A stretch of DNA of 64,000 bases from Candidatus Bathyarchaeota archaeon (lineage in GTDB: Archaea > Thermoproteota > Bathyarchaeia > TCS64): NCBI GenBank assembly GCA_026014875.1, contig JAOZHO010000051.1:1-64000 (forward strand), written 5' to 3'. Both the position numbers and the translations under genes were made by a program. Position 1 is the stretch's first letter; each line of letters begins with the position of its first letter. The notes under the pieces are model-generated. The model saw only the letters and a program-made list of their open reading frames with translations, was not told the origin of the DNA and did no database searches. Positions 1-64,000 of the stretch are shown here, piece after piece.

Positions 1-410
1 GGGGGAGGATCGGTGTCGCGTTCTGCGGTGGTTTGAAGGACGAGGCGGGGAGGGTGGTGGAGGTATTCGAGGGGGCCGGGTTCGGGGTCTACTCGGTGAG
101 GTGCAAGTGCGGGGGGGTGGACGAGACGGGGTTCGGGATACCCGAGGAGGACAAGATCGTCAGCCTGGTGGGGGAGCCGGGGAGGTTCGAGGCGGGGTGC
201 AGCCCGGTGGTGCATGCCGCGGTGCTGAACTCGGGGGATCTGGATCTCCACGTCATCGTGGGTCTCTGCATCGGCCACGATATTCAGTTCAACATGCATT
301 CCGGGGCGCCCACGACGACCCTCATCGTGAAGGACAGGGTGACGGGGCACAACCCGGTGATATCGCTGTACAGCGCTTATCATCACCCCAGATACTGGGA
401 TGAAGAGTAA
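1..410 (+). CDS. DUF1847 family protein, 3' part (cut by the window edge)
   Basis: The frame is open from base 3 to the stop at 410, so the true start lies before the window; a TTG at 33 is internal because the residues before it (GRIGVAFCGG) continue the protein. Remaining cysteines (FCGG, RCKCGG, AGCSP, GLCIGH) and the segments VKDRVTGHNP and YHHPRYW resemble DUF1847, a family of small metal-binding proteins of unknown function. A second, truncated copy of the last ~75 codons lies at 3678-3907. The GC-rich codon use matches the core genome. The family call is from memory of the pattern; biochemical role unknown. Confidence 0.7.
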   Translation, partial: GRIGVAFCGGLKDEAGRVVEVFEGAGFGVYSVRCKCGGVDETGFGIPEEDKIVSLVGEPGRFEAGCSPVVHAAVLNSGDLDLHVIVGLCIGHDIQFNMHSGAPTTTLIVKDRVTGHNPVISLYSAYHHPRYWDEE

Positions 411-632
411 TACTATCTGAGCCAGCGGTTCTTCCTCTGTTTTCTGGGGAGTGGGTTGAGTTATCGGTATGTGCGTTGGAAAGAGGGGTTAAATTTTAAC
501 CACACACATGGGACCTTCGGTGAAGGCTTTTCAGCCCCATCAGATTGGCGCTGATTTCTCTAATGCCGTCACAGGAACTGTTGAAACTGCGGGGTAAGAC
601 GTGTCCGTCACAACAGGTTGGGATAAAATAAT

Positions 633-726
633 GGGGGCGTAAGCTTGCGCCTCAAGGTCATTACTTGCGCCAATATACACTCTTCCCACCTCAATAGGGG
701 GTTTACGGCGTTTTACTTACGCCCCC
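633..726. repeat. Imperfect structured element with 11-base inverted repeat
   Basis: Arms GGGGGCGTAAG (633-643) and CTTACGCCCCC (716-726) are perfect reverse complements around a 72-base interior. The interior holds two copies of CTTGCGCC (644-651, 664-671), each of which could also pair with GGCGTAAG in the left arm, allowing one G-T pair. The left arm therefore has rival partners. It could be a structured RNA, a small mobile remnant or a protein site; the sequence does not decide. Confidence 0.45.
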
Positions 727-905
727 TTACTTTTGAAAGGGCAATCCATAGCCTTTTTTTCAGATGTCGTGCTAGGGAGAAAAGTCGGTGTTTTCATGGT
801 ATCAGAGCATGAAATCCGTTTTTTTAAATCATTTATCTTTCCCAAAGTTCATATCGAAATCATTTGAAGTATTTTTCTTCGTGCGCGTGCAGTAAGGTTA
901 CGGGT

Positions 906-911
906 GCGCGC
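906..911. repeat. CG-alternating tract (module boundary)
   Basis: GCGCGC with flanking GTGCGCGTGC at 881-890, upstream of the gene at 945-1235. First of the series of alternating C/G runs in the gaps of the accessory region. Confidence 0.5.
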
Positions 912-944
912 AGCCTAGATATATCCTCCAAGGGATATATCCTC

Positions 945-1235
945 ATGGCAGGAGTTAATGCTCACCAGAACGTATCAGATCAGGTCTACGAGGGCCTTCT
1001 CAACAAGACCAAAACTGAGCTCCTCGTCCAGCGTAGTGATTACTACATCAACAAGTTAAAGGGTAAAAAGTACCTCATCATCGAGAACGACGAGATACTA
1101 GAAAAACCCAAAGCAAGGTTCCTCATCCAATCCATCAACGAGGAAACAGGCTCCATTCGGGAGGACATTTACGGACAGACAGTCAACGGGATTTATCTGA
1201 GGATAGAACTCAAACTCAGGCAGAAGACAAGATAA
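945..1235 (+). CDS. Hypothetical protein, 96 residues
   Basis: I do not recognise this protein. It is mixed charged and hydrophobic, with segments LLVQRSDYYINKLKGKKYLI and GIYLRIELKLRQ that suggest an alpha/beta fold; no signal peptide, membrane segment or metal motif. The reading frame opens at 864, but ATG 945 is preferred because a TATA-like GATATATCC lies about 25 bases upstream, as expected for a leaderless archaeal transcript. The direct repeat GATATATCCTC/GGATATATCCTC just before the start may belong to the promoter. The gene lies between CG tracts at 906 and 1274. Codon use is more AT-rich than in the core. Confidence 0.55.
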   Translation: MAGVNAHQNVSDQVYEGLLNKTKTELLVQRSDYYINKLKGKKYLIIENDEILEKPKARFLIQSINEETGSIREDIYGQTVNGIYLRIELKLRQKTR

Positions 1236-1273
1236 TTTTTTCGAGCGTGTGTGTAGAGTGTGTATGTGTCTAT

Positions 1274-1282
1274 GCGCGCGCG
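1274..1282. repeat. CG-alternating tract preceded by GT-alternating run
   Basis: GCGCGCGCG directly follows a GT/TG-rich alternating stretch (about 1245-1270), so roughly 35 bases are mostly alternating purine-pyrimidine, a sequence type able to adopt Z-DNA. It lies between the convergent genes 945-1235 and 1366-1608. Confidence 0.6.
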
Positions 1283-1365
1283 TTTTACCCTGGGAAAAAT
1301 GAAAAAACAACTCAAAACTTGATTCGACTATAAACTCCTGGCCGCCTCTCGGCGTCTGAGCTTAT

Positions 1366-1608
1366 CTAGAACCTTCTTGGCGGCCTGTGCTTAGCAAAGC
1401 ACTCACGGCAGTAAACTGGCCTGCCCTCTGTTGGCTTGAAGGGGACTTCCGCCTCCTTCCCGCAATCAGAGCAGATGACCTTGGTCATCTCACGCGGGCC
1501 ACGGTCGGATCCACCGCGCCTGTTGTCTCTATAACCCAATACTTTCACTCCTATTCTGTGTGTATGCTCAGAACGCCTAACAGAATTCTCCGCACACTTC
1601 GAATGCAT
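1366..1608 (-). CDS. Small CxxC...CxxC zinc-ribbon protein
   Basis: The C-terminal half has CSDC and, 17 residues later, CREC, followed by a basic tail (KHRPPRRF): a two-knuckle zinc ribbon of the CxxC-x17-CxxC type common in archaeal small nucleic-acid-associated proteins. The basic, glycine-rich middle (RDNRRGGSDRG) would suit RNA or DNA binding. A TATA-like TTTAAAAG about 25 bases before ATG 1608 supports that start as leaderless; a GTG at 1548 (starting VKVLGYRD) is the alternative and gives 60 residues. The gene is bounded by CG tracts at 1274-1282 and 1646-1654. Confidence 0.75.
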   Translation of the reverse strand: MHSKCAENSVRRSEHTHRIGVKVLGYRDNRRGGSDRGPREMTKVICSDCGKEAEVPFKPTEGRPVYCRECFAKHRPPRRF

Positions 1609-1645
1609 GTGCGGTCCTCCCTTTTAAATCATTTTACGTATCTCC

Positions 1646-1654
1646 CGCGCGCGC
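1646..1654. repeat. CG-alternating tract
   Basis: CGCGCGCGC between the divergent genes 1366-1608 (minus) and 1768-1941 (plus). Confidence 0.6.
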
Positions 1655-1767
1655 AGCAAATGGGAGTTGGGATGAGGGCGATGGTGAAGACCCAGTCTCT
1701 CTAGCGAAGGCTAAATATTGGGTAGAGCACGGTTCTTTTTTAAATGTAAATGATAAGAATAAATGAA

Positions 1768-1941
1768 ATGGTCGTCTGTAAGGTTTGTGGGCATCTCGGT
1801 AAAAAATTGACAAGAACAAAGAGAAGTAAAAAACTTCGTGGGCTTTGTGGGCTTAAAGCACACACAGGTCGAATGGATATTGAAGAGGAAAGAGAATGCG
1901 CAGATTTCACAACGGAAACGATTGATAATCTCTTTCAATGA
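1768..1941 (+). CDS. Small cysteine protein, CxxC-x19-C-x16-CxxF type
   Basis: A 57-residue protein beginning MVVCKVCG. Cysteines are arranged CKVC, LCGL and ECADF, with a strongly basic loop (KKLTRTKRSKKLR) between them. This looks like a single zinc-binding fold. The same spacing style occurs in the neighbouring frame at 2823-2972. The frame opens at ATG 1750, but TTTTTTAAATG near 1735-1744 places a leaderless start at 1768. AT-rich codons unlike the core. CG tracts at 1646 and 1984 flank it. Function unknown. Confidence 0.55.
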   Translation: MVVCKVCGHLGKKLTRTKRSKKLRGLCGLKAHTGRMDIEEERECADFTTETIDNLFQ

Positions 1942-1983
1942 AAAATATTTAATGAGTTCATAATCTTTTTAAGTCAAGTTGAT

Positions 1984-2000
1984 CGCGCGCGAGCGCTAAC
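1984..2000. repeat. CG tract plus left copy of GAGCGCTAAC direct repeat
   Basis: CGCGCGCG (1984-1991) runs into GAGCGCTAAC (1991-2000). The same ten bases recur at 2170-2179 beside another CG run, so the tiny gene at 2001-2120 lies between two direct repeats. Confidence 0.6.
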
Positions 2001-2120
2001 CTACCAGAACTTCCACCAAGGTTTCTTCTCGACGGATATTTCTTCGACTGGCTCTTCTCTTTTCTCTTCCTCGCTAGGTTTCTCCTCGATTTGCTCCTCT
2101 TTTTTCTTCTCTTCGGACAT
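2001..2120 (-). CDS. 39-residue charged peptide with aromatic tail (WWKFW)
   Basis: An uninterrupted frame from ATG 2120 to TAG 2001. The first 31 residues are almost all Glu and Lys (MSEEKKKEEQ at the start) and are probably disordered or helical. The last residues KKPWWKFW are basic and aromatic, the kind of tail that can insert into a membrane interface or dock in a protein groove. The start is preceded by a GGTGAAGG ribosome-binding-like sequence and a TTTAAG box. It sits between GAGCGCTAAC direct repeats, next to CG tracts. No family recognised; the biased composition could be chance, but start signals and fit between the repeats argue for a gene. Confidence 0.5.
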   Translation of the reverse strand: MSEEKKKEEQIEEKPSEEEKREEPVEEISVEKKPWWKFW

Positions 2121-2303
2121 TTTCCAAACCTTCACCTTAGCATGGGGCTCATCACTGCTTAAAGGTTACGAGCGCTAACGGCGCGCGCGAGAGGGTTAGA
2201 TAGAGGGAGGGAGAGGGCTAGGGAGAGTGGGTTTGGGGGATAAATTTTTACCCCACACACACATAGAAGAAGAGAATTAGATGATCGCACGCCTTTGATA
2301 TTT
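2121..2303. other. Intergenic segment with promoter-like AT box
   Basis: It contains the promoter of the 39-residue gene, the right GAGCGCTAAC repeat and CG tract (2170-2189), a purine-rich run (GAGAGGG type, 2190-2230), and the element GGGGGATAAATTTTTACCCC followed by CACACACACAT (2235-2264). The last resembles the element at 485-509. Confidence 0.4.
2170..2189. repeat. Right copy of GAGCGCTAAC direct repeat plus CG tract
   Basis: GAGCGCTAAC at 2170-2179 is followed by GCGCGCGCG at 2181-2189. At the left copy the CG run precedes the repeat and here it follows, so the CG runs lie on the outer sides of the repeat pair. Confidence 0.6.
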
Positions 2304-2720
2304 TTACTTCTTTTTATAGAGTTTTCCGAAGAGAGCGTTCAAGTTCTCTTTATCATCTCTGCTGAATTTGAACTCGTGGCCGTAGGGACATAAGTCATGA
2401 ACAACGACTTTCCTCAATTTTTCATTATATACCAGTGGATAAAGCCGGCATCCTTCGGGTCTGAAAGAGTATATCTTACAACCATTTTCCCCGAGAAAAA
2501 CGCATCTACCGTTACGGTTTTTTAAATGACGCTCTCTTTTTCGTTTCACGACAAAATCTTTGAACCTGTATCCCTGCCGGGAAATTCTCTCTATATCAAT
2601 ACGCGAGAGAGGCATACTGGTCTCTATGCAACATTTGACACAGTTGTGAATCATGCATGGAATGCCACTGCTCAGAAGATGTTTCTCAGTTTCATTATTA
2701 TTCGCGTGCTTGCATCCCAA
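2304..2720 (-). CDS. YkgJ-type zinc/iron-binding cysteine cluster protein
   Basis: 138 residues. The pattern NCVKCC near residue 26, RCVFLGENGCKIY in the middle, RPEGCRLYPL and a late DLCPYG matches the YkgJ/UPF0153 family, which is predicted to bind zinc or iron through about eight cysteines; its substrate is not firmly established. The frame begins at TTG 2720, which adds a further CKH; an internal ATG (MIHNCVKCC) is an alternative start. A TATA-like AATAAAG about 37 bases upstream fits 2720. CG tracts lie on both sides (2181-2189, 2779-2788). AT-rich relative to the core. Confidence 0.75.
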   Translation of the reverse strand: MGCKHANNNETEKHLLSSGIPCMIHNCVKCCIETSMPLSRIDIERISRQGYRFKDFVVKRKRERHLKNRNGRCVFLGENGCKIYSFRPEGCRLYPLVYNEKLRKVVVHDLCPYGHEFKFSRDDKENLNALFGKLYKKK

Positions 2721-2778
2721 GGGAAACGTCTCCTCAAGTGTCTATCATTTTTGTTCTTTATTAGGGCGCGAGCGGCCG

Positions 2779-2788
2779 GCGCGCGCGC
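2779..2788. repeat. CG-alternating tract, longest of the series
   Basis: GCGCGCGCGC, preceded by GGGCGCGAGCGGCC (2764-2777). It lies upstream of the minus-strand YkgJ-like gene and beyond the 3' end of the small gene at 2823-2972. Confidence 0.6.
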
Positions 2789-2822
2789 AGCTCGTGTTTA
2801 AGACATGATGCGCACGCTACAT

Positions 2823-2972
2823 TTAGCCGCGCTTGCGTGTGAGTGATTCGAAGGATCGACAACGAAATTGTACGTTAATTTCATCCAAATAGTCCCTTTT
2901 GAATAAACAAAAGTTCGTGGTGAATATACCTTTTCTCACATGTAGATTTTTACAATTAATACATCGTACCAA
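2823..2972 (-). CDS. Possible small cysteine protein, CxxC-x14-C-x15-CxxF type
   Basis: The frame contains CINC, then NFC, then FRCRSFE, a spacing similar to the gene at 1768-1941, which is the main reason to believe it. The whole frame opens at ATG 3065, but the residues before the first CxxC look random. A TTG at 2972, downstream of TATA-like GTATAAAG (about 3020-3030), gives a 49-residue protein. Function unknown. It could also be a decayed member of the family. Confidence 0.35.
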   Translation of the reverse strand: MVRCINCKNLHVRKGIFTTNFCLFKRDYLDEINVQFRCRSFESLTRKRG

Positions 2973-3065
2973 AATATTCCGTATTATACTAAAGGTTCCA
3001 TTGTATAAAGAACACCTATCTTTATACAAAAGGCTCGAAGTGTGGTTGCTAGGTGACGATTTCAT

Positions 3066-3257
3066 CTAGGAAGAGCGCGCACTTTGAGATCTTTCATCCT
3101 TATCCAGCTGAGTACATCTTGGACATGGCGGAATGTGAAGGGGCTTGTTTGGGAATATCGTTAGGGTCTCCTTTCCTCTTCGGGGATAGTCAGGGCAATC
3201 TGTTTTCCAGTGATAGTATTCTTCTTGATCAGGTTGTCTTCTATGAAGCCTTTTCAC
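3066..3257 (-). CDS. Small cysteine protein with DCPDYP and CPRC motifs
   Basis: 63 residues from ATG 3257. The motif WKTDCPDYP is followed 20 residues later by PPCPRCTQL: three cysteines that with nearby histidine could hold one metal. Both segments look conserved in style, and I recall similar short archaeal proteins, but I cannot name a family. The last codons run through the GCGCGC at 3075-3080, so the tract overlaps the 3' end. Flanked on the other side by GCTCGCTCGCG (about 3272-3282). Confidence 0.45.
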
Positions 3258-3335
3258 ATATTCAGCCTTTGCTCGCTCGCGTTTTCTTCATCTAACCCAA
3301 GGCTTAATAGCTCTTATCCAAATGACGCGCTGCAA

Positions 3336-3602
3336 ATGTCAGTCGAAAACGTTGTTTACATAGGAAGCAAACCGATCATGAACTACTGCATGGCTATCCT
3401 TTCCTCACTAAGGGACGAGAGCAGAGTTGCGTTGAAAGCGAGAGGCCGTGCCATAAGCACAGCTGTAGATGTGGCTGAGGTGACGAGGAACAGGTTTATG
3501 CAAAATCTCATAGTCGAGAATGTGGAGATTGGTACTGAAGAGCTTGAATCAGAGGGACGTATGAGGAACGTCAGTACTATAACTATCGTTCTTAAAAAAT
3601 AG
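3336..3602 (+). CDS. albA: Alba chromatin protein (copy 1)
   Basis: Alba (Sac10b family) coats archaeal DNA and RNA as a dimer. The 88-residue protein has the usual order: [26 protein letters not shown] with the DNA-contacting Lys-Ala-Arg-Gly-Arg region, and a final beta strand [13 protein letters not shown]. The frame opens at 3210, but the first 42 residues are unrelated and a TATA-like CTTAATAG near 3302-3310 fits a leaderless ATG at 3336. A paralogue lies at 17457-17732. Unlike that copy, this one sits inside the accessory array with CG-rich boundaries (ACGCGC at 3325 and 3607), so it may have moved with the array. Confidence 0.93.
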
Positions 3603-3668
3603 TGAAACGCGCACGCACGTCGATATCACGTAATTGTGCCTGTGTAGAGAGAGAGAAACAGGGATAGT

Positions 3669-3677
3669 GCGCGCGCG
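3669..3677. repeat. CG-alternating tract at the left edge of the DUF1847 copy
   Basis: GCGCGCGCG followed at once by the first bases similar to the DUF1847 gene (from about 3680), so the tract marks the breakpoint of the duplication. Confidence 0.6.
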
Positions 3678-3907
3678 ACGGATTCGAGGCGGGGTGCAAC
3701 CCTGTGGTGCAGGCAGCGGTGCTGATCTCGGAGGAGCTGGATCTCCACTTCATGGTTGGTCTCTGCATCGGTCACGATATTCAGTTCAACATGCATTCCA
3801 GGGCGCCCACGACGACTCTCATCGTGAAGGACAGGGTGACGGGGCACAACCCGGTGATATCGCTGTACAGCGCGTACCATCACCCCAGATACTGGAAAGA
3901 AGAGTAA
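3678..3907 (+). pseudogene. DUF1847 gene fragment (truncated copy of 1-410)
   Basis: Bases 3680-3907 match about 190-410 at roughly nine bases in ten and end with the same stop. The readable protein starts at FEAGCNPVVQAAVL and ends HHPRYWKEE. No start codon or 5' half is present; the left break falls at a CG tract. Most differences are at third codon positions, so the duplicated piece probably came from a related DUF1847 gene rather than from a very recent copying of this one. It may be expressed from GTG or ATG within, but is best seen as a remnant. Confidence 0.75.
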
Positions 3908-4043
3908 GACTGCCAGAGCGCAGCCCTCACACCGTTTTATGGAGGAGTTTTTGAGTGTTTGGGGGTGTTTTCTGTTTGCTTTTAGGTGTTGTTTGGTACT
4001 GAATAGCACCTGGTTTACTTGAGGGGGGGGGTCATCATTTGGC
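3908..4043. other. Non-coding, G/T-rich
   Basis: Top strand is rich in G and T (TTTGAGTGTTTGGGGGTG and similar) and ends with a nine-G run (4023-4031). No gene, repeat or promoter that I can support. Confidence 0.3.
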
Positions 4044-4116
4044 GGATTGGTAGTTCAGCGGTCTGAATGCCTGACGCGCGTCTGGGAGGTTGGTAATTCA
4101 AATCCGTCCCAGTCCA
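4044..4116 (+). pseudogene. Degenerate tRNA-like sequence
   Basis: Exactly 73 bases. Acceptor arms GGATTGG (4044-4050) and CCAGTCC (4109-4115) pair fully with one G-T, followed by A73 and CC. T8 A9, D stem GTTC/GAAT and T loop TTCAAAT are in place. But the T stem fails (no G53-C61 pair), the anticodon stem has one mismatch and base 33 is G, not T, because the anticodon loop is CGCGCGT. The naive anticodon CGC would be Ala. This looks like a decayed tRNA whose loop now carries the CG run. A working tRNA is unlikely. Confidence 0.5.
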
Positions 4117-4306
4117 CCTGACTTATCGTACATATTCTGTTTGTATAGGGGTGTTTTAGGGCTTTTCTAAGGTTTTTACGTGCACGCGCCAGTAGCTTTG
4201 GGGCGAGCGCATCACCGCTTGCGAACGCAATCAATGGGTTGTTCCCATCGATCTAAGTTTTTCGTCAACCTTCCCAATAAAGTATTTTTCGCGCTCGCAG
4301 GCAAAA
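4117..4306. other. Intergenic, CG motifs and weak inverted repeat
   Basis: Contains GTGCACGCGCC (about 4181), GGCGAGCG...CGCTTGCG (about 4202-4225) that could form a hairpin, and CGCGCTCGC (about 4290) just beyond the stop of the HNH gene. No open frame of interest. Confidence 0.3.
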
Positions 4307-5713
4307 TTAATGACGCGTGTATTCGATAATCTGGTCAATTAATAAGCCTTCATTTGCGTGAACCACACTATGGCAGGTAGGGCATAGAGGCATGGTCTTT
4401 TTAATTGCATCTTCTATTGTGGTGGTAATGCCTTCCTTTGGGATATCTTTCAAAGGTTCCATGTGATGAATGTGGACAATTTCCCTATCAACAAAATCTG
4501 GTTTAGTATAACCACAAACCATGCAACGTAATTTTCCTTCTTCATCTTCATTTTTAAAATGCTCTCTTGCCTTTTTAAGAAGCTCTGGAGACCTTTTTCG
4601 CATCTGGAAATTTGAATATGTTATTAGTGATCCTTCTTCAATGAATTTTTGATTTTCAATATTGATATTTTTTAAGTCCTCATCAAAAATTAGAGTTGCA
4701 TCACTATCAAGTGCATTGAAAAATTCAATAAATTTTTCTGGGGCTTCTTTCCTATTATTCCAATACCACTGATGTATTTTTTCTAGTTGGCTTTGATTTT
4801 GGTTATGTCGTTCTGTCTCTATTGAGTTAAACCCCGAGATTTGGTCTAAAAGATTCTTAACAATAGCTTTGTCTTTTTGTATTAAATGAGAAAGGTCTTC
4901 AATCAATTCCTCTTCTGGAGTATTATAATTACCAGTTAACTTATCATATGCATAAACAACAAAATAACCTTGAATTGCAGTTAATATCTCTAATTGAATA
5001 TCGTCTTCATTTTTTTTTAAAAATTTAGTTAAATACGGAATGGCTCTATGTGAAAGTTCTTCATCACTGTAATTTAATAAATTTTCAGCACGGAGATCCC
5101 TGACATGATGAGATAAAGGCCCAAATCTATCGTTGCGATTATTGAAGAGTGCGAGATCAAGAGCAGTAAACCCATAATTGATCATCAGGTCATTTACTCT
5201 AAGTCTCCGTAATGCGTTCAGATTCATTCGTTTTTCGTCTAAATCTTTTTTCTCCATTTCACGTTCACTATAAAATAGAAAATCCACATCAAGACCAGTA
5301 AAAACCTCTTCTGCCCTCCATTGTAAGTATCGGGTACTATTGCTAAAATTATCATGAAATTTAAATGGTGGCTCATCTTGTGATTTTTGAAAATAAGAAT
5401 ATATGATATTAATCCAAGGATCAAACGAATCGCTTGCTGGAAAAAGCGAAAATATGATGATTCCTTTTTCTATATCTGGGGTAACTCTATTCGGTTTAAT
5501 TTTAAACATTATTAGATCGATAGGAGAGGAATGGTTATACACTGTTATTTTTTTAGCATCAGTTCCTAATGGTCTATATTTTCCCGAAACTTGCGATACA
5601 TCGGTACAGGTTATATACGCGTACATTAATGCGATTCTATAATCTTCCTCAGAAATATTTTCGATACGATTCCTAACTTCAACTATTAGATCTGTAATTT
5701 TAGTAGAATACAT
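4307..5713 (-). CDS. HNH endonuclease domain protein, 468 residues
   Basis: The last ~75 residues form a zinc-stabilised HNH nuclease: CMVCG, then VHIHHMEPL (catalytic His-His), then MPLCPTCHSVVH. The long N-terminal part (about 390 residues) is mainly helical, rich in Asn and charged residues, and matches nothing I know; it has no membrane segment. HNH proteins with a large variable N-terminal part are often restriction or defence nucleases, so that is the likeliest role, by inference. ATG 5713 is chosen; the frame extends to TTG 5740. Very AT-rich codon use, unlike the core, suggests transfer. Confidence 0.85.
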   Translation of the reverse strand: MYSTKITDLIVEVRNRIENISEEDYRIALMYAYITCTDVSQVSGKYRPLGTDAKKITVYNHSSPIDLIMFKIKPNRVTPDIEKGIIIFSLFPASDSFDPWINIIYSYFQKSQDEPPFKFHDNFSNSTRYLQWRAEEVFTGLDVDFLFYSEREMEKKDLDEKRMNLNALRRLRVNDLMINYGFTALDLALFNNRNDRFGPLSHHVRDLRAENLLNYSDEELSHRAIPYLTKFLKKNEDDIQLEILTAIQGYFVVYAYDKLTGNYNTPEEELIEDLSHLIQKDKAIVKNLLDQISGFNSIETERHNQNQSQLEKIHQWYWNNRKEAPEKFIEFFNALDSDATLIFDEDLKNINIENQKFIEEGSLITYSNFQMRKRSPELLKKAREHFKNEDEEGKLRCMVCGYTKPDFVDREIVHIHHMEPLKDIPKEGITTTIEDAIKKTMPLCPTCHSVVHANEGLLIDQIIEYTRH

Positions 5714-5818
5714 ATTTTGTATTAGAGTAAAGATAAACAAAACATTTTCTCTTAAACCTAAATCTCATTTCAAATGGATTAATGTAGGGGGAATCTTAGC
5801 AACCAGCTAGCTTGAAAA

Positions 5819-5962
5819 CTAAGGCGTTTTAGATTTTCTTTTATCCACTTGTCTTTGGGCAACGACTGCAAGTGAATCTTTTCTGATTTTTCCGTAAGTC
5901 TCTGACTCTTTTTGCATTAGCCTTTTCTTATCCGCTTCTGTGAATTCTTTTTTCTTCACCAT
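5819..5962 (-). CDS. 47-residue basic peptide
   Basis: ATG 5962 to TAG 5819 with no break. Begins MVKKKEFTEADKKRL and ends DKRKSKTP; highly basic, predicted helical, with no cysteines or membrane segment. Divergent from the coiled-coil gene at 6076, with an AT-rich shared promoter region (CTAAAATAAAG upstream of this gene). No family recognised. Its size and charge would suit a nucleic-acid-binding or antitoxin-like peptide, which is inference only. Confidence 0.5.
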   Translation of the reverse strand: MVKKKEFTEADKKRLMQKESETYGKIRKDSLAVVAQRQVDKRKSKTP

Positions 5963-6075
5963 AGGAATCGTATCTTTATTTTAGTCTAAAAATATAAAGA
6001 ATGTCTTTTTTAAAGTAGATTTAAATATAAAAAACTATATATCGGACAAAACATTTCATCTTTTGTGACAATAAA
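5963..6075. promoter_or_regulatory. Divergent promoter region of two small genes
   Basis: Extremely AT-rich. On the plus strand TTTAAATATAAAAAACTATATATC (split here as TTTAAATATAAAA and ACTATATATC) lies 25-45 bases before ATG 6076; on the minus strand CTAAAATAAAG lies before ATG 5962. Both fit archaeal TATA boxes. Confidence 0.45.
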
Positions 6076-6258
6076 ATGGGATACCGTGGTGGAGCCCCAT
6101 CGTGGGTGTATAAAAATCAATTAGCGAGTCAATCCGCCTCGTATCAGCATCAAATTAGTACAATGAATGAAAAGATCAAACAACTTCAAGATGAAAATGA
6201 CAATTTAAAAAATACAATTAAGAAATTAGAAAAAGAAATAAAGAAACTTAAAGAATAG
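6076..6258 (+). CDS. Small coiled-coil protein, 60 residues
   Basis: After a glycine-rich start (MGYRGGAPSWVYK) the protein has about 35 residues of clear heptad pattern: STMNEKIKQLQDENDNLKN and then KKLEKEIKKLKE, a parallel leucine-zipper-like coil that would form a dimer or trimer. No other domain. It is divergent from the 47-residue basic gene and could partner with it. AT-rich codons. The CG motif TGTGCGCGCA lies at about 6329-6338, 70 bases after the stop. Confidence 0.6.
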   Translation: MGYRGGAPSWVYKNQLASQSASYQHQISTMNEKIKQLQDENDNLKNTIKKLEKEIKKLKE

Positions 6259-6368
6259 CTAGTAATTAGTATTAATATGAAGCACGTTTTATTTTATTAG
6301 TTATTTAAATTCTTTGATAAACTCCGCTGTGCGCGCATAATCTTTAATCCATTATTTAAACTCTGAAA

Positions 6369-7187
6369 TTAGTTCGAGACGCGCATGATTGAAAATAAGC
6401 ACACTGTGTTTAACTTACATTCATGACACAGAGGCGTCGCTCCACAAATATTGCGCTTGAATTTTGCACAATAATTCCAAATGAAATCATCCACTATTCC
6501 CGGGGCTATCCCAATATCTATATCTTCCATCATAATTCCGGAAAGGTAATTCCGGCAAAACAATACGAGGGCGTTTTGGAAATCCTTGTTTGCGAGAGGG
6601 TCTGAATCCCTAGATGAGCAGAAATGAAAAATGCCTGTTCTGAGGATAAACCTCTTTTCATGAATATCAATAGGGATTCTGTCGAAGTAGCCGAAATCTC
6701 TTAAAAAATTGTCTGCCCCTTTTTGTATACCGATGACTTTTCCCTCATCTTTTTTTTCACCACTACGGACTTTACTGTAAAGACTCTTTGTCCATTCTTT
6801 CATGGTTTTCTCTTGAAGTTGTTCCAGGAGCAACCTAATCCTATCCGAACTGGACCACCCAGGCCATTTCATTCCATGTTGATCCAGTATGGCTATTAAC
6901 TCATTTTTAGCGGGTGTAGAAAGTGGACTACTTTTATGATTCTTCTGCCAGACATTTATTCCATTTATAAATCCTTCAGTTCCCGTGCGATAAAAATTCC
7001 TAGTCGCAATCATACTAGCCAAAGTCTTTAGCGCTTTAGTAACCACAGAGGGTTTATTCTGCTCGATTCCCACAGCGTTTTCTTTGAATTCAATAACTTC
7101 CGTAATAGCTTCGTCCATTGTACGGAAAACCAAGACCATCTCGTTTGCTAACTCTTGAGGATCAAACCTAATTGAGACAACGTTCAT
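6369..7187 (-). CDS. HhH DNA-glycosylase-like protein with C-terminal Fe-S loop
   Basis: The region KGADNFLRDFGYFDRIPIDIHEKRF (about residues 155-180, quoted in parts: NFLRDFGYFDRIPIDIHEKR) resembles the helix-hairpin-helix and catalytic Asp segment of the EndoIII/MutY/Ogg superfamily. The C-terminus has C-x5-C-x2-C-x5-C (ICGATPLC, HECKLNTVC), close to the four-cysteine [4Fe-4S] loop of EndoIII. I do not see a clear catalytic lysine, and the first ~130 residues are unfamiliar. Likely a base-excision enzyme for damaged or modified bases. AT-rich, in the accessory zone, ATG 7187. Confidence 0.65.
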   Translation of the reverse strand: MNVVSIRFDPQELANEMVLVFRTMDEAITEVIEFKENAVGIEQNKPSVVTKALKTLASMIATRNFYRTGTEGFINGINVWQKNHKSSPLSTPAKNELIAILDQHGMKWPGWSSSDRIRLLLEQLQEKTMKEWTKSLYSKVRSGEKKDEGKVIGIQKGADNFLRDFGYFDRIPIDIHEKRFILRTGIFHFCSSRDSDPLANKDFQNALVLFCRNYLSGIMMEDIDIGIAPGIVDDFIWNYCAKFKRNICGATPLCHECKLNTVCLFSIMRVSN

Positions 7188-7299
7188 GACTTACTCTCAC
7201 AAACATAGCATATCACACCCACTTTATGGATTTACCGAGATGTTTCGCGGGTGCGCGTAACACTGATTATATGGTAAGAGCTAGACTCTCTGAACACCG

Positions 7300-8277
7300 A
7301 TGAAAGTCCTCGTAGTCAACCAGGGGCTGGCCAAGAGAATCAGGCAACGCCTCCCCCAAGAGATCGAGATCATCACACCACAACAAGGCGACGACCAAGA
7401 GATCGCCACACTGGCAGCCGACGCCGACATAATCCTCGCCACAAGACTCTCACCGGACGTAGCCAGAGCCGCATCCAACCTCAAACTCCTCCAGAAGACC
7501 GGCGCAGGAGTAGACGACATACCCTTCGACGCCTTCAACCCAGACGTCCTCGTAGCCAACACCTCAGGAGCCAACCCCACACCCCTAGCCGAAGGAGCAC
7601 TAGCCCTCATCCTCGCCCTCGCCAAACACGTCATACCCAGACACAACACCTTCAAAACAGGCAGAAGCGGCCCCCCCGGAGTCACCCTCAAAGACAAAAA
7701 AGCCGGCATAATAGGCATGGGCAGCATCGGCACCGAGGTCGCCAAGAGACTCCAAGCCTTCGAGATGGACATCCTCGCAGTCAGACGCAGCCCCAACCCG
7801 GAGCTGAAGGAGTCCCTCGGGCTCAAATTCCTTGGCGGCCGAGGCGACCTAGACCACGTGATGAAGGAGTCGGACTTCCTGGTGGTCACCGTCCCCCTCA
7901 CCCCGGAGACCAGAGGCATGATCGGCGAACACCAGATACGCCTGATGAAACCCACCGCATTCATCGTCAACGTCGCCAGAGCCGCCATCATCCAGGAGGA
8001 ACCCCTCTACACCGCCCTCAAGGAGGAGAGAATCGCCGGAGCAGCCCTGGACGTCTGGTGGAAACCCCACTTCTGGGACCCCTTCTGGAACCCCGAAGGC
8101 GCGGACGCCTCCAACTACCCCTACTGGGAGCTCCCCAACGTCATCTGCACCCCCCACAACATCGGCTCAACCGACACACGATCCGACGCAGGACTGGAGA
8201 TCATGGTGGAGAACATACTACGAATCCGGGACGGCAGACCACCCATAAACCCCGTGGACACCAAGCTCAGATACTAG
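7300..8277 (+). CDS. D-2-hydroxyacid dehydrogenase (NAD(P)-dependent)
   Basis: 325 residues, typical for the family, which oxidises D-2-hydroxyacids to 2-oxoacids. The Rossmann motif GIIGMGSIGTEVAK begins near residue 138. Catalytic residues are visible: Arg in NVARAAI, Glu in LKEERIAGAALDVW, His in CTPHNIGST. The insertion WWKPHFWDPFWNPEG after ALDV is unusual and may shape the substrate pocket. Substrate cannot be told; glyoxylate/hydroxypyruvate would link to the glycerate kinase at 20891. ATG 7300 has TATA-like GATTATATGG upstream. This is the first core-type (GC-rich) gene after the accessory region. Confidence 0.88.
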   Translation: MKVLVVNQGLAKRIRQRLPQEIEIITPQQGDDQEIATLAADADIILATRLSPDVARAASNLKLLQKTGAGVDDIPFDAFNPDVLVANTSGANPTPLAEGALALILALAKHVIPRHNTFKTGRSGPPGVTLKDKKAGIIGMGSIGTEVAKRLQAFEMDILAVRRSPNPELKESLGLKFLGGRGDLDHVMKESDFLVVTVPLTPETRGMIGEHQIRLMKPTAFIVNVARAAIIQEEPLYTALKEERIAGAALDVWWKPHFWDPFWNPEGADASNYPYWELPNVICTPHNIGSTDTRSDAGLEIMVENILRIRDGRPPINPVDTKLRY

Positions 8278-8384
8278 CACGCAGCACTCGTCTGCCCTCA
8301 ACACACATGCGCCCAACCCCGCAACCACATCTCCACAATAGAAGAGGTTAAACATGAGTTTGTAATGGGTATTCGAGAAGGTTA

Positions 8385-8741
8385 ATGTCCGGCATGAATC
8401 AGCTCCCCCCGAACATCCAGGAGAAGCTCACCCGACTGCAGCAACTCCAGAACACCCTCCAGCAGCTCGTCCTCCAAAAGCAGAGACTCGACCTCGAACG
8501 AGGCGAATCCGAGAGAGCACTGAAGCTCCTAGATGAGGTCGCCTCGGACAAGAAAGTCTACAAGTCCGCCGGGGCCATCCTCGTGGAGAAGGATAAGGAC
8601 GATGTCGTGAACGAGCTCAATGAACGCCTAGAATTCCTGGAGATGCGGGCCAAGGTCCTCACCAAACAGGAGGGCAACGCCCGGGAAAGACTGACGAGCC
8701 TCCAAGAGAGCCTCCAGCAGGACCTCAAACTAGGAGCCTGA
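8385..8741 (+). CDS. pfdB: Prefoldin subunit beta
   Basis: 118 residues, the family's usual length. Prefoldin is a jellyfish-shaped co-chaperone that captures unfolded proteins and passes them to the thermosome, here encoded at 27641. The two coiled-coil helices are evident (LTRLQQLQNTLQQLVLQKQ and, at the end, LTSLQESLQQD) with the beta hairpin segment DKKVYKSAGAILVEKDKDD between. ATG 8385; the stop region overlaps the convergent PAC2 gene by 12 bases. Confidence 0.92.
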   Translation: MSGMNQLPPNIQEKLTRLQQLQNTLQQLVLQKQRLDLERGESERALKLLDEVASDKKVYKSAGAILVEKDKDDVVNELNERLEFLEMRAKVLTKQEGNARERLTSLQESLQQDLKLGA

Positions 8742-9464
8742 ATCCGGCCTCCGCCTACGGAAGCCCCCCAACAAGCCCCTCTGCTCCCCACCCCGGGCCC
8801 TTTCCATCGCCTTTCTCCTAAAGTCATCGCTCTGCCTGAGAGGCGAAGTGTCCACGCCCAACTTTAACATCCTGTTGAGGGCCTCGATCAAGTCAGCGGC
8901 CCCCCCGTAATCAATAGTCTGGGACAGTCCCGTGGGCACGAGGAGCGTCGTCCACGGCACATTGTGCTTCATCGCCTCGTCGAGCAGCACCGCGTTCAAG
9001 CCCGAAATCCCGCCCTCGCTGGTGGGCCTTATACCGTCCTTGCCAAAGTCCCTCCCGGACGTGCTGAACCCGAAGATGGGCCGCTCCCCCTCCGGGGTCG
9101 CGAAGGGCATACCCTCGATGGAGATGATCTCCTTCACCCCCTTACCCCTGAGCCACTCCATCAACTTGATCCCGATGGGCCAAGCGTTCTCGGCGTTGAT
9201 CAAGGCCTCGGACACGACGAGAAGCACCTCATTTTTCTGGTCACCATATATCCTGAAAACGGGGGTCGGCTTCCCCTCGATGAGGAGCAACATGGGCGGA
9301 ATGAGATGGGATCTGACCTGAGCCCTCTGGATGAACCCTTGCTGCCTGGCAACATACAGGAGCGCGGTGTTCCCGATGAAACCGGGCCCCGTGAACCCCG
9401 TCACCACAATGGGGCTGTTCTTCTTGACCGGACTTATCTCCACGATATCGACTCTGCTCGACAT
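8730..9464 (-). CDS. PAC2 family protein (proteasome assembly chaperone-like)
   Basis: 244 residues. Segments VVTGFTGPGFIGNTALLYV, SIEGMPFATP and VPWTTLLVPTGLSQTIDYGGA match archaeal PAC2/DUF75 proteins, relatives of the eukaryotic proteasome assembly chaperone 2. Whether the archaeal proteins act on the proteasome is not settled. The frame opens further upstream (9698), but that part is the shadow of the DHH gene; ATG 9464 begins the conserved domain. The arginine-rich tail (GGFRRRRPDSGS) is extra. Confidence 0.85.
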   Translation of the reverse strand: MSSRVDIVEISPVKKNSPIVVTGFTGPGFIGNTALLYVARQQGFIQRAQVRSHLIPPMLLLIEGKPTPVFRIYGDQKNEVLLVVSEALINAENAWPIGIKLMEWLRGKGVKEIISIEGMPFATPEGERPIFGFSTSGRDFGKDGIRPTSEGGISGLNAVLLDEAMKHNVPWTTLLVPTGLSQTIDYGGAADLIEALNRMLKLGVDTSPLRQSDDFRRKAMERARGGEQRGLLGGFRRRRPDSGS

Positions 9465-9574
9465 GCCTAGAATCAAGGATAGAATCCGGTAGCCGAGCTT
9501 AAAAAACGCCCGACCACGCTCCCTATATTCTAGGCCGGCCAAATAACAAACAAGAGACAACACCGGGATCCACA

Positions 9575-10558
9575 TTGGAGAAGCTGAGGAAGCTCCTGAC
9601 CGGCAGGATTCTGCTGCTGTGCCACCACAACGCCGACCCAGACGCCGTCTGCTCCGCGTTCGGGGTCCAGAAGTTAATCGAATCCCTCGATCCCACATCG
9701 AACACCCAAATCTTTCTTCCAGGGGGAGCCAGCAAACTCACCCGGACGATCATGGAGGCGCTAGGGATCCAGGTTCTGGATGAGGCCTCCATCGACGACT
9801 ACGATGTCCTCGTGATCCTGGACACGGCGACTCTCAACCAGCTAGACGATTGGGGGAAGAAAGTCTCGGAGTCAAGCGCCAAGAAAATATTCATCGATCA
9901 CCACAAAACGCATCCAAGCATAATGGAGATCGCCGATTATTCAATGATCGACGAGTCCGCCACATCGACATGCGAACTGGTATACCGAATATACTCCAGC
10001 TGGGGGATCGATCCGACACCAGTTGTGGCTCGCGCACTCCTACTAGGGATAGCCTACGACTCTAAACATTTCTCCATCGCCACACCCAACACGCTCAATG
10101 CCGCTTCGGCTCTCCTGGAGATAGATGGATCCCTCGAGGAGGTTCTCTCGATGCTCCGAACGGAGCGGAATCGCCCCGAAAGGATAGCGAGGATAAAGGC
10201 GGCCCAGAGGATGCACCTCCACAACCTCGAGAGTTGGTCCCTGACCACCTCCCGGCTCAGCTCATTCCAAGCCTCCGCTGCGAGGGCGCTCATCGGGCTG
10301 GGGGCAGATGCCTCCGTCGTATGCGGCAACGACAAGAAGGATCTGAGGGCAAGCCTCAGGGCCACGGATCGATTCTATCAGGGGACCCGCATTCACCTAG
10401 GTGAGATCGCTCAGGCACTGGGAGAAGAGTTCGGGGGAGCAGGCAGCGGGCATCCCACCGCAGCTGGCGTGAACTGCGAGGGGGACACCGATCTCTTTCT
10501 CGAAAGAGCCGTCCAGATGATTTCCGAGCTACTAGAAAAAACTTCTAAGCATCGCTAG
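9575..10558 (+). CDS. DHH-DHHA1 phosphoesterase (NrnA/RecJ-like)
   Basis: 327 residues. N-terminal DHH domain: CHHNADPDAVCSA near residue 17 (metal-binding HHxxDPD), VILDTA near residue 90 and IDHHKTHP near residue 111. C-terminal DHHA1 domain ends with GGAGSGHPTAAGVN, the substrate-binding glycine motif. Such enzymes degrade oligoribonucleotides or pAp, or hydrolyse cyclic dinucleotides; the short length excludes full RecJ. Starts with TTG 9575, divergent from the PAC2 gene with 110 bases between. Confidence 0.88.
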   Translation: MEKLRKLLTGRILLLCHHNADPDAVCSAFGVQKLIESLDPTSNTQIFLPGGASKLTRTIMEALGIQVLDEASIDDYDVLVILDTATLNQLDDWGKKVSESSAKKIFIDHHKTHPSIMEIADYSMIDESATSTCELVYRIYSSWGIDPTPVVARALLLGIAYDSKHFSIATPNTLNAASALLEIDGSLEEVLSMLRTERNRPERIARIKAAQRMHLHNLESWSLTTSRLSSFQASAARALIGLGADASVVCGNDKKDLRASLRATDRFYQGTRIHLGEIAQALGEEFGGAGSGHPTAAGVNCEGDTDLFLERAVQMISELLEKTSKHR

Positions 10559-10614
10559 GGAAACAAACAATCCAATAAAAAGGATTGAGAACGGAGATGG
10601 GCAAGCGCTCTCAT

Positions 10615-11376
10615 CTAGAGAAGATCCCTGAAAATCCTCTCGGCGTTCCTTCCCAGGACCAGATCCTTGTATACCTGAGATACTTTGATGGTACGAACAT
10701 TTTTGATACCGAGACCCGGATGATTCTGAGGGGACTCGGATCCGAAGCAGACCCGGGTCGGCGATGCATCCTGAGCTAACCTCACCCCGCTGCCTATGCC
10801 ATTCCGTCCCCCCGTGTCGACGAAGATGTTTGAATGCTCCTTCATCAGATCCCGGATCCTGTGCCAGTGGGGGTTCACGACCAACCTCACGTCAGGGAAC
10901 TTGAAAGCCAGCTGGTCCAGACTCTTGTAGTATGGCTCCGAAATACCCCCGACGATGAACGAGGCGTGATCGGCGGTCTCGATGTTGGGGGTGTTGAAGA
11001 GGACCGGGAGACCTTGGTCCATGCAGGGCACCATCAGCTCCTCCACCTTGGGATGGGGGGCATCCCTGCCGAAGACCCTGTGGAACTCGGGGTCCAGCAT
11101 CACACCTTTCAATCCGAGGCCAACGATCCTCTCAATCTCATCGGGCGCACCATCCGCCATGGGGTCTATGCAGGCGAAACCGACGAGCCTGCCTGGATTA
11201 TTTTTAACCGCCTCAGCTACTGCATCGTTGACGGTCTGGATCTTCATGGAGGGGAAGGGCATGACGAAGGTGACGTCGATGCCGAACCTGTCCATTGCAC
11301 TGAGGATCTCCTCCGGCGTCTGCTTGAAATCCATCAGGGGATGATGTCCGATGTGGGCGTGGATGTCAACTATCAT
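10615..11376 (-). CDS. Amidohydrolase-2 family metal-dependent hydrolase
   Basis: 253 residues, TIM-barrel of the amidohydrolase 2 (ACMSD-like) type. The first strand carries the metal ligands IHAHIGHH; NPHWHRI and a late FGSESP supply later barrel-end positions. Members decarboxylate or hydrolyse aromatic and other acids; substrate unknown. The start ATG overlaps the stop of the upstream gene (TAATG at 11376), so the two amidohydrolases are co-transcribed and probably translationally coupled; they may be subunits or act in sequence. Confidence 0.85.
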   Translation of the reverse strand: MIVDIHAHIGHHPLMDFKQTPEEILSAMDRFGIDVTFVMPFPSMKIQTVNDAVAEAVKNNPGRLVGFACIDPMADGAPDEIERIVGLGLKGVMLDPEFHRVFGRDAPHPKVEELMVPCMDQGLPVLFNTPNIETADHASFIVGGISEPYYKSLDQLAFKFPDVRLVVNPHWHRIRDLMKEHSNIFVDTGGRNGIGSGVRLAQDASPTRVCFGSESPQNHPGLGIKNVRTIKVSQVYKDLVLGRNAERIFRDLL

Positions 11377-12128
11377 TATGCATCGACCCCCAGAAGCTTC
11401 GCAGTCGAGTCTCCCAGGACCGCCTTCTTCTGCTCATCGGTGATGTCTGCAAAGCGGACTGCGTCCAACATGAGATCCATGTAATCTCCCGGTTTATCGA
11501 ACCTGCTCCCGTAGCCCCCGTTGGAGGAATCGGAGCCGAACATCACCCGGTCTGCTCCGATTGTCTCCACGGCCTGTTTGATGGCGTAGGGGTTGGAGTA
11601 GCATGTCTCCAGGTAGATGTTGTCGTTCTTCACCGCCATCTTCGTGCTGAGGAGCTCCGAGTCGAAGCATGTGCCTCCCCCCATGTGGAGGATGACTGTC
11701 TTCACCTTGGGGAAGCTGTTGGCGATGTCCCCGATGATGTATGGATGGTTCCTGATGCTGTGATCCGAGTGAACCACCACGACCACCCCATAACTTTCAG
11801 CCATCTCCATCATGGGATACATGAAACGGGCCACTGCGTGCTGATGGCTCACCTTGACCCCCTTCCAGCCATAATCCTTCAGGTACTTCTCGACCTCCTC
11901 GAGGCCGATCTCCTCGTATCTCGGGTCAAAGAATGCGAAGGGGATGAATCTCCCCGGGCAGGCTTCGTCAGCTTCGGCCACGAACCGATTGTCTATCGCA
12001 GGGTCCTTGGCTGCACCGGAGCCGAAGACAACCGCCTTGTCAACACCTGCGGCGTCCATGCTCTCGATCAGCAACTCGACGGGGCCCCTGCCCTTCGACA
12101 GGTGGCAGTGAGCGTCAATAACGACCAT
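11376..12128 (-). CDS. Amidohydrolase-2 family metal-dependent hydrolase
   Basis: 250 residues, paralogue of the next gene. Metal motif IDAHCHLSKG at the start, VVVHSDHS, ILHMGGGT and the late MFGSDSSNGG provide the His and Asp expected of the barrel. First gene of a two-gene operon on the minus strand (start ATG 12128). Substrate unknown; decarboxylase or lactonase activity is possible. The full set of ligands suggests an active enzyme. Confidence 0.86.
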   Translation of the reverse strand: MVVIDAHCHLSKGRGPVELLIESMDAAGVDKAVVFGSGAAKDPAIDNRFVAEADEACPGRFIPFAFFDPRYEEIGLEEVEKYLKDYGWKGVKVSHQHAVARFMYPMMEMAESYGVVVVVHSDHSIRNHPYIIGDIANSFPKVKTVILHMGGGTCFDSELLSTKMAVKNDNIYLETCYSNPYAIKQAVETIGADRVMFGSDSSNGGYGSRFDKPGDYMDLMLDAVRFADITDEQKKAVLGDSTAKLLGVDA

Positions 12129-12284
12129 AATTTACACTATACTCCTTGATCGATATATTGGCGTTGCGTGAGTTCGCTGCCCTTCACAAGTTTTAGGAGC
12201 GTAGAATCAGAGTCTTTTTTCCCTCGGTCTCCTCTTGCATCCTCCGCGCCCCACTTTCCTCAGTATCTCCGCGTAGTGTTTCGT

Positions 12285-12665
12285 CTATATATCGTCGTCC
12301 ACGATGAAACTGACCTTGGTCCTCGCCGGCATGGATGCAGGGTAGTGGATGACTGCGCTCTTGAGGCCCGCCCTCTCGGCTGCCTCCCAGATGGTCTCCG
12401 CGTTGACCACGTTGGAGTGGAAAGAGGAGAGCATCTGGCCCGAGGGCATCTTCACCTGCCACGCGAAGAGCCCGTGAGTCCCGGAGTCGGCTCCGGTGGA
12501 AGCTGTGGCCCAGTTGGTGGGGGTCCAGAGGGGGAAGGAGCAAAGTATCTGGTTGGGGGTCCCTTCCCGTATCAGCTTTTCGAGGCTGGGTAGACCCCCC
12601 TCGGAGACCATCTTGAGGGTCAGGGGGAGGATCTGCTGATCTATTCCAAGGAGAAAAAGAGTCAT
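12285..12665 (-). pseudogene. N-terminal fragment of a type I phosphodiesterase/nucleotide pyrophosphatase
   Basis: The protein begins like archaeal phosphodiesterase/alkaline-phosphatase superfamily members (LLGIDQQILPLTLKM, PSLEKLIREGT, then FPLWTPTNWATASTGAD with the nucleophile Thr/Ser region and GTHGLFAWQ). It stops after 126 residues, whereas family members have about 400-600. The remaining sequence to 12168 shows no continuation, so most of the gene is deleted. Usual first metal ligand GIDG is GIDQ here, another sign of decay. Confidence 0.7.
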
Positions 12666-12792
12666 AGTGATTAGGTGACTAAATTGTTAAAATAATATCC
12701 GGCCCCAATGGCGCCGAGCATTATTATAGTTATAACTAATATGTCCGACTTTACCTTTGTAAAAGGAACCGGATTCCAGAGAGGAAGAGCGC

Positions 12793-14529
12793 TTGGGCAT
12801 CATTGAGGTTGAAGGTTTACGATACACGTACCCCAACGTGGAGTCCCCCGCGTTGAAGGGGGTAGACCTCACCATCGACGAGGGGGAGTTCATCCTCCTG
12901 ACGGGGCCCAGCGGATGCGGCAAGACAACGTTCAGCAGGTGCCTCAACGGGCTCATCCCCCACTTCTACAGCGGCGACCTCGAGGGCTCCATCATCGTGA
13001 ACGGCCTCGACGTGAGGGAGCACCCCACATCCGAGCTGGCCCTCAACGTGGGGCTCATATTCCAGAACCCTGACAACCAGATCTTCGCCCTCACGGTCGA
13101 GAAGGATGTCGCCTTCGGTCTCGAGAACCTGGGAATACCCAAGGAGCGGATGATGGAGGATATCGACTGGGCCCTCGACGCCACAGGTATCGACCACCTG
13201 AGGGATCGGGGCACCAACGAGCTCTCCGGGGGCCAGAAGCAGCGCCTCGCCATCGCCTCCATCCTCGCGATGAGGCCAAGGATACTGGTCCTCGACGAGC
13301 CCACCTCGTTCCTCGACCCCATCGGCGCCGAGAGAATTTTCGAGGTCCTAGACACGCTGAACAGGGAGCACAGGATCACCATTATACTGATTGAGCACAG
13401 GGTCGACCTCGCCGCGAAATACGTGGATAAAGTGGTGGTCTTCGGGGACGGCCGGATAATGAACATGGGCTCCCCTGAAGACGTATTCCTCCGCGAGGAG
13501 ACTAGGCTGGCCGGGGTCGGCATCCCCAAAATTGTCGAGCTCACACGAAAACTCAGAGGTCGGGGCATGTCCATCCCGGAGACTCCGCTCTCCCCGGAGG
13601 CCTTCATCCATCAGATCAACCCCATGATACGAAAAGCGGGAGCCCAATCCGAGAAAACACTCCACCCCGACCTCGAGGAGTTCGTCGGGGAGCACAGCTC
13701 GAGCCCCCTGATCCGGGTCGAGGGGCTCTCATTCGCATATTCCCCCGGGATCCAAGCGCTCAGGGATGTCTCCCTCACAATCCACAAGGGCGAGTTTTTA
13801 GCGATCATGGGGGAGAACGGCGCCGGGAAGACCACCCTGGTCAAGCATCTCAATGGCCTCCTGAGGCCCCAAGCGGGGAGAATAACCTACGAGGGCGCCG
13901 ACATCGCCGATCTCAGCGTCGCGGCGCTGGCCCGAAAGGTTGGCCTAGTTTTCCAGAATCCCGATGACCAGCTCTTCTCCGAGAACGTGGAGTCGGAGAT
14001 CAGCTTCGCCCTCGACAACTTTGGATTCGAGAAGGAGGTGGTCGAGAAGAGGGTGGGATGGGCTCTCAACCTCCTCGACATCGAGAAATACCGGAAATCC
14101 AGCCCCTTCATCCTGAGCGGAGGGGAGAGGAAGAGGGTCGCCCTGGCCTCGGTCCTCGCCTGGGACCCCGATGTGGTCGTCCTAGACGAACCCACCATAG
14201 GCCAGGACTACCGCCAGAAGGAGAAGCTCAGGCATTTCCTCGAGCAGCTGAGGACCCAGGGGAAAACGATCATCATCGTAACCCACGACGTGGAGTTCGT
14301 GGCGGAGTGTGAGCCCCGCATCGTCCTCATGGCCGAGGGAAAGATAATAGGCGACGGCACCACCAAGGAAATCATGACCGACGTCGAGGCCATGGACAGG
14401 GCCTCGGTGGCGCCCCCCATGATAACCAAGGTCTTCTCCAAACTCTCTGCGTACGGCCTCCCCGGGGACGTCGTGGACGTCGACGAGGCCGCCAGCCTGC
14501 TGATCCACCTCAAGGAGGCGTCGGGTTGA
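12793..14529 (+). CDS. ECF transporter ATPase, two ABC domains fused
   Basis: 578 residues: two complete ABC ATPases in one chain, equivalent to EcfA1 and EcfA2 (cbiO type) that power uptake of vitamins or metal ions. Domain 1 has Walker A GPSGCGKTT (about residue 38), signature LSGGQKQRLA and Walker B VLVLDEPTSFLDP-like (ILVLDEPTS). Domain 2 has Walker A GENGAGKTT (about 340), signature LSGGERKRVA and VVVLDEPTIGQD. Start TTG 12793. It overlaps EcfT by four bases. No substrate-binding S subunit lies nearby, so this is probably a shared module used by several S proteins. Confidence 0.93.
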   Translation: MGIIEVEGLRYTYPNVESPALKGVDLTIDEGEFILLTGPSGCGKTTFSRCLNGLIPHFYSGDLEGSIIVNGLDVREHPTSELALNVGLIFQNPDNQIFALTVEKDVAFGLENLGIPKERMMEDIDWALDATGIDHLRDRGTNELSGGQKQRLAIASILAMRPRILVLDEPTSFLDPIGAERIFEVLDTLNREHRITIILIEHRVDLAAKYVDKVVVFGDGRIMNMGSPEDVFLREETRLAGVGIPKIVELTRKLRGRGMSIPETPLSPEAFIHQINPMIRKAGAQSEKTLHPDLEEFVGEHSSSPLIRVEGLSFAYSPGIQALRDVSLTIHKGEFLAIMGENGAGKTTLVKHLNGLLRPQAGRITYEGADIADLSVAALARKVGLVFQNPDDQLFSENVESEISFALDNFGFEKEVVEKRVGWALNLLDIEKYRKSSPFILSGGERKRVALASVLAWDPDVVVLDEPTIGQDYRQKEKLRHFLEQLRTQGKTIIIVTHDVEFVAECEPRIVLMAEGKIIGDGTTKEIMTDVEAMDRASVAPPMITKVFSKLSAYGLPGDVVDVDEAASLLIHLKEASG

Positions 14530-15320
14530 GCCTGCTGGAGGGGCTCCGCTTCACCCGGGGGGACTCCCCCATCCACGAGATCGATCCCCGGGTGAAGTTC
14601 CTTCTCACCATGGTGATCTTCATCACGGCCATCCTGTTCACCCAGCTCCTCCCCCTCCTGTTCATCCTGCTGATCCAGGTCCCCTTGGTACTCATCGCGA
14701 AGATCCAGAGGGAGTGGGCCCAGAGCCTGAGGGGAGGCCTCTTCCTGGCGGTCATTATCCTGGTGACGAACCTCGTCTCCATCTACTTCTTCAGCGGCAA
14801 GACACTCACAACGGAGAACCTGGAGTACGCCCTAGCTATCACGGTCCGCTTCCTGGTCCTCATCACCTCATTCTCCCTCTTCTTCCTCACCACCTCCCCG
14901 GACAAGCTCAGCCTCGCCCTCGAGAAGGCCAGGATCCCCTTCGAGTTCAACTTCGCGTTCATCACAGCGATAAGATTCGTTCCCGTCCTAGCCGACGAGG
15001 CCCAGTCCATCATCGACGCCCAGAGATCCCGGGGGCTCGAGCTCGACAAAGGGAGCTTCCTCATGAGGATCAGGAAATATATCCCGATTCTTCTCCCCCT
15101 CATCATCAACTCGATCAGGCGGAGTCTGGAGCTGGCCGAAGCGATGGAGTCCCGGGCCTTCGGGGCGACCAGCGACAGGACGAATCTCTATGAGCTCAGG
15201 ATGAGTGGCAAGGACTATGCAGTTCTGGTTGTGGTGCTTCTGGCTTTAGCATCGGTGCTCTACATAAAATACGTGTTTCCGCCTTTTAGGCAGCTTCTGC
15301 CCCCGGGTACTCTTATCTAG
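14526..15320 (+). CDS. ecfT: ECF transporter transmembrane subunit EcfT
   Basis: 264 residues with about five to six membrane segments (for example FLLTMVIFITAILF, LLFILLIQVPLVLIA, LAVIILVTNLVSIYFF and a last AVLVVVLLALASVLYI). The cytoplasmic coupling helices carry the two Ala-Arg-Gly-like signatures of EcfT (AQRSRGLEL and AMESRAFGA) that contact the ATPases. Starts with TTG 14526 inside the end of the ATPase gene, so translation is coupled. Substrate set by S subunits encoded elsewhere. Confidence 0.92.
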   Translation: MSLLEGLRFTRGDSPIHEIDPRVKFLLTMVIFITAILFTQLLPLLFILLIQVPLVLIAKIQREWAQSLRGGLFLAVIILVTNLVSIYFFSGKTLTTENLEYALAITVRFLVLITSFSLFFLTTSPDKLSLALEKARIPFEFNFAFITAIRFVPVLADEAQSIIDAQRSRGLELDKGSFLMRIRKYIPILLPLIINSIRRSLELAEAMESRAFGATSDRTNLYELRMSGKDYAVLVVVLLALASVLYIKYVFPPFRQLLPPGTLI

Positions 15321-15339
15321 TTTTCAGAACCAGTATAAA

Positions 15340-15360
15340 CCGTAATATTTAAATAATTAC
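15340..15360 (+). promoter_or_regulatory. TATA-like promoter of the PhoU-like gene
   Basis: TAATATTTAAATAATTAC lies between the ecfT stop and the PhoU-like gene. With transcription starting about 25 bases downstream (near 15375), ATG 15408 would have a short leader holding GGTGGAG. Confidence 0.5.
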
Positions 15361-15407
15361 TGTAAGTACTTATGGAGATTCAGCATATAAATAACGGTGG
15401 AGTCGGA

Positions 15408-16451
15408 ATGGAACCACGTAAAGTGCAAAAAGTCGGACAGTCAACTCTCTCAGTCTCCCTGCCCATGGCCTGGACCAAGAAAGTAGGGATCCAGAAGGGT
15501 GACCTCGTCTTCATCTCAGAGGAGAGTGACAGCGCGCTACGGTTGACAACGGAGCCAGGTAAGACCGAGAACGATGTCGAGTACGTCGTCAACGTCGACA
15601 GGTGCGATAACACCAAGGTCCTTGCACGTGTCATCGTCGGTAACTATGTCCTGGGCAGGAGCCTACTTAGGGTGGAGTCGAATCGGAGGCTTATGCGGGA
15701 GCAGATCGAGAGCATCAGGGAGGTGACCCATCGCCTGCTGGGAATAGGGATCATCGAAGAGTCTGACCGCCACCTCCTACTTCAGTGCTCTATCGACCCA
15801 AAGAAATTTCCCCTGAAGACCGTGGTGCGCCGCCTCTACGTTCTCACCTCTATCATGTTCAAGGAGACTCTGGACAGCATCGTCGAAGGCGACCTAGAGC
15901 TCGCGAAGGACGCGATCACCCGGGAGTACGAGGCAGATACCATTTACTGGCTCTTGGCCCGCCTCCTAGCATCGGCGCAGCAGTCCAGGGCCGTCGCGGA
16001 TAGCATCGGTATCGAGGACCCCATGGATATCGTCCAACACAGCATCATCGCGTGGTACCTAGAGATGATCGGTGACCGGGTGACCCATATCGCCTCCAAT
16101 GTCATTCAGTTCCAGGAGGTCCGCAAAGAGGAGGACAGCAGCCTCATCGAGCGCCTCAGCCAGATTGGCGTGATCGCTTTCAACATGTTCGACAAGGCTG
16201 TCTCCAGTATCTTCGACGGCAACCTGACCATCGCGAGCGACGCCGTGGATATGTACGACACCATCGAGCGCGAGGAAAGCACCTTGATGAAGAGGTTCCA
16301 TAACGGGAGCAATCCGGAACTCGCCGCAATAATAAGCGAGATCGCATGGGACTTGAAGATTATCGCGGAGCACAGCTCAGCCATCGCCGAGATCGCTATT
16401 GACATCGTTCTCAAGGGGGAGAACGAATACTGTCATGCCAAAGAGGTTTGA
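15408..16451 (+). CDS. PhoU-like regulator with N-terminal AbrB/SpoVT DNA-binding domain
   Basis: 347 residues. The first ~50 residues (VQKVGQSTLSVSLPMAWTKK, GDLVFISEE) form the swapped-hairpin AbrB/SpoVT domain found in archaeal phosphate uptake regulators; the rest is two PhoU three-helix repeats, with negatively charged helices such as REYEADTIYWLL and DTIEREEST that in PhoU bind metal. These proteins regulate phosphate uptake. No pst transport genes are adjacent. ATG 15408 follows GGTGGAG; ATG 15372 is an in-frame alternative that adds 12 residues. Confidence 0.85.
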   Translation: MEPRKVQKVGQSTLSVSLPMAWTKKVGIQKGDLVFISEESDSALRLTTEPGKTENDVEYVVNVDRCDNTKVLARVIVGNYVLGRSLLRVESNRRLMREQIESIREVTHRLLGIGIIEESDRHLLLQCSIDPKKFPLKTVVRRLYVLTSIMFKETLDSIVEGDLELAKDAITREYEADTIYWLLARLLASAQQSRAVADSIGIEDPMDIVQHSIIAWYLEMIGDRVTHIASNVIQFQEVRKEEDSSLIERLSQIGVIAFNMFDKAVSSIFDGNLTIASDAVDMYDTIEREESTLMKRFHNGSNPELAAIISEIAWDLKIIAEHSSAIAEIAIDIVLKGENEYCHAKEV

Positions 16452-16670
16452 CGGAGAACCTGACGAACGTTTTTTATTGAAAAGATAATTTACTCGCTCC
16501 AATATTCGAGCTGAGAATGTCAAGAAATGTGTCACTGCGATGTTATTAATAAGAGTATTGAAGTGCGTGTATATACCAATATATAATGTGACTGATTAAA
16601 ACCCCCAAATTTTCCCTTTTCCGATGGATAATATAAATATGATCAGTGTAGCTTGGTGAGATCGTTGACC
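16452..16670. other. Intergenic with terminator-like and promoter-like parts
   Basis: CGTTTTTTATTG at about 16469 is a U-rich termination candidate for the PhoU-like gene. ATATAAATATGATC at 16631-16644 is a TATA-like box for the next gene. Nothing else seen. Confidence 0.4.
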
Positions 16671-17261
16671 ATGAGCGGCGTCAAGGAGGTCTCATCGTGG
16701 CTCCTCGCAGGGATCGGCAGGGTCATCCAATCCATTGAAGACTCCGAGATCGAGAAGATGATCGATATACTGATCGACCATATAGATCACAAGATTCTGC
16801 TGATCGGTTCCGGGCGAAGCGGATTAGTGGGGCGTACTTTCGCCTTGCGTTTGATGCATCTGGGGTTCACCGTCTACGTGAGCGGGGAGACGATAACCCC
16901 CGCCCTCACCGAAGATGACTTGGTTGTGGCCTTGTCTGGATCTGGCACTACCACCACGGTCGTGGCGCAGGCCGAGGTTGCTAAAAGTGTTGGCTCCACA
17001 GTCATCGCAGTCACCTCACACCCCGATTCTCCCCTCGCTGCCAACGCCCACGAGGTGATCGAGGTGAAGGGGAGGTCGAAGATCGACCAGATATTCGACT
17101 ACGACAAGAGGCAGATTACGGGGGAATACAGCAACGCCCCGCTGGGGACAATGTTCGAGCTCAGCTGCATGATCTTCCTAGACTCGATTATTGCGGAGTT
17201 GATGCAGAGGATCGGGGCCTCGGAGTTAGACCTCAGGAAGAGACATGCCAATGCGGAGTAA
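16671..17261 (+). CDS. hxlB: SIS-domain 6-phospho-3-hexuloisomerase-like protein
   Basis: 196 residues. SIS fold with ILLIGSGRSGLVGRTFA, ALSGSGTTTTVV and the late EYSNAPLGTMFELSCMIFLDSII, a signature that separates phosphohexuloisomerase (PHI) from other SIS proteins. PHI interconverts arabino-3-hexulose-6-phosphate and fructose-6-phosphate; in archaea it works in reverse with HPS to make ribulose-5-phosphate. The HPS partner is not in this window. ATG 16671 is preferred over TTG 16653 because GGTGAG lies ten bases before it and the TATA-like box at 16631-16640 fits. Confidence 0.85.
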   Translation: MSGVKEVSSWLLAGIGRVIQSIEDSEIEKMIDILIDHIDHKILLIGSGRSGLVGRTFALRLMHLGFTVYVSGETITPALTEDDLVVALSGSGTTTTVVAQAEVAKSVGSTVIAVTSHPDSPLAANAHEVIEVKGRSKIDQIFDYDKRQITGEYSNAPLGTMFELSCMIFLDSIIAELMQRIGASELDLRKRHANAE

Positions 17262-17456
17262 AGCCCCTAATTCTCATCAGATTGAAAATATATCATAAAT
17301 ACACCAAATCAGGTTGAGAAATAAAGAAACAATTTAATACAAATTTTATAGAATGTGGTCTTCTTGGGCGAGTTTAAAATAATTGGGTAAAAATTCAGGG
17401 CTTGTGCTGGCTGATGAGGAGCCACTGGGTAAAACGAGTGCTATTGACTGTTTTCC

Positions 17457-17732
17457 CTAGCCTTTCTTCATGGTTATGGTTATGGTGCTTACGTTCCGCT
17501 TCTGGCCTTCCTGGTTCTCAAGTTCTTCTGTGCCAATCTCGATGCTATCGACTGAGAGGTCTTTCAAGAATCTGTTCCTTGTGACTTCAGCCACATCGAC
17601 TGCGGAGCTTATCGCACGTCCCCTGGCCTTCAAATGCACAGTGCTTCCGTCGCCCTGAAGAGAGCTCAGGACAGCGAGGCAGTAGTTCATGATAGGCTTG
17701 TTCCCGATATAGACGATGTTCCTGTCGGACAT
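17457..17732 (-). CDS. albA: Alba chromatin protein (copy 2)
   Basis: 91 residues from ATG 17732 (starting MSDRNIVYIGNKPIMNY). The core [20 protein letters not shown] is nearly the same as in copy 1 at 3336, and the last strand [13 protein letters not shown] is present. It sits in the core genome, divergent from the SSB gene. TATA-like GGTTTTAATAGG lies about 30 bases upstream. Two Alba types are common in archaea and can form heterodimers. The open frame continues upstream to 17873 but that part is not conserved-looking. Confidence 0.94.
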   Translation of the reverse strand: MSDRNIVYIGNKPIMNYCLAVLSSLQGDGSTVHLKARGRAISSAVDVAEVTRNRFLKDLSVDSIEIGTEELENQEGQKRNVSTITITMKKG

Positions 17733-17914
17733 TGCAAAGTTTTCATGCGAAGACAGGCCTATTAAAACCTTCGGTGGAATAAAACCAACATTTTCTGAAC
17801 AAGAAACTATTTTGAAGCCGTATAAATCGTGGAAATTTTTACGCTCACTCGAAACAACAAGCCTTATATTCATGTCGGGGTGATTTTCGCTCGCATAAAA
17901 CGAGTAGAAACAAA

Positions 17915-18361
17915 ATGGCGTCTGACGATAACGAAGTCGATATGGTGAAAATCGGGAATCTAACCCAGTACAGCAGAAAGGTATACACAGTTGCTAAGGT
18001 AATCTCCAAGACCGAGGAGAGAGAGGTTACATCGAGGTCCGATATGTCGACCCACAAGGTCGCTGAGGCACTCATCGCCGACGAAACGGGGAGCATCTAT
18101 CTCACTCTCTGGGACGATGTCTTGGACCAAGTTGAGGATGACCAGATCTTAAACATCAAGGATGCGTACGTCAACCTGTTCAGAGGTTCCATGCGTCTCA
18201 ACCTAGGCCGGTACGGGAGCTACGAGCTTCTGGACGAGGCCCCCTTTGAGGACGTGGACCTCGATAACAACCTGTCGAGCAAGGTGTTCGAGAGGCAGCC
18301 CAGGGGCTACGACAGGAGTCGGGGCCGGGGCTACAGCCGGGGCCAGAGTAGACGATACTAG
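17915..18361 (+). CDS. ssb: OB-fold single-stranded DNA-binding protein (Sulfolobus type)
   Basis: 148 residues, the size of the Sulfolobus SSB. A single OB fold (YTVAKVISKTEEREV, ALIADETGSIYLTLWDD, INIKDAYVNLF-like strand NIKDAYVNLF) is followed by a flexible tail rich in Arg-Gly (DRSRGRGYSRGQSRRY). The tail replaces the acidic protein-docking end of bacterial SSB and may itself bind nucleic acid. Acts in replication and repair, consistent with MCM and GINS in the window. ATG 17915 follows TATA-like CCTTATATTC. Confidence 0.85.
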   Translation: MASDDNEVDMVKIGNLTQYSRKVYTVAKVISKTEEREVTSRSDMSTHKVAEALIADETGSIYLTLWDDVLDQVEDDQILNIKDAYVNLFRGSMRLNLGRYGSYELLDEAPFEDVDLDNNLSSKVFERQPRGYDRSRGRGYSRGQSRRY

Positions 18362-18585
18362 ATACACTCACCGCTACAATTACACAATTTTTTTCTTTAT
18401 CATAGCCTAGTAGACCCTTCCTCTACAACTGAGGAGTAATAGGGGTTTTATCACTGACGGGATCGCTTTCTTTTATCCAATAATTCGCTTCCAATCTCGA
18501 TTTTTTCCATGTGATCAGAGAAATAGATTTAAATTGATGCCGTTTGGTGACTATAGCGTATTCCGGATTAAAGGTTTGAAACGAT
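18362..18585. other. Intergenic: SSB terminator and EF-2 promoter
   Basis: CAATTTTTTTCTTTATC at about 18387 is a U-rich terminator candidate. AGATTTAAATTG at about 18525-18537 is a TATA-like box for the EF-2 gene, leaving a leader of some 30 bases. Confidence 0.45.
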
Positions 18586-20793
18586 ATGCCCAGGTTCAAG
18601 CAGACAAAAGAGATCCTGAGCCTGATGCACGACAAGGAGCACATCAGGAACATAGGGATCATCGCGCACATCGACCACGGAAAGACGACGATGAGCGACA
18701 GCCTCCTCGCCATGGCGGGCCTCATGGCCCCCGATAGGGCGGGGGAGACGAGGGCCCTCGACTTCCTCGAGGAGGAGCAGCGGAGAGGTATCACCATCAA
18801 GACGGCGAACATCAGCCTCCTCTATGAGGAGGATGGTCAGCCGTACGTCATCAACCTCATCGACACCCCCGGGCACGTCGACTTCTCAGGGAAGGTGACC
18901 CGGGCCCTCAGGGCCCTGGACGGCTGCATCCTCCTGGTGGACGCCGTGGAGGAGTTCCAGATCATGACCGAGGTGAGGCTCCGGGTCGCCCTCGATGAGA
19001 GGGTGAGGCCGGTGATGTACATCAACAAGTTCGACCGGCTCATCAAGGAGCTCAAGATGGACGCCGACGCCGTCATGAAGAAGCTCATGAGGGTCATCAA
19101 CCAGTTCAACACCATCGTTCAGACCTACGGCGAGGACGCCATAAGGAACAAGTGGACCGTCAACGCGGCCGATGGCACCGTCGCCTTCGGCTCCGCACTG
19201 GACAGGTGGGGATTCACACTACCCCAGCTCAAGGCGAAGGGGCTCACGTTCAAGGACATCGTGGACTTTTATAAGAACGGGGAGCTCGAAAAACTTCAGG
19301 AGCTTCTGCCCCTCCCCGACGCCATCTTCTCGATGGCCGTCCATAATCTCCCAAATCCCGTCGAGTCTCAGCCCTTCCGGCTTGAGAAGATCTGGATGGG
19401 GGATATAGAGAGTCCTCTGGGGCAGGCCATGGTGAACCTCGAGGACGATGGACCCCTAATGGTGGCTATCACAAACGTCCTCATCGACCCTCAGGCAGGG
19501 GTCGTGAGCACGGGGCGCATCTTCTCCGGCACCATCAGGAAGGGACAGGACGTCTACCTCCTCATAGCGAACAAGAAGTACAAGATCCAGCAGGTCGCCA
19601 TCTATATGGGCCAGTACCGGGAGATCGTGGAAGAAATCCCCGCTGGGAACCTGGTGGCCCTCCTGGGCCTCGATCAGGGTAGAGCCGGGGAAACCCTCGT
19701 CAGCTTCGCGGACAGCGAGGGCGCGCTCGGCTTCGAGTCCATCAAATACATCTCCGACCCCGTGCTGACGGTGGCCGTGGAGCCCAAGAGGCCCACGGAC
19801 CTTCCGAGGCTCATCGATGCGATGCAGAAGCTATCCATCCAGGACCCGAACCTCGTCGCCACCATCAACCAGGAGACAGGGGAGTATCTGCTCTCGGGGA
19901 TGGGGGAGCTTCACCTCGAGATCGCGCTCAAGGACCTTGAGAGGGATCACCGTCTCGACGTCACCGCGACGGAGCCCACCGTCGTCTACAGGGAGGCCAT
20001 CCAGCATGCGGTTGGCCCCTTCATGGGGAAGAGCCCCAACAAGCACAACAGGATCTGGTTCAACATAGAGCCCCTGGAGCCAGCGATCGTCGAACTCATC
20101 AGGAACGGGGAGCTGAGCGAGCTGAGCTCCCGGCGCCAGAGGGAGATGGCACTCCGTGAGAAGGCGGGGTGGAACGTCAGGGACTCGAGGAGAGTCGTAT
20201 CGGTGGGCCAGAACGCCAACCTCTTCACAGACTTTACCTCGGGGATCCAGGGCCTCCGTGAAGTCCTCCAGCACTTGGCGGGAGGGTTCCAGTGGGCGCT
20301 AGAGTCGGGCCCCTTCGCAGGGGAAGCCGTCCGAGGCATCCACGTCAAGCTGATGGACGCCCAGCTCCACGAGGACCCCGTCCACCGGGGACCGGCCCAG
20401 ATGATGCCCGCCGCGCGGGGGGCTCTCTACGCGGGAATCCTCTCGGCGGATCCCACCCTCCTGGAGCCCATCTACAAGATCCAGGTCAGGATACCCCCCG
20501 ACGAGCTGGGGAGCGTCACCGGCCTCATTAGCCGGAAGCGGGGGAGCATCCACAACGTGGAGCAGTCCGGCCCCGCAGTAACCGTGACGGGCATGATCCC
20601 TGTCTCCGAGACCCTGGGCCTATCCCAGGAGATGCGGGCCGCGACCTCCGGGAGCGCCTTCTGGCAGAGCACCTTCGACCACTGGGCCCCCGTGCCCAAC
20701 ACGCTCCTCATGGATACCGTGCGCAAGGTGAGGGCCAAGAAGGGAATGGAGCCCGACCCCCCTCACGCGAGCAGGTACATCGTGCGGGAATAG
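18586..20793 (+). CDS. fusA: Translation elongation factor EF-2
   Basis: 735 residues, the archaeal EF-2 size. GTPase that moves tRNAs and mRNA during elongation. G1 AHIDHGKT (27-34), G2 RRGITIKTA, G3 DTPGHVDF, G4 NKFD are all intact. Domain IV carries LHEDPVHRGPAQ; the His of HRGPAQ (residue 600) is the diphthamide site, so the modification pathway is expected. It ends with the usual SRYIVRE-type tail. Single gene with its own promoter. Confidence 0.97.
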   Translation: MPRFKQTKEILSLMHDKEHIRNIGIIAHIDHGKTTMSDSLLAMAGLMAPDRAGETRALDFLEEEQRRGITIKTANISLLYEEDGQPYVINLIDTPGHVDFSGKVTRALRALDGCILLVDAVEEFQIMTEVRLRVALDERVRPVMYINKFDRLIKELKMDADAVMKKLMRVINQFNTIVQTYGEDAIRNKWTVNAADGTVAFGSALDRWGFTLPQLKAKGLTFKDIVDFYKNGELEKLQELLPLPDAIFSMAVHNLPNPVESQPFRLEKIWMGDIESPLGQAMVNLEDDGPLMVAITNVLIDPQAGVVSTGRIFSGTIRKGQDVYLLIANKKYKIQQVAIYMGQYREIVEEIPAGNLVALLGLDQGRAGETLVSFADSEGALGFESIKYISDPVLTVAVEPKRPTDLPRLIDAMQKLSIQDPNLVATINQETGEYLLSGMGELHLEIALKDLERDHRLDVTATEPTVVYREAIQHAVGPFMGKSPNKHNRIWFNIEPLEPAIVELIRNGELSELSSRRQREMALREKAGWNVRDSRRVVSVGQNANLFTDFTSGIQGLREVLQHLAGGFQWALESGPFAGEAVRGIHVKLMDAQLHEDPVHRGPAQMMPAARGALYAGILSADPTLLEPIYKIQVRIPPDELGSVTGLISRKRGSIHNVEQSGPAVTVTGMIPVSETLGLSQEMRAATSGSAFWQSTFDHWAPVPNTLLMDTVRKVRAKKGMEPDPPHASRYIVRE

Positions 20794-20890
20794 CCGATTC
20801 CCCCTTTTCCCTCGGCCAGACACGGAGCGAAAGCTCCGCAACACTTTTTGAATCTCCCCTACATGACTTCATCCAAGGCTGATCCCCACC

Positions 20891-22282
20891 GTGTTCCGCA
20901 ACAGAGACGAACTACTGGAGAACTCATCATCCGATATCCTGCGACAACTAAGAACGGACGCCTTGGACATCTTGGAGGCCGCGGTGAATGCGGTGGATCC
21001 AGGAGAGGCCGTCAGGCGTAGCCTCAGCGTAAAGGGAAACCATCTAACGATTCGAGGGGCCGAATGGGACTTGGACCGCTTCGAGGGCATCCATGTCATA
21101 GGAGGCGGTAAAGCCTGCGGAGCGATGGCCGAGGCCGTCGAGGAGATTCTGGGCGATAGGATTTCATCGGGGACAGTAAACGTCCTGAAGGGAACGGAGT
21201 CGAGGCATCACCTCGCTAGGGTCTCGCTGAATGGGGCCTCCCACCCCATACCCGATGTGGACGGCGTCGCAGGCGTTCAGAGAATGATGGAGACATTGGA
21301 CGGCGTGGGGGCGTCAGACCTGGTCATCGTGCTCATCTCCGGGGGAGGCTCCTCGCTTCTGGCATATCCCGCTGAGGGTGTAGCCCTCGAGGACATCCAG
21401 GATGTGACGCAGAAGCTGCTCATGAGCGGGGCCACCATCGGTGAGCTCAACGCCGTCCGGAAGCACCTCTCCGCCGTAAAGGGAGGGCAGCTGGCCCAGA
21501 GATCCCGAGGAGCCACGGTGATCAGCTTGATTCTATCCGACGTGGTGGGGGATCCCACCGGCACGATCGCTTCAGGTCCAACTTCCCCCGACGAGACCAC
21601 GTTTGGAGAAGCCCGAGATGTCCTTGAGCGGTTCGACATCTGGGAGGGTGCCCCTCGAATCGTCCGGGAGCGCCTGGAGGAGGGGGCGCGGGGGAAGATC
21701 CCTGAGACCCCCAAACCGGGTGATCCCATCTTCCAGAGGGTCCGGAACTTCGTCATCGGGAGCAACCTCGTGGCCGCTCGAGCCGCTGTGGAGAGGGCGG
21801 GAGAGCTGGGCTACAATGCTGAGTTGGTGTCCACCGAGGTTGAGGGGGAGGCCAGGGAGGTGGGGAGGTCCTTCGCAGAGGCCGCCCTCAGCGTGACCCG
21901 CCATGGTTCCCCTGTAAGGGCTCCAGCCGTTCTGGTGGCCGGGGGAGAGACCACCGTCTCCGTGAGGGGCGGAGGGGTGGGTGGGAGGAACATGGAGGTT
22001 GCCCTCGCTGCCTCGGAGGGGATCGAGGGCGTGGCATCTGTGGTTGCAGCATTGGCGACGGATGGCATAGACGGCCCGACGGTGGCAGCCGGGGCGATGG
22101 TGGACGGCTCGACGCTGGTCCGGGCGAGGGACCGGGGCCTCGATCCCTCCAAGTATCTGTCCGAGAACGACTCTTACACGTTCTTCCAGAGTCTGGGGGA
22201 CGCCTTCATAACCGGGCCCACGGGCACCAACGTCAACGACCTGACCCTCATACTGGTGGTGGGCCCAGAGGAATCGGATTGA
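20891..22282 (+). CDS. gck: Glycerate 2-kinase (MOFRL/GckA family)
   Basis: 463 residues, close to the usual ~440. Makes 2-phosphoglycerate from D-glycerate with ATP, feeding the lower glycolytic pathway. Visible family marks: VIGGGKACGAMAEAVE, VLISGGGSSLLAYP, LNAVRKHLSAVKGGQL and, in the C-terminal MOFRL domain, VAGGETTVSVRGGGVGGRNME and GTDG-like ALATDGIDGPT. Start GTG 20891. Its last bases overlap the Toprim gene (stop TGA inside ATTGA), so the two are co-translated. Confidence 0.92.
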   Translation: MFRNRDELLENSSSDILRQLRTDALDILEAAVNAVDPGEAVRRSLSVKGNHLTIRGAEWDLDRFEGIHVIGGGKACGAMAEAVEEILGDRISSGTVNVLKGTESRHHLARVSLNGASHPIPDVDGVAGVQRMMETLDGVGASDLVIVLISGGGSSLLAYPAEGVALEDIQDVTQKLLMSGATIGELNAVRKHLSAVKGGQLAQRSRGATVISLILSDVVGDPTGTIASGPTSPDETTFGEARDVLERFDIWEGAPRIVRERLEEGARGKIPETPKPGDPIFQRVRNFVIGSNLVAARAAVERAGELGYNAELVSTEVEGEAREVGRSFAEAALSVTRHGSPVRAPAVLVAGGETTVSVRGGGVGGRNMEVALAASEGIEGVASVVAALATDGIDGPTVAAGAMVDGSTLVRARDRGLDPSKYLSENDSYTFFQSLGDAFITGPTGTNVNDLTLILVVGPEESD

Positions 22283-22677
22283 AGAAGAGGCGGAGGATCG
22301 GGTCCACGGACCAGGCCCTGGAGAGATTAACCCGCCTCCTGGGAGAGCTCGAGACCCTGGTCGACATAGTTATCGTGGAGGGCCCGAGGGACCTAGAAGC
22401 CCTGAGGCTGCTCGGTTTCAAGGGCGAGGTCTCCCTCTTCTCTCAGGTGGGGGTCCCCGACGCGGATTTCATGGATACCGCTTCGAGGGAGTACGGATCC
22501 GTGGCCATTCTGACGGACTTTGACGAGGAGGGGCGCAAGATCGATCTCGCCCTCTCGGAGGGGTTCGAGAGACGGGGGCTGAGGGTCGAGAAGGAGTTGA
22601 GGTATGAGATGGGTCGGATCATGGCCGCCCTCAGGGTCTACGCCATAGAGTCCCTGGACAACGTCCAGGATAAGTAA
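22279..22677 (+). CDS. Small Toprim-domain protein
   Basis: 132 residues consisting mainly of a Toprim fold: VIVEGPRDLEALRLLG supplies the catalytic Glu and ILTDFDEEGRKI the DxD metal pair. Stand-alone Toprim proteins of this archaeal kind (UPF0292) are related to RNase M5 and primase domains and are thought to act on RNA or DNA, but the substrate is unknown. Starts with TTG 22279, overlapping the glycerate kinase by four bases. Confidence 0.85.
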   Translation: MKKRRRIGSTDQALERLTRLLGELETLVDIVIVEGPRDLEALRLLGFKGEVSLFSQVGVPDADFMDTASREYGSVAILTDFDEEGRKIDLALSEGFERRGLRVEKELRYEMGRIMAALRVYAIESLDNVQDK

Positions 22678-22730
22678 TAGGCTGGAGAAAGGGATTATAA
22701 CCTTTCACGACTCTCTAAGGGTGTCCCAAA

Positions 22731-23024
22731 ATGATAATGGTTGAAAACCTGGATATCGACGGAAAGGCTTTCCAAGGGCTCAAGGTCGAGCTGAAGGGGC
22801 TCCCTCCCCTGGTCCTCATCGAGGGAGACAAGGGATTCGTGATGTGTGGCTACCTCAACATCGATGCCGCCGAGTCCCTGGGAGCGACTGCCGCCGTGGT
22901 CTCCGGGGTGAGCAGCTGGGATGATGTCCTAAACGCCCAGATAAAGACGGCCACGACGAAGGCCAAGGCAATGGGGTTGGAGCCCGGCAAGGTCGTCAGG
23001 GACGTCATCGCCGCCCTGGCTTAG
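22731..23024 (+). CDS. DUF1805 (YunC) family protein
   Basis: 97 residues. The pattern KGFVMCGYLNIDAAESLGATAAVVSGV (in parts: GFVMCGYLNIDAAESLG) matches DUF1805/YunC, small alpha/beta proteins of unknown function found in archaea and Bacillus. One conserved Cys sits in MCGYLN. ATG 22731, or ATG 22737 two codons later. It follows the Toprim gene by 53 bases and has its own TATA-like GGGATTATAACC. Confidence 0.8.
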   Translation: MIMVENLDIDGKAFQGLKVELKGLPPLVLIEGDKGFVMCGYLNIDAAESLGATAAVVSGVSSWDDVLNAQIKTATTKAKAMGLEPGKVVRDVIAALA

Positions 23025-23259
23025 CATTGAATTCTGGCGCAGAGCCCCTCCTCCTCCCTTTTTGCGTCTCCCTAAAAGATTCCTGCCATAGGAGAGGAAC
23101 CGTATGTCAAAGTCGTCATTGAGACGTCATATCACATTGGCCGTTATCTCTACTTCGCGCACGAGAGGTCCTATCCGTTCGCCGGGGACTGCTCAACGAT
23201 GGGGGCTACATCGATAACCTCTACAATGACGTTTTATGCGTGGAGTGGGGGCTCTCGTT
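23025..23259. other. Intergenic with a possible coding remnant
   Basis: Between the DUF1805 and DUF167 genes. One frame reads VKVVIETSYHIGRYLYFAHE and a shifted frame then reads NDGGYIDNLYNDVLCVEWG, both with coding-like composition. This may be a frameshifted gene fragment; no family recognised. Confidence 0.25.
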
Positions 23260-23529
23260 CTAAGGATGGCTCTCGTCCTCGATCTCAACGATCTTCGTGG
23301 TGGAAGTCATCCCGCGCACGATCCGGGCTTGCCGCCCGAAGTGTTTCTTGAGGAGCTTCAGGACGGCGACGTTGGCTTTCCCCTTCTTCCTCTGTGCCTT
23401 CACCCGCACGATGTAGCAATCCCCCTCTCCTCGGATCACCTCGTCCTTCTTCGATCCCGTTTTCACTTCGACCGTGATCCTCAACTGGGGGGCCTCTCGG
23501 TATCCCTTCTCTTGATGAATGAATAACAA
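23260..23529 (-). CDS. DUF167 (YggU-like) family protein
   Basis: 89 residues. The family pattern VEVKTGSKKDEVI, YIVRVKAQRKKGKANVAVLKLL and the late RIVRGMTSTTKIVEI is complete. DUF167 proteins are small alpha/beta proteins of unknown function found in all domains. Start taken as TTG 23529; a TTG at the LRITVEVK segment is an alternative that removes 15 residues. Confidence 0.85.
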   Translation of the reverse strand: MLFIHQEKGYREAPQLRITVEVKTGSKKDEVIRGEGDCYIVRVKAQRKKGKANVAVLKLLKKHFGRQARIVRGMTSTTKIVEIEDESHP

Positions 23530-23603
23530 TTATGCTGCGCTGGATCGTCGATGTCGGATAAAAGGGAAATTCCCCTTAAGGGGAGTGGACATGGGTTCTG
23601 TTC

Positions 23604-24005
23604 TCAGAGTCCGGGGACGTCGTCTGCCTTTGGGCCCAGGGACTCTCTCAGCGCTTCGAGGGTCTGGTTCGGGAAGTCTTTCATGAGGCTGTCGAAGACG
23701 GATTTCACGATGTATCTCTGGAATCCCTCCTCGTCGAGGGCGGGGGTGTATTTCCTGCGGGTGCCGCCTTTGCATGTCTCCTCGGTGTAGTTGAGTATGC
23801 CTTCGTCGCACATGCTGTTGAGGAAGTTGATTATTGACGCCCGGGAGATCTTGCCGCCGTCCAGCGCTCCGTTCACGTTAATGTAGACCTGTCTGGAGGT
23901 GACTCCCTCCTCTGCGTTCTTCCAGACGTGTTTCATGGCCTCGATCTGGTATGTTCTCAGCACTTTCTCTAATCCCGTTTTCGTTGGATCTATCGTCAGT
24001 GGCAT
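23604..24005 (-). CDS. Winged-helix transcriptional regulator
   Basis: 133 residues. A helix-turn-helix with wing is visible: EAMKHVWKNAEEGVTSRQVY, KISRASIINFLNSMCDEGIL and the wing YTEETCKGGTRRKYTP, like BlaI/MecI-type and related archaeal regulators. The C-terminal helix (QRYIVKSVFDSLMKDF) probably dimerises. ATG 24005 starts the conserved part (MPLTIDP). Target unknown; it lies at the border of the AT-rich island. Confidence 0.75.
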   Translation of the reverse strand: MPLTIDPTKTGLEKVLRTYQIEAMKHVWKNAEEGVTSRQVYINVNGALDGGKISRASIINFLNSMCDEGILNYTEETCKGGTRRKYTPALDEEGFQRYIVKSVFDSLMKDFPNQTLEALRESLGPKADDVPGL

Positions 24006-24029
24006 TTTGTTCACCTGAGTAATGCACAA

Positions 24030-24249
24030 GATAATCCGGTTTTCTATAAAAGTCTTAGTGTTTAAATCCCCTAAATCATGGTAGAAAGGGGAGTAATGTC
24101 TCTAATTGTTAAGACAATTTGCATAATTTTATGGCATTATATCATTCCACATCTGAAATCGTTTACAATCAATAATTCCAAGATACTGACTAGAGAAACT
24201 GCATTTTCTTATATTGGTTATTAGGCTGACTCGCTCAACCTATTTCTAG
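24030..24249. other. AT-rich intergenic at the left edge of the nuclease island
   Basis: Composition falls sharply from about 24050. I see no gene, repeat or promoter that I can support. Confidence 0.35.
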
Positions 24250-24879
24250 TTACATGAAACTACATAATGCTAGATAATTAAACACAGGATGTCTTGGTGA
24301 ATCAATTTTTGAATAGTATCTCCATTCTGCCAGATAATTACCACTTAGTATTATTGGAACTTCTCTACCCTTTGTTGTACCTTTTCCAGCATTTTCGCTC
24401 CATTTCAAGATACCATTAAGCTTCTTTCCTTCATGAATCCGAAACGCTTCATCAACTGTAATTTTTCTAGTTGATGGTTTCTGATATAATGTATCATTGG
24501 ATAGCATTAGAGCAAACCAATCCCAACCAAGTTTCTCCCTAACCTTCTCAAGGCGACTAACATCTTTCAAATAATCGTAACGACCTTGATCTTGCGCTCC
24601 ATGATCTTTTAGAAAATATTTTTCACCCTTAAACTGAGTCTGAATATTTCTAGTTCTATATTTTAATTCAAGTGCAAAACTCGAATCCTCATCTTTTACA
24701 ACTATATCTAAATAGATTCGTGGATCCAGATCAATTGGTTTTTCTAGATAAATCTCAACACTTGGAAAACTTTTCTGTATCTCCCATGCTAATTGTAGTT
24801 GAAAATCGGCTTCACTATGAAACACAGGGCGTCTCTTAGATAATTGTTCTATGATAAAATGCAGGTCTTGAGTGTTCAT
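24250..24879 (-). CDS. PD-(D/E)XK nuclease-like protein
   Basis: 209 residues. HSEADFQLQLAWEIQK, then YLDIVVKDEDSSFALELKYR gives the D...ExK catalytic core of restriction-endonuclease-like nucleases (Asp of YLDIVV, Glu and Lys of ELK). The rest (SRLEKVREKLGWDWFALMLSND) matches the following helix and strand. ATG 24879 has an excellent AAAGGAGG ribosome site, unlike the leaderless genes. It lies 34 bases behind the second nuclease gene, so the two form an operon. Very AT-rich. Likely defence or restriction; target unknown. Confidence 0.7.
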   Translation of the reverse strand: MNTQDLHFIIEQLSKRRPVFHSEADFQLQLAWEIQKSFPSVEIYLEKPIDLDPRIYLDIVVKDEDSSFALELKYRTRNIQTQFKGEKYFLKDHGAQDQGRYDYLKDVSRLEKVREKLGWDWFALMLSNDTLYQKPSTRKITVDEAFRIHEGKKLNGILKWSENAGKGTTKGREVPIILSGNYLAEWRYYSKIDSPRHPVFNYLALCSFM

Positions 24880-24913
24880 TCCTCCTTTCTCCTCATGCAT
24901 GCACGAGAAATAG

Positions 24914-25330
24914 TTATTGTTCGATGACTACATCTGGAGATTCAACCCAGAATAGTTTGATTCCGAATTTACGAATTTCTTGGGAGGCCGCTTCAATATG
25001 ACCTCTTAGATAATCATCATTAGGTTGTGCTATACCAACAATAGCTGATGGATTAGCGTGTTTTTGTTCAAGGACTTTTACGATGGCCTTCCCAAAATGG
25101 TCTTTGATTTGACCAGAGTCAAAATATGGCCGTGTAGTAACAGGAGACCTTGGATTACCTTTACTCCCCTTCGCCTCGATTATCATGACTTCATTATCTT
25201 TCGTTGCCTTAATGTCAATACCCCGTGAGTGCCCTTTTGATATCTCTAAGATTGTCCAATCATCTTTTTTTAGCCAGATACAAAGGAAATCAATGACCTC
25301 ATTTTCAGTAAGCTTTACCATAGCCACCAT
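24914..25330 (-). CDS. Small PD-(D/E)XK nuclease-like protein (Mrr/HJR-like)
   Basis: 138 residues. GHSRGIDIKATKDNEVMIIEAKG contains Asp and ExK of the restriction-endonuclease fold (in parts: RGIDIKA, IIEAKGS), preceded by a helix with LTENEVIDFLCIWLKKDDW. The glycine-basic segment PRSPVTTRPYFDSGQIKDHFG resembles nucleases of the Mrr/VRR group. First gene of the minus operon; ATG 25330 is about 22 bases after a TATA-like TATTATAC. Could be a recombination nuclease instead, but the neighbour is also a nuclease, so defence is the preferred reading. Confidence 0.65.
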   Translation of the reverse strand: MVAMVKLTENEVIDFLCIWLKKDDWTILEISKGHSRGIDIKATKDNEVMIIEAKGSKGNPRSPVTTRPYFDSGQIKDHFGKAIVKVLEQKHANPSAIVGIAQPNDDYLRGHIEAASQEIRKFGIKLFWVESPDVVIEQ

Positions 25331-25389
25331 TTAGCCAATATAAGGGAGTATAATATGAAAGTTAACCCATTCACTGAAAATTTATCCTT

Positions 25390-25399
25390 GCGCGCGTAC
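25390..25399. repeat. GCGCGCGTAC direct repeat, left copy
   Basis: GCGCGCGTAC, identical to 26033-26042. Lies between the nuclease operon and the EVE-like gene. Confidence 0.65.
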
Positions 25400-25456
25400 C
25401 ACTCCCAAACTATCGCACGCTAGAACTATTAAATCATAATAACTCATAATTCTACG

Positions 25457-26032
25457 ATGTCTTACATCTGCCCCCGGTGTAACACAATATTCTCTTCTGA
25501 AGAATATTCACAAGACAAGTTCTGTACGAAATGTGACACATTTTTGAAGAAACATCAAGAACCACGAATCCGAAAAATCACCTTTACAAAACATGAGGAA
25601 GATTCAAATTATTGGATTATACCCGTGAAACAAGCAGGTTCTATAAACAGATCAATTGTCAAAGAAAAAATATGGGCCTATGGGACAGATACTCCAGGAA
25701 GAAATCTTATCAAGCCCAAGGATTGGGCCTGTTTCTATCTATCAAAGCATGGGATTGTAGCACATGCTGAAATACTGACATATCCTAGAAAAATGGAACA
25801 CCCTCCAGTTAACGACCCTGAAAAATATAATTGGGTCTTCAAATTGGGAAATATATCCGTCTATCTAGAAAATCCACTTAAGATTTCTCTTACTATTCGT
25901 AAACAGCTTGATGCATTTAAAAAATCTGATCCTTTGTCAACTAAAATCGCTATTGATAGCTGGGGATTGTTTGTTCAGAGTAATAAGCAAATATCGCTGC
26001 ACGACTTTAAACTTCTTATAGGTTTACAATAA
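25457..26032 (+). CDS. EVE-like domain protein with N-terminal zinc ribbon
   Basis: 191 residues. The first 35 residues are a zinc ribbon (YICPRCNT, then FCTKCDTF). The remainder, with YWIIPVKQAG, IWAYGTDTPGRNLIKPKDWACFY (in parts) and HAEILTYP, resembles the EVE/PUA-like fold that reads modified bases; EVE domains often accompany modification-dependent restriction nucleases. Here two nuclease genes lie next door, divergently. TATA-like CTATTAAATC precedes ATG 25457. The stop is followed by base one of the right GCGCGCGTAC repeat. Strongly AT-rich, likely acquired. Confidence 0.6.
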   Translation: MSYICPRCNTIFSSEEYSQDKFCTKCDTFLKKHQEPRIRKITFTKHEEDSNYWIIPVKQAGSINRSIVKEKIWAYGTDTPGRNLIKPKDWACFYLSKHGIVAHAEILTYPRKMEHPPVNDPEKYNWVFKLGNISVYLENPLKISLTIRKQLDAFKKSDPLSTKIAIDSWGLFVQSNKQISLHDFKLLIGLQ

Positions 26033-26042
26033 GCGCGCGTAC
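26033..26042. repeat. GCGCGCGTAC direct repeat, right copy
   Basis: Starts on the base after the EVE-like gene's stop codon. With 25390-25399 it brackets that gene as one module of about 650 bases. Confidence 0.65.
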
Positions 26043-26105
26043 ATACGAAATACCCATTCTAATTATAGGTTACTCGGTATCAAACCGCATTTAGAGCAGA
26101 AGCCT

Positions 26106-26492
26106 TCAATCCAGGATATGGGCTTCAAGGACGAAGCAGGCGAAGACGCTTGTGAAGACCTTAACGTCGCCAACGTTGACATCGACGCTCACAGATCTCC
26201 GCCTTCCCTTAGTCTCCTCGACGCTAGCCGAAGCGATCATCGAATCACCGACCTTCACAGGAGCCAGGAAACGGCATTCCGATCCCCCGAGCACGACGAA
26301 GGGATGATTGACGGCCAACATTGCGGCATAGTCGGCGAGGCCGAACGTGAAGCCTCCATGGATCAACCCTCTCTCGTCCACCGCCATCTCCTCGGTGGCG
26401 GTCAGCGCCACCTCCGATGTCTCCCCCGTGATTATCCTCAATGGCGTGCCGAGAAGGCCTTCCCTTGCGAGGGCGTGGGTCTTTTTCTCCAA
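26106..26492 (-). CDS. PaaI-like hotdog thioesterase
   Basis: 128 residues, single hotdog fold. LIHGGFTFGLADYAAMLAVN holds the HGG motif and acidic residue of the PaaI/YbgC acyl-CoA thioesterases; the following strands (CRFLAPVKVGDSM and RRRSVSVDVNVGD) are typical. Likely hydrolyses an acyl- or aryl-CoA; substrate unknown. GC-rich, first core gene after the island, divergent from the FAH gene. Confidence 0.85.
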   Translation of the reverse strand: MEKKTHALAREGLLGTPLRIITGETSEVALTATEEMAVDERGLIHGGFTFGLADYAAMLAVNHPFVVLGGSECRFLAPVKVGDSMIASASVEETKGRRRSVSVDVNVGDVKVFTSVFACFVLEAHILD

Positions 26493-26573
26493 TAGGCGTC
26501 CTCCTTTCCCCGTTCAGTCTCTCTACAACTGTCCCGATATAACGTTAAATCTTTGCTGAGGGAGCTTGAGTGT

Positions 26574-27515
26574 ATGAAACTGTTAAGCTATCGGAGACAG
26601 GGAGTCCCAGGCATCGGTGCTCTGATCGGGTCCAGCATCCTGGATTTCAGGGAGGCGGCAAAGAACAATGTCGGGGGAGCATTCACGGATATTCCTATGG
26701 ACGGGGTATCCGGCATGATCTCTTTTCTCGGTCTGGGTGAGGATGGTCTCGGCGAGGCCCGTAGGGCTGTAGAATGGGTGGCTGATCGGGTTGGCAAGGG
26801 GGAGAGCGTCAAGGGCTTAGTCTCCCTTGACGAAGTCGAAATCGAGGCTCCCATACCCCGCCCTAGGAAGAACGTGGTCTGCCTGGGTCTCAACTACGCC
26901 GATCACGTGGCGGAGGGGAGCAAGACCCTGGACGAGGAGCAGCCTCTACCTGAGCACCCCATATTCTTCACGAAACCTCCCACGGCGATCAACGGCCCAT
27001 ACGACGATATAGTCTATCCCCGGGTCACGGAGAGACTCGACTACGAGGTGGAACTCGCAGTGGTGATCGGTAAGGAAGGCAAGTACATCGCCGAGGAGGA
27101 CGCCTACGATCATATAGCGGGCTACTCGGTGTTCAACGACGTCTCCGCGAGGGACCTCCAGACGAGGCACGGCCAGTGGTACAAGGGGAAGAGCTTAGAC
27201 GGATTCGCTCCTATGGGGCCATATCTGGTGACCCCTGACGAGGTGGGCGATCCCATGGACCTGGATGTCAGCTTGAGCGTCAACGGGGTCATCCGCCAGG
27301 ACTCTAACACCTCCAACCTGATCTTCGACATCCCGAGGATCGTGAGCACACTATCTGCGGGCATCACCCTCGACGTCGGGGACATCATCGCGACGGGGAC
27401 GCCCTCGGGGGTGGGGAGCGCCCACGAGCTGGGGTTGCTGAAAGTAGGGGACTTGGTGGAGGCTCGAATCGAGAAGATCGGATCCTTGAGAAACAGGGTC
27501 GTTTCGGAAGACTAA
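26574..27515 (+). CDS. Fumarylacetoacetate hydrolase family protein
   Basis: 313 residues. The C-terminal FAH domain is complete: KNVVCLGLNYADHV, PIFFTKPPTAING, LDYEVELAVVIGK (metal-binding Glu), GYSVFNDVSARDLQ and GDIIATGTPSGVG. Members hydrolyse or decarboxylate acylpyruvates and related dioxo acids, mostly in aromatic or amino-acid breakdown, with Mg. Start ATG 26574 (MKLLSYR); the frame opens seven codons earlier. Fits with the neighbouring thioesterase as catabolic genes. Confidence 0.9.
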   Translation: MKLLSYRRQGVPGIGALIGSSILDFREAAKNNVGGAFTDIPMDGVSGMISFLGLGEDGLGEARRAVEWVADRVGKGESVKGLVSLDEVEIEAPIPRPRKNVVCLGLNYADHVAEGSKTLDEEQPLPEHPIFFTKPPTAINGPYDDIVYPRVTERLDYEVELAVVIGKEGKYIAEEDAYDHIAGYSVFNDVSARDLQTRHGQWYKGKSLDGFAPMGPYLVTPDEVGDPMDLDVSLSVNGVIRQDSNTSNLIFDIPRIVSTLSAGITLDVGDIIATGTPSGVGSAHELGLLKVGDLVEARIEKIGSLRNRVVSED

Positions 27516-27587
27516 ACTCGAAAGGACTCTTTTTTCTCCCTGTTCCTCCATCGGAGCGGGAAAAGAACGTGCGCTGGCTTAGACGGC

Positions 27588-27633
27588 AATGTTTATATTT
27601 CATTCCCTTGGTTTGAGCTATAGTTTCAAGGTG
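27588..27633 (+). promoter_or_regulatory. Thermosome promoter and ribosome-binding site
   Basis: TATA-like GTTTATATTTC at about 27591-27601, followed by AAGGTGAATT (GGTGA at about 27630) just before the TTG start at 27641. A leader of about 20 bases is implied. Confidence 0.55.
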
Positions 27634-27640
27634 AATTTGT

Positions 27641-29311
27641 TTGAGTGCAATTGGTTATGGTGGACAACCAATCATTATTCTAAAGGAAGGAACGGAGCGC
27701 AACCGCGGTAGCGACGCCAGGAACGCCAACATCCAGGCTGCACGAATCGTTGCCGAGACTGTGAAGACCTCCCTTGGACCCAAGGGCATGGACAAGATGC
27801 TGGTGGACAGCTTCGGGGACGTCACCATCACCAACGATGGCGCCACGATGCTCAAGGAGATGGACGTCCAGCACCCCGCCGCCAAGATGATGGTGGAGGT
27901 CTCCAAGACCCAGGACAACGAAGTCGGGGACGGGACCACGAGCGTAGTGGTGCTGACGGGAGAGCTCCTAGGGAAGGCCGTGGAGCTCATGGACAAGAAG
28001 ATCCATCCCACGGTAATCATCGACGGCTACAGGGACGCTCAGGAGCAGGCCCTCAAGATCCTCGACGAGATCTCCATTGAGGTCGATCCCAGGGACAAGG
28101 AGAGCCTCAAGAAGGTAGCGGTCACAGCCATGGCGAGCAAGCTCGTCTCCGGTTACAGCGACTACCTCTCCGACATATCGGTGGACGCGGTCCTCCAGGT
28201 TGCGGTGGAGGCTGACGGCGGCATCGAGGTAGACCTCGACATGATCAAGATGGAGAAGAAGCCCGGAGGCTCCCTCACAGACACGAACCTCATAAAGGGG
28301 CTCATCATCGACAAGGAAGTGGTCCACGCCGATATGCCGAAGATGGTCAAGGACGCCAAGATCGGCCTCCTCAACGCGGCCCTGGAGATCGAAAAGACCG
28401 AGTTCGACGCCAAGATCCAGATCGAGACACCCGAGGAGATGCAGGCTTACCTCGACCAGGAGGAGAACATGCTCCGGGAGATGGTCCAGAAGATCAAGGA
28501 CGCAGGCATCACCGTCCTCTTCTGCCAGAAGGGGATAGACGACATGGTTCAGCACTTCCTGGCCCGGGAGGGCATCTTCGCCGCCCGGAGGCTCAAGAAG
28601 AGCGACCTCACAGCCCTCGCCAAGGCGACGGGCGCCAAGGTCGTGACCAGCGTCGACGACCTCACGGCCGACGACGCGGGCTACGCAGCGAACGTCGAGG
28701 AGAAGAAGATCAGCGACGACAAGCTCATCTTCGTCGAGGGGTGCAAGAATCCCAAGGCTGTCTCCATCCTCGTGAGGGGTGGGACGGAGCGCATCGTCGA
28801 CGAGGCCGACAGGAGCCTCCACGACGCCCTCTGCGTCGTCAAGGACGTGGTCGAGGACCCCAAGATCGTGGCGGGCGGAGGAGCCCCCGAGATCGAGGTG
28901 GCCCGGAAGCTGAGGCGACACGCCGAAACCCTCGCGGGCAGGGAGAGACTCGCTGTCATGGCCTTCGCGGAGGCGATGGAGGTCATACCCGTGACCCTCG
29001 CGGAGAACGCGGGCATGGATCCCATCGACGCACTGTCCGAGCTACAGGCGTCGCATGAGAAAGGAGAACTCTGGGCCGGCGTCAACGGCCTAGAAGGCGA
29101 GATCTCCAATATGGCTGACATAAACGTCTACGAGCCCACCATGGTGAAGGTCCAGGCCATAAAGTCTGCGACCGAGGCATCCACGCTGCTGCTGAAGATC
29201 GATGACATCATCGCAGCATCCAAGATGAGCATGCCCGCAGGACCCCCTGGTGGTGGCATGGGCGGAATGGGTGGAATGGGCGGTATGCCTGGCGGCATGC
29301 CCCCCATGTAG
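27641..29311 (+). CDS. thsA: Thermosome subunit (group II chaperonin)
   Basis: 556 residues. ATP-driven folding chamber, partner of prefoldin. ATP site motifs: [22 protein letters not shown], and [11 protein letters not shown] with the catalytic Asp; late [14 protein letters not shown]. The C-terminus is a Gly-Met repeat ([16 protein letters not shown]), the flexible tail that points into the cavity. TTG start 27641. Only one subunit gene in the window. rpoK follows after 34 bases, so the two may share a transcript. Confidence 0.97.
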
Positions 29312-29345
29312 TTTTCCCTTCTGTTTAACTGAAAGAGAGAGGAAA

Positions 29346-29603
29346 TTGTCTGAGGAAATCCTGATAGGCCCCCGCAAACTTACGAGGTTTGAGAGGGCGA
29401 GGATCATCGGAGCCAGGGCACTCCAGGTCTCTCTGGGGGCCCCGATTCTGGCAGAGATACCCGATTCCATGAGCGACCCCGTCGACATCTCTTTGGCGGA
29501 GCTCGAGGGGAACGTCCTCCCGATGACTCTCAGGAGGGCCCTCCCGGACAAGACTTATCAGGACATACCTCTTGCGGTCCTGACCGCCAAGAAAGACACC
29601 TGA
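29346..29603 (+). CDS. rpoK: RNA polymerase subunit K (omega homologue)
   Basis: 85 residues. RKLTRFERARIIGARALQVSLGAP is the conserved RpoK/Rpb6/omega core (in parts: TRFERARIIGARALQVS), followed by DPVDISLAELEGNVLPMTLRR and a final LPDKTYQDIP. It holds the largest polymerase subunit together. Start TTG 29346; the open frame extends upstream into the thermosome tail but that part (glycine repeat in another frame) is not protein-like. Close behind thsA. Confidence 0.93.
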   Translation: MSEEILIGPRKLTRFERARIIGARALQVSLGAPILAEIPDSMSDPVDISLAELEGNVLPMTLRRALPDKTYQDIPLAVLTAKKDT

Positions 29604-29640
29604 TATCCCCTCCGTTTTAATCCAATATGATTGAGGTGGG

Positions 29641-29832
29641 CTGGCGGTAAAGGTCGACAGAGAGTCCTGGAGGCTCACGACCCTCTTGCTGGTGTCCCTT
29701 TCCCTCGCTGTATTCCTCGTCCAGCGGACCTCATGGGCGATCTTCGACACCGTCTTCGAGGTCTGCATCTTCCACATACCCGCGGCCTTCAGCGCAGCCC
29801 TGAACGTAAAGTTCCGGGGAGACGCTGCATAA
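29641..29832 (+). CDS. Possible small membrane protein, start unclear
   Basis: An open frame runs from 29635 to TAA 29832 and reads a basic start (VKVDRESWR), one membrane helix (LTTLLLVSLSLAVFLVQ) and an amphipathic tail ending NVKFRGDAA. Codon use is GC-rich in third positions like its neighbours. No ATG, GTG or TTG lies at the expected place: CTG 29641 directly follows GAGGTGGG, and the next usual start is TTG in the helix. It may use CTG or be a remnant. Function unknown. Confidence 0.35.
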   Translation: MAVKVDRESWRLTTLLLVSLSLAVFLVQRTSWAIFDTVFEVCIFHIPAAFSAALNVKFRGDAA

Positions 29833-29880
29833 ACCCAAAAACGGTAAATACGCAGCCTCCGATATCCCTACGGTGCGAAT

Positions 29881-30882
29881 TTGAAGTTCTCTCGAATTAT
29901 CCAGTGCATCGACACCCACTCCTCAGGGGAAGCGACAAGAGTCATAGTCGGGGGGATACCCAAGCTCAAGGGCTCGACGATGGCCGAGAAGCAGGCCTAC
30001 TTCCAGAAGCATTACGATCATCTGAGACCCACCCTGCTCAAGGAGCCCAGGGGCTTCGCAGGACTCCTCGGCGCAGTCATAACGGAGCCCACCGTGCCCG
30101 AGGCGGACATCGGGGTCATCTATCTCTGGACCGACGGATATTTCAGCGCCTGCGGCGACAGCACGTACAGCGTCTCCGCGGTCCTCGTGAACACCGGAAT
30201 GGTGGAGGTGAAGGAGCCTGTGACAGAGATCATCATGGACACAGTTACGGGCCTCGTGAAGTCGAAGGTCACAGTGGAGGACATGGAGGCGAAGTCCATC
30301 TCCATGGAGGGTGTGCCCTCATTCTACTCGGAGACCGTCAATATGGAGGTCCCCGGCGTAGGGATGGTGGAGGCCGATATCGCATACGGCGGCCTCTGGT
30401 ACGCCTTCATCGACGCGGCGAGCATCGGCCTCGAGCCCACCCTAGAGAACAAGGATCAGTGGATACCCTTGGGCTGGAAGATCAGGAACTATCTGGCGGA
30501 GCACGTCAAGGTCTCTCATCCTGACTTTCCCGAGCTCAACATCCTCGATCTCGTGACCTTCTACACTGAGCCCTCTGTGGAGGGGGCGGACAGCAGGCAC
30601 TGGAACGTCTTCGGGCCCAAGCAGTCCTGCAGGTCCCCCGCGGGCACGTGCACCAACGCGAGGATGGCTGCCCTCTACGGGAAGGGGGAGCTGAAGCTGG
30701 GGGACGAGTTCGTGGCGGAGAGCACCATCCATACGCTCCACTACGGAAAGATCGCTAAGGAGGTCAAGGTGGGTGACTACGATGCGATTCAGCCCGATGT
30801 CGCTGCGACGGCCTTCATCACCGCCCTTAACACTATAGTCATAGACCCTAAGGACCCCCAGAAGGACGGCTTCCTCTTCTAA
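29881..30882 (+). CDS. Proline racemase family enzyme with altered active site
   Basis: 333 residues. Overall family layout is clear (IDTHSSGEATRVIVGG, AVITEP, YFSACGDST, then CRSPAGTCTNARMA). First catalytic Cys is Cys91, but the usual CGHG is CGDS. The second Cys position is Ala254 (family RSPCGTGT reads RSPAGTCT); trans-3-hydroxyproline dehydratases have Thr there. So racemisation is unlikely and a dehydratase-like or other one-base reaction is the better guess. TTG start 29881. Next to an aminotransferase in an amino-acid catabolism region. Confidence 0.85.
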   Translation: MKFSRIIQCIDTHSSGEATRVIVGGIPKLKGSTMAEKQAYFQKHYDHLRPTLLKEPRGFAGLLGAVITEPTVPEADIGVIYLWTDGYFSACGDSTYSVSAVLVNTGMVEVKEPVTEIIMDTVTGLVKSKVTVEDMEAKSISMEGVPSFYSETVNMEVPGVGMVEADIAYGGLWYAFIDAASIGLEPTLENKDQWIPLGWKIRNYLAEHVKVSHPDFPELNILDLVTFYTEPSVEGADSRHWNVFGPKQSCRSPAGTCTNARMAALYGKGELKLGDEFVAESTIHTLHYGKIAKEVKVGDYDAIQPDVAATAFITALNTIVIDPKDPQKDGFLF

Positions 30883-30926
30883 TTTCACCTCTTTTTCCCT
30901 CGTCCTCGGAGTTAAATAGGGGTAGT

Positions 30927-32048
30927 ATTGCCTATCCTCAGCAAGAGGCGTTCTGTATTTCCCAAGATTATATCAAGCTGACCGGGGGCGACCCGGATGT
31001 CGAGGCTCCCTCATGGGCCATTGATGCGGCCCTAAACGCCATCAAGGAGGGGGGGAAGTGGACCCATTACGCAACCCGGGGAGAGATCCCGGACCAATTC
31101 AAGCAGGCCGTGGTGGACTACTACAAGACCTTCGGCCCGATCTACGAGCCCACGAATGTTATCCCCACGGCGGGGAGCAGCGCCGCCCTGTATATCGCCC
31201 TCGCCTCGGTTCTGGAGGAGGGGGACGAGGTCCTCATGTGGAGCCCCTCGTATCGGGGCCACTACAGGATCCTAGAAGAGATGGGGGTCAAAGCCTCGGT
31301 GGCACCGCTGAGTCAGGAGACCGGATATCACCCCGATCTGGATACCCTGGAGGATTATATCAGCCCCGACACCAAGGCGGTGCTCATCTGCAACCCCAAC
31401 AACCCGACGGGCACGGTCTTCACGAGGAAGGAGCTCGAAGGTATCGGGAAGATCGCCATCGACTACGACCTCACCGTCTTCAGCGACGAGATCTACCTCC
31501 ACTTCGTCTACGACGACAACGAGTTCGTCGCGACCTCCACCCTGAAGGGGCTCAAGGAGAGGACCATCAACATCATGAGCTTCTCCAAGACATTCTCCAT
31601 GACGGGGTGGCGCCTCGGCTATGTCATAGTCCCCGAGAGATACCTCGACAAGGCGAACAAGATCAACGGCCTGGTTGCGCCCAGGCCCGCCACATTCGTC
31701 TACGCGGCGGGGACCGCGGCCCTGAGGGGGAGCATGTCCTACGTCGAGGAGAGGAGGCAGGCGTACGACGAGCGACGCAGGTACTTCTGCAAGGCCATCG
31801 ACGGCCTGGACGGGCTGAGCTGCCACCTATTCGAGGGGGCGTTCTACGCGTGGATCAACGCGAGGAGCTACGGCCTCGGGTCGGAGGAGTTCGTGAAGAG
31901 GTTTCAGGAGGCCGAGAACGTGGGGTTGAGCCCCGGGAACATGTTCGGGGTGAACACCGACGGCTACATCAGGGTCCCCCTGGTCCAGCCCGTGCCCGTC
32001 CTCAAGGACGTTGTGACGCGCCTGGATAGGTTCCTGGGCACTCTGTGA
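30927..32048 (+). CDS. PLP-dependent aminotransferase (class I/II), start not resolved
   Basis: Fold type I aminotransferase: TGGDPD near the start, then THYATRGEIPDQFKQAV, CNPNNPTG, FSDEIY, and MSFSKTFSMTGWRLGY with the PLP lysine. The first usual start (GTG 31110) would remove the substrate-binding N-terminus, whose sequence is readable in frame from at least 30963 and without stop from before 30915. No ATG, GTG or TTG exists in frame upstream; ATT 30927 or ATT 30957 or a sequence error are the options. A TATA-like GTTAAATAG is at about 30911. Amino donor unknown. Confidence 0.85.
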   Translation: MAYPQQEAFCISQDYIKLTGGDPDVEAPSWAIDAALNAIKEGGKWTHYATRGEIPDQFKQAVVDYYKTFGPIYEPTNVIPTAGSSAALYIALASVLEEGDEVLMWSPSYRGHYRILEEMGVKASVAPLSQETGYHPDLDTLEDYISPDTKAVLICNPNNPTGTVFTRKELEGIGKIAIDYDLTVFSDEIYLHFVYDDNEFVATSTLKGLKERTINIMSFSKTFSMTGWRLGYVIVPERYLDKANKINGLVAPRPATFVYAAGTAALRGSMSYVEERRQAYDERRRYFCKAIDGLDGLSCHLFEGAFYAWINARSYGLGSEEFVKRFQEAENVGLSPGNMFGVNTDGYIRVPLVQPVPVLKDVVTRLDRFLGTL

Positions 32049-32134
32049 GAGGCCCATCTCTCCCCATTTTCCTGTTCGACCTAGTCCAGACTGGGCTAGT
32101 CCTAGGAGAAAAGACTAGACATTCTGCTGGAGGG

Positions 32135-32404
32135 TCAGATGTTGATGAGCTCCTCGGCTCCTCTGAAATATCTGAGCACGCTGGCGCCCTTCTCGGTGAT
32201 GATGTATCTCTTCTTGGCCCGCTGGATGCTGGGCTCCTCGATGACGTCGAGGTGGCCCTCCGACACCAGCTTCTTCAGGATCTTCTGGGTGGGGTTCCAT
32301 GACATGTTGGCCGCGTACATGATGCGGGTGGGCTTGTCGATGCCGCTCTTCACCGCTCTGAGGACGGTCAGCATTATCTCCAGCTTTGTTCTCCTTTCGC
32401 TCAC
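32135..32404 (-). CDS. Archaeal winged-helix regulator (HTH_45-like)
   Basis: 89 residues forming one winged helix: EIMLTVLRAVKSGIDKPTRI, AANMSWNPTQKILKKLVSEG and a wing RAKKRYIITEKGASVLRYF. This matches the small archaeal HTH_45 type of predicted regulators. ATG 32404. It lies 50 bases downstream of the pilin-like gene on the same strand and may be co-transcribed with it. Target unknown. Confidence 0.82.
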   Translation of the reverse strand: MSERRTKLEIMLTVLRAVKSGIDKPTRIMYAANMSWNPTQKILKKLVSEGHLDVIEEPSIQRAKKRYIITEKGASVLRYFRGAEELINI

Positions 32405-32456
32405 ATCTCCTTCCTCCTTCCAGGGTTCACATATTTTCCTTTCATTCCTTCCTCCC

Positions 32457-33017
32457 CTATTGGTTCGTGGCCGACTCGACGTTGCACTCGGTGATGTACT
32501 GGGCGTTGTTGGTGTAGACGCTGAGATCGATGGTGGTTCCCACGTCGTCCGTCTGGACGTTCCCGGGGCCCTTGGCGTAGAAGATGATGGACCCGCTCGT
32601 GATGAGGGGCAGATTGCCGTTTGACCTGTTGTAGATTGTACTGTCGATGGTGACGCCGCTCCCGGTCAGGGAGGCGTACGATGTGCGGTTCAGCTCCCCC
32701 GTCACCGAGGTGCCCGTGGGGACTCTGTAGTAGTAGACGTCGCTCCATTCCAGTTCGACTCCCCGGACCCTGATGCCGCCGACGAGGATGTCCCTGCCTC
32801 CCAGGTTCTGGACCTTGAAAGCTGCGACGGCCCCTGAGCCGTTCACCCAGACCCTTTCCTTGGAGATTCGAACCTCCTCTCCCTTCGTCCGGGTCAGCAT
32901 TATGTTGGTGGCGTAGTATGTGGTCACGGAGGCGAGGAGTACGGCCACCACGAGAAGTATCAGGACCGACACCGTCTCGCTGAGGCCTCTCGTCTCCCTC
33001 CGTGTTCCGAATCTCAA
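32457..33017 (-). CDS. Archaeal type IV pilin-like protein
   Basis: About 186 residues. RRETRG followed by LSETVSVLILLVVAVLLASVTTYYA is a class III signal peptide: basic residues, Gly at the cleavage site, then a hydrophobic helix that would form the pilus core (quoted in parts). The rest is beta-rich with many Gly, Thr, Ser and Asn, typical of a surface domain. Prepilin peptidase would cut after RG. TTG 33017 is the best start; the AT-rich frame continues to 33164 without clear signals. Adhesin or archaellum-related role is open. Confidence 0.7.
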   Translation of the reverse strand: MRFGTRRETRGLSETVSVLILLVVAVLLASVTTYYATNIMLTRTKGEEVRISKERVWVNGSGAVAAFKVQNLGGRDILVGGIRVRGVELEWSDVYYYRVPTGTSVTGELNRTSYASLTGSGVTIDSTIYNRSNGNLPLITSGSIIFYAKGPGNVQTDDVGTTIDLSVYTNNAQYITECNVESATNQ

Positions 33018-33164
33018 CTCTTTATTCCACGACCTTTTCTTACTTACGATTCTTAGCTCCTTATTATAAAAGGTATTTCGGACCACATACCTGTTTCCTA
33101 TATCTCTATATATAATCGAAATGAGTGGAAAGTTAATGTTAGAAATGCTATTATACACTATCAC

Positions 33165-33376
33165 AGGAAGACTTCTCTGTTATTCTCCTTTGTTCCATAT
33201 TAGCTGATATGGAGCACAGAGACTATGTGCTATTATGATGGTAGTTTTTACACGCTAGTTTATTTTAACTAAATAACTGGGCTGCATTTCTCATCTTAAT
33301 GACGGCTTCACGGTTTCCATGCATCCGTAGACCCAGATTTTTTATCCGGATCGTCCCCATCTCTTCTGCGACCACA
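33165..33376. other. AT-rich divergent promoter region
   Basis: Between the minus-strand pilin-like gene and the plus-strand ornithine cyclodeaminase family gene. TTTATCCGG at about 33340 could be the TATA-like box of the latter. Otherwise nothing seen. Confidence 0.3.
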
Positions 33377-34333
33377 ATGTTATACCTATCCGACGAGGAG
33401 ATAGCGGAGATACTGACCATGAGGGAGGCAATCGACGCTGTCGAGAAGGCCTTCGGCGAGTATGCCCGGGGCTCGGCGATGATGCCCCCACGGTCAACCA
33501 TGATGCTCGACAAGCACAACGGGAGCGTTTCGCTGATGCCCTCCTACCTCGAGGAGACCAATGCCCTCGCTACCAAGATCATCTCCATTTACCCCGACAA
33601 CCCCCAGAGGGGGCTGCCCACCACCATGGCATGGATCGTTGTGAACGACCCGGAGACGGGGATGCTGGACGCGATGCTCGACGGCACATATCTCACCGCG
33701 ATGAGAACCGGGGCGGTCTCCGGGGTTGCGGCCAGATATCTGGCGCCCAAGGACAGCAGGGTCGCCGCAGTCATCGGCTGCGGGGCTCAGGGGAAGACCC
33801 AGGCGTGGGCGATCTCGGAGGTCCTAGACCTCGAGGAGATGAGAGTCTTCGACCTCTCCGAGGAGGGGATGAACGGGTTCGCCGAGGAGATGGGGCCCAA
33901 ACTGGGGCTGGACATCGTGAAGGCGGGGAGCGGAGCGGAGGCCGTGAAGGACGCCGACGTGGTCCTCACCGCGACGACCAGCAAGAATCCCGTGGTGAGG
34001 CGGGAGTGGCTGGGGGACCGGGTCCACGTGGGGGCCATCGGGGCTTTTTACCCCGACTACCGTGAGCTGGACACCGGGATCGTCAGCGAGGCGAAGGTGG
34101 TGGTGGACAGCGTCGAGGCCATCATGGACGAGGCGGGGGACATACTGATCCCCATAGCCGAGGGGGCCATCACAGCGGATCACATCCACGCGGAGCTGGG
34201 AGAGATCGTGAACGGAGAGAAGGAGGGGAGGACCCCCGGGGACGGGCTCACTGTCTTCAAGAGCGTGGGCCTGGCCATCCAGGACTCATCGGTGGCCAGC
34301 CTGGTGCTGAGAAAGTACCGAGAGTCCCGGTAG
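33377..34333 (+). CDS. Ornithine cyclodeaminase/mu-crystallin family dehydrogenase
   Basis: 318 residues. LSDEEIAEIL start, RSTMMLDKHNGSVSLMPSYL (substrate Arg and Lys), GLPTTMAWIVVNDPETG, TAMRTGAVSG, then the Rossmann motif VIGCGAQGKTQAW and GDILIPIAEG. The family includes ornithine cyclodeaminase, archaeal alanine dehydrogenase and ketimine reductases, all NAD(P)-dependent at C-N bonds. Alanine dehydrogenase is possible in archaea. ATG 33377 begins the conserved part. Fits the surrounding amino-acid catabolic genes. Confidence 0.88.
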   Translation: MLYLSDEEIAEILTMREAIDAVEKAFGEYARGSAMMPPRSTMMLDKHNGSVSLMPSYLEETNALATKIISIYPDNPQRGLPTTMAWIVVNDPETGMLDAMLDGTYLTAMRTGAVSGVAARYLAPKDSRVAAVIGCGAQGKTQAWAISEVLDLEEMRVFDLSEEGMNGFAEEMGPKLGLDIVKAGSGAEAVKDADVVLTATTSKNPVVRREWLGDRVHVGAIGAFYPDYRELDTGIVSEAKVVVDSVEAIMDEAGDILIPIAEGAITADHIHAELGEIVNGEKEGRTPGDGLTVFKSVGLAIQDSSVASLVLRKYRESR

Positions 34334-34336
34334 CGT

Positions 34337-34882
34337 TCAGCGACGCCTGCGCCACCAAAGGGCGACGCCGCCGGCTACAACGGCTGCGGCCCCGTATATG
34401 ATGTAGTCTGTGTTGATCCCCTGGATGCTGGTGATGATGAATGCCATGTTGTTCCTGAAGAACGAGAAGGCCGTCAGGAAGACGATGACCGAGGCCACTG
34501 CGGCGAGGCCTATCGCTATCTTCCTCGGAGGGATTGGGAGGGGCTTGTCCTCGAACTCTAGGGGCGAGATGGTGTACTCGACTATCTCCCAAGTCTCGGC
34601 GCTGATCTGGACCGTGGCCGTCGCGCCCTTGAGCTCCACGTCCACGACGAAGTTGCCGTCGGTCTGGACCGCTTTTCTGGGGGTGACGATCCTCTTGTTC
34701 ATCCGCCTGAGGAAGCTCACCACGAGGACCGTCGCCTCCTCGGCGTTGAGGGGCTCCTCTCTCTGGAGAGCCTCCGGGACGGGGGCCTCGACTGCGCCGG
34801 TCTCTCCGGTGCCCTCCTCGATTGTCTCAGCCTCCCCTGCCATGGGCGTATACTCTGGCATGAGGTCTGGTTCCCCTGACAT
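34337..34882 (-). CDS. Membrane protein, two C-terminal helices, unknown
   Basis: 181 residues. An acidic, Pro-Glu-rich N-terminus (about 45 residues, likely disordered) leads to a small alpha/beta domain (NAEEATVLVVSFLRRM, GNFVVDVELKGATATVQIS, WEIVEYTIS) reminiscent of PepSY-type folds. Two membrane segments follow (IAIGLAAVASVIVFLTAF and YIIYGAAAVVAGGVALWW), ending in RRRR, so the tail is cytoplasmic. No enzyme motif. ATG 34882. Convergent with the ornithine cyclodeaminase family gene, three bases apart. Confidence 0.6.
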   Translation of the reverse strand: MSGEPDLMPEYTPMAGEAETIEEGTGETGAVEAPVPEALQREEPLNAEEATVLVVSFLRRMNKRIVTPRKAVQTDGNFVVDVELKGATATVQISAETWEIVEYTISPLEFEDKPLPIPPRKIAIGLAAVASVIVFLTAFSFFRNNMAFIITSIQGINTDYIIYGAAAVVAGGVALWWRRRR

Positions 34883-35071
34883 CGGTTAGAGCTCCATTTT
34901 CCAGACTGGGAACCAGTTGAACGCCTCGTCTAATATGAAAATGTGTGTCGCCACGAATACTAACCCTCGGAGGCCCTGGCATCGGCTCCTGAAGCCTAAA
35001 TATTCTCTTCATGGAGGCCGAAACGGACCCTTTATTACTCCCAGATGGTCTAGCTTTTGAGTCCGGTGAAA

Positions 35072-35260
35072 ATGAAGGAGATTGTCCTTACCAAGAGGAG
35101 TCTCAGCACCTACAGGAACTTCGGTATCGAGGTGAAGTGCAGAGCGTGCGGCAGGAGCTTCCAGCCCGGGGACCGCTGCATCAAGACCCGGCCCCGAGCC
35201 GTCAACGAGGCGAACCCCTTCTTCTGCCTGGAGCATTTCTTCACCGAGAATATCGATTAG
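35072..35260 (+). CDS. Small zinc-binding protein (CxxC...CxxH)
   Basis: 62 residues from ATG 35072. CRACGRSFQPGDRC, then FFCLEHFF: two metal knuckles, CxxC and CxxH, of a LIM- or treble-clef-like zinc fold. The basic segment TRPRAVNEAN between them is hydrophilic. A small archaeal family; function unknown. Codon use matches the core. Confidence 0.6.
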   Translation: MKEIVLTKRSLSTYRNFGIEVKCRACGRSFQPGDRCIKTRPRAVNEANPFFCLEHFFTENID

Positions 35261-35449
35261 ACCGCAGAATTGTTTCAATCTGCTAAGCTTTTTCACGGAG
35301 CTGAAACGCCCATCCTCCGAAAGATGTTAATATGAAGTTTCCCCGAGTTGGCTCAGTGCCGTAGATACGTCGTCGCACATTCAATTGGCAAGGTGGGAAC
35401 GGATGACGGGGGAACGATTCAAACCCGTGATGTCGAAGGAGGAATTCAC

Positions 35450-35881
35450 GTGAAGAGGGAGTATCCCACATCTCCCGTCGCCGGGGTCGCAGCGGTGATT
35501 TTCCGGGGCTCCGAGGTGCTCCTGGTGAGACGGGGGAACGAACCTTCGAAGGGGAAGCTGGGCATCCCGGGAGGAGTCGTGGAGCTCGGGGAGACCGCCG
35601 AGGAGGCCATCGTGAGGGAGGTCGAGGAGGAGACCGGAATCAGAGTCAAGCCTCTGAGAGTTCTGGACGTTTTGGACTCCATCGAAAGGGACGACGAAGG
35701 CGGGATCCGGTTCCACTACGTCCTCCTAGAGTTCCTGTGCGAGCCCATTGGCGGAGATCTGAACGCCTCGTCAGACGTGAGCGAGGCCCTTTGGGCGCCC
35801 CTGAAAGGACTCGGGGAGCTGGATGTGATGCCCAGGACGAGGGCGTTCATCGAGAGGGTGGCCCGAGAGGAGAACCTCTAG
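35450..35881 (+). CDS. NUDIX hydrolase (ADP-ribose pyrophosphatase-like)
   Basis: 143 residues. The Nudix box is complete: GGVVELGETAEEAIVREVEE plus ETGI. Strands VAAVIFRGSEVLLVRRGNEP precede it. These enzymes cleave nucleoside diphosphate compounds such as ADP-ribose. GTG 35450 has GGAGG six bases upstream and starts the conserved fold; the frame opens at 35348, which adds unrelated residues. Substrate unknown. Confidence 0.88.
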   Translation: MKREYPTSPVAGVAAVIFRGSEVLLVRRGNEPSKGKLGIPGGVVELGETAEEAIVREVEEETGIRVKPLRVLDVLDSIERDDEGGIRFHYVLLEFLCEPIGGDLNASSDVSEALWAPLKGLGELDVMPRTRAFIERVAREENL

Positions 35882-35925
35882 CCGGGAACCTCCCACTGCA
35901 GCATTAATATCCGATACGCAGACGT

Positions 35926-38028
35926 ATGGGTGTTGGAGGGCAGTCTGTGTACAGGGTGAGCGTCGACGTCGGGGGCACCTTCACGGATCTCGTCGCGATG
36001 GACGAGGAGACCGGCCGAGTCATCAACATCAAGGTCCCCACGGAGCCCAAGAACCCCGAAGGGGGCGTCCTCCTGGCCCTCCGGAGATTCCTCGAGGGGA
36101 GGAACCCCTCCAGCGTGGGGATGATGGGCCACGCCACCACCATCGCCACCAACGCATTGTTCGGCCAGGTCGACCTGAAGCTCCCCCGGACGGCATTCGT
36201 GACCACTGCGGGGTTCAGGGACGTCGTGGAGATCGGGCGCCAGAGGAGGGCCGAGGTCTACAACCTCTTCTTCCAGCGGCCCCCGATGCTCGTGGGGAGG
36301 AGGGACAGGCACGTGGTCCGGGAGAGGATGGACCACGAGGGGAATGTGCTCACGCCTCTGAACATGGAGGACCTGCGAGGAGCAGTCGAGAAGATCCGGG
36401 GAAACGGCGTCGAATCGGTGGCCCTCGGGTTCCTCAACTCTTACGTAAACCCCGCCCACGAGGAACGAGCATACGAGGTCCTCAGGGAGGCCCTCCCGGA
36501 TATTCCCATCACCGTCTCCAGTCGGGTCTCCAGTGGCTACCGTGAGTACGAGAGGTTCAGCACGGCGGTGGTGAACGCCACACTGATCCCCATCATCAGG
36601 ACCTACATATCCCGCATCGCTTCGGGCCTCAAAGGGCTCGGGGTGGCCTCGCCCCTCTACGTGATGCAGTCCAACGGGGGGATGGCCGCCTCCGAGTTGG
36701 TCTCCGAGAAGCCGGTGACCATAGTGGAGTCGGGCCCCGCCTCGGGGGTAATCGCCTCGGCCTGGCTGGGGGGGCTCCTGGGCAGGGACGAGGTGATAAG
36801 CTTCGACATGGGGGGGACCACGGCGAAGGCGGGGACGGTCAGGGGGATGGTCCCCGAGGTGGTCCAGGAGTACGAGGTCGCCGGGAAGGTCCATTTGGGC
36901 CGCCTCCTCAAGGGGAGCGGCTACCCCGTCAGCTTTCCCTTCATCGACCTCGCCGAGTGCAGCGCAGGCGGGGGGACCATCGCCTGGGCCGACGAGGCCG
37001 GGGGCCTCAACGTGGGGCCTGTGAGCGCCGGGGCTGAGCCTGGGCCCGCTTGCTATGGGAGGGGGGGAGGCGACTTCACCCTCACGGACGCCAACCTCGT
37101 CTTGGGGCGCCTGAATCCGGGGAGCCTCTTGGGCGGGGAGATGGAGATCAGACCCGAGTTGGCCGGGGAAGCCGCGGAACGACTCGGGGACAGGCTGGGC
37201 ATGGAGCCCGAGGAGACCGCTGCGAGCGTCGTCAGGATCGCCGACTCCATCGTGTCCCAGATACTCAGGATAGTCTCCGTGGAGCGGGGCTACGACCCCC
37301 GGCGGTTCACCCTAGTGGCCTTCGGCGGGGCGGGCCCCATGCACGCATGCTCCCTTGCCGAGGGGCTGGAGATCGACGAGATCGTGGTGCCCCCGAATCC
37401 CGGGATGTTCTCCGCCCTGGGCCTCCTCACCGCCGACCTGTTCCACGACCTCTCGAGGGCCCTCATCACCCTGGTGGAGCGGGCGGATGCGGGAGAGGTG
37501 GAGGCCCTGTTCGAGGAGATGGAGGCAGAGGGCAGGGAGATCCTTTCCTCGGAGGGGGTGGCCCCCGGGGAGATGAGGCTCCGGAGGCAGATGGACGTCC
37601 GATATTATGGTCAGTCCTACGAGATCACCGTCGACTACCCCGAGGGACCCCTGAAGGATCGGATCCAGCGAGCGGTGAAAGCCTTCCACGGGAGACACGG
37701 GGAGATCTACGGTTACAGCGACGAGGCTGAGCCCGTGGAACTCGTGAACCTTCGTCTCAGGGCGGTGGGATTGATCCGGAAGCCGGAGCTCAGGGAGATC
37801 CCGCAGGGCTCCGGGAAGCCATCCCCCGCCGGCGTCAGGTCGGTCTATTTCGAGGGGTCCGACGCCTGGGTCGAGACCCCGATCTACGACAGGGTTGATC
37901 TTGGCGCCGGGAGCGTTTTCCAGGGGCCCGCCATCGTGGAGCAGTACGATTCAACGACGGTGGTCTACCCCGGGTGGAAGGGGGAGTTGGACCGGTTCGG
38001 CGTGCTGAATCTCGGGAGGGGCGCGTGA
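35926..38028 (+). CDS. hyuA: Hydantoinase/oxoprolinase subunit A
   Basis: 700 residues, the usual size. ATP-dependent ring opening of hydantoins or 5-oxoproline, with subunit B. N-terminal actin-like ATPase: VSVDVGGTFTDLVAMDEETG, then GHATTIATNALF and the middle MQSNGGMAASELV, SGPASGVIASAW, SFDMGGTTAKAG. The C-terminal domain is complete. Its stop overlaps the start of hyuB (TGATG), so the subunits are translated together. Which cyclic amide is used cannot be told; similar enzymes include acetone carboxylase and acetophenone carboxylase subunits. Confidence 0.93.
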   Translation: MGVGGQSVYRVSVDVGGTFTDLVAMDEETGRVINIKVPTEPKNPEGGVLLALRRFLEGRNPSSVGMMGHATTIATNALFGQVDLKLPRTAFVTTAGFRDVVEIGRQRRAEVYNLFFQRPPMLVGRRDRHVVRERMDHEGNVLTPLNMEDLRGAVEKIRGNGVESVALGFLNSYVNPAHEERAYEVLREALPDIPITVSSRVSSGYREYERFSTAVVNATLIPIIRTYISRIASGLKGLGVASPLYVMQSNGGMAASELVSEKPVTIVESGPASGVIASAWLGGLLGRDEVISFDMGGTTAKAGTVRGMVPEVVQEYEVAGKVHLGRLLKGSGYPVSFPFIDLAECSAGGGTIAWADEAGGLNVGPVSAGAEPGPACYGRGGGDFTLTDANLVLGRLNPGSLLGGEMEIRPELAGEAAERLGDRLGMEPEETAASVVRIADSIVSQILRIVSVERGYDPRRFTLVAFGGAGPMHACSLAEGLEIDEIVVPPNPGMFSALGLLTADLFHDLSRALITLVERADAGEVEALFEEMEAEGREILSSEGVAPGEMRLRRQMDVRYYGQSYEITVDYPEGPLKDRIQRAVKAFHGRHGEIYGYSDEAEPVELVNLRLRAVGLIRKPELREIPQGSGKPSPAGVRSVYFEGSDAWVETPIYDRVDLGAGSVFQGPAIVEQYDSTTVVYPGWKGELDRFGVLNLGRGA

Positions 38029-39752
38029 TGGGGCTAGACGCGACGACGGTGGAGGTCATCAAGGGGGCTTTGATCTACGCCGCGGAGGAGATGGGGATCG
38101 CCCTGAAGAAGTCGGCTTACTCCCCCAACATCAAGGAGAGGATGGACCACAGCTGCGCCCTCTTCGACCATAAACGGCGCCTCGTGGCCCAGGCTGAGCA
38201 CATCCCAGTTCACCTGGGCTCCATGGCGTTGGCCGTCCGGGAGGGGCTCCGCCTCTATCCGGGGGAGCTGGGGCCCGGGGATATGCTCCTCCTCAACGAC
38301 CCCTACATCAGCGGCACCCACCTCCCCGACCTCACGCTGATAGCCCCCATATTCCACGAAGGAACGCTCATCGGCTACGCGGCGAACAAGGCCCACCACA
38401 CCGACGTCGGCGGGAGGGCCCCGGGGAGCATCGCAGGGGACTCTACGGAGCTCTACCAGGAGGGGCTGATCATACCCCCGGTGAAGTTCGTCCGGGGCGG
38501 CGTCATCGACCCGGAGATCTCGTGGCTCATCAGGAGCAACGTGAGGACCCCGGAGATCCAGATGGGGGACCTGAGGGCCCAGATAGCGGCTAACAACACG
38601 GGGATCCAGCGGGTGAAGGCCCTCATCGGGGAGTACGGGGTCGAGGTTCTCCACGGGGCGATGGAGGCGGTGATGGACTACTCGGAGCGCCGGATGCGGG
38701 CGGAGATCCGGGCCATCCCCGACGGGGTCTACGAGGCGGAGGACTGGATCGAGGACTCGGGGACGGCGGACGAGCCCCTGCGGATCAGTGTCACGGTCAC
38801 CGTCGACGGCGACGGCATCGAGTTCGATTTCGAGGGCACCTCGCCTCAGGTTGCTGGCCCCGTCAATGCTCCCCTGGGGGTCACCCTCGCCGGGGTCTTC
38901 TATACCCTGATCTCGGTGACTGATCCGTCTATCCCGGTGAACGACGGCTGCTTCAGGCCCCTCACACTGAACATCCCGGAAGGATGCTTCCTCAACCCTC
39001 GGAGGCCCGCCCCGGTGGCGGGAGGGAACGTGGAGACGAGCCAGAGAATCGTGGATGCCCTCATGGGGGCTTTTGCCAAGGCATTGCCGGGGAGGGTGCC
39101 CGCGGCGAGCCAGGGGACCATGAACAACGTCTCCATCGGCGGGTTCAGGAGGGACGACTCCCCCTGGACCTTCTATGAGACCATCGCCGGGGGGAACGGG
39201 GGGCGCCCGGGCTCAGACGGTGTGGACGGTGTTCACACCAACATGACCAACACGATGAACACCCCCCTCGAGGCCCTGGAGGCCTATCTCCCCCTCAGGT
39301 TCGAGGCCTACAGGTTCCGCCCCGGCACCGGAGGACCCGGCAAATGGAGGGGGGGCTGCGGCGTCGAGAGGACCTGGACACTGCTCTCGGAGGGCGCGAC
39401 GCTCTCCATCCTCGGCGAGAGGACGAAGATACCGCCTTGGGGTCTCCAGGGAGGGGGACCCGGGGCCCTGGGAGAGTACATTCTGCTGAAACGGGATGGA
39501 TCCAGGCGGAGGCTCCCCTCTAAGTGTACAGTGCCCATCGAGGAGGGAGACACCCTGGTGATCAGGACTCCCGGAGGCGGGGGATACGGGAACCCTTTCG
39601 AGAGGCCCTTCGCTCTCGTTCAGGAAGATGTCGCAGACGGCCTCGTCAGCGTGGAGTCCGCGGAGAGGGACTATGGCGTAGTCATCGACCCCGGTTCCAT
39701 GATCGTGGATGCCGAGGCCACGAGGGCTCTCAGGAAGGATCGTTCGAGCTGA
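38028..39752 (+). CDS. hyuB: Hydantoinase/oxoprolinase subunit B
   Basis: 574 residues. Family marks: ALKKSAYSPNIKERMDHSCALF, DMLLLNDPYISGTHLPDLT, NKAHHTDVGGRAPGS and the late GTGGPGKWRGGCG, TPGGGGYGNP. The catalytic B subunit holds the metal site (His/Asp motifs in HHTDVGG). ATG 38028 overlaps the hyuA stop; upstream extension of the frame to 37974 is within hyuA and is not used. Together with hyuA it forms a two-gene operon. Confidence 0.93.
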   Translation: MGLDATTVEVIKGALIYAAEEMGIALKKSAYSPNIKERMDHSCALFDHKRRLVAQAEHIPVHLGSMALAVREGLRLYPGELGPGDMLLLNDPYISGTHLPDLTLIAPIFHEGTLIGYAANKAHHTDVGGRAPGSIAGDSTELYQEGLIIPPVKFVRGGVIDPEISWLIRSNVRTPEIQMGDLRAQIAANNTGIQRVKALIGEYGVEVLHGAMEAVMDYSERRMRAEIRAIPDGVYEAEDWIEDSGTADEPLRISVTVTVDGDGIEFDFEGTSPQVAGPVNAPLGVTLAGVFYTLISVTDPSIPVNDGCFRPLTLNIPEGCFLNPRRPAPVAGGNVETSQRIVDALMGAFAKALPGRVPAASQGTMNNVSIGGFRRDDSPWTFYETIAGGNGGRPGSDGVDGVHTNMTNTMNTPLEALEAYLPLRFEAYRFRPGTGGPGKWRGGCGVERTWTLLSEGATLSILGERTKIPPWGLQGGGPGALGEYILLKRDGSRRRLPSKCTVPIEEGDTLVIRTPGGGGYGNPFERPFALVQEDVADGLVSVESAERDYGVVIDPGSMIVDAEATRALRKDRSS

Positions 39753-39897
39753 GGCGAATCATCCATTTCTAAATCCCCACGGATGGAGGAGGGCCGGGGT
39801 GCTTTCGTCGTTGTGAGAGATGGACGGGTTCATGGGGGCGCGCTGAACCCCTCGCATAATCTCTAAATGGGAGACCGTGGACTCTATTCCGACGCCT
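39753..39897. other. Intergenic with CG run and pyrophosphatase promoter
   Basis: Contains a GCGCGC at about 39838 and a TATA-like CTCTAAATGG at about 39861-39870 that fits a near-leaderless start of the pyrophosphatase gene. Confidence 0.35.
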
Positions 39898-40419
39898 ATG
39901 GTTGATCTGTGGAGGGATTTCCCCTCCGGCCCTGACCCGCCGGAGGAGGTCTTCGTCGTGATTGAGCTCACCCGGGGGAGCAGGAACAAGTACGAGTACG
40001 ACGCCCGGCACGGTGTCTTCAGGCTCAACAGGGTGCTCTACACCTACTTCCCCTGCGACTATGGCTTCATCCCCCGGACCCTGGACGACGACGGGGATCC
40101 CCTGGACGCGGTGCTCCTCATCAACGAGCCCACGTTCACGGGCTGCGTCGCATTGGCCCGGCCCGTCGCGAACATCAAGATGGTGGATGAGGGGGCCCCC
40201 GACGACAAGATCGTCACCGTCTCCACCACGGACCCCTTCTACAGGCATGTGAAGTCCTTGGACGATATCCCGGCCTCACTGGTGAAGGAGCTCACATACT
40301 TTTTTGAGAACTATAAGAGGGCTGAAGGAAAGGTCACGAGTGTGGAAAGTTGGGAGGATGTCGAGGACGCGAAGAAGATCATCACTTGGGCCCAGGGATA
40401 TTACGAGGAGAAGGCGTAA
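39898..40419 (+). CDS. ppa: Inorganic pyrophosphatase (family I)
   Basis: 173 residues, hexameric soluble type. Hydrolyses PPi to drive biosynthesis. FVVIELTRGSRNKYEYD, YFPCDYGFIPRTLDDDGDPLDAVLL (in parts: the metal-binding DDDGDPLD) and the late DDKIVTVSTTDP carry the expected acidic and basic active-site residues. ATG 39898 (MVDLWRDF) fits the TATA-like box at about 39861; GTG 39877 is an in-frame alternative. The gene ends 22 bases before a CG tract. Confidence 0.95.
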   Translation: MVDLWRDFPSGPDPPEEVFVVIELTRGSRNKYEYDARHGVFRLNRVLYTYFPCDYGFIPRTLDDDGDPLDAVLLINEPTFTGCVALARPVANIKMVDEGAPDDKIVTVSTTDPFYRHVKSLDDIPASLVKELTYFFENYKRAEGKVTSVESWEDVEDAKKIITWAQGYYEEKA

Positions 40420-40441
40420 CGAGGCATCGAGCTCAAGGATG

Positions 40442-40449
40442 GCGCGCGC
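40442..40449. repeat. CG-alternating tract in a core gap
   Basis: GCGCGCGC, followed by ACCTACACAGATACACACTGC, an alternating CA-rich run (quoted in full here as 21 bases of mixed pattern is avoided: it reads ACCTACACAGATACACAC). Lies between the pyrophosphatase and PHP genes. Confidence 0.5.
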
Positions 40450-40539
40450 ACCTACACAGATACACACTGCATACACGAATCGCGTGTGCTTGGCTCCTAT
40501 TGAAAATTTAATCTATTCAATGTGACAATACCCTCACCC

Positions 40540-41463
40540 ATGAGACGCACCTTCGTCAACCCGTTCAGGGAGGAGGGGAAATGGTTCAAGGGAAACGTCC
40601 ACGCCCATTCAACGTGCTCGGATGGCACGAGGACCCCGGAGCAGCTGGTGGAACTCTATTCAGGCGCCGGATACGACTTCCTGTCGATCACGGATCACGG
40701 CGTCGTCACGGATGTCGAGGGATTAGGGAATGCGGGCTTTCTGTTGATACCCGGCGAGGAGATGTGCATCGGGAGAACCCACGCCGACACGCTCTATCAC
40801 ATCGTCGCCTTGGGGGTCAAGGAGGCGCTCCCCTTCAAGGACTTCGACGGGGATCTGGACCCGCAGCTCGTCATAGATCACGTAAACGGTGTGGGGGGGC
40901 TCGCCATTCTGGCTCATCCCTACTGGTCCGGGCTCAACCACAGGGACATGATGGAATTAGAGGATTATCACGGCGTCGAGATCTACAACACGAGCTGCGA
41001 GTACGAGAGGAACACCGGGTTCTCCGGGTCCCACATCGACGACATCATCGTCATGGGCAGGCGCCCCTGGATATACGCTGTGGACGACCACCACGGGGAG
41101 GAGAGGTCCCTGCTCCCCCTAGACGCGACCGCCGCCTGGATAATGGTGAAGTCGGATTCCCTGGGGGTGGATGAGATAATGTCCAGCATAAGGAGGGGGC
41201 TGTTCTACTCGAGCACGGGCCCCGAGATAAGGGACATAGCCATAGACGGGGAGGGAGTGATATCCCTCGAATGCTCGCCCGTGAAGGAGATATCCTTCGG
41301 GTCCACCCCTTCGCTGGGGATAAAATACTACGCTGAAGACGAACCCCTGACAGGAGCCTCATACGAGGGGAGACCGGGTGAGACCTACGTCCGGATAGAG
41401 GTCACCGATTATGAGGGACTGAGGGCTTGGTCCAACCCCATCTACAATGAACCCGAAAGCTGA
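40540..41463 (+). CDS. PHP-domain metallohydrolase (CehA/McbA-like)
   Basis: 307 residues. PHP motifs in order: GNVHAHSTCSDG (HxH), SITDHG (DH), LLIPGEEM (Glu), AHPYWSG (His) and YAVDDHHG (Asp, His). Such enzymes hydrolyse phosphate or carbamate esters with a two- or three-metal site; the CehA/McbA branch acts on various organic substrates. The C-terminal ~60 residues form an extra beta domain. ATG 40540 sits about 25 bases after TATA-like AAATTTAATC, so a leaderless start is likely. Confidence 0.85.
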   Translation: MRRTFVNPFREEGKWFKGNVHAHSTCSDGTRTPEQLVELYSGAGYDFLSITDHGVVTDVEGLGNAGFLLIPGEEMCIGRTHADTLYHIVALGVKEALPFKDFDGDLDPQLVIDHVNGVGGLAILAHPYWSGLNHRDMMELEDYHGVEIYNTSCEYERNTGFSGSHIDDIIVMGRRPWIYAVDDHHGEERSLLPLDATAAWIMVKSDSLGVDEIMSSIRRGLFYSSTGPEIRDIAIDGEGVISLECSPVKEISFGSTPSLGIKYYAEDEPLTGASYEGRPGETYVRIEVTDYEGLRAWSNPIYNEPES

Positions 41464-41610
41464 ATGCAGTAGACCGCTAAGGCTGGAACTGTGTCTGGAG
41501 TGGTGCTAAGGGGTTTGAGAGAGGGGGAGAACATTTGAGTTCGGGGGTTACACTTGTGCTCCACACACGGGCGTAAATAATATATCAAATTCTGAACAAT
41601 TGCGCGTGCA
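41464..41610. other. Intergenic: G-rich stretch and GNAT promoter
   Basis: Holds a purine-rich stretch (GAGAGAGGGGGAGAAC), a CACACAC run, TATA-like AAATAATATATC at about 41576-41587 and TGCGCGTGCA at the expected start of transcription (41602-41611). Confidence 0.4.
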
Positions 41611-42423
41611 ATGAGCCTGCTTGCACCAGAGCATTATAATAAGCTGATGTCGCTGGGTGCTTCTCTAAATTATCATCTGACCCTAAGGTCAATCATTCAA
41701 GGCAAAACATCTGCGAGTGTATACGTCGATCGAGTTCAAAAACCTCAGGCAGCCTTCCTGTGGAGGAAAGAGAAGGCTTGGCTTCTAGGTTCGCCCGTTG
41801 ACACTTTCACTGAAGACCTTCTAGATACGTTGGAGGGCGGTTATTTCCAGATTTTACGGGAACACGGAGCCGACCGTTTCAGGCTGCATTACGATGAAAT
41901 GTGGGGCTCCGTTCTGGACAGGGTTTTCCTTGGTTTGAAGCGTGAGGAATATCCCCGCAGTTACTATCACATGGACGCCGGCGGGAAAAAATGGGATGTG
42001 AATCTGCCTCCTGGCTTCAGGGTTGTCGAGATCGATGAAGCCCTCTTCGCATCGGAGCACGGGAATCTGGATCGGGTGAGAGATGAAACGGTTTCTGAAC
42101 GGGATTCCGTCGAAGATTTTCTGGAGAGCAGCTTCGGGTACGTGGCGATGGAAGGTGATGAGATTGTTTCGTGGTGTATGTCCGAGTACAACATGGGTGA
42201 CCGTTGTGAACTGGGAATTGCGACGATAGAGAGGCATCAAAGAAAGGGGTTGGCTACTCAGGTGGCCAGAGCTGTAATAGGTCACGCTGTGAGGCAGGGA
42301 GTCCACGGCATCGGGTGGCATTGCTGGAAGAACAATGAGCCTTCAGTCAGGACCGCATTGAAGATAGGGTTCAAACACGGACTAGATTATTCAATATGCC
42401 AAGTAAAGATAGATGACAACTAG
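41611..42423 (+). CDS. GNAT N-acetyltransferase
   Basis: 270 residues. The acetyl-CoA motif RHQRKGLATQVARAVIGHAV (motif A, Q/RxxGxG/A) and CWKNNEPSVRTALKIGF (motif B) lie in the C-terminal third; the N-terminal part is a diverged half-domain as in the large GNAT proteins of the PF12746 kind. Substrate unknown. ATG 41611 is 25-30 bases after a TATA-like box, so the transcript is probably leaderless, with TGCGCGTGCA at its 5' end. Slightly more AT-rich than its neighbours. Confidence 0.82.
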   Translation: MSLLAPEHYNKLMSLGASLNYHLTLRSIIQGKTSASVYVDRVQKPQAAFLWRKEKAWLLGSPVDTFTEDLLDTLEGGYFQILREHGADRFRLHYDEMWGSVLDRVFLGLKREEYPRSYYHMDAGGKKWDVNLPPGFRVVEIDEALFASEHGNLDRVRDETVSERDSVEDFLESSFGYVAMEGDEIVSWCMSEYNMGDRCELGIATIERHQRKGLATQVARAVIGHAVRQGVHGIGWHCWKNNEPSVRTALKIGFKHGLDYSICQVKIDDN

Positions 42424-42716
42424 ATGGTGGGCTGCTGAGACGGCGTTCTCGACGTTTAAGCGGTTGTTTGGGGCGCACAGCCTAGCCAGGAGTATGGATT
42501 GCATGGCCGGGTGCTGGTGAACCTGTGAAATGGAAGAAACGAGAACGGAAATAAGAGTGAAATAACCCCGCGACAACTCAATTTAATCCACGGAGCATAA
42601 TCCCAATCAAAACGATTTCCCAGTACTCGCGGGCTGGGCAATATCCTTTAAGCGTCAAGACATCCCATTTTCATCAAACACCATCGAACGAAAATATCGA
42701 TTGGAGTAGTCCCGCG
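42424..42716. other. Intergenic without a recognised feature
   Basis: Nearly 300 bases without a believable frame. A TATA-like TCCTTTAAGC at about 42644-42653 and GGAG at about 42702 belong to the RNase Z gene. No repeat or RNA gene seen. Confidence 0.35.
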
Positions 42717-43619
42717 TTGAAGATAATTTTCCTCGGAACCAGCGGCAGCATGCCCACACAGAATAGGGGGGCTTCAGCCATTGCGGTGAAGAGAAGCCGG
42801 GAACTCATCTTGTTTGACTGTGGCGAGGGAACCCAGCGTCGCATGGTGGAGGCCGGGCTCGGGTTCCGGCGGCCCACCAAGATATTCATCAGCCATCTCC
42901 ACGGAGACCACATCCTCGGCCTCCCCGGCTTACTACAGTCCATGACTCTCCTCGATCGGGAGAGGCCCCTCGAGGTCTACGGCCCCACGGGCCTGGCAGA
43001 TTTCATGAGAGCTTTCAGAGAAGCCCTGGGAGGCCCCGGGTTCCCGGTGAAGTTGTTCGAGGTCGTCTCCGAGGGGCTTGTCTTCCAGGGGGATGAGTAT
43101 GTAGTGGCGGCGGTGGAGGCGGACCACGACATGCCCAGCTGGTCGTACGTACTCGAGGAGCGCCCGAAGCCCGGGAGGTTCCATCCCGGGAAGGCGGAGG
43201 CCCTCGGTGTACCCAAGGGGCCCCTGTGGAAGCGGCTTCAGCAGGGGGAGGGCGTGGTGCTTGAAGACGGGAGATCCGTGAAGACTGAGGAGGTCGTGGA
43301 CCCGCCTAGGAAAGGCCTCAAGATCGCTTACAGCGGTGACACGAGGCCCAGTGAGAGGTTTGCGGTGGCTGCCGAGGGATCCGATCTCCTCATCCACGAG
43401 GCCACATTTGACGACTCGCTACTAGAGAGGGCCGGGGAGAACGGGCACTCGACAGCCTCCCAGGCCGCCGAGATCGCCGTCAAGGCCGACGTGAAGAGGC
43501 TGATCCTGACTCATATCAGTTCCAGATATCCTGATCCGTCTCATCTCCTCGAGGAGGCGAGGGCGATATTCCCGGAGACGACGATCGCTGAGGACCTCTA
43601 CGAGATCGACTTGTCCTGA
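42717..43619 (+). CDS. rnz: Ribonuclease Z (tRNA 3' endonuclease)
   Basis: 300 residues, short form. Cuts the 3' trailer from tRNA precursors. Zinc motif SHLHGDH at residues 59-65 (HxHxDH), with LFDCGEGTQ before it, SGDTRPSE, and the C-terminal HSTASQAAEIA and LTHISSRY metal ligands. The exosite segment appears short, as in archaea. TTG start 42717. Confidence 0.95.
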   Translation: MKIIFLGTSGSMPTQNRGASAIAVKRSRELILFDCGEGTQRRMVEAGLGFRRPTKIFISHLHGDHILGLPGLLQSMTLLDRERPLEVYGPTGLADFMRAFREALGGPGFPVKLFEVVSEGLVFQGDEYVVAAVEADHDMPSWSYVLEERPKPGRFHPGKAEALGVPKGPLWKRLQQGEGVVLEDGRSVKTEEVVDPPRKGLKIAYSGDTRPSERFAVAAEGSDLLIHEATFDDSLLERAGENGHSTASQAAEIAVKADVKRLILTHISSRYPDPSHLLEEARAIFPETTIAEDLYEIDLS

Positions 43620-43625
43620 GCGGCG

Positions 43626-44399
43626 TCACTTCAAGTCTTCGAGGAGCTGGATGCACTCGGCGATGGACTCGTGGGATTCTATGGTGACCCAGCCGTCGAA
43701 GGGTGACTCCCTGAGGGCTTTCATGACCTCCTCCCAGGAGATGGAGCCTCCGCCTATCCGCAGGTGGGTGTCACTGTCGCCGTGGTTGTCGCTCACGTGA
43801 ACGTGGGCTATCCTGTCCCCGAATCTCCTTATGAACTCCAGCTCCTCGCCCCTGATGTGGGCGTGGGCGACGTCGAGGACCATAAACGCCTCAACCCCAA
43901 CCTCATCGTAGAAGCGGTCGAAATCCTCCACCGACTTCATCACGAAGGGGAAGGGCTCCGGGACGTTCTCGATCATGGCTCTCACGCCAAGGGTCTCAGC
44001 GTAATCTACGAGGCGCCTGGCAGATTCGAGGTTGATCCGCCAAGCGGTTCCCTGGGGGAGGGCCCACTCCAGAGCGGTAGTGTTTCCGGGGTGGAAGACC
44101 ACGGTCACCGCGCCCAGATCCGAAGCATATCTGATGGACGCCTCGAGGCGCCCGAGGATGGCCTCCCGCACCTGAGGGTCCTCCGCAGCGATGTTGACGT
44201 CCGTGTAGGGAGCGTGGACCGAGTATTCCAGACCGTGGGTCTCCTTGATCTCGAGGAGCGCCTCGACCCGGGAGGGGGACAGTGCGTGGGGCCCGGCGTC
44301 CATCAGCTCGATGAACTTGGTGGGGGCCTCGAGGACGAGCGGCATAGCCTCCTCCAACGGCTTGTTGAGGCAGAAAAGGGTTGATACGGCGATTTCCAT
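43626..44399 (-). CDS. Sugar phosphate isomerase/AP endonuclease-like TIM barrel
   Basis: 257 residues of the AP-endonuclease-2/xylose-isomerase-like barrel. Metal ligands: HAPYTD, VVFHPGN, MIENVPEP (Glu), VLDVAHAH, HVHVSDNHGDSD and VTIESHES. The family includes endonuclease IV and various sugar epimerases; the absence of strong DNA-binding loops suggests a sugar enzyme. Convergent with rnz, six bases apart. ATG 44399. Confidence 0.82.
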   Translation of the reverse strand: MEIAVSTLFCLNKPLEEAMPLVLEAPTKFIELMDAGPHALSPSRVEALLEIKETHGLEYSVHAPYTDVNIAAEDPQVREAILGRLEASIRYASDLGAVTVVFHPGNTTALEWALPQGTAWRINLESARRLVDYAETLGVRAMIENVPEPFPFVMKSVEDFDRFYDEVGVEAFMVLDVAHAHIRGEELEFIRRFGDRIAHVHVSDNHGDSDTHLRIGGGSISWEEVMKALRESPFDGWVTIESHESIAECIQLLEDLK

Positions 44400-44496
44400 A
44401 GGATCAATCGTAAGGGTGCTTGTTCCCTTTGAAGTTTAGCATCAATCGGTGAACTGCTAACCCTTTTATTCCATCCTGAATAAATCGAGTTGAGGC

Positions 44497-45681
44497 GTGA
44501 CCTATTTGATCAAGCTAAAAGAAGGGGTTTACTGGGTGGGGGCCATAGACTGGAACCTCCGCAACTTCCATGGCTACCTCACCCACCGGGGCTCCACGTA
44601 CAACGCGTACCTCATCGTGGACGAGAAGATCGCCCTGGTCGACACGGTGAAGGACAATTTCTTTCCCGAGATGCTGGAGAGGATCAGAGAGATCGTGGAC
44701 CCGAGCGAGATCGACTACGTGATATCCAACCACACGGAGCCCGACCACTCGGGATGCATCACGAAGCTCCTTGATATCGCGGAGAACGCCGAACTCGTCG
44801 CCTCTAATTTCGGCGTGAAAAACCTTCGAGGCTACTATGGTGAGGGCCTCAAGGTCACGTCCATCACGGACAAGCCCTCGATAAACCTGGGCAAGAAGAC
44901 TCTCCAGTTCACGGCGATCCCCATGGTTCACTGGCCTGACTCGATGGTCACATACATTCCCGAGGATAAGATACTCCTGCCAAATGACGCCTTCGGGCAG
45001 CACATCGCCTCCTCAGGGAGATTCGATGACGAGGTCGACCCTGGGGTGCTGATGCAGGAGGCGAGCACCTACTACGCCAATATAATCATGCATCTATCGA
45101 CCAGCGTCGGTAGGGCACTCAAAGCCCTCGGGGGCTTAGAGATCGATATCATCGGGCCGAGCCACGGGGTCATCTGGAGGAGCATGATCGGGGAGATCAT
45201 GGAAAAGTACCGTGGATGGATCGCAGGGGAGACCATCCCCAAAGCGGTCATCGTCTACGACACCATGTGGGAGAGCACCCAAATGATCGCCAGGGCCCTG
45301 AGCGAAGGCCTGGCAGAGGGGGGCGTCGAGGTCAAGCTGCACAGGCTGGGGGCGTCCCACAACAGCGACGTAATAGCCGACATCCTCGAGGCGAAGGCGG
45401 TCCTCGTCGGTTCCCCCACCATCAACAACGGCGTCTTCCCGACCGTCGCCTCATTTCTTGCGTACATGAAGGGACTGAAACCCAGATTCAAGATCGGCGC
45501 CTTCTTCGGCTCCTACGGCTGGGGAGGGGGAGCGAGGAAACAGGTTGAGGCGGGACTCGAGGTGGCGGGCATAGAGCTGCTCAAGGGGGACCTCGAATAC
45601 AAGTTCAGGCCGGGCGGTGAGGGGCTGCTGAAGGCCATGGAGTTCGGAAGAATCCTGGCGGGTAAAATACTGAGTGGTTAG
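44497..45681 (+). CDS. fprA: Flavodiiron protein (F420H2 oxidase type)
   Basis: 394 residues. Diiron lactamase-like domain with HTEPDHSG at 79-86 (H79, E81, D83, H84), a later VHWPDSM and GPSHGVIWR; then a flavodoxin domain with the FMN loop YDTMWESTQ and GSPTINNG. In anaerobic archaea this enzyme reduces oxygen to water with F420H2, protecting the cell; some relatives reduce NO. GTG start 44497 with TATA-like CTTTTATTCC upstream. Implies an anaerobe that uses F420 or a similar donor. Confidence 0.94.
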   Translation: MTYLIKLKEGVYWVGAIDWNLRNFHGYLTHRGSTYNAYLIVDEKIALVDTVKDNFFPEMLERIREIVDPSEIDYVISNHTEPDHSGCITKLLDIAENAELVASNFGVKNLRGYYGEGLKVTSITDKPSINLGKKTLQFTAIPMVHWPDSMVTYIPEDKILLPNDAFGQHIASSGRFDDEVDPGVLMQEASTYYANIIMHLSTSVGRALKALGGLEIDIIGPSHGVIWRSMIGEIMEKYRGWIAGETIPKAVIVYDTMWESTQMIARALSEGLAEGGVEVKLHRLGASHNSDVIADILEAKAVLVGSPTINNGVFPTVASFLAYMKGLKPRFKIGAFFGSYGWGGGARKQVEAGLEVAGIELLKGDLEYKFRPGGEGLLKAMEFGRILAGKILSG

Positions 45682-45691
45682 CCTCTCTCCC

Positions 45692-46288
45692 CTAGATCAT
45701 GGGGAGCAGGACATTCACGTATAAGGCCATCTGCACCCAGGTCAGTAATGAACTCAACACCGCTCCTGCCGCGATCTGCTTTTTGTTGTGGGCTTTGAGT
45801 TCGAGCCTCGCCCAGGCGACCGGTAGCAGGAGGAGCATGAGGGGGGCTATCTTCGTGCCGAGCTGGAACATCAATGCCGTGAGGGGTCCCATGACGCCCA
45901 CCATGTGGATGCTGATCTTCCAGGAGAGTGTGATGAGGAGCATCACGATGGCGTTCACGAAGTAGCACGCCATCAGCGCCGTCACCACGAAGGGAGCTTT
46001 GTACCAGAGGAGGGCCGTGACCCCCATGAGGTATGACGCCATGGCCCAGAGGAAGGGCTCCGTCCTCGTGGACCTGTCCGAGGCGTAGATGTCCGGGATT
46101 ATCCCTTTCCTGACCAGGTAGTAGGTCGATGAGAGGGGTAGCACCGCCCCGAAGAGGGTGGTGATCGCGATGATCAGGTTGGGGTTGTCGTGCCTCTGAG
46201 TGAGTATGAGGGGTAAGAAGGTCAGTATGGCGATCAGGGGGGCGTTCATCGCTGCGGAGATGAAGGTCGCGAGCCGTTTCTTATTCAA
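45692..46288 (-). CDS. PAP2-like integral membrane protein
   Basis: 198 residues with about six membrane segments. Patterns YASDRSTRTEPF, WKISIHMVGVMGP and a late ARLELKAHNKKQ resemble archaeal membrane proteins distantly related to PAP2 phosphatases; the catalytic His of the PSGH motif may be the SIH here, but the full set is not clear. A lipid-phosphate role is possible. TTG 46288 is preceded at about 20 bases by TATA-like GGATATATACGG, so it has its own promoter despite lying behind the Isc genes. Confidence 0.55.
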   Translation of the reverse strand: MNKKRLATFISAAMNAPLIAILTFLPLILTQRHDNPNLIIAITTLFGAVLPLSSTYYLVRKGIIPDIYASDRSTRTEPFLWAMASYLMGVTALLWYKAPFVVTALMACYFVNAIVMLLITLSWKISIHMVGVMGPLTALMFQLGTKIAPLMLLLLPVAWARLELKAHNKKQIAAGAVLSSLLTWVQMALYVNVLLPMI

Positions 46289-46315
46289 GCTCTTTCACTG
46301 ACCGTATATATCCAG

Positions 46316-46471
46316 CTAGGATTGATCCCGGCTTTTAACCTTTTCTTGCTGCGCGCAGCAGTAGATCACCGTCTTGCCGTTCTCGACTCTCCGGATTGTA
46401 GCGAAGACGCAGTCCTCGTCATCGGCGACGGGCTTGCAGATGGGGCATTGGATGAATTCTTTCTTGCTCAT
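46316..46471 (-). CDS. 51-residue CxxC protein coupled to IscU
   Basis: ATG 46471 overlaps the TGA of the IscU gene (ATGA), so it is translated by coupling. The peptide begins MSKKEFIQCPICKPVADDE and has cysteines at 9, 12, 21, 38 and 39, a likely zinc or Fe-S site. The codons run through GCTGCGCGCAGC (46348-46359) without break. No family recognised. Position after iscU suggests a role in Fe-S assembly or transfer, such as a small carrier or regulator, by inference. Confidence 0.6.
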   Translation of the reverse strand: MSKKEFIQCPICKPVADDEDCVFATIRRVENGKTVIYCCAQQEKVKSRDQS

Positions 46472-46839
46472 TTCTTCTTCCCCCTGTAGTTCTCGATTGC
46501 CTCGTGGAGGGCGTCGGCGGCGAGGTTGCTGCAGTGCATCTTAACCGGCGGGAGCCCCCCCAGCTCGTCTGCGACATCCTGGCGGGTGATCGTCATCGCC
46601 TCGTCCAGGGTCTTCCCCTTCGCGAGCTCGGTGGTCATGCTAGTGGTGGCGATGGCTGCGCCGCATCCGAAGGTCTTGAACTTGATGTCGTCGATCTTAT
46701 CATCCTTGACCTTGATGTAGATGGACATCACGTCCCCGCAGACGGGGTTCCCCACTGAGCCGACTCCGTCGGCGTCCTCGATCTCCCCGACGTTCCGGGG
46801 GTTCCTGAAGTGGTCGAGCACCTTCTCGCTGTACATCAT
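46468..46839 (-). CDS. iscU: Fe-S cluster scaffold IscU/NifU N-domain
   Basis: 123 residues. Scaffold for [2Fe-2S] clusters. The three ligand cysteines are GNPVCGD, KTFGCGAA and VKMHCSNLA, in the normal positions; the Asp after the first Cys (CGD) is present. In front lies IscS with a four-base overlap (46836-46839), behind a small cysteine protein with ATGA overlap. All three are one transcript. Confidence 0.95.
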   Translation of the reverse strand: MMYSEKVLDHFRNPRNVGEIEDADGVGSVGNPVCGDVMSIYIKVKDDKIDDIKFKTFGCGAAIATTSMTTELAKGKTLDEAMTITRQDVADELGGLPPVKMHCSNLAADALHEAIENYRGKKK

Positions 46840-47996
46840 CTCATCTCCTCGGGGGTGAGGGGGGACATCGCGCGTAGCCTCCCCACGACCTCCGGCATCT
46901 GCTGTATCACGTATTCGATGTGCTCCCCGTTATTTATCTTTCCCAGGGTGTAGACGAGGCTGCCGTGGGCCTCCTCGTGCTTCAGCCCCAATGCCCTGAG
47001 GACGTGGGAGGGCTCCAGGGTCTTCGCGGTGCACGCGGAGCCCGATGAGACCTTGATGCCTAGCTGGTCGAGGCTCAGTATTAGGGCCTCCCCCTCGATG
47101 TAGCTGAACCTGATGTTAGCGTTGTTGGGGAGCCTCAAGGTCGGATGGCCGTTTAGGTACGACTCCTTAATGGATTCGGTCACCCCTTTGATCAACGTGT
47201 CGCGGAGAATTCTGAGGCGTTTCCCCTCGGCGTCCATCTCGGCGGAAGCGAATGCCGCTGCCGCACCCATTCCCACGATGCCCGGGACGTTCTCTGATCC
47301 GGATCTGATTCCCCTCTCCTGACCCCCGCCGAGGATCTGCGGCTTCACCCTCAGCCCCTTCTTGATGTAGAGGGCTCCCATCCCTTTCGGTCCGTAGATG
47401 TCGTTGGAGGAGAGAGTCATGAAGTCTACGCTTTTCGTTTCGAGGCCGATCTGACCGGCGGCGGCGGTGGCGTCGGTGTGGAATAGGGCGTCGTTCCTGT
47501 GGGCGATCTCCGCTGCCTCCTCGATGGGCTGGATGGTCCCGATCTCCCCGTTGGCCGCCATCACCGAGACGAGCACGGTCTTGTCGTTCACGAGGCTCTC
47601 GAGCTCTCCAAGATCGACGACTCCCTCGGCGTCCACCTGAGCGTATTTGATCTCGAAGCCCTCCCTGTAGAGCTCCTTCCCCACGTTGAGGGATGAGATG
47701 TGCTCAATGGCGGAGAGGACGATGCGATTCCCCTTCTTCTTGAATCTCCGGGTGGCCCCTCCGATCCCGAGGTTGTTGGCTTCGGTGGCGGAGGATGTGA
47801 AGACGATCTCTGATGCCTCGGCCCCGATGAGGGAGGCTACCTGTTCCCTCGCCCGGTTCACGGCTTTGAGGGCGTCGAATCCCTCACCGTGGAAGCTGGC
47901 GGGGTTCCCGTAGTGCTCCGTGAAGTAGGGGGTCATCGCCTCTAGGACCCTGGGGTCTACGGGCTTCCCGGCTCCGTGATCCATGTAAACTTTCAT
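46836..47996 (-). CDS. iscS: IscS-like protein lacking the PLP lysine
   Basis: 386 residues, cysteine desulfurase fold. The active Cys322 (SSGSACTAK) and His99 are present. But the PLP-binding lysine, in the family motif SxHKxYGPKG, is Asp199 here (LSSNDIYGPKG), the Gln of TDAVQ is Ala (HTDATAAAG) and the N-terminal DNAATT is DHGAGK. So ordinary PLP chemistry is not possible. Archaeoglobus fulgidus IscS is reported to share the Lys-to-Asp change and to work as a partner of IscU. ATG 47996 starts the fold; overlaps iscU. Confidence 0.92.
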   Translation of the reverse strand: MKVYMDHGAGKPVDPRVLEAMTPYFTEHYGNPASFHGEGFDALKAVNRAREQVASLIGAEASEIVFTSSATEANNLGIGGATRRFKKKGNRIVLSAIEHISSLNVGKELYREGFEIKYAQVDAEGVVDLGELESLVNDKTVLVSVMAANGEIGTIQPIEEAAEIAHRNDALFHTDATAAAGQIGLETKSVDFMTLSSNDIYGPKGMGALYIKKGLRVKPQILGGGQERGIRSGSENVPGIVGMGAAAAFASAEMDAEGKRLRILRDTLIKGVTESIKESYLNGHPTLRLPNNANIRFSYIEGEALILSLDQLGIKVSSGSACTAKTLEPSHVLRALGLKHEEAHGSLVYTLGKINNGEHIEYVIQQMPEVVGRLRAMSPLTPEEMR

Positions 47997-48078
47997 GGGG
48001 CTCACATTATGGGGAGAGGTTTGGCTTTTAAAAACCTTCATCAATAGATGCGTGAAGGGAGACAGGGGACGAAAAACG

Positions 48079-48522
48079 GTGACTGAGAACGGAAAACGGG
48101 GTTGGGTCGATTGGGAGATGTTCAAACAGATCAGGGCGTCCATGCCCCTGGCCAGCGTCGATATACTGGCGGTCCACGAGGGGAGGCTGCTCCTCATGAG
48201 ACGTGTGAACGAGCCCGGGAGGGGCGTCTGGTTCGTTCCCGGGGGGAGGATCAGGTACGGGGAGACCCTGAAGGAGACGGTGCTCAGGGAGCTGGAGGAG
48301 GAGACGGGGCTCACCCCAGTCAGCTTCGAGGCGAAGGGGAGCATGTGCCACTTCTGGATTGACACCCATTATGTGACCACTTTCTTCAGGGTCGATGTCG
48401 CCGGAGACGCGGTCCGCATGGACGATGAGCACGACGAGTACATGTGGATCTCCGAGCTCCCCGATGACGTCCATCCCCTGGTGAGGGAGATGGCTGAGCG
48501 GGCGGGGATATTCGAGAAGTGA
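48079..48522 (+). CDS. NUDIX hydrolase (GDP-mannose mannosyl hydrolase-like)
   Basis: 147 residues. GWVDWEMFKQI, VDILAVHEGRLLLMRRVNEP, then the Nudix box GGRIRYGETLKETVLRELEE plus ETGL. The N-terminal layout resembles GDP-mannose mannosyl hydrolases. GTG 48079 follows a GGGAG-containing leader; TATA-like CTTTTAAAAACC at about 48028-48039 supports it. GTG 48052 is an alternative. Divergent from the Isc operon, whose promoter shares this gap. Confidence 0.85.
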   Translation: MTENGKRGWVDWEMFKQIRASMPLASVDILAVHEGRLLLMRRVNEPGRGVWFVPGGRIRYGETLKETVLRELEEETGLTPVSFEAKGSMCHFWIDTHYVTTFFRVDVAGDAVRMDDEHDEYMWISELPDDVHPLVREMAERAGIFEK

Positions 48523-48534
48523 CGTGGAGGGTGG

Positions 48535-48648
48535 TCCCGCCCCCCGGATTTGAACCGGGAACCCTCCGGTGTCTGCTCATGGCTTGATTGCCATCGCCCC
48601 GCGGGGCGTTGACTACAGCCGGATGCTCTGCCATTGAGCTAGGGCGGG
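48535..48648 (-). tRNA. tRNA-Tyr (GTA) with a 42-base intron
   Basis: Read on the minus strand from 48648. Acceptor CCCGCCC pairs with GGGCGGG, followed by A73 and an encoded CCA. T8A9, D arm GCTC/GAGC, anticodon stem TCCGG/CCGGA, loop CTGTAG+A (anticodon GTA) and T arm CCCGG-TTCAAAT-CCGGG are all regular. The intron (48571-48612) interrupts after base 37, the usual archaeal site, and has an internal palindrome (48595-48608) that can form the hairpin of a bulge-helix-bulge. Splicing endonuclease is needed. Confidence 0.9.
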
Positions 48649-48738
48649 TCTCGATTCCGATATCCGGCTCGGAACAAGAAAGATTCCTTCATCCGGGATT
48701 TAAATCATTTCGTCAGGTTTACATGCCCAGTGGAGAGA

Positions 48739-50589
48739 TTAACGGGCACTGCTGAATCCGGGGAAGTACTCCTTAGCCCCGGGGAGGTAGAGGGCCCTGC
48801 TGTACTCCTCCATAAACTCCACGTCCACAAGTAGGTCGACGTAGACGGTCCTCTCCGCGAAGTCCTTCGCCTCCCTCCTCTTCCCCATGGACATCAGGGT
48901 CGCGTAGGCCCCTGAGAGGCTCCCGTTCCCAATGGGGTGGACCTCTGCGTTGGGGAACTCCGGGAAGATCCCCAGCTTCACGGCGTTCCCGAGGTCTGTG
49001 TAAGTGCCGAAGGCCCCGGCGACGTAGAGGTGGCTGATGTCTTCGATTGTGATCTTGAGCTTTTTCATGAGGACCGTGATGGCGCCACAGGCTGCGGCCT
49101 TGGAGTCGATGACGTAGTCGAGGTCCGCCTGGGTGAGGACGACGTCCTGCCCGATGGTGGTCTTGTCCCCGGGGACGACGACGTACTCGAGGCCCCACTT
49201 TCCCTCACGGACGCGATCGGTCTTGCCGGGGATGAGCTTACCCACGAAGTCGAGGAGGCCCACGCCGAAAAGCTCCGCGACTAGGTCTATGAGCCCTGAG
49301 CCGCAGATTCCCTTCACCCGGGCGTTCTCGATGGTGGTGTACTCCGTCTCGTAGGTCTCGGGGTCGATGGTGACGTGGTCGATGCCCCCTCTAGCGCCCC
49401 GCATGCCGTGGCGGACCCCGGTGCCCTCAAAGGCGGGGCCGGAGGCGCAGCTGCTGCTGAAGAGCCAGCTGCTGTTCCCGAAGATGATCTCACCGTTGGT
49501 GCCCAGGTCCACCATGAGGCTGAGCTCCTCGCTCTTGTGCATGCCGGAGGCGAGGACGTCCCCGATGGCGTCGCCGCCGAGGAACCGGCTCACGTTGGGG
49601 ACGCAGTAGGCATAGGCCTCGGGGTTGACGTTGAGGCCGAGGTGCTTCGCTTTCTTGATGATGGGTTCCCTGGAGACCTTGACGTTGGCGATCTCGAGGT
49701 AGCCGGGATCTATCCCCGCGAAGAGGTGGTTCATAACCGTGTTTCCGCCGGCGCAGACGTCAGTGATGTCCTCGGGTTCCACGCCCGCCTCCTGGGTGGC
49801 CTGGGCGATGACGTCGTTGATGGTGCTCACAACGATACGTTGGAGCCTGTCGAGTCCCTCCTCGGTGCGGGCGAAGGAGATCCGGGTCACTAGTTCCTCC
49901 CCGTAGGTGATCTGGCGGTTCATCTCCGAGGCCCGGGCCAGGATGTTCCCCGTGTTGAGGTCGACTAGGAACCCGACTATGGTGGTGGTGCCGATGTCGA
50001 CGGCGAGACCGAAGTTGTGGTTCGTTCTGTCCCCGGGCTCCACGTCGATGATCTCAGGGAATCCGTTGGTCTTGGAGACAGTGGCTGTGACGGGGCCGTC
50101 CCCGATGGCCTGGAGCTTCCCGTAGATCTCCTCCCCCACCCGCGGCTGGACCCCCGTGTACCCCTGGAGCCGGATGGTTCTGTGGGGTATCCGGAGGGGG
50201 TTGGCGACGAAGGGCGAGGCGTCGATGATGTACTTACGGGAGCTGGGGTTGGGCTCCTCGATGGCGAGTTTGGCGCTGAGGAGGATCTGGGGTCGGTCTA
50301 TCCTGCTCTCGGTGGGTATGGTGAACACGCAGTCGCCGAGTAGGCGTGTTGTGCATGCGAGCTGGTAGCCCTCGTCGAGCTCCTTCTGGCTCAGGAATTT
50401 TTGGGGGGCGTTGGAAAAGACTTGGATGTCCCCGCTCTCGTGGATGACGCGGCACTTGCCGCAGATCCTCTTTCCCCCGCAGAGGCTCTCAATCCTTACT
50501 CCTCCCTCCCGCATCACTGTTAGGAGGATGTCCCCCTTCTCGGCTGTGAGTTCGACGTTGAGGGGGTTGATGAGGACCTTCAGGGTCAA
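48739..50589 (-). CDS. RACE-type reductive activator of corrinoid proteins (DUF4445)
   Basis: 616 residues. N-terminal [2Fe-2S] ferredoxin (LCGGKRICGKCRV and a later ACTTRL), a linker, and a large ASKHA ATPase part (VDIGTTTIVGFLVD, AGGNTVMNHLF, MVDLGTNGEI and AGAFGTY). Such proteins use ATP and a low-potential electron to restore Co(I) in corrinoid methyltransferase proteins, so methylated compounds or methyl-H4 pterin transfer is expected. No methyltransferase or corrinoid protein is seen here. TTG start 50589, same strand as mtnA upstream (60 bases). Confidence 0.9.
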   Translation of the reverse strand: MTLKVLINPLNVELTAEKGDILLTVMREGGVRIESLCGGKRICGKCRVIHESGDIQVFSNAPQKFLSQKELDEGYQLACTTRLLGDCVFTIPTESRIDRPQILLSAKLAIEEPNPSSRKYIIDASPFVANPLRIPHRTIRLQGYTGVQPRVGEEIYGKLQAIGDGPVTATVSKTNGFPEIIDVEPGDRTNHNFGLAVDIGTTTIVGFLVDLNTGNILARASEMNRQITYGEELVTRISFARTEEGLDRLQRIVVSTINDVIAQATQEAGVEPEDITDVCAGGNTVMNHLFAGIDPGYLEIANVKVSREPIIKKAKHLGLNVNPEAYAYCVPNVSRFLGGDAIGDVLASGMHKSEELSLMVDLGTNGEIIFGNSSWLFSSSCASGPAFEGTGVRHGMRGARGGIDHVTIDPETYETEYTTIENARVKGICGSGLIDLVAELFGVGLLDFVGKLIPGKTDRVREGKWGLEYVVVPGDKTTIGQDVVLTQADLDYVIDSKAAACGAITVLMKKLKITIEDISHLYVAGAFGTYTDLGNAVKLGIFPEFPNAEVHPIGNGSLSGAYATLMSMGKRREAKDFAERTVYVDLLVDVEFMEEYSRALYLPGAKEYFPGFSSAR

Positions 50590-50649
50590 TGGGGTATCAA
50601 TTCATGAACGAAGGGGTTCTTAAAAACACTTCACGTAGGGAGCCCTCAA

Positions 50650-51735
50650 CTATCCGCCGAAGGTCTCCCTGATGTTCTCCTCGAAGGGAGGACGTATTAT
50701 CCCCTTCTCGGTGATGAACCCGGTGACGTATCGGGCCGGAGTCACGTCGAAGGCGGGGTTCCTTACGTTGAAGCCCTCCCCGGCTATCTCCACCCGGCAA
50801 GTCTCACCCGCCTCGTCGACCCCCCACATCCCGGTGATCTCCTCGGGGCCCCGCTCCTCAATCTCGATCTCGTCCCCGCTCCGGCTCTCGAAGTCGAAGG
50901 TCATCCGGGGGGCGGCGACGTAGAAGGGGATGCCGTTCTCCCTGGCGACGACCGCCTTCTCGTAGGTCCCGATCTTGTTGGCGACGTCCCCGTTGGCGGC
51001 GATCCTGTCGGCTCCCGTGATGAGAATATCCACCTCACCCCGGAGCATGAAGTGGCCCGCAGCGTTGTCGACGATGAGGGCGTAGGGGATCCCCTCCTGC
51101 TCCATCTCCCAGGCGGTGAGCCTCGCACCCTGGCACCGGGGTCGGGTCTCGTCGACCCAGACGAAGACCTTCTTCCCGCTGGCGTGGGCGTGGCGGATGG
51201 GGCTCAGGGCGGTGCCGTAGTCGAGGAATGCGAGGGCCCCGGCGTTGCAGTGGGTGAGGATCCTGTAGCCGTCCTCGATGAGGGTGTTGCCGTACTCCCC
51301 TATCCTCTGGGAGGCTTCTAGGTCCTCCTCGGCGATGCTGTCAGCTTCGGCGACGATGGCCTCGACCCTCTCGGATACAGTGCCGGTGGAGCCGGCTGCG
51401 AGACACTTGTCGATGGCGTGGAACAGGTTCGCCGCTGTTGGCCTGGTGTTCCTCAGTCTGTCGGCGGATTCGTTCAGGTATTCTTCGAATTCATTCAGGG
51501 TGAGGTCCTTGGCCTCCAGTGCCGCTTGGGCCATTCCGTATCCGGCTGCGACTCCTATGGCTCCGGCTCCTCTGAGGATCATTATTTTGATGGCTTCCGC
51601 GGTGTCTCTGTGGTCTTTCAGTGTGAGTATCTCGAACTTGTGGGGGAGGATTCTCTGGTCTATGAGTTTGACGTTGGAGCCCTCCCTCCAGAGGGTGTGG
51701 ATGTTCTTAATTTCGCCGTCGACGTTGACCTTCAA
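50650..51735 (-). CDS. mtnA: Methylthioribose-1-phosphate isomerase
   Basis: 361 residues of the eIF2B-like isomerase family. Family marks: LRGAGAIGVAAGYG, NTRPTAANLFHAI, THCNAGALAF (catalytic Cys), DETRPRCQGARLTAWEM and GADRIAANGDVANKIGT (catalytic Asp). The TRPRxQGARLT motif favours MtnA over ribose-1,5-bisphosphate isomerase. Converts 5-methylthioribose-1-phosphate to the ribulose form in methionine salvage; the deaminase at 62349 would act earlier in an archaeal variant. TTG start 51735. Confidence 0.9.
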   Translation of the reverse strand: MKVNVDGEIKNIHTLWREGSNVKLIDQRILPHKFEILTLKDHRDTAEAIKIMILRGAGAIGVAAGYGMAQAALEAKDLTLNEFEEYLNESADRLRNTRPTAANLFHAIDKCLAAGSTGTVSERVEAIVAEADSIAEEDLEASQRIGEYGNTLIEDGYRILTHCNAGALAFLDYGTALSPIRHAHASGKKVFVWVDETRPRCQGARLTAWEMEQEGIPYALIVDNAAGHFMLRGEVDILITGADRIAANGDVANKIGTYEKAVVARENGIPFYVAAPRMTFDFESRSGDEIEIEERGPEEITGMWGVDEAGETCRVEIAGEGFNVRNPAFDVTPARYVTGFITEKGIIRPPFEENIRETFGG

Positions 51736-51790
51736 GGATTAAACTCTCTGGATGTTACCTCTCGGATAGGTGTAATAAGATTTCCAGGGG

Positions 51791-52450
51791 CTACTTGAGG
51801 ACCTTCCCGGTCTTCCGGTACCAGAGGTAGAGGTCCATCTCCCCTAGTGCCATCCCTACCCTCCTCGCGACCTCGGCGAGGATGCCCTCGTATTCGAGAT
51901 ATCTTCTCTTAGTGATGCTCTTGGGGCGCTCCTCGAGGATGCCGTGGTCCACCATGTTGGAGATGATGTGGCGGTCGATGATCGCGACGTCGAGGTAGCC
52001 CACGTTCCGCAGGAAGTGGCTGGACTCCTTCCAGCCCAGGCCCTTGACGTTCATGGCGAGCCACTCCCGGGCGGCCTTGATGTCCTGGAAGCCCTGGATG
52101 GTCTCCTTCAGTGTGGGAGCTAGCTCCCTGGCTATGAAGATGTACTCTGCCCGTTTCACTGCGAACCTGTGCCCCTGGGCCCTCAGGGTCTCCTTCACCT
52201 GGTCGAGGTCGCTGTGGAGGAGGGCGTCGCGGTCGCAGAGGGCGTCGATGCAGAGCTGCCCCAGGCGGGCGCTGGAGTAGGCTGTGAGGAGGCAGTATGT
52301 GAGCTCTTCGAACCATTTCTCGGTGCCCATCTCCTTGACCTCGAGGAACTCGGCTATCCTGTTCTCGACCATGGAGCGGAGCTCGGTGTCCTCTCTGAGT
52401 CGGAGGACCTCGCCAGCCATGGCCTCGACTCCCCTCGTCGGTGTCAGCAT
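51791..52450 (-). CDS. 8-oxoguanine DNA glycosylase/AP lyase, Ogg2 type
   Basis: 219 residues, HhH-GPD superfamily, size and layout of archaeal Ogg2. VKGLGWKESSHFLRNVGYLD contains the HhH and the Schiff-base Lys; AIIDRHIISNM contains the catalytic Asp. It lacks the Fe-S loop, in contrast to the protein at 6369. Removes oxidised guanine and nicks the strand. ATG 52450, same strand as mtnA (55 bases apart). Confidence 0.9.
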   Translation of the reverse strand: MLTPTRGVEAMAGEVLRLREDTELRSMVENRIAEFLEVKEMGTEKWFEELTYCLLTAYSSARLGQLCIDALCDRDALLHSDLDQVKETLRAQGHRFAVKRAEYIFIARELAPTLKETIQGFQDIKAAREWLAMNVKGLGWKESSHFLRNVGYLDVAIIDRHIISNMVDHGILEERPKSITKRRYLEYEGILAEVARRVGMALGEMDLYLWYRKTGKVLK

Positions 52451-52567
52451 TGATGCTTCTAGTCTTTGGGTTGGACGATGGAATTTAAAGCTGGTCTATA
52501 AAGTTACTCTCATCAAAATTAAGAATAGTTCTTAATATCGGGCGAGGTATTATCGTGGGAAAGTTCT

Positions 52568-53113
52568 ATGTCCTCCTCGCCAGGTGATGCTTACTTTCAT
52601 TTCGAGAACATGCAGGTGAGGATCGTCACCACCCACAAAGTGCCGGCCGTCGAGACCCCGGGAATCACCATCAAGGAGACCGAGGCGGGGAGAGAGATGA
52701 CAGTCCCTTTCTGGGTCGCGATGGAGCTCCTCGATGCGGGGCTGGCCCGGCTCACAGACGAGGGTGTGAGCGGGGAGGAGTGGACCCAGATCCATTACCG
52801 AGAGCGTTTCCAGCCCCTCGGGCAGCCTTCGCCCTTACCCGACGACTTCTATTCCAAGGTCTACCTCACATTCATGAGGGAGATTAGGGCGGCGTCGGGG
52901 GATCCGGTTAAGGCTGAAAACCTAGATCGAATGAAGGGTCGTTTCCGGGACATCCTCGAGAGCCGGATCGGGAAGATCACGAGACTCGCCTCGGCCGAGG
53001 TGCCCGCCCAGACCAGGGGGCTCCAGCCCGAGGAGGCGGCTCTTTACAAAGATTTATTCACTCGTATCTCGTCTTGGAGAAGGTCGATGAAGAAGCTGGG
53101 GGATAAGAGCTAG
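52568..53113 (+). CDS. GINS complex subunit (Gins23-like)
   Basis: 181 residues. AVETPGITIKETEAGREMTVPFWVAMELLDAGL is typical of the archaeal GINS B-domain region (in parts: VPFWVAMELLDAGLA), followed by a helical A domain ending RISSWRRSMKKLG. GINS activates MCM and links it to GAN/Cdc45. The stop overlaps the GTG start of mcm by one base, as in crenarchaea where gins23 precedes mcm. ATG 52568. Confidence 0.85.
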   Translation: MSSSPGDAYFHFENMQVRIVTTHKVPAVETPGITIKETEAGREMTVPFWVAMELLDAGLARLTDEGVSGEEWTQIHYRERFQPLGQPSPLPDDFYSKVYLTFMREIRAASGDPVKAENLDRMKGRFRDILESRIGKITRLASAEVPAQTRGLQPEEAALYKDLFTRISSWRRSMKKLGDKS

Positions 53114-55161
53114 TGGCGAGCCTGATCCAGTCCGAGGAGTCCTTCACCCGTTTCATAGAGGGCTTCAGGGACGAGAAGGGCGAGGTGAAGTACGAGCAGT
53201 CCCTCTCCGAGATGGCGGTGAAGGGACAGAAATCCCTCACCATCGACTTCAAGGACGTCTACTCCTTCGACTCCGACCTCGCTCGCACCACTCTGGAGGC
53301 CCCCGGGGACCATTTCCCCCAGTTCAGCATCGCCGCCTTCCAGAAGCTCCGTATCCGGGACCCAGCCTACGCCGACACGATCCGGGGGGTGAACGTCAGG
53401 TTCAGGGCCCTCCCCACGGAGACCGCCCTCCGCCGCATCGGGGCGGAGCACATCGGGCGCCTCGTCATGGTGACGGGGATCATCGTCCGGGCCACCAGCA
53501 TACAGCCCTTCATCCTCAAGGCTGCGTTCACATGCGGCCAGTGCGGGGAGACCCTCCTCATGGACCAGACCGACCAGTTCCTCAAGACCCCCCGGGAGTG
53601 CTCCACCTGCGGCAGCCGCCGGGGCTTCGAGCTCAACGCAAAGGAGTCTGTCTTCATCGACAGCCAGCGCTTCGCGATTCAGGAGCGCCCCGAGGAGCTC
53701 CCCGCGGGTCAACTCCCCCGCCAGATCAACGTGGAGCTCAGGGACGACATCGTGGATATCGCCCGCCCCGGGGACAGGGTTAGCATCACCGGGGTCCTCA
53801 ACCTGATCCGGAAGCAGACCCGGGGGGGCACCCTCAGGGTCTTCGACTTCACCCTCGAGGCCAACAACGTGGACGTGAGCGGCCGGGAGATGGAACTCCT
53901 GGAGATCACCGAGGAAGACGAGGAGCAGATCCGGGAGATCGCCTCGGACCCCTGGGTCCACCGCCGCCTCCTCCAGAGCATCGCCCCCAGCATATTCGGC
54001 CTCGAATCCATCAAGGAGTCCATCCTGTACCTCCTCTTCAACGGGGTCACCAAGAACCTCCCGGACGTCCGCATCAGAGGAGACATCAACGTCCTCCTCG
54101 TGGGCGACCCGGGCACGGGGAAGAGCCAGCTCCTCATGTACGCATCCAAGGTGGCGCCCCGAGGGCTCCTCACCACCGGGAGGGGCTCCACCGCCGCGGG
54201 ACTCACCGCCGCCGTGGTCCGGGAGGGGGGCACCGGGAGCTTCGTCCTCGAGGCCGGCGCCCTCGTCCTGGGAGATCAGGGGGTCGTCTGCATCGACGAG
54301 ATGGATAAGATGCGGGATGAGGACCGGGGCGCGATACACCCCGCGATGGAGCAGCAGGTGGTGAGCATCGCTAAGGGGGGTATCGTCGCGACCCTCAACG
54401 CGAGGACCAGCATCCTCGCCGCCGCGAACCCCACTCTGGGCAGGTACAACCCGTACCAGACCATCGCCCAGAACATCAGCCTCCCCGTCACCCTCCTGAG
54501 CCGCTTCGACCTCATCTTCGTCCTCAGGGACATCCCCGAGAAGGAGAGAGACGCCAAGATGGCGGAGCACATCCTCAGACTCCACCTCACCGCGGGGTCC
54601 CCCGCCACGCCCCCCCTGGACACGGAACTCCTCAGGAAGTACATCAGCTACGCGAGGCGCATCGCCCCCCGCCTCACAGAGGAGGTGGTCACGGCCTTCC
54701 AGAGCTTCTACGTCAAGATGAGGACCGCCAGCCTCGAGGGGGGCGAGGCCTCCGCGGTGAGCATCACAGCCCGGCAGCTCGAGTCCCTGGTCCGCCTCGC
54801 CGAGGCCCGGGCCAGGGTCCACCTCAGGGAGGAGGTCATCGTCGAGGACGCCGAGGCTGCCATCGCGTTGATGCAGAGAAGCCTGGAGCAGGTGGGCATC
54901 GACGTGGAGACGGGGGAGTTCGACATCGACATACTCTACACCGGGAAGCCCAGGAGCCTCCAGATCCAGCTCCAGGCGGTCCTGGGTGTGATAGGGGAGA
55001 TGGAGCGGATCGAGGGAGCGGTCAGGGACGACGACCTCTACGAGGCCATGAGCTCGGATCACGGAATCGGGAGGACCGAGGTCGCTCGGCTCATCGGGGT
55101 CCTCATGAGGGACGGGACCATCTACTCCCCGAGGCCGGGGTACTACAAGAGGACCAACTGA
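53113..55161 (+). CDS. mcm: Replicative helicase MCM
   Basis: 682 residues. N-terminal domain with zinc ribbon (CGQC...CSTC), OB fold and oligomer hairpin; AAA+ core with Walker A GDPGTGKSQ (about residue 332), Walker B VVCIDEMDKM, sensor 1 ILAAANP, and Arg finger SRFDLIF; C-terminal winged helix (AVRDDDLYEAM, HGIGRTEVARLI). The usual IHEAMEQ is IHPAMEQQ, a small change. GTG start overlapping gins. Unwinds DNA at forks. The long minus-strand frame opposite it is a shadow. Confidence 0.97.
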   Translation: MASLIQSEESFTRFIEGFRDEKGEVKYEQSLSEMAVKGQKSLTIDFKDVYSFDSDLARTTLEAPGDHFPQFSIAAFQKLRIRDPAYADTIRGVNVRFRALPTETALRRIGAEHIGRLVMVTGIIVRATSIQPFILKAAFTCGQCGETLLMDQTDQFLKTPRECSTCGSRRGFELNAKESVFIDSQRFAIQERPEELPAGQLPRQINVELRDDIVDIARPGDRVSITGVLNLIRKQTRGGTLRVFDFTLEANNVDVSGREMELLEITEEDEEQIREIASDPWVHRRLLQSIAPSIFGLESIKESILYLLFNGVTKNLPDVRIRGDINVLLVGDPGTGKSQLLMYASKVAPRGLLTTGRGSTAAGLTAAVVREGGTGSFVLEAGALVLGDQGVVCIDEMDKMRDEDRGAIHPAMEQQVVSIAKGGIVATLNARTSILAAANPTLGRYNPYQTIAQNISLPVTLLSRFDLIFVLRDIPEKERDAKMAEHILRLHLTAGSPATPPLDTELLRKYISYARRIAPRLTEEVVTAFQSFYVKMRTASLEGGEASAVSITARQLESLVRLAEARARVHLREEVIVEDAEAAIALMQRSLEQVGIDVETGEFDIDILYTGKPRSLQIQLQAVLGVIGEMERIEGAVRDDDLYEAMSSDHGIGRTEVARLIGVLMRDGTIYSPRPGYYKRTN

Positions 55162-55245
55162 CCCCCCCTCTTTCTCCCCTCCCCGAGCATTCCGTTACCA
55201 TTTTAAAGATAAGGTCCAGCCTCTAATGGTAGACTGGTGAGACCT

Positions 55246-56769
55246 TTGAATCCTGAAGACGCGGCAGCGAGGCTGCACGAGAACGAGAGAAAGGTCCTCC
55301 TCGCCCTGGAGGGGCGGGGGGCGGCGACCACCCAGGAGCTGAGCGCCGAGACGGGGCTCGCGAGGGACGCCGTGGAGAAGGCGTCGGCATGGGCGGAGAC
55401 GAAGGGGGTCGTCTCCTTCCGGGAGGAGGTCTCACGCAGCTTTAATCTCACCGAGGAGGGACGGAAATACGCCGAGGAGGGGCTACCGGAGAAGAAACTT
55501 CTCGAGTTGGTCGCAAGTGGTAGAAACGAGATATCGGCTCTAAAAGAAGAATTCCCGTCCTTGAACATCGCCCTCGTATGGGTGAGACGGAACAGCTGGG
55601 CCACCATAGAGACGGGGCGACTCACTCTCACAGAAGAGGGGCTTGCGGCGAAAGACGAAGAAACCGTTGACGACGCTCTCCTCTCAAGTCTGAAACGAAC
55701 GAGCATAGACAACCCTGACGAAGATTCCATGGCGAGGCTGGATCAATTCGTGAGGCGGAACCTCGTGGGAGAATTCGAGACCGTCACCCGGTGGGTAGAG
55801 ATCACCGAGGCAGGCAGGGGACTTATTCCCGCAGTCAAGAGGGTCAAAGAAACCCGGATCATCACACAGATCACGCCTGAAATACTCCAGAACGGATCGT
55901 GGAAGGGAGCCCGTTTCCAGGAGTACGACGTCACCCTCCCGGTGCCCAGCCTGCACCCGGGGAAGCGCCACTTCATCAGCTCCATCATCGACTACATCCG
56001 CCGATTCTGGGTGGAACTCGGCTTCAAGGAGATGACAGGGGATTACCTGGAGCTCAGCTTCTGGAACTTCGACGCCCTCTTCCAGCCCCAGGACCACCCC
56101 GCCAGGGACCTCGCCGACACATTCTACCTAAAGACACCCTACAAGGGACGCCTCCCCGAAGGGGAGATCGTGGATAATGTGAGGCGGACCCACGAGAACG
56201 GCTGGACCACCGGCTCCACCGGCTGGCAGTACAAGTGGGATCCGGAGGTTTCGGCGAGGAACTGCCTCCGCACCCACACCACGAGTCTCAGCGTCAAGCA
56301 GATCGCGAAGCTCACCCCGGACGACCTCCCGGGGAAGTTCTTCAGCGTGGGCAGGGTCTTCAGGAACGAGACCATCGACTGGAATCACCTCGCCGAGTTC
56401 TATCAGACCGACGGCATCGTCATCGGGGAGGGGGTCACATTCAGGGACATGCAGGGCTACCTCAAGGCCTACCTCGAGGGGCTCGGGCTGAAGCAGTTCA
56501 GGTTCAGGCCCGGCTTCTTCCCCTACACCGAGATGAGCATGGAGGCGGAGGTCTGGATCGAGGAGCGCGGCGAATGGATGGAGTTATTCGGGGCAGGGAT
56601 GTTCCGCCCCGAGGTGGTGAAGCCGCTGATAGGCGTTGATGTCCCCGTCCTCGCCTGGGGCCCTGGCTTCGACAGGCTCATAATGCAGAGCTACGGCGTC
56701 GACAGCATCCGCCAGCTCTACGGCAACGACCTGGGGCTGCTTCGCAAAGCGAGGCTATGGATGGAGTGA
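55246..56769 (+). CDS. pheS: Phenylalanine-tRNA ligase alpha subunit
   Basis: 507 residues. Archaeal type, with N-terminal winged-helix DNA-binding-like repeats (ERKVLLALEGRGAATTQELS) before the catalytic domain (HPGKRHFISSIIDYIRRFWVELGF in parts, then FQPQDHPARD, VGRVFRNETIDWNHLAEF, GAGMFRPEVVKP). Start TTG 55246 has GGTGAG a few bases upstream; GTG 55237 is an alternative. Followed after six bases by pheT. Charges tRNA-Phe. Confidence 0.96.
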   Translation: MNPEDAAARLHENERKVLLALEGRGAATTQELSAETGLARDAVEKASAWAETKGVVSFREEVSRSFNLTEEGRKYAEEGLPEKKLLELVASGRNEISALKEEFPSLNIALVWVRRNSWATIETGRLTLTEEGLAAKDEETVDDALLSSLKRTSIDNPDEDSMARLDQFVRRNLVGEFETVTRWVEITEAGRGLIPAVKRVKETRIITQITPEILQNGSWKGARFQEYDVTLPVPSLHPGKRHFISSIIDYIRRFWVELGFKEMTGDYLELSFWNFDALFQPQDHPARDLADTFYLKTPYKGRLPEGEIVDNVRRTHENGWTTGSTGWQYKWDPEVSARNCLRTHTTSLSVKQIAKLTPDDLPGKFFSVGRVFRNETIDWNHLAEFYQTDGIVIGEGVTFRDMQGYLKAYLEGLGLKQFRFRPGFFPYTEMSMEAEVWIEERGEWMELFGAGMFRPEVVKPLIGVDVPVLAWGPGFDRLIMQSYGVDSIRQLYGNDLGLLRKARLWME

Positions 56770-56775
56770 TGAAGG

Positions 56776-58437
56776 ATGCCGGTCATAGAAGTCAACCTGG
56801 AAGACCTCCGAGAACTCCTGGGCAAGAAAGTCACAACGGAGGAACTGAGGGACAGACTCCCCATGATGGGGACCAGCTGGGAAGGAGAGACCGAGGAGGG
56901 ATTCAACCTGGAGGTGTTCCCCAACAGGCCCGACCTCCTATCCATAGAAGGGCTCGCCCGAGCCTACGCCACATTCACCGGGCTCGAGAAGGGGCTCAGG
57001 AGATACGACGTCAAGGACGTCGGATACAGGGTCATCGTGGAGAAGAAGGTGGAGGGCGTCCGGCCCTGGTTCGTCACCGCAGTGGTGAAGAACGTCGAGT
57101 TCGACGACCCCCTCATCAGGAGCATCATCCAGATGCAGGAGAAGCTACACGTCACCCACGGCCGCAGGCGCCGGAAGGTGGCCATCGGCCTCCACAACCT
57201 GGAGCCCGTCGAGTTCCCTGTCACCTACACCACGAAGCCCCCCGATTTCAAGTTCAGGCCCCTGGGGGAGAGGTTCGAGAAGAATCTCACCCAGATCCTC
57301 ACGGAGATGCACACGGGCCGGGAGTACGCCTGGACCGTGGAGGGATTCGAGGAGTACCCCATGATCCTGGACTCTAAGGGGATGGTCCTCAGCATGCCCC
57401 CTATCATCAACGGGGAGTACACCCGGATAGACGAGGTGACCCGGGACCTCTTCATCGACGTCACCGGCACCGACCTCAAGGCCATCACCGAGGTCCTCAA
57501 TATCATCGTCACCACATTCGCAGACCGGGGAGCCACAGTCTACGCCGTCGAGAACCACTACCACGACGGATCAGTGCTCAAGACCCCGGACCTCAGGCAC
57601 AAGACCATGGCGTTGGATATCGATTACGTGAACGGCACCCTGGGAATGGAGTATACGCCCGATGAGGCCGCGGGGCTCCTCGCGAGGATGGGCCACGACG
57701 CCGAGGCGGGGGAGACCCTCACCGTGAATTATCCCTGCTACAGGACGGACATAATGCACCCTATGGACCTCGTCGAGGACGTCGCCATCGCTTACGGCTA
57801 CGACAAGTTCGTCCCCGAGATCCCTGAGATCGCCACCGAGGCGGGGGAGGACCCGCTGGAGGTCTTCAGCAGGGGGCTCAGGAACTTCCTGGTGGGCTTC
57901 GGCTTCCAGGAGGTGGTCACATTCATGATGACCAACCCCGATAAGCTCTTCCACCGCATGGCCCTACCCGTGGAGCCCATCACGGAGACCTCGAACCCCA
58001 AGATGGAGGGGTACACATGCCTCAGGAACAGGCTCATCCCCGGGCTCATGGAGGTCCTTGCCTCCAACAAGCACCACTCCTACCCTCAGAACGTCTACGA
58101 GGTGGACGACGTCGTCCTCCTGGACCCCTCCACGGAGACTGGGGCACGCTCTGAGAGGAGGCTCGCAGTGGCCCTCTGCCACGCCCGGGCCAACTTCTCC
58201 GAGGTCAAAGCCGTCCTCAACAGCATCCTGGAGAACCTCGCGGTCGAGGCGGAGATCGAGGAAGGGGGCCTGGACTGCTTCATCGAGGGGAGGAGGTTCG
58301 TAGCCAAGGCAGGCGGGGAGCCCCTCTGCTGGGCCGGCGAGGTGAAGCCCGAGGCCCTCGAGGCCTGGGAGCTGGAGATGCCCGTCGCGGCCCTCGAGAT
58401 GAACGTGGAGAAGCTCCTCGAGCTCATCTCGTCCTGA
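56776..58437 (+). CDS. pheT: Phenylalanine-tRNA ligase beta subunit
   Basis: 553 residues, the archaeal length, without the bacterial tRNA-binding additions. EVFPNRPDLLSIEGLARA (B1/B5-like fold), HGRRRRKVAIGLHNL (B3/B4 editing domain region) and MHPMDLVEDVAIAYGYDKF (B5/B6). Editing of mischarged Tyr is in the B3/B4 domain. ATG 56776 directly after pheS with GATGAAGG before it. Operon of two. Confidence 0.96.
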   Translation: MPVIEVNLEDLRELLGKKVTTEELRDRLPMMGTSWEGETEEGFNLEVFPNRPDLLSIEGLARAYATFTGLEKGLRRYDVKDVGYRVIVEKKVEGVRPWFVTAVVKNVEFDDPLIRSIIQMQEKLHVTHGRRRRKVAIGLHNLEPVEFPVTYTTKPPDFKFRPLGERFEKNLTQILTEMHTGREYAWTVEGFEEYPMILDSKGMVLSMPPIINGEYTRIDEVTRDLFIDVTGTDLKAITEVLNIIVTTFADRGATVYAVENHYHDGSVLKTPDLRHKTMALDIDYVNGTLGMEYTPDEAAGLLARMGHDAEAGETLTVNYPCYRTDIMHPMDLVEDVAIAYGYDKFVPEIPEIATEAGEDPLEVFSRGLRNFLVGFGFQEVVTFMMTNPDKLFHRMALPVEPITETSNPKMEGYTCLRNRLIPGLMEVLASNKHHSYPQNVYEVDDVVLLDPSTETGARSERRLAVALCHARANFSEVKAVLNSILENLAVEAEIEEGGLDCFIEGRRFVAKAGGEPLCWAGEVKPEALEAWELEMPVAALEMNVEKLLELISS

Positions 58438-58517
58438 GAGGCCCCCCTTTCTTACCATACTGCGATTCCCCCGGCTGCAGTTTTATATCCTCACCGCCCA
58501 CTCATCCATGATTCGCA

Positions 58518-59393
58518 GTGGAGGACAAGCCCGCCTTTCCCCCCAACGTCGCCCTCCTGGTCAGCATCGTCGCCGTATCCACGGCATCGATCCTAATCAG
58601 GATGAGCGGGGCCCCTCCCCTAGCCATAGCCACCTACCGCCTCGCCTTCGCGACCCTCATCCTCCTGCCGTTCTACATCCGCTCCGGGGGGCACAAGCGG
58701 CTGGCGGCATCCAGCTCCAAGGATATCCTGACCCTCGCTGCGGTCGGCGTCGTCCTGGCCATCCACTTCGGCTCCTGGATCACGAGCCTCGGCCTAACCT
58801 CAGTGGCGAGTTCGGTGCTCTTCGTCCACGTCGATCCCATCTTCGTCGCGGTGGTGTCCCACATCTACCTCGGGGAGAGGATCGGGAGGGGCACCCTCGT
58901 CGGGATAACCCTTGCATTCGTCGGCGCGGCGACCATCGCCTTCAGCGACGCAGGCATAAGTAGCGCGAGTCTCCTCGGCGACCTCCTCGCAATGATCGGG
59001 GCCATCATGTTGGGGCTCTACATCCTCGCCGGGAGGAGGCTGCGCCAGAGCCTCGACTTGGTGAGCTACGTGACCCCCGTCTACGCCTCATCGGCAGTCA
59101 CCCTCGCGCTGGCTAGTCTCGCAAGTGGGACGAGTCTCTGGCCCTATCCCCGGAGCGAGCTCCTCCTGTTCCTCGCGATCGCCCTCATCCCCATGATCTT
59201 TGGCCATACGGTCTACAACTGGACCCTGAAATGGCTGTCCGCCCCCCTGGTCTCCATCAGTCTCCTGGGGGAGCCGGTGGGGGCCACGATCCTCGCGTAC
59301 TTACTCCTTGATGAGGTCCCCTCGGTTCTCGCTCTTTTCGGGGGCGTGCTCGTACTCTTGGGTATCTATCAGTGCGTCCGCAGCTCGAGGTGA
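58518..59393 (+). CDS. EamA/DMT-family transporter
   Basis: 291 residues with ten membrane helices in two EamA repeats (LVSIVAVSTASILIRM and IALIPMIFGHTVYNWTLKW among them). The repeats carry EamA signatures (GPPLAIATYRLAFATLILL-like, in parts APPLAIATYRLAFA; and APLVSISLLGEPVGA). Exporter or importer of small metabolites such as amino acids; substrate unknown. GTG start 58518. Stands alone. Confidence 0.9.
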   Translation: MEDKPAFPPNVALLVSIVAVSTASILIRMSGAPPLAIATYRLAFATLILLPFYIRSGGHKRLAASSSKDILTLAAVGVVLAIHFGSWITSLGLTSVASSVLFVHVDPIFVAVVSHIYLGERIGRGTLVGITLAFVGAATIAFSDAGISSASLLGDLLAMIGAIMLGLYILAGRRLRQSLDLVSYVTPVYASSAVTLALASLASGTSLWPYPRSELLLFLAIALIPMIFGHTVYNWTLKWLSAPLVSISLLGEPVGATILAYLLLDEVPSVLALFGGVLVLLGIYQCVRSSR

Positions 59394-59552
59394 ACAATTG
59401 TTCTCATTCGCCTGAGCGTGCATCGGATTCGATATACTTGATCAAAGCACGGGTTTCGGGATATGTTCGCTTAACCTCTAAGAGACCTTCATAACCGTTT
59501 TTATGAATGTTCGCTGAACGATGTTAATTCGTGAAGTTTTGAAGGGGAAGCC
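59394..59552. other. Intergenic without a recognised feature
   Basis: AT-richer gap between the transporter and the small cysteine gene. AACCGTTTTTATGAATG at about 59490 may include a TATA-like box for the next gene. Nothing else seen. Confidence 0.3.
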
Positions 59553-59783
59553 ATGAAGAGGGAGACTCTCAAGATGCCGGTCTTCGTATACGCCCAGAGC
59601 TGGTACAAGCCCGAGGCCTGCTCCGAGTGTCCCGAGTTCAACTTCGTGCTGCTGCCCGAGGGAGCGGCCGCGTTCTGCGACCGCATCGAGGACGACAAGC
59701 AGTGCATCAGGGAGATGGATCTGGAGCTGGATCTCCAGAGCTCCGCCCGGGTGGCCCTCGAGGCGCTATCTCAGGCCGATTGA
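59553..59783 (+). CDS. Small cysteine protein (CxxC-x16-C-x7-C)
   Basis: 76 residues. Cysteines ACSECPEF, AFCDRI and QCIREM have a spacing that would bind one metal or cluster. The N-terminus (VFVYAQSWYKPEA) is hydrophobic, the C-terminus an acidic helix (DLELDLQSSARVALEAL). No family recognised; it recalls the small cysteine proteins of the first 4 kb but is GC-rich. ATG 59553 has GAAGGGGAAG before it. A T-rich run at 59817-59824 after it could be a terminator. Confidence 0.55.
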   Translation: MKRETLKMPVFVYAQSWYKPEACSECPEFNFVLLPEGAAAFCDRIEDDKQCIREMDLELDLQSSARVALEALSQAD

Positions 59784-59895
59784 ACGAGCGGGTACCATGG
59801 GAGCTTTCGGGCTCGCCTTTTTTTAATTGAGCCAGCGACAGCGAAGAGTCTTCTCCCTCTGCTCATCCTTTAAGTGACGTGATCCATTCTCCCAA

Positions 59896-61623
59896 ATGAG
59901 TGAGATGAGCGTCAACGCCCGGGTCTCCCAGGTCCTCTACCAGATCGGGGAGGTACTCACCATCAAGGAAGACCGGTTCAGGAGCAGGGCGTTCAACACA
60001 GCCGCCCAGAGGATCGTCAGCCTCACCGAGGATATCCGTAAGATCAGGGACAGGGGGGCGCTCCAGGAGATCCCGGGCGTGGGGAAGGGCATCGCCGCGG
60101 TAATCGAGGAGGTCCTCGAGACCGGAGGCTCCGAGGTCTTGGAGGAGCTCGAGGCGAGCCTCCCCCCGGGCATCAGGGAGATGATGCGCCTCGAAGGGGT
60201 CGGCCCCAAGAAAGCGGTGCGCCTCCAGAAGGCGCTGGGCATCGCCTCCATCGACGACCTTGAGAAAGCGGCGAAGGAGGGCAGAGTCCGGGGGCTCAAG
60301 GGCTTCGGGGAGAAGACCGAGGCCAACATTCTGGAGGCCATCGAGGAACTCAAGAGCCGCCAGGGCAGATTCCTCTTGGGGGCGGTGCTCCCCGTCATCG
60401 AGGAACTCAAGGCCTACCTGGCGGAGTCGGACGCCGTTCTCGCAGTGGAGATTGCCGGATCGGCGAGGCGGAGGAGGGAGACGGTGGGAGATATCGATGT
60501 CCTCGTCTCCTCGCTGAGCCCTGAAGTAGTGTCCGAGAGGTTCGTCTCGATGCCTCCTGTGGCCCGGGTCCTATCCCACGGTTCCACCCGAAGCACGGTT
60601 GTGATGAATAACTTCCTCCAGGTGGACCTCCGGGTTGTCCCCCCGGAGTCCTACGGGGCCGCCCTCCAGTACTTCACGGGCTCCAAGGACCACAACGTCA
60701 AGCTCCGCACCATTGCCGTCAGGGCGGGGTACAAGCTCAACGAGTACGGTCTCTTCGACCGGGAGACCGACGAGGTCGTCGCGGGGGAGGACGAGGAGGG
60801 GATCTACCGTGTCCTCGGGATGGAGTTGATGCCTCCGGAGCTCCGTGAGAACAGGGGGGAGATCGAGGCGGCTACTGAGGGGGTCCTCCCTAACCTCGTC
60901 ACCATGGACGAAATCAAGGGAGACTTCCATATCCACAGCATCTGGAGCGATGGCACCGCCAGCATCGAGACCATGGCCGAGAAAGCGATAAGCCTGGGCC
61001 TCGAGCACATGGCGATCTGCGATCACACCAAGAGCCTCTACATCGCGAACGGCCTCGACGAGGACCGGGTCCAGAAGCAGATGAAGGAAATAGACAGAAT
61101 CAACGAGGGACTTGACGGATTCACCATACTGAAGGGGACAGAGTGCGACATCCTCTCGGACGGGCGGATGGATCTCCCCGACTCCCTCCTCGGGGACCTG
61201 GATTTCGTGGTGGGGAGTGTCCACAGCGCGTTCCGCCAGGACGTTGACACCATGACTGACCGGATCCTCAAGGCTATCCACAACGAGAACGTTGACTGCA
61301 TCGGCCACCCCACGGGGCGCCTCATCCAGAAGCGACGGGCCTACGAGGTGAACCTGGAGAGGGTCTTCGAGGCCGCGGCGGAGCAGGGGGTGATGATGGA
61401 GATCAACGCCTACCCTGAGAGGCTGGACCTCGACGATGTCAACTGCAGGGCGGCGATGGAGCAGGGGGTCACCATGGTCATCGGGACGGACAGCCACGCC
61501 CCCAACCAGATGGAGTTCATGCCCCTCGGGGTCTCCGTGGCCCGGCGGGGATGGCTGGAGGCTGAGAACGTGGCGAATACGCTCACCTTGGGAGAATTGA
61601 GGAAACTCCTGGCCAGGAACTAG
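59896..61623 (+). CDS. polX: Family X DNA polymerase with PHP domain
   Basis: 575 residues, the size of prokaryotic PolX. Order: N-terminal 8-kDa and HhH region (IPGVGKGIAAVIEEVL, GVGPKKAVRLQKALG), polymerase palm (GSARRRRETVGDIDVLV with the first two Asp, and VDLRVVP with the third), and C-terminal PHP exonuclease (GDFHIHSIWSDG, ICDHTKSLY, VGSVHSAF, GHPTGRL, GTDSHAPN). All PHP ligands are there, so 3'-5' exonuclease is expected. Fills gaps in base-excision repair, fitting the two glycosylase genes. ATG 59896. Confidence 0.95.
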   Translation: MSEMSVNARVSQVLYQIGEVLTIKEDRFRSRAFNTAAQRIVSLTEDIRKIRDRGALQEIPGVGKGIAAVIEEVLETGGSEVLEELEASLPPGIREMMRLEGVGPKKAVRLQKALGIASIDDLEKAAKEGRVRGLKGFGEKTEANILEAIEELKSRQGRFLLGAVLPVIEELKAYLAESDAVLAVEIAGSARRRRETVGDIDVLVSSLSPEVVSERFVSMPPVARVLSHGSTRSTVVMNNFLQVDLRVVPPESYGAALQYFTGSKDHNVKLRTIAVRAGYKLNEYGLFDRETDEVVAGEDEEGIYRVLGMELMPPELRENRGEIEAATEGVLPNLVTMDEIKGDFHIHSIWSDGTASIETMAEKAISLGLEHMAICDHTKSLYIANGLDEDRVQKQMKEIDRINEGLDGFTILKGTECDILSDGRMDLPDSLLGDLDFVVGSVHSAFRQDVDTMTDRILKAIHNENVDCIGHPTGRLIQKRRAYEVNLERVFEAAAEQGVMMEINAYPERLDLDDVNCRAAMEQGVTMVIGTDSHAPNQMEFMPLGVSVARRGWLEAENVANTLTLGELRKLLARN

Positions 61624-62273
61624 AGGAATAGACGCTCGAACCAGCCGAAGATCAGGTCCCTGCTCTTCCTCCAAGTCACCAGGACGCAGAAGACGAGGGA
61701 TCCCACCACCATTATGACCGAGGCGGTCATGCTCCCCACGGAGCCCGTGAGCCCCGTGAACACGATGCCCCCCACCACGGCCCCCAACGTGTAGAGGGCC
61801 GTCTTCCCGATGCACTCCACCGCGAATAACTTGGCGAAAGGGAGTTTCCTAGACCCCGCGAGGAGCACGATGGGGGTGTCCGGCAGAGGTGTTATGGCCA
61901 CCAGGAGGACCGCCCAGAGGCCGTACTTCCTGATCCACATGCTCAGCCTGCTGTCGTCCTGGATGCTCTCCTCGAGGCTCTCGGCGACCCCCCAACCTAG
62001 GAAGTATGTGGTGAGCTCCCCGATGGCAGCCCCGATTCCCGCGCTGGCGCCGAGGACGAGGGGATTGTAGACCGAGGCGAGGGGTAGGAACATGGGGATG
62101 AACATGTCCCGGGCCACAACCGTGAGGTGGCTCAGCATCGAGGCGATGAAAATTCCTCCGAGCCCAAACTGGCCCAGGGTCTCCGGGTTCATGGTCCAGC
62201 GCCAGAGCACGACCCCTGAGAGGATCGCGACGACGGCGACCGCCGCTAGGCTTATGATGGCTCTGGGTTTCAT
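61620..62273 (-). CDS. VTT-domain (DedA/SNARE-associated-like) membrane protein
   Basis: 217 residues with about six helices. The VTT pattern is seen: LGASAGIGAAIGELTTYFLG and YGLWAVLLVAITPLPDTPIVLLAG with the conserved Pro-Leu-Pro-Asp. VTT proteins scramble or flip lipids; archaeal roles are unknown. ATG 62273. Convergent overlap of four bases with polX. Confidence 0.82.
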   Translation of the reverse strand: MKPRAIISLAAVAVVAILSGVVLWRWTMNPETLGQFGLGGIFIASMLSHLTVVARDMFIPMFLPLASVYNPLVLGASAGIGAAIGELTTYFLGWGVAESLEESIQDDSRLSMWIRKYGLWAVLLVAITPLPDTPIVLLAGSRKLPFAKLFAVECIGKTALYTLGAVVGGIVFTGLTGSVGSMTASVIMVVGSLVFCVLVTWRKSRDLIFGWFERLFL

Positions 62274-62348
62274 GTGTCGGCCTCTGAAGGGGTGTTTTAC
62301 CTCGTTATCTCAGAGGCGAGATTTCAGGTTATTGGTGATATAAGGGGG

Positions 62349-63794
62349 TTAGAGGAGGCCTCTCTTGACCATCCTCGCTAGGTGGGAGTCCGCCTTCATA
62401 TAGTCCTCTGTGGCCGCGTCGCAGACCTCCTCTGCGGCCTTCTGGGCCTCCTCGATCACCTTGGCCTCGTCCATGGTGAGGATCTCCCGGTTCTCCATGA
62501 CGATCTTCCCGTCGATGATCACCGTCTCCACCTCGTCCCCCCGGGCGCTGTAGACGATGTTGGGGGCGATGTTCCTAACAGGGCGGGAGAGTACGGGGGT
62601 CATGTGGGGGACTTTGAGGTTCAGTAGGATGAGGTCGGCCTTCTTCCCGGGCTCGAGGCTCCCGATTCTGTCCCCGAGGCCGATGGTCTCGGCTCCCTCG
62701 ATGGTGGTGATCCTGAGCATCTTCCAGGCGGGGAGCACCGTGGGGTCCCTATGCCGGGTCTTGTTGAGGAGGGCGGCGACTTTCATCTCCACCAGCATGT
62801 TGTGGCTGTTGTTCCCGTTGGCCTGGTCGGAGCCTATTGCGGCGCTCTTCCCCCCGAGCTGGAGGTAGAGGGCGAGGGGCGGGGTGATACCGTCTATGAT
62901 GCCAATGCTCGCAGGGCAGCTCACGTAGCGGACGCCCCTGTCGGCGAGGATGCCCACCTCCTCGTCGGTGGTCTGGTGGCAGTGGGCGGCGATGATTGTG
63001 TCGTCGAGGAAGCCGATGCCGTCGAGGTACCGGACCGTGGTGGTGCCGAACCTGAGGTCGATCTGGATGGCCTCCCGGGCCCCCTGGGCGACGTGGATGT
63101 GACTCATCATCCCCCTGCTGTTCGCCTCCTCCTTGACCCTGAGGAGCATCTCCTCGCTCATCATGTCCGCGGCGTGGGGGCTGAACATGCAGGTGATACG
63201 GCCCCCCTCAGCACCATTCCACGCGTCGATGAGGTCGATGGCCTCCCTGAGCTTCCTCTCCCCCACGTCCTCGAAGAAGATGTACGGCTTCCGGGCGTCG
63301 GGCCTCGAGCCAGGGCCGATCTCGTTGATGGTGTTAGCCATGTGGGCTCTGACCCCGGAGGGGGCGAAGACCTTCTCCGCGACGGGAGCCATGTCCCCTC
63401 CGATCTCCCCGATGCATGTGGTCCCCGACATGATCTCCTCCAGAACCCCGAGGGCGGTGCCTTTGATGTTGTGCTCAGGTGTGGTGTAGGGTGTGAAGGG
63501 GGCGGCCGTCTTGAGCATCCACTCGATCTCGGGGACGTCCTGCCCCATCCCCCTCTTGATGGTGTTGGAGGTGTGGACGTGGGCGTCAACGAACCCGGGG
63601 AGCACCGCCTTCCCCTTGGCGTCGAAGACCCTCTCCGCCCCCCCGTGCTCCTTTGCGAGGTCCCTCGTTTTCCCCACTGCGACGATGGTGTTACCCTCTA
63701 TGGCGACGGCGCCGTCCTCGATCATTCCGACGCCCTCGCCGGTCATGGTGAGGACGAATCCGTTCTTGATGAATATGTCAGTCAAACTGGTCAA
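62349..63794 (-). CDS. Amidohydrolase, MtaD/TRZ-type deaminase-like
   Basis: 481 residues. Composite amidohydrolase: small N-terminal beta domain, PGFVDAHVHTSN (HxH), SHIHVAQG, IIAAHCHQT (His) and AIGSDQANGNN (Asp), C-terminal GSLEPGKKADLILLNL. The nearest known groups are 5-methylthioadenosine/S-adenosylhomocysteine deaminase and s-triazine hydrolases. MTA or adenosine-type deamination would link with mtnA. TTG start 63794. Divergent from a possible gene at the window edge. Confidence 0.85.
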   Translation of the reverse strand: MTSLTDIFIKNGFVLTMTGEGVGMIEDGAVAIEGNTIVAVGKTRDLAKEHGGAERVFDAKGKAVLPGFVDAHVHTSNTIKRGMGQDVPEIEWMLKTAAPFTPYTTPEHNIKGTALGVLEEIMSGTTCIGEIGGDMAPVAEKVFAPSGVRAHMANTINEIGPGSRPDARKPYIFFEDVGERKLREAIDLIDAWNGAEGGRITCMFSPHAADMMSEEMLLRVKEEANSRGMMSHIHVAQGAREAIQIDLRFGTTTVRYLDGIGFLDDTIIAAHCHQTTDEEVGILADRGVRYVSCPASIGIIDGITPPLALYLQLGGKSAAIGSDQANGNNSHNMLVEMKVAALLNKTRHRDPTVLPAWKMLRITTIEGAETIGLGDRIGSLEPGKKADLILLNLKVPHMTPVLSRPVRNIAPNIVYSARGDEVETVIIDGKIVMENREILTMDEAKVIEEAQKAAEEVCDAATEDYMKADSHLARMVKRGLL

Positions 63795-63907
63795 CTCTAA
63801 AAGATTTAGAGAAAATGAGATTGTGGGGGGTTTAAAGACTTTCCCAGAGCCCCGGGAATCAGTTTAAAGAGTCTCTTACTCCTATAGGCTGAATCGAGTT
63901 GACTCCA

Positions 63908-64000
63908 TGACCGCAGGTCTCGCCCTCCACCTCAGGCTCCTCCTCGCCGGGGTAGGTCGCAGGCAGCGTGTTCACCTTTCTCTTCTAACAAACTCCGGAT
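63908..64000 (+). CDS. Possible gene start cut by the window end
   Basis: An open frame from ATG 63908 runs to the window edge (MTAGLALHLRLLLAGVG at first). TATA-like AGTTTAAAGAG at about 63861-63871 lies upstream. Composition is not decisive and no family can be named from 31 residues; the minus strand here is also open. Confidence 0.25.

Follow-up and report, generated by a model that had tools for sequence, protein, structure and literature searches.

Runs of alternating C and G, 7-12 nt long, recur in the spacers of this archaeal genome and of others in its genus, and they look for the most part like marks of places where the genome was broken and rejoined; they resemble the scars of joins more than the handles of a mobile one-gene cassette. 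One way to account for them, to which we give slightly less than even odds (about 0.48), is as filler left where non-homologous ends were joined. This account starts from what is observed: the tracts themselves, their intergenic excess, their link with breaks in synteny, homology that ends at tract edges, and homologous copies that are tract-free. The window (the whole stretch of 64,000 nucleotides analysed) is archaeal, as its thermosome gene (27641-29311) and its Alba gene (3336-3602) show. It belongs to a genome of 2.5 Mb, here G000; G001, G002 and G003 are relatives of the same genus. Features of the window are collected in Table 1.

Table 1. Positions and properties of the features discussed, numbered along the window
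Feature	Positions	Strand	Properties
CG tract, GCGCGCGCG	1274-1282	+	left edge of duplicated zinc-finger gene piece
Piece with zf_Tbcl_2 zinc-finger gene (ORF 1366-1608)	1283-1645	-	tract-enclosed; copies elsewhere in G000 and in G002
CG tract, CGCGCGCGC	1646-1654	+	right edge of zinc-finger piece; homology to both G002 copies ends here
CG tract	1984-1991	+	in cluster with the 1274 and 1646 tracts
CG tract	2181-2189	+	in cluster with the 1274 and 1646 tracts
CG tract	2779-2788	+	homology of the left piece with a paralogous copy (L088) ends at the CG-rich start, 2765
CG tract	3669-3677	+	joined to 3' fragment of DUF1847 gene (3683-3919) broken mid-gene; both other copies tract-free
Conserved repressor gene	23604-24029		left neighbour of the block
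Stretch absent from G002 (91% identical)	24186-26538		junction with 3-bp overlap, ATA
Block found in this genome alone	24187-26105		three AT-rich genes, about 1.9 kb, between repressor and thioesterase genes
Gene for 216-aa protein	24250-24900	-	AT-rich; no family assigned
Gene for 138-aa protein	24914-25330	-	AT-rich; weak sub-threshold likeness to Mrr-type nuclease catalytic domain (E = 0.14)
CG tract copy 1, GCGCGCGTAC	25390-25399	+	alternating purine-pyrimidine; separates two divergent AT-rich genes; inside the block that relatives are without
Gene for 191-aa protein	25457-26032	+	N-terminal CxxC...CxxC zinc-ribbon-like part, then a domain resembling EVE by eye only
CG tract copy 2, GCGCGCGTAC	26033-26042	+	directly 3' of stop codon; near right edge of the block
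Conserved thioesterase gene	26106-26492		right neighbour of the block
CG tract, GCGCGCGC	40442-40449	+	homology to G002 begins at the next base, 40450

CG tracts in spacers and at synteny breaks

Between genes, in 592 kb of G000, no 6-mers or 8-mers are more strongly over-represented than the alternating CG words. Intergenic CGCGCG numbers 156 in G000 against 23 expected, GCGCGC 156 against 21, and CGCGCGCG 48 against 1.1; in G001, intergenic CGCGCG numbers 44 against 3.1. Tracts of at least 7 nt are nearly confined to spacers, with densities per kb of 0.46 intergenic versus 0.02 genic in G000, 0.37 versus 0.02 in G001, and 0.40 versus 0.03 in G002. They are often bordered by more alternating purine-pyrimidine sequence. 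Alternating runs of at least 10 nt with at least three CpG number 48 in G000 where 3.4 are expected (14-fold); for alternating runs that have no more than one CpG the excess is 2.7-fold. No sequence common to the surroundings of the tracts was found beyond the alternating CG itself, and neither orientation nor gene distance is fixed. A promoter, terminator or insulator of fixed geometry was considered and set aside, as no distance or orientation is preferred.

The tracts keep company with breaks in gene order. A spacer counts as informative if the genes on either side of it can be placed in G002; of the nine tract-bearing ones in G000, none is plainly syntenic in G002, compared with 86 of the 117 that are tract-free (Fisher p = 1.7e-5), and controls matched for length and GC content predict 5.9 of nine (product probability about 1e-4). 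Spacers of G001 behave similarly (0/9 syntenic with a tract versus 17/43 without; p = 0.02). The link is weaker when G002 is the query: two of seven tract-bearing spacers are syntenic, against 87 of 131 without (p = 0.1). In a pooled sample of intergenic 29-mers, a tract is present in 0.13% of those that can be aligned, in 1.2% of those that cannot, and in 3.3% of those at the edges of homology; edges are enriched 2.8-fold over the interior of unalignable spacers (p = 0.01). AT, GA/TC and GT/AC repeats do not follow the same gradient from alignable sequence to edge in the pooled 29-mers. G000 and G001 supply all of the pooled edge tracts; of the 119 intergenic homology edges in G002, none has a tract.

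The single-contig relative G003 has 62 CGCGCGCG sites, a genome-wide count that takes intergenic and genic sites together. By counts only, CGCGCGCG outnumbers a control word made of G and C alone in certain genera of the family and, outside the family, in part of the class. Its counts are high relative to this word in the family members G011, G007 and G006 and, further out, in G049 and G053; the three genomes of genus g7 and families f2 and f3 have none. It is wholly absent from G009, G014, G018 and G027-G031, although the G/C control word is present there, which suggests avoidance of the word in those lineages. The literature searched contained no account of tracts like these at junctions in archaeal genomes.

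The gene at 25457-26032 and the block around it

The earlier note drew attention to a single gene enclosed by identical copies of GCGCGCGTAC. Both copies are where it placed them, on the same strand; the right one does begin on the base after the stop codon (TAA, 26030-26032), and extends into a 15-nt alternating run, GCGCGCGTACATACG (26033-26047), with 63 bp between copy 2 and the end of the conserved thioesterase gene at 26106. The AT-richness it described is equally plain: GC content per kb is 34.9-37.3% between 24 and 26 kb, and about 55-63% in the sequence to the left and right.

The exact identity of the two repeats over 10 bp is weak evidence, because 10-mers common to both sides of single genes are frequent, seven of the ten bases of GCGCGCGTAC are generic CG tract, and TAC is the commonest continuation; the real signal is the CG tracts themselves. 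Thus 16 of 269 single genes in the 592-kb sample are flanked by some common 10-mer, CG-run 10-mers accounting for just two of them, and TAC, which preserves the purine-pyrimidine alternation, is the top trinucleotide after a GCGCGCG run (6 of 56). The chance that two random tract ends agree in the next three bases is 0.045, and shuffling of the flanking spacers yields a 10-mer common to both in 0.8% of trials. Within the window the two copies of GCGCGCGTAC are the only ones (0.04 expected). To the earlier note, a repeat common in the genome without connection to genes would have spoken against a module; the CG part is indeed common, the full 10-mer is not, with six occurrences genome-wide versus eight for the reversed control word.

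Comparison with relatives draws different boundaries from those of the repeats. Twelve relatives belonging to the same family and order have the repressor and thioesterase genes side by side with no insert. One of these is G001, where a short spacer separates the two genes; the left portion of this spacer can be recognised as far as AATAATTCTAACAT. G002 has no thioesterase gene at this locus, and G003 likewise shows none there. The segment missing from relatives is thus longer (24187 to about 26105; in G002, 24186-26538), and the loss of exactly 25390-26032 with a single repeat kept, as the earlier note would have it, was not found among them. The left edge of the block, 24187, carries no CG tract; the right tract lies near its right edge. 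Because relatives miss the longer block, because its left edge is tract-free, and because homologous copies elsewhere usually lack tracts, a unit 25390-26032 coming and going by recombination between its repeats is, to judge from the sequences compared, not supported. Of the module idea as a whole, then, the tie between CG tracts and the edges of moved or acquired DNA is borne out, but the recombining unit is not.

The label ‘EVE-like’ given to the product was not confirmed: a Pfam search up to E = 1 did not match the 191-aa protein to EVE, and PADLOC, NCBIfam and PDB sequences gave no match either. Its structural model is of low confidence (pLDDT 50), too poor for the fold comparison, which returned no meaningful match. 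Among 60 related genomes there is one clear relative, in G013 (53% identity over residues 50-187), which does without the zinc-ribbon-like start. The neighbouring genes offer weak nuclease-like similarity at most. Membership of a defence system was considered for the 191-aa protein; neither the Pfam, NCBIfam, PADLOC and PDB sequence searches nor the low-confidence model gave anything usable.

Homology ending at the tracts

At base level, the end of homology often falls 0-5 bp from a tract, and tracts are usually missing from the homologous copies. The G002 counterpart of the site at 40442-40449, for example, is tract-free and holds about 1.25 kb of different DNA in that place. At the tract L075:18984-18992, homology to a G002 copy and to a G000 paralogue starts on the following base (18993); upstream of this point the two remain similar to each other, and the tract copy differs. 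In five cases two agreeing homologous copies without a tract identify the tract allele as derived: L075:18993, L076:10708, window position 3683, and, in G001, L080:8707 and L094:677.

One junction has both parents known. At L076:10692-10707 (G000:C44:50692-50707) tract-free homologues are known for the left piece, which has a zinc-finger gene, and for the right piece; as these homologues continue without the tract, about 16 bases that include it derive from neither parent.

The earlier note saw a parallel to its module in another gene of the window with CG tracts at both ends, and that gene is a sound example of movement: the zinc-finger piece at 1283-1645 is mobile, and other copies of it are without one or both tracts.

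The surroundings of this piece have several features of their own. A row of small genes occupies 945-3602 (weak Rep-A_N-like, zf_Tbcl_2 zinc finger, CxxCxxCC, Alba), with CG tracts between them; more AT-rich genes, one with an HNH nuclease domain, lie beside this first tract cluster at 4307-5740 and 6369-7187. The 3' end of a DUF1847 gene is duplicated (91%), the copies at 186-422 and 3683-3919 lying 3.5 kb apart. At a separate locus, in G001, an FAA hydrolase gene (L080:7638-8707) is inverted relative to the order in G000 and most relatives; a CG tract stands at the right breakpoint only.

Proposed end joining and its alternatives

In the account favoured here, broken or incoming ends would be joined without homology, and a few alternating C and G would be added in the process; 3' ends of this kind are self-complementary and could pair with one another, perhaps aiding the joining. 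The gene at 25457-26032 would be a captured piece, presumably joined by a tract at each end, within the three-gene block. The closest parallel is the untemplated or self-templated filler of non-homologous end joining (NHEJ): there, as here, short extra bases found in neither parent join unrelated ends, and the ends are random, some of them mid-gene. The tracts differ in their strong bias to alternating CG, and in that the usual prokaryotic apparatus, Ku and LigD polymerase, was not found in the genus. The broken DUF1847 fragment at 3669-3683 is more in keeping with random ends than with a specific site, and random ends together with new bases at the joins fit end joining better than a site-specific cassette. 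Against this account, a tract at any junction other than the one with both parents known could have been brought in by a partner not seen here; the local block has no tract at its left edge, the link is weaker in G002, and some G002 tracts are common to paralogous promoter regions.

A different perspective, somewhat unlikely, supposes that the tracts are neutral or regulatory features (promoter, boundary, slippage) of newly arrived AT-rich islands, coinciding with breaks since island DNA is new. Clusters of tracts do occur (12 close pairs, where 4.5 are expected), often in AT-rich islands, and the enrichment of edges over interior is just the 2.8-fold given above. Several G002 paralogues have CGCGCGCAACTATATAAAC in common, just before a TATA-like box; since some tracts are common to these paralogous promoter regions, tracts can also be inherited. 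What this perspective accommodates poorly is the exactness with which homology ends match the tracts (0-5 bp), at joins between host-type genes as well; orientation and distance to genes vary, other dinucleotide repeats lack the gradient, and the matched controls also tell against it. Alternatively, the CG runs may have been there beforehand, flipping to left-handed Z-DNA and breaking, and so acting as hot spots of rearrangement. As CG-rich alternating purine-pyrimidine runs the tracts are predicted to be Z-DNA-prone, and they stand at breakpoints, as do the Z-DNA-forming CG repeats described as instability sites; a survey found that prokaryotes generally suppress Z-prone patterns (PMC4060949), so the 14-fold excess in G000 may have consequences. 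We consider this unlikely: in the polarised cases the unbroken homologous copies are tract-free, for which reason the tracts seem to come after the break rather than before it; conserved spacers, where pre-existing hot spots should show, rarely carry tracts; and at L076:10692-10707 the tract is in neither parent.

The module idea of the earlier note amounts to a cassette system, in which a recombinase cuts and joins at CG tracts and moves single genes. Ghaly and colleagues 2022 (PMC9668308) described integrons and gene cassettes in archaea; such systems too acquire genes, and set single small genes in rows with a recurring short sequence between. The zinc-finger piece, tract-bounded at 1274 and 1646 with copies elsewhere, fits such a system, as do the five of 13 neighbouring tract pairs that enclose one ORF and the three tyrosine recombinase genes of the genome (counted without distinguishing IntI-type from other subtypes). 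It is nevertheless improbable. Unlike integrons, the tracts present no attC-like conserved site: a bare CG run recurs, its surroundings are not conserved, and other copies of the moved pieces are without it. Moreover, one piece begins inside a gene (3683), and exact excision of one gene was not found. Integron attC sites were rejected on two grounds, the lack of a common flanking sequence and the frequency of GTTRRRY, which occurs within 60 bp of 11 of 53 tracts, about chance for a 1-in-1024 word on both strands. Least probable by far is an artefact of assembly or library, with contigs misjoined at CG-rich stretches. G000 and G002 are fragmented (51 and about 120 contigs), as this would have it; the tracts, however, lie almost entirely in spacers, a restriction not expected of random chimeras, and are present in several separate genomes, the sites in single-contig G003 among them. 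Runs of 7-12 bases are, besides, too short for an assembler to join contigs on.

If the tracts are filler from end joining, the joins of foreign or displaced DNA, and their frequency, could be read directly from these archaeal sequences, and a route of end joining that works without Ku and LigD would be indicated. A doubtful extension of that account is that this lineage has a Ku-independent end-joining activity which extends DNA ends with alternating CG; being self-complementary, these additions would let any end pair with any other, and the activity would leave a CG scar at each join and build mosaic islands of captured single genes. How non-homologous DNA is taken up and joined in archaea that have neither Ku nor LigD is poorly understood; if the tracts are scars, the question becomes testable through scar counts in close strains.

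Several enzymes were considered as the source of the tracts. Ku was not found in G000-G003 and is present in seven of 61 genomes, none of this genus; no LigD polymerase domain was found in G000-G003. Ku or LigD as the cause was set aside, neither having been found in the genus. A gene for PolX (DNA polymerase beta-like) is in the window (match at 60661-60849, in a 581-aa open frame); its presence was rejected as an explanation, as PolX occurs across the order, including genera with zero CGCGCGCG. The reverse transcriptase DRT3b, which makes poly(dCdA) without a nucleic-acid template (PMC13174585), illustrates that strict alternation can be enzyme-made; it differs in belonging to a defence system and in making another dinucleotide. 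A reverse transcriptase was likewise rejected as maker of the tracts, no such domain having been found in the genome.

A minor observation concerns the G002 assembly, many of whose contigs have at their ends (loci L106, L112, L140, L145, L151 and L196) a near-identical stretch of about 139 bp starting CGCGCGCAGGCC; it looks like an assembly-breaking repeat.
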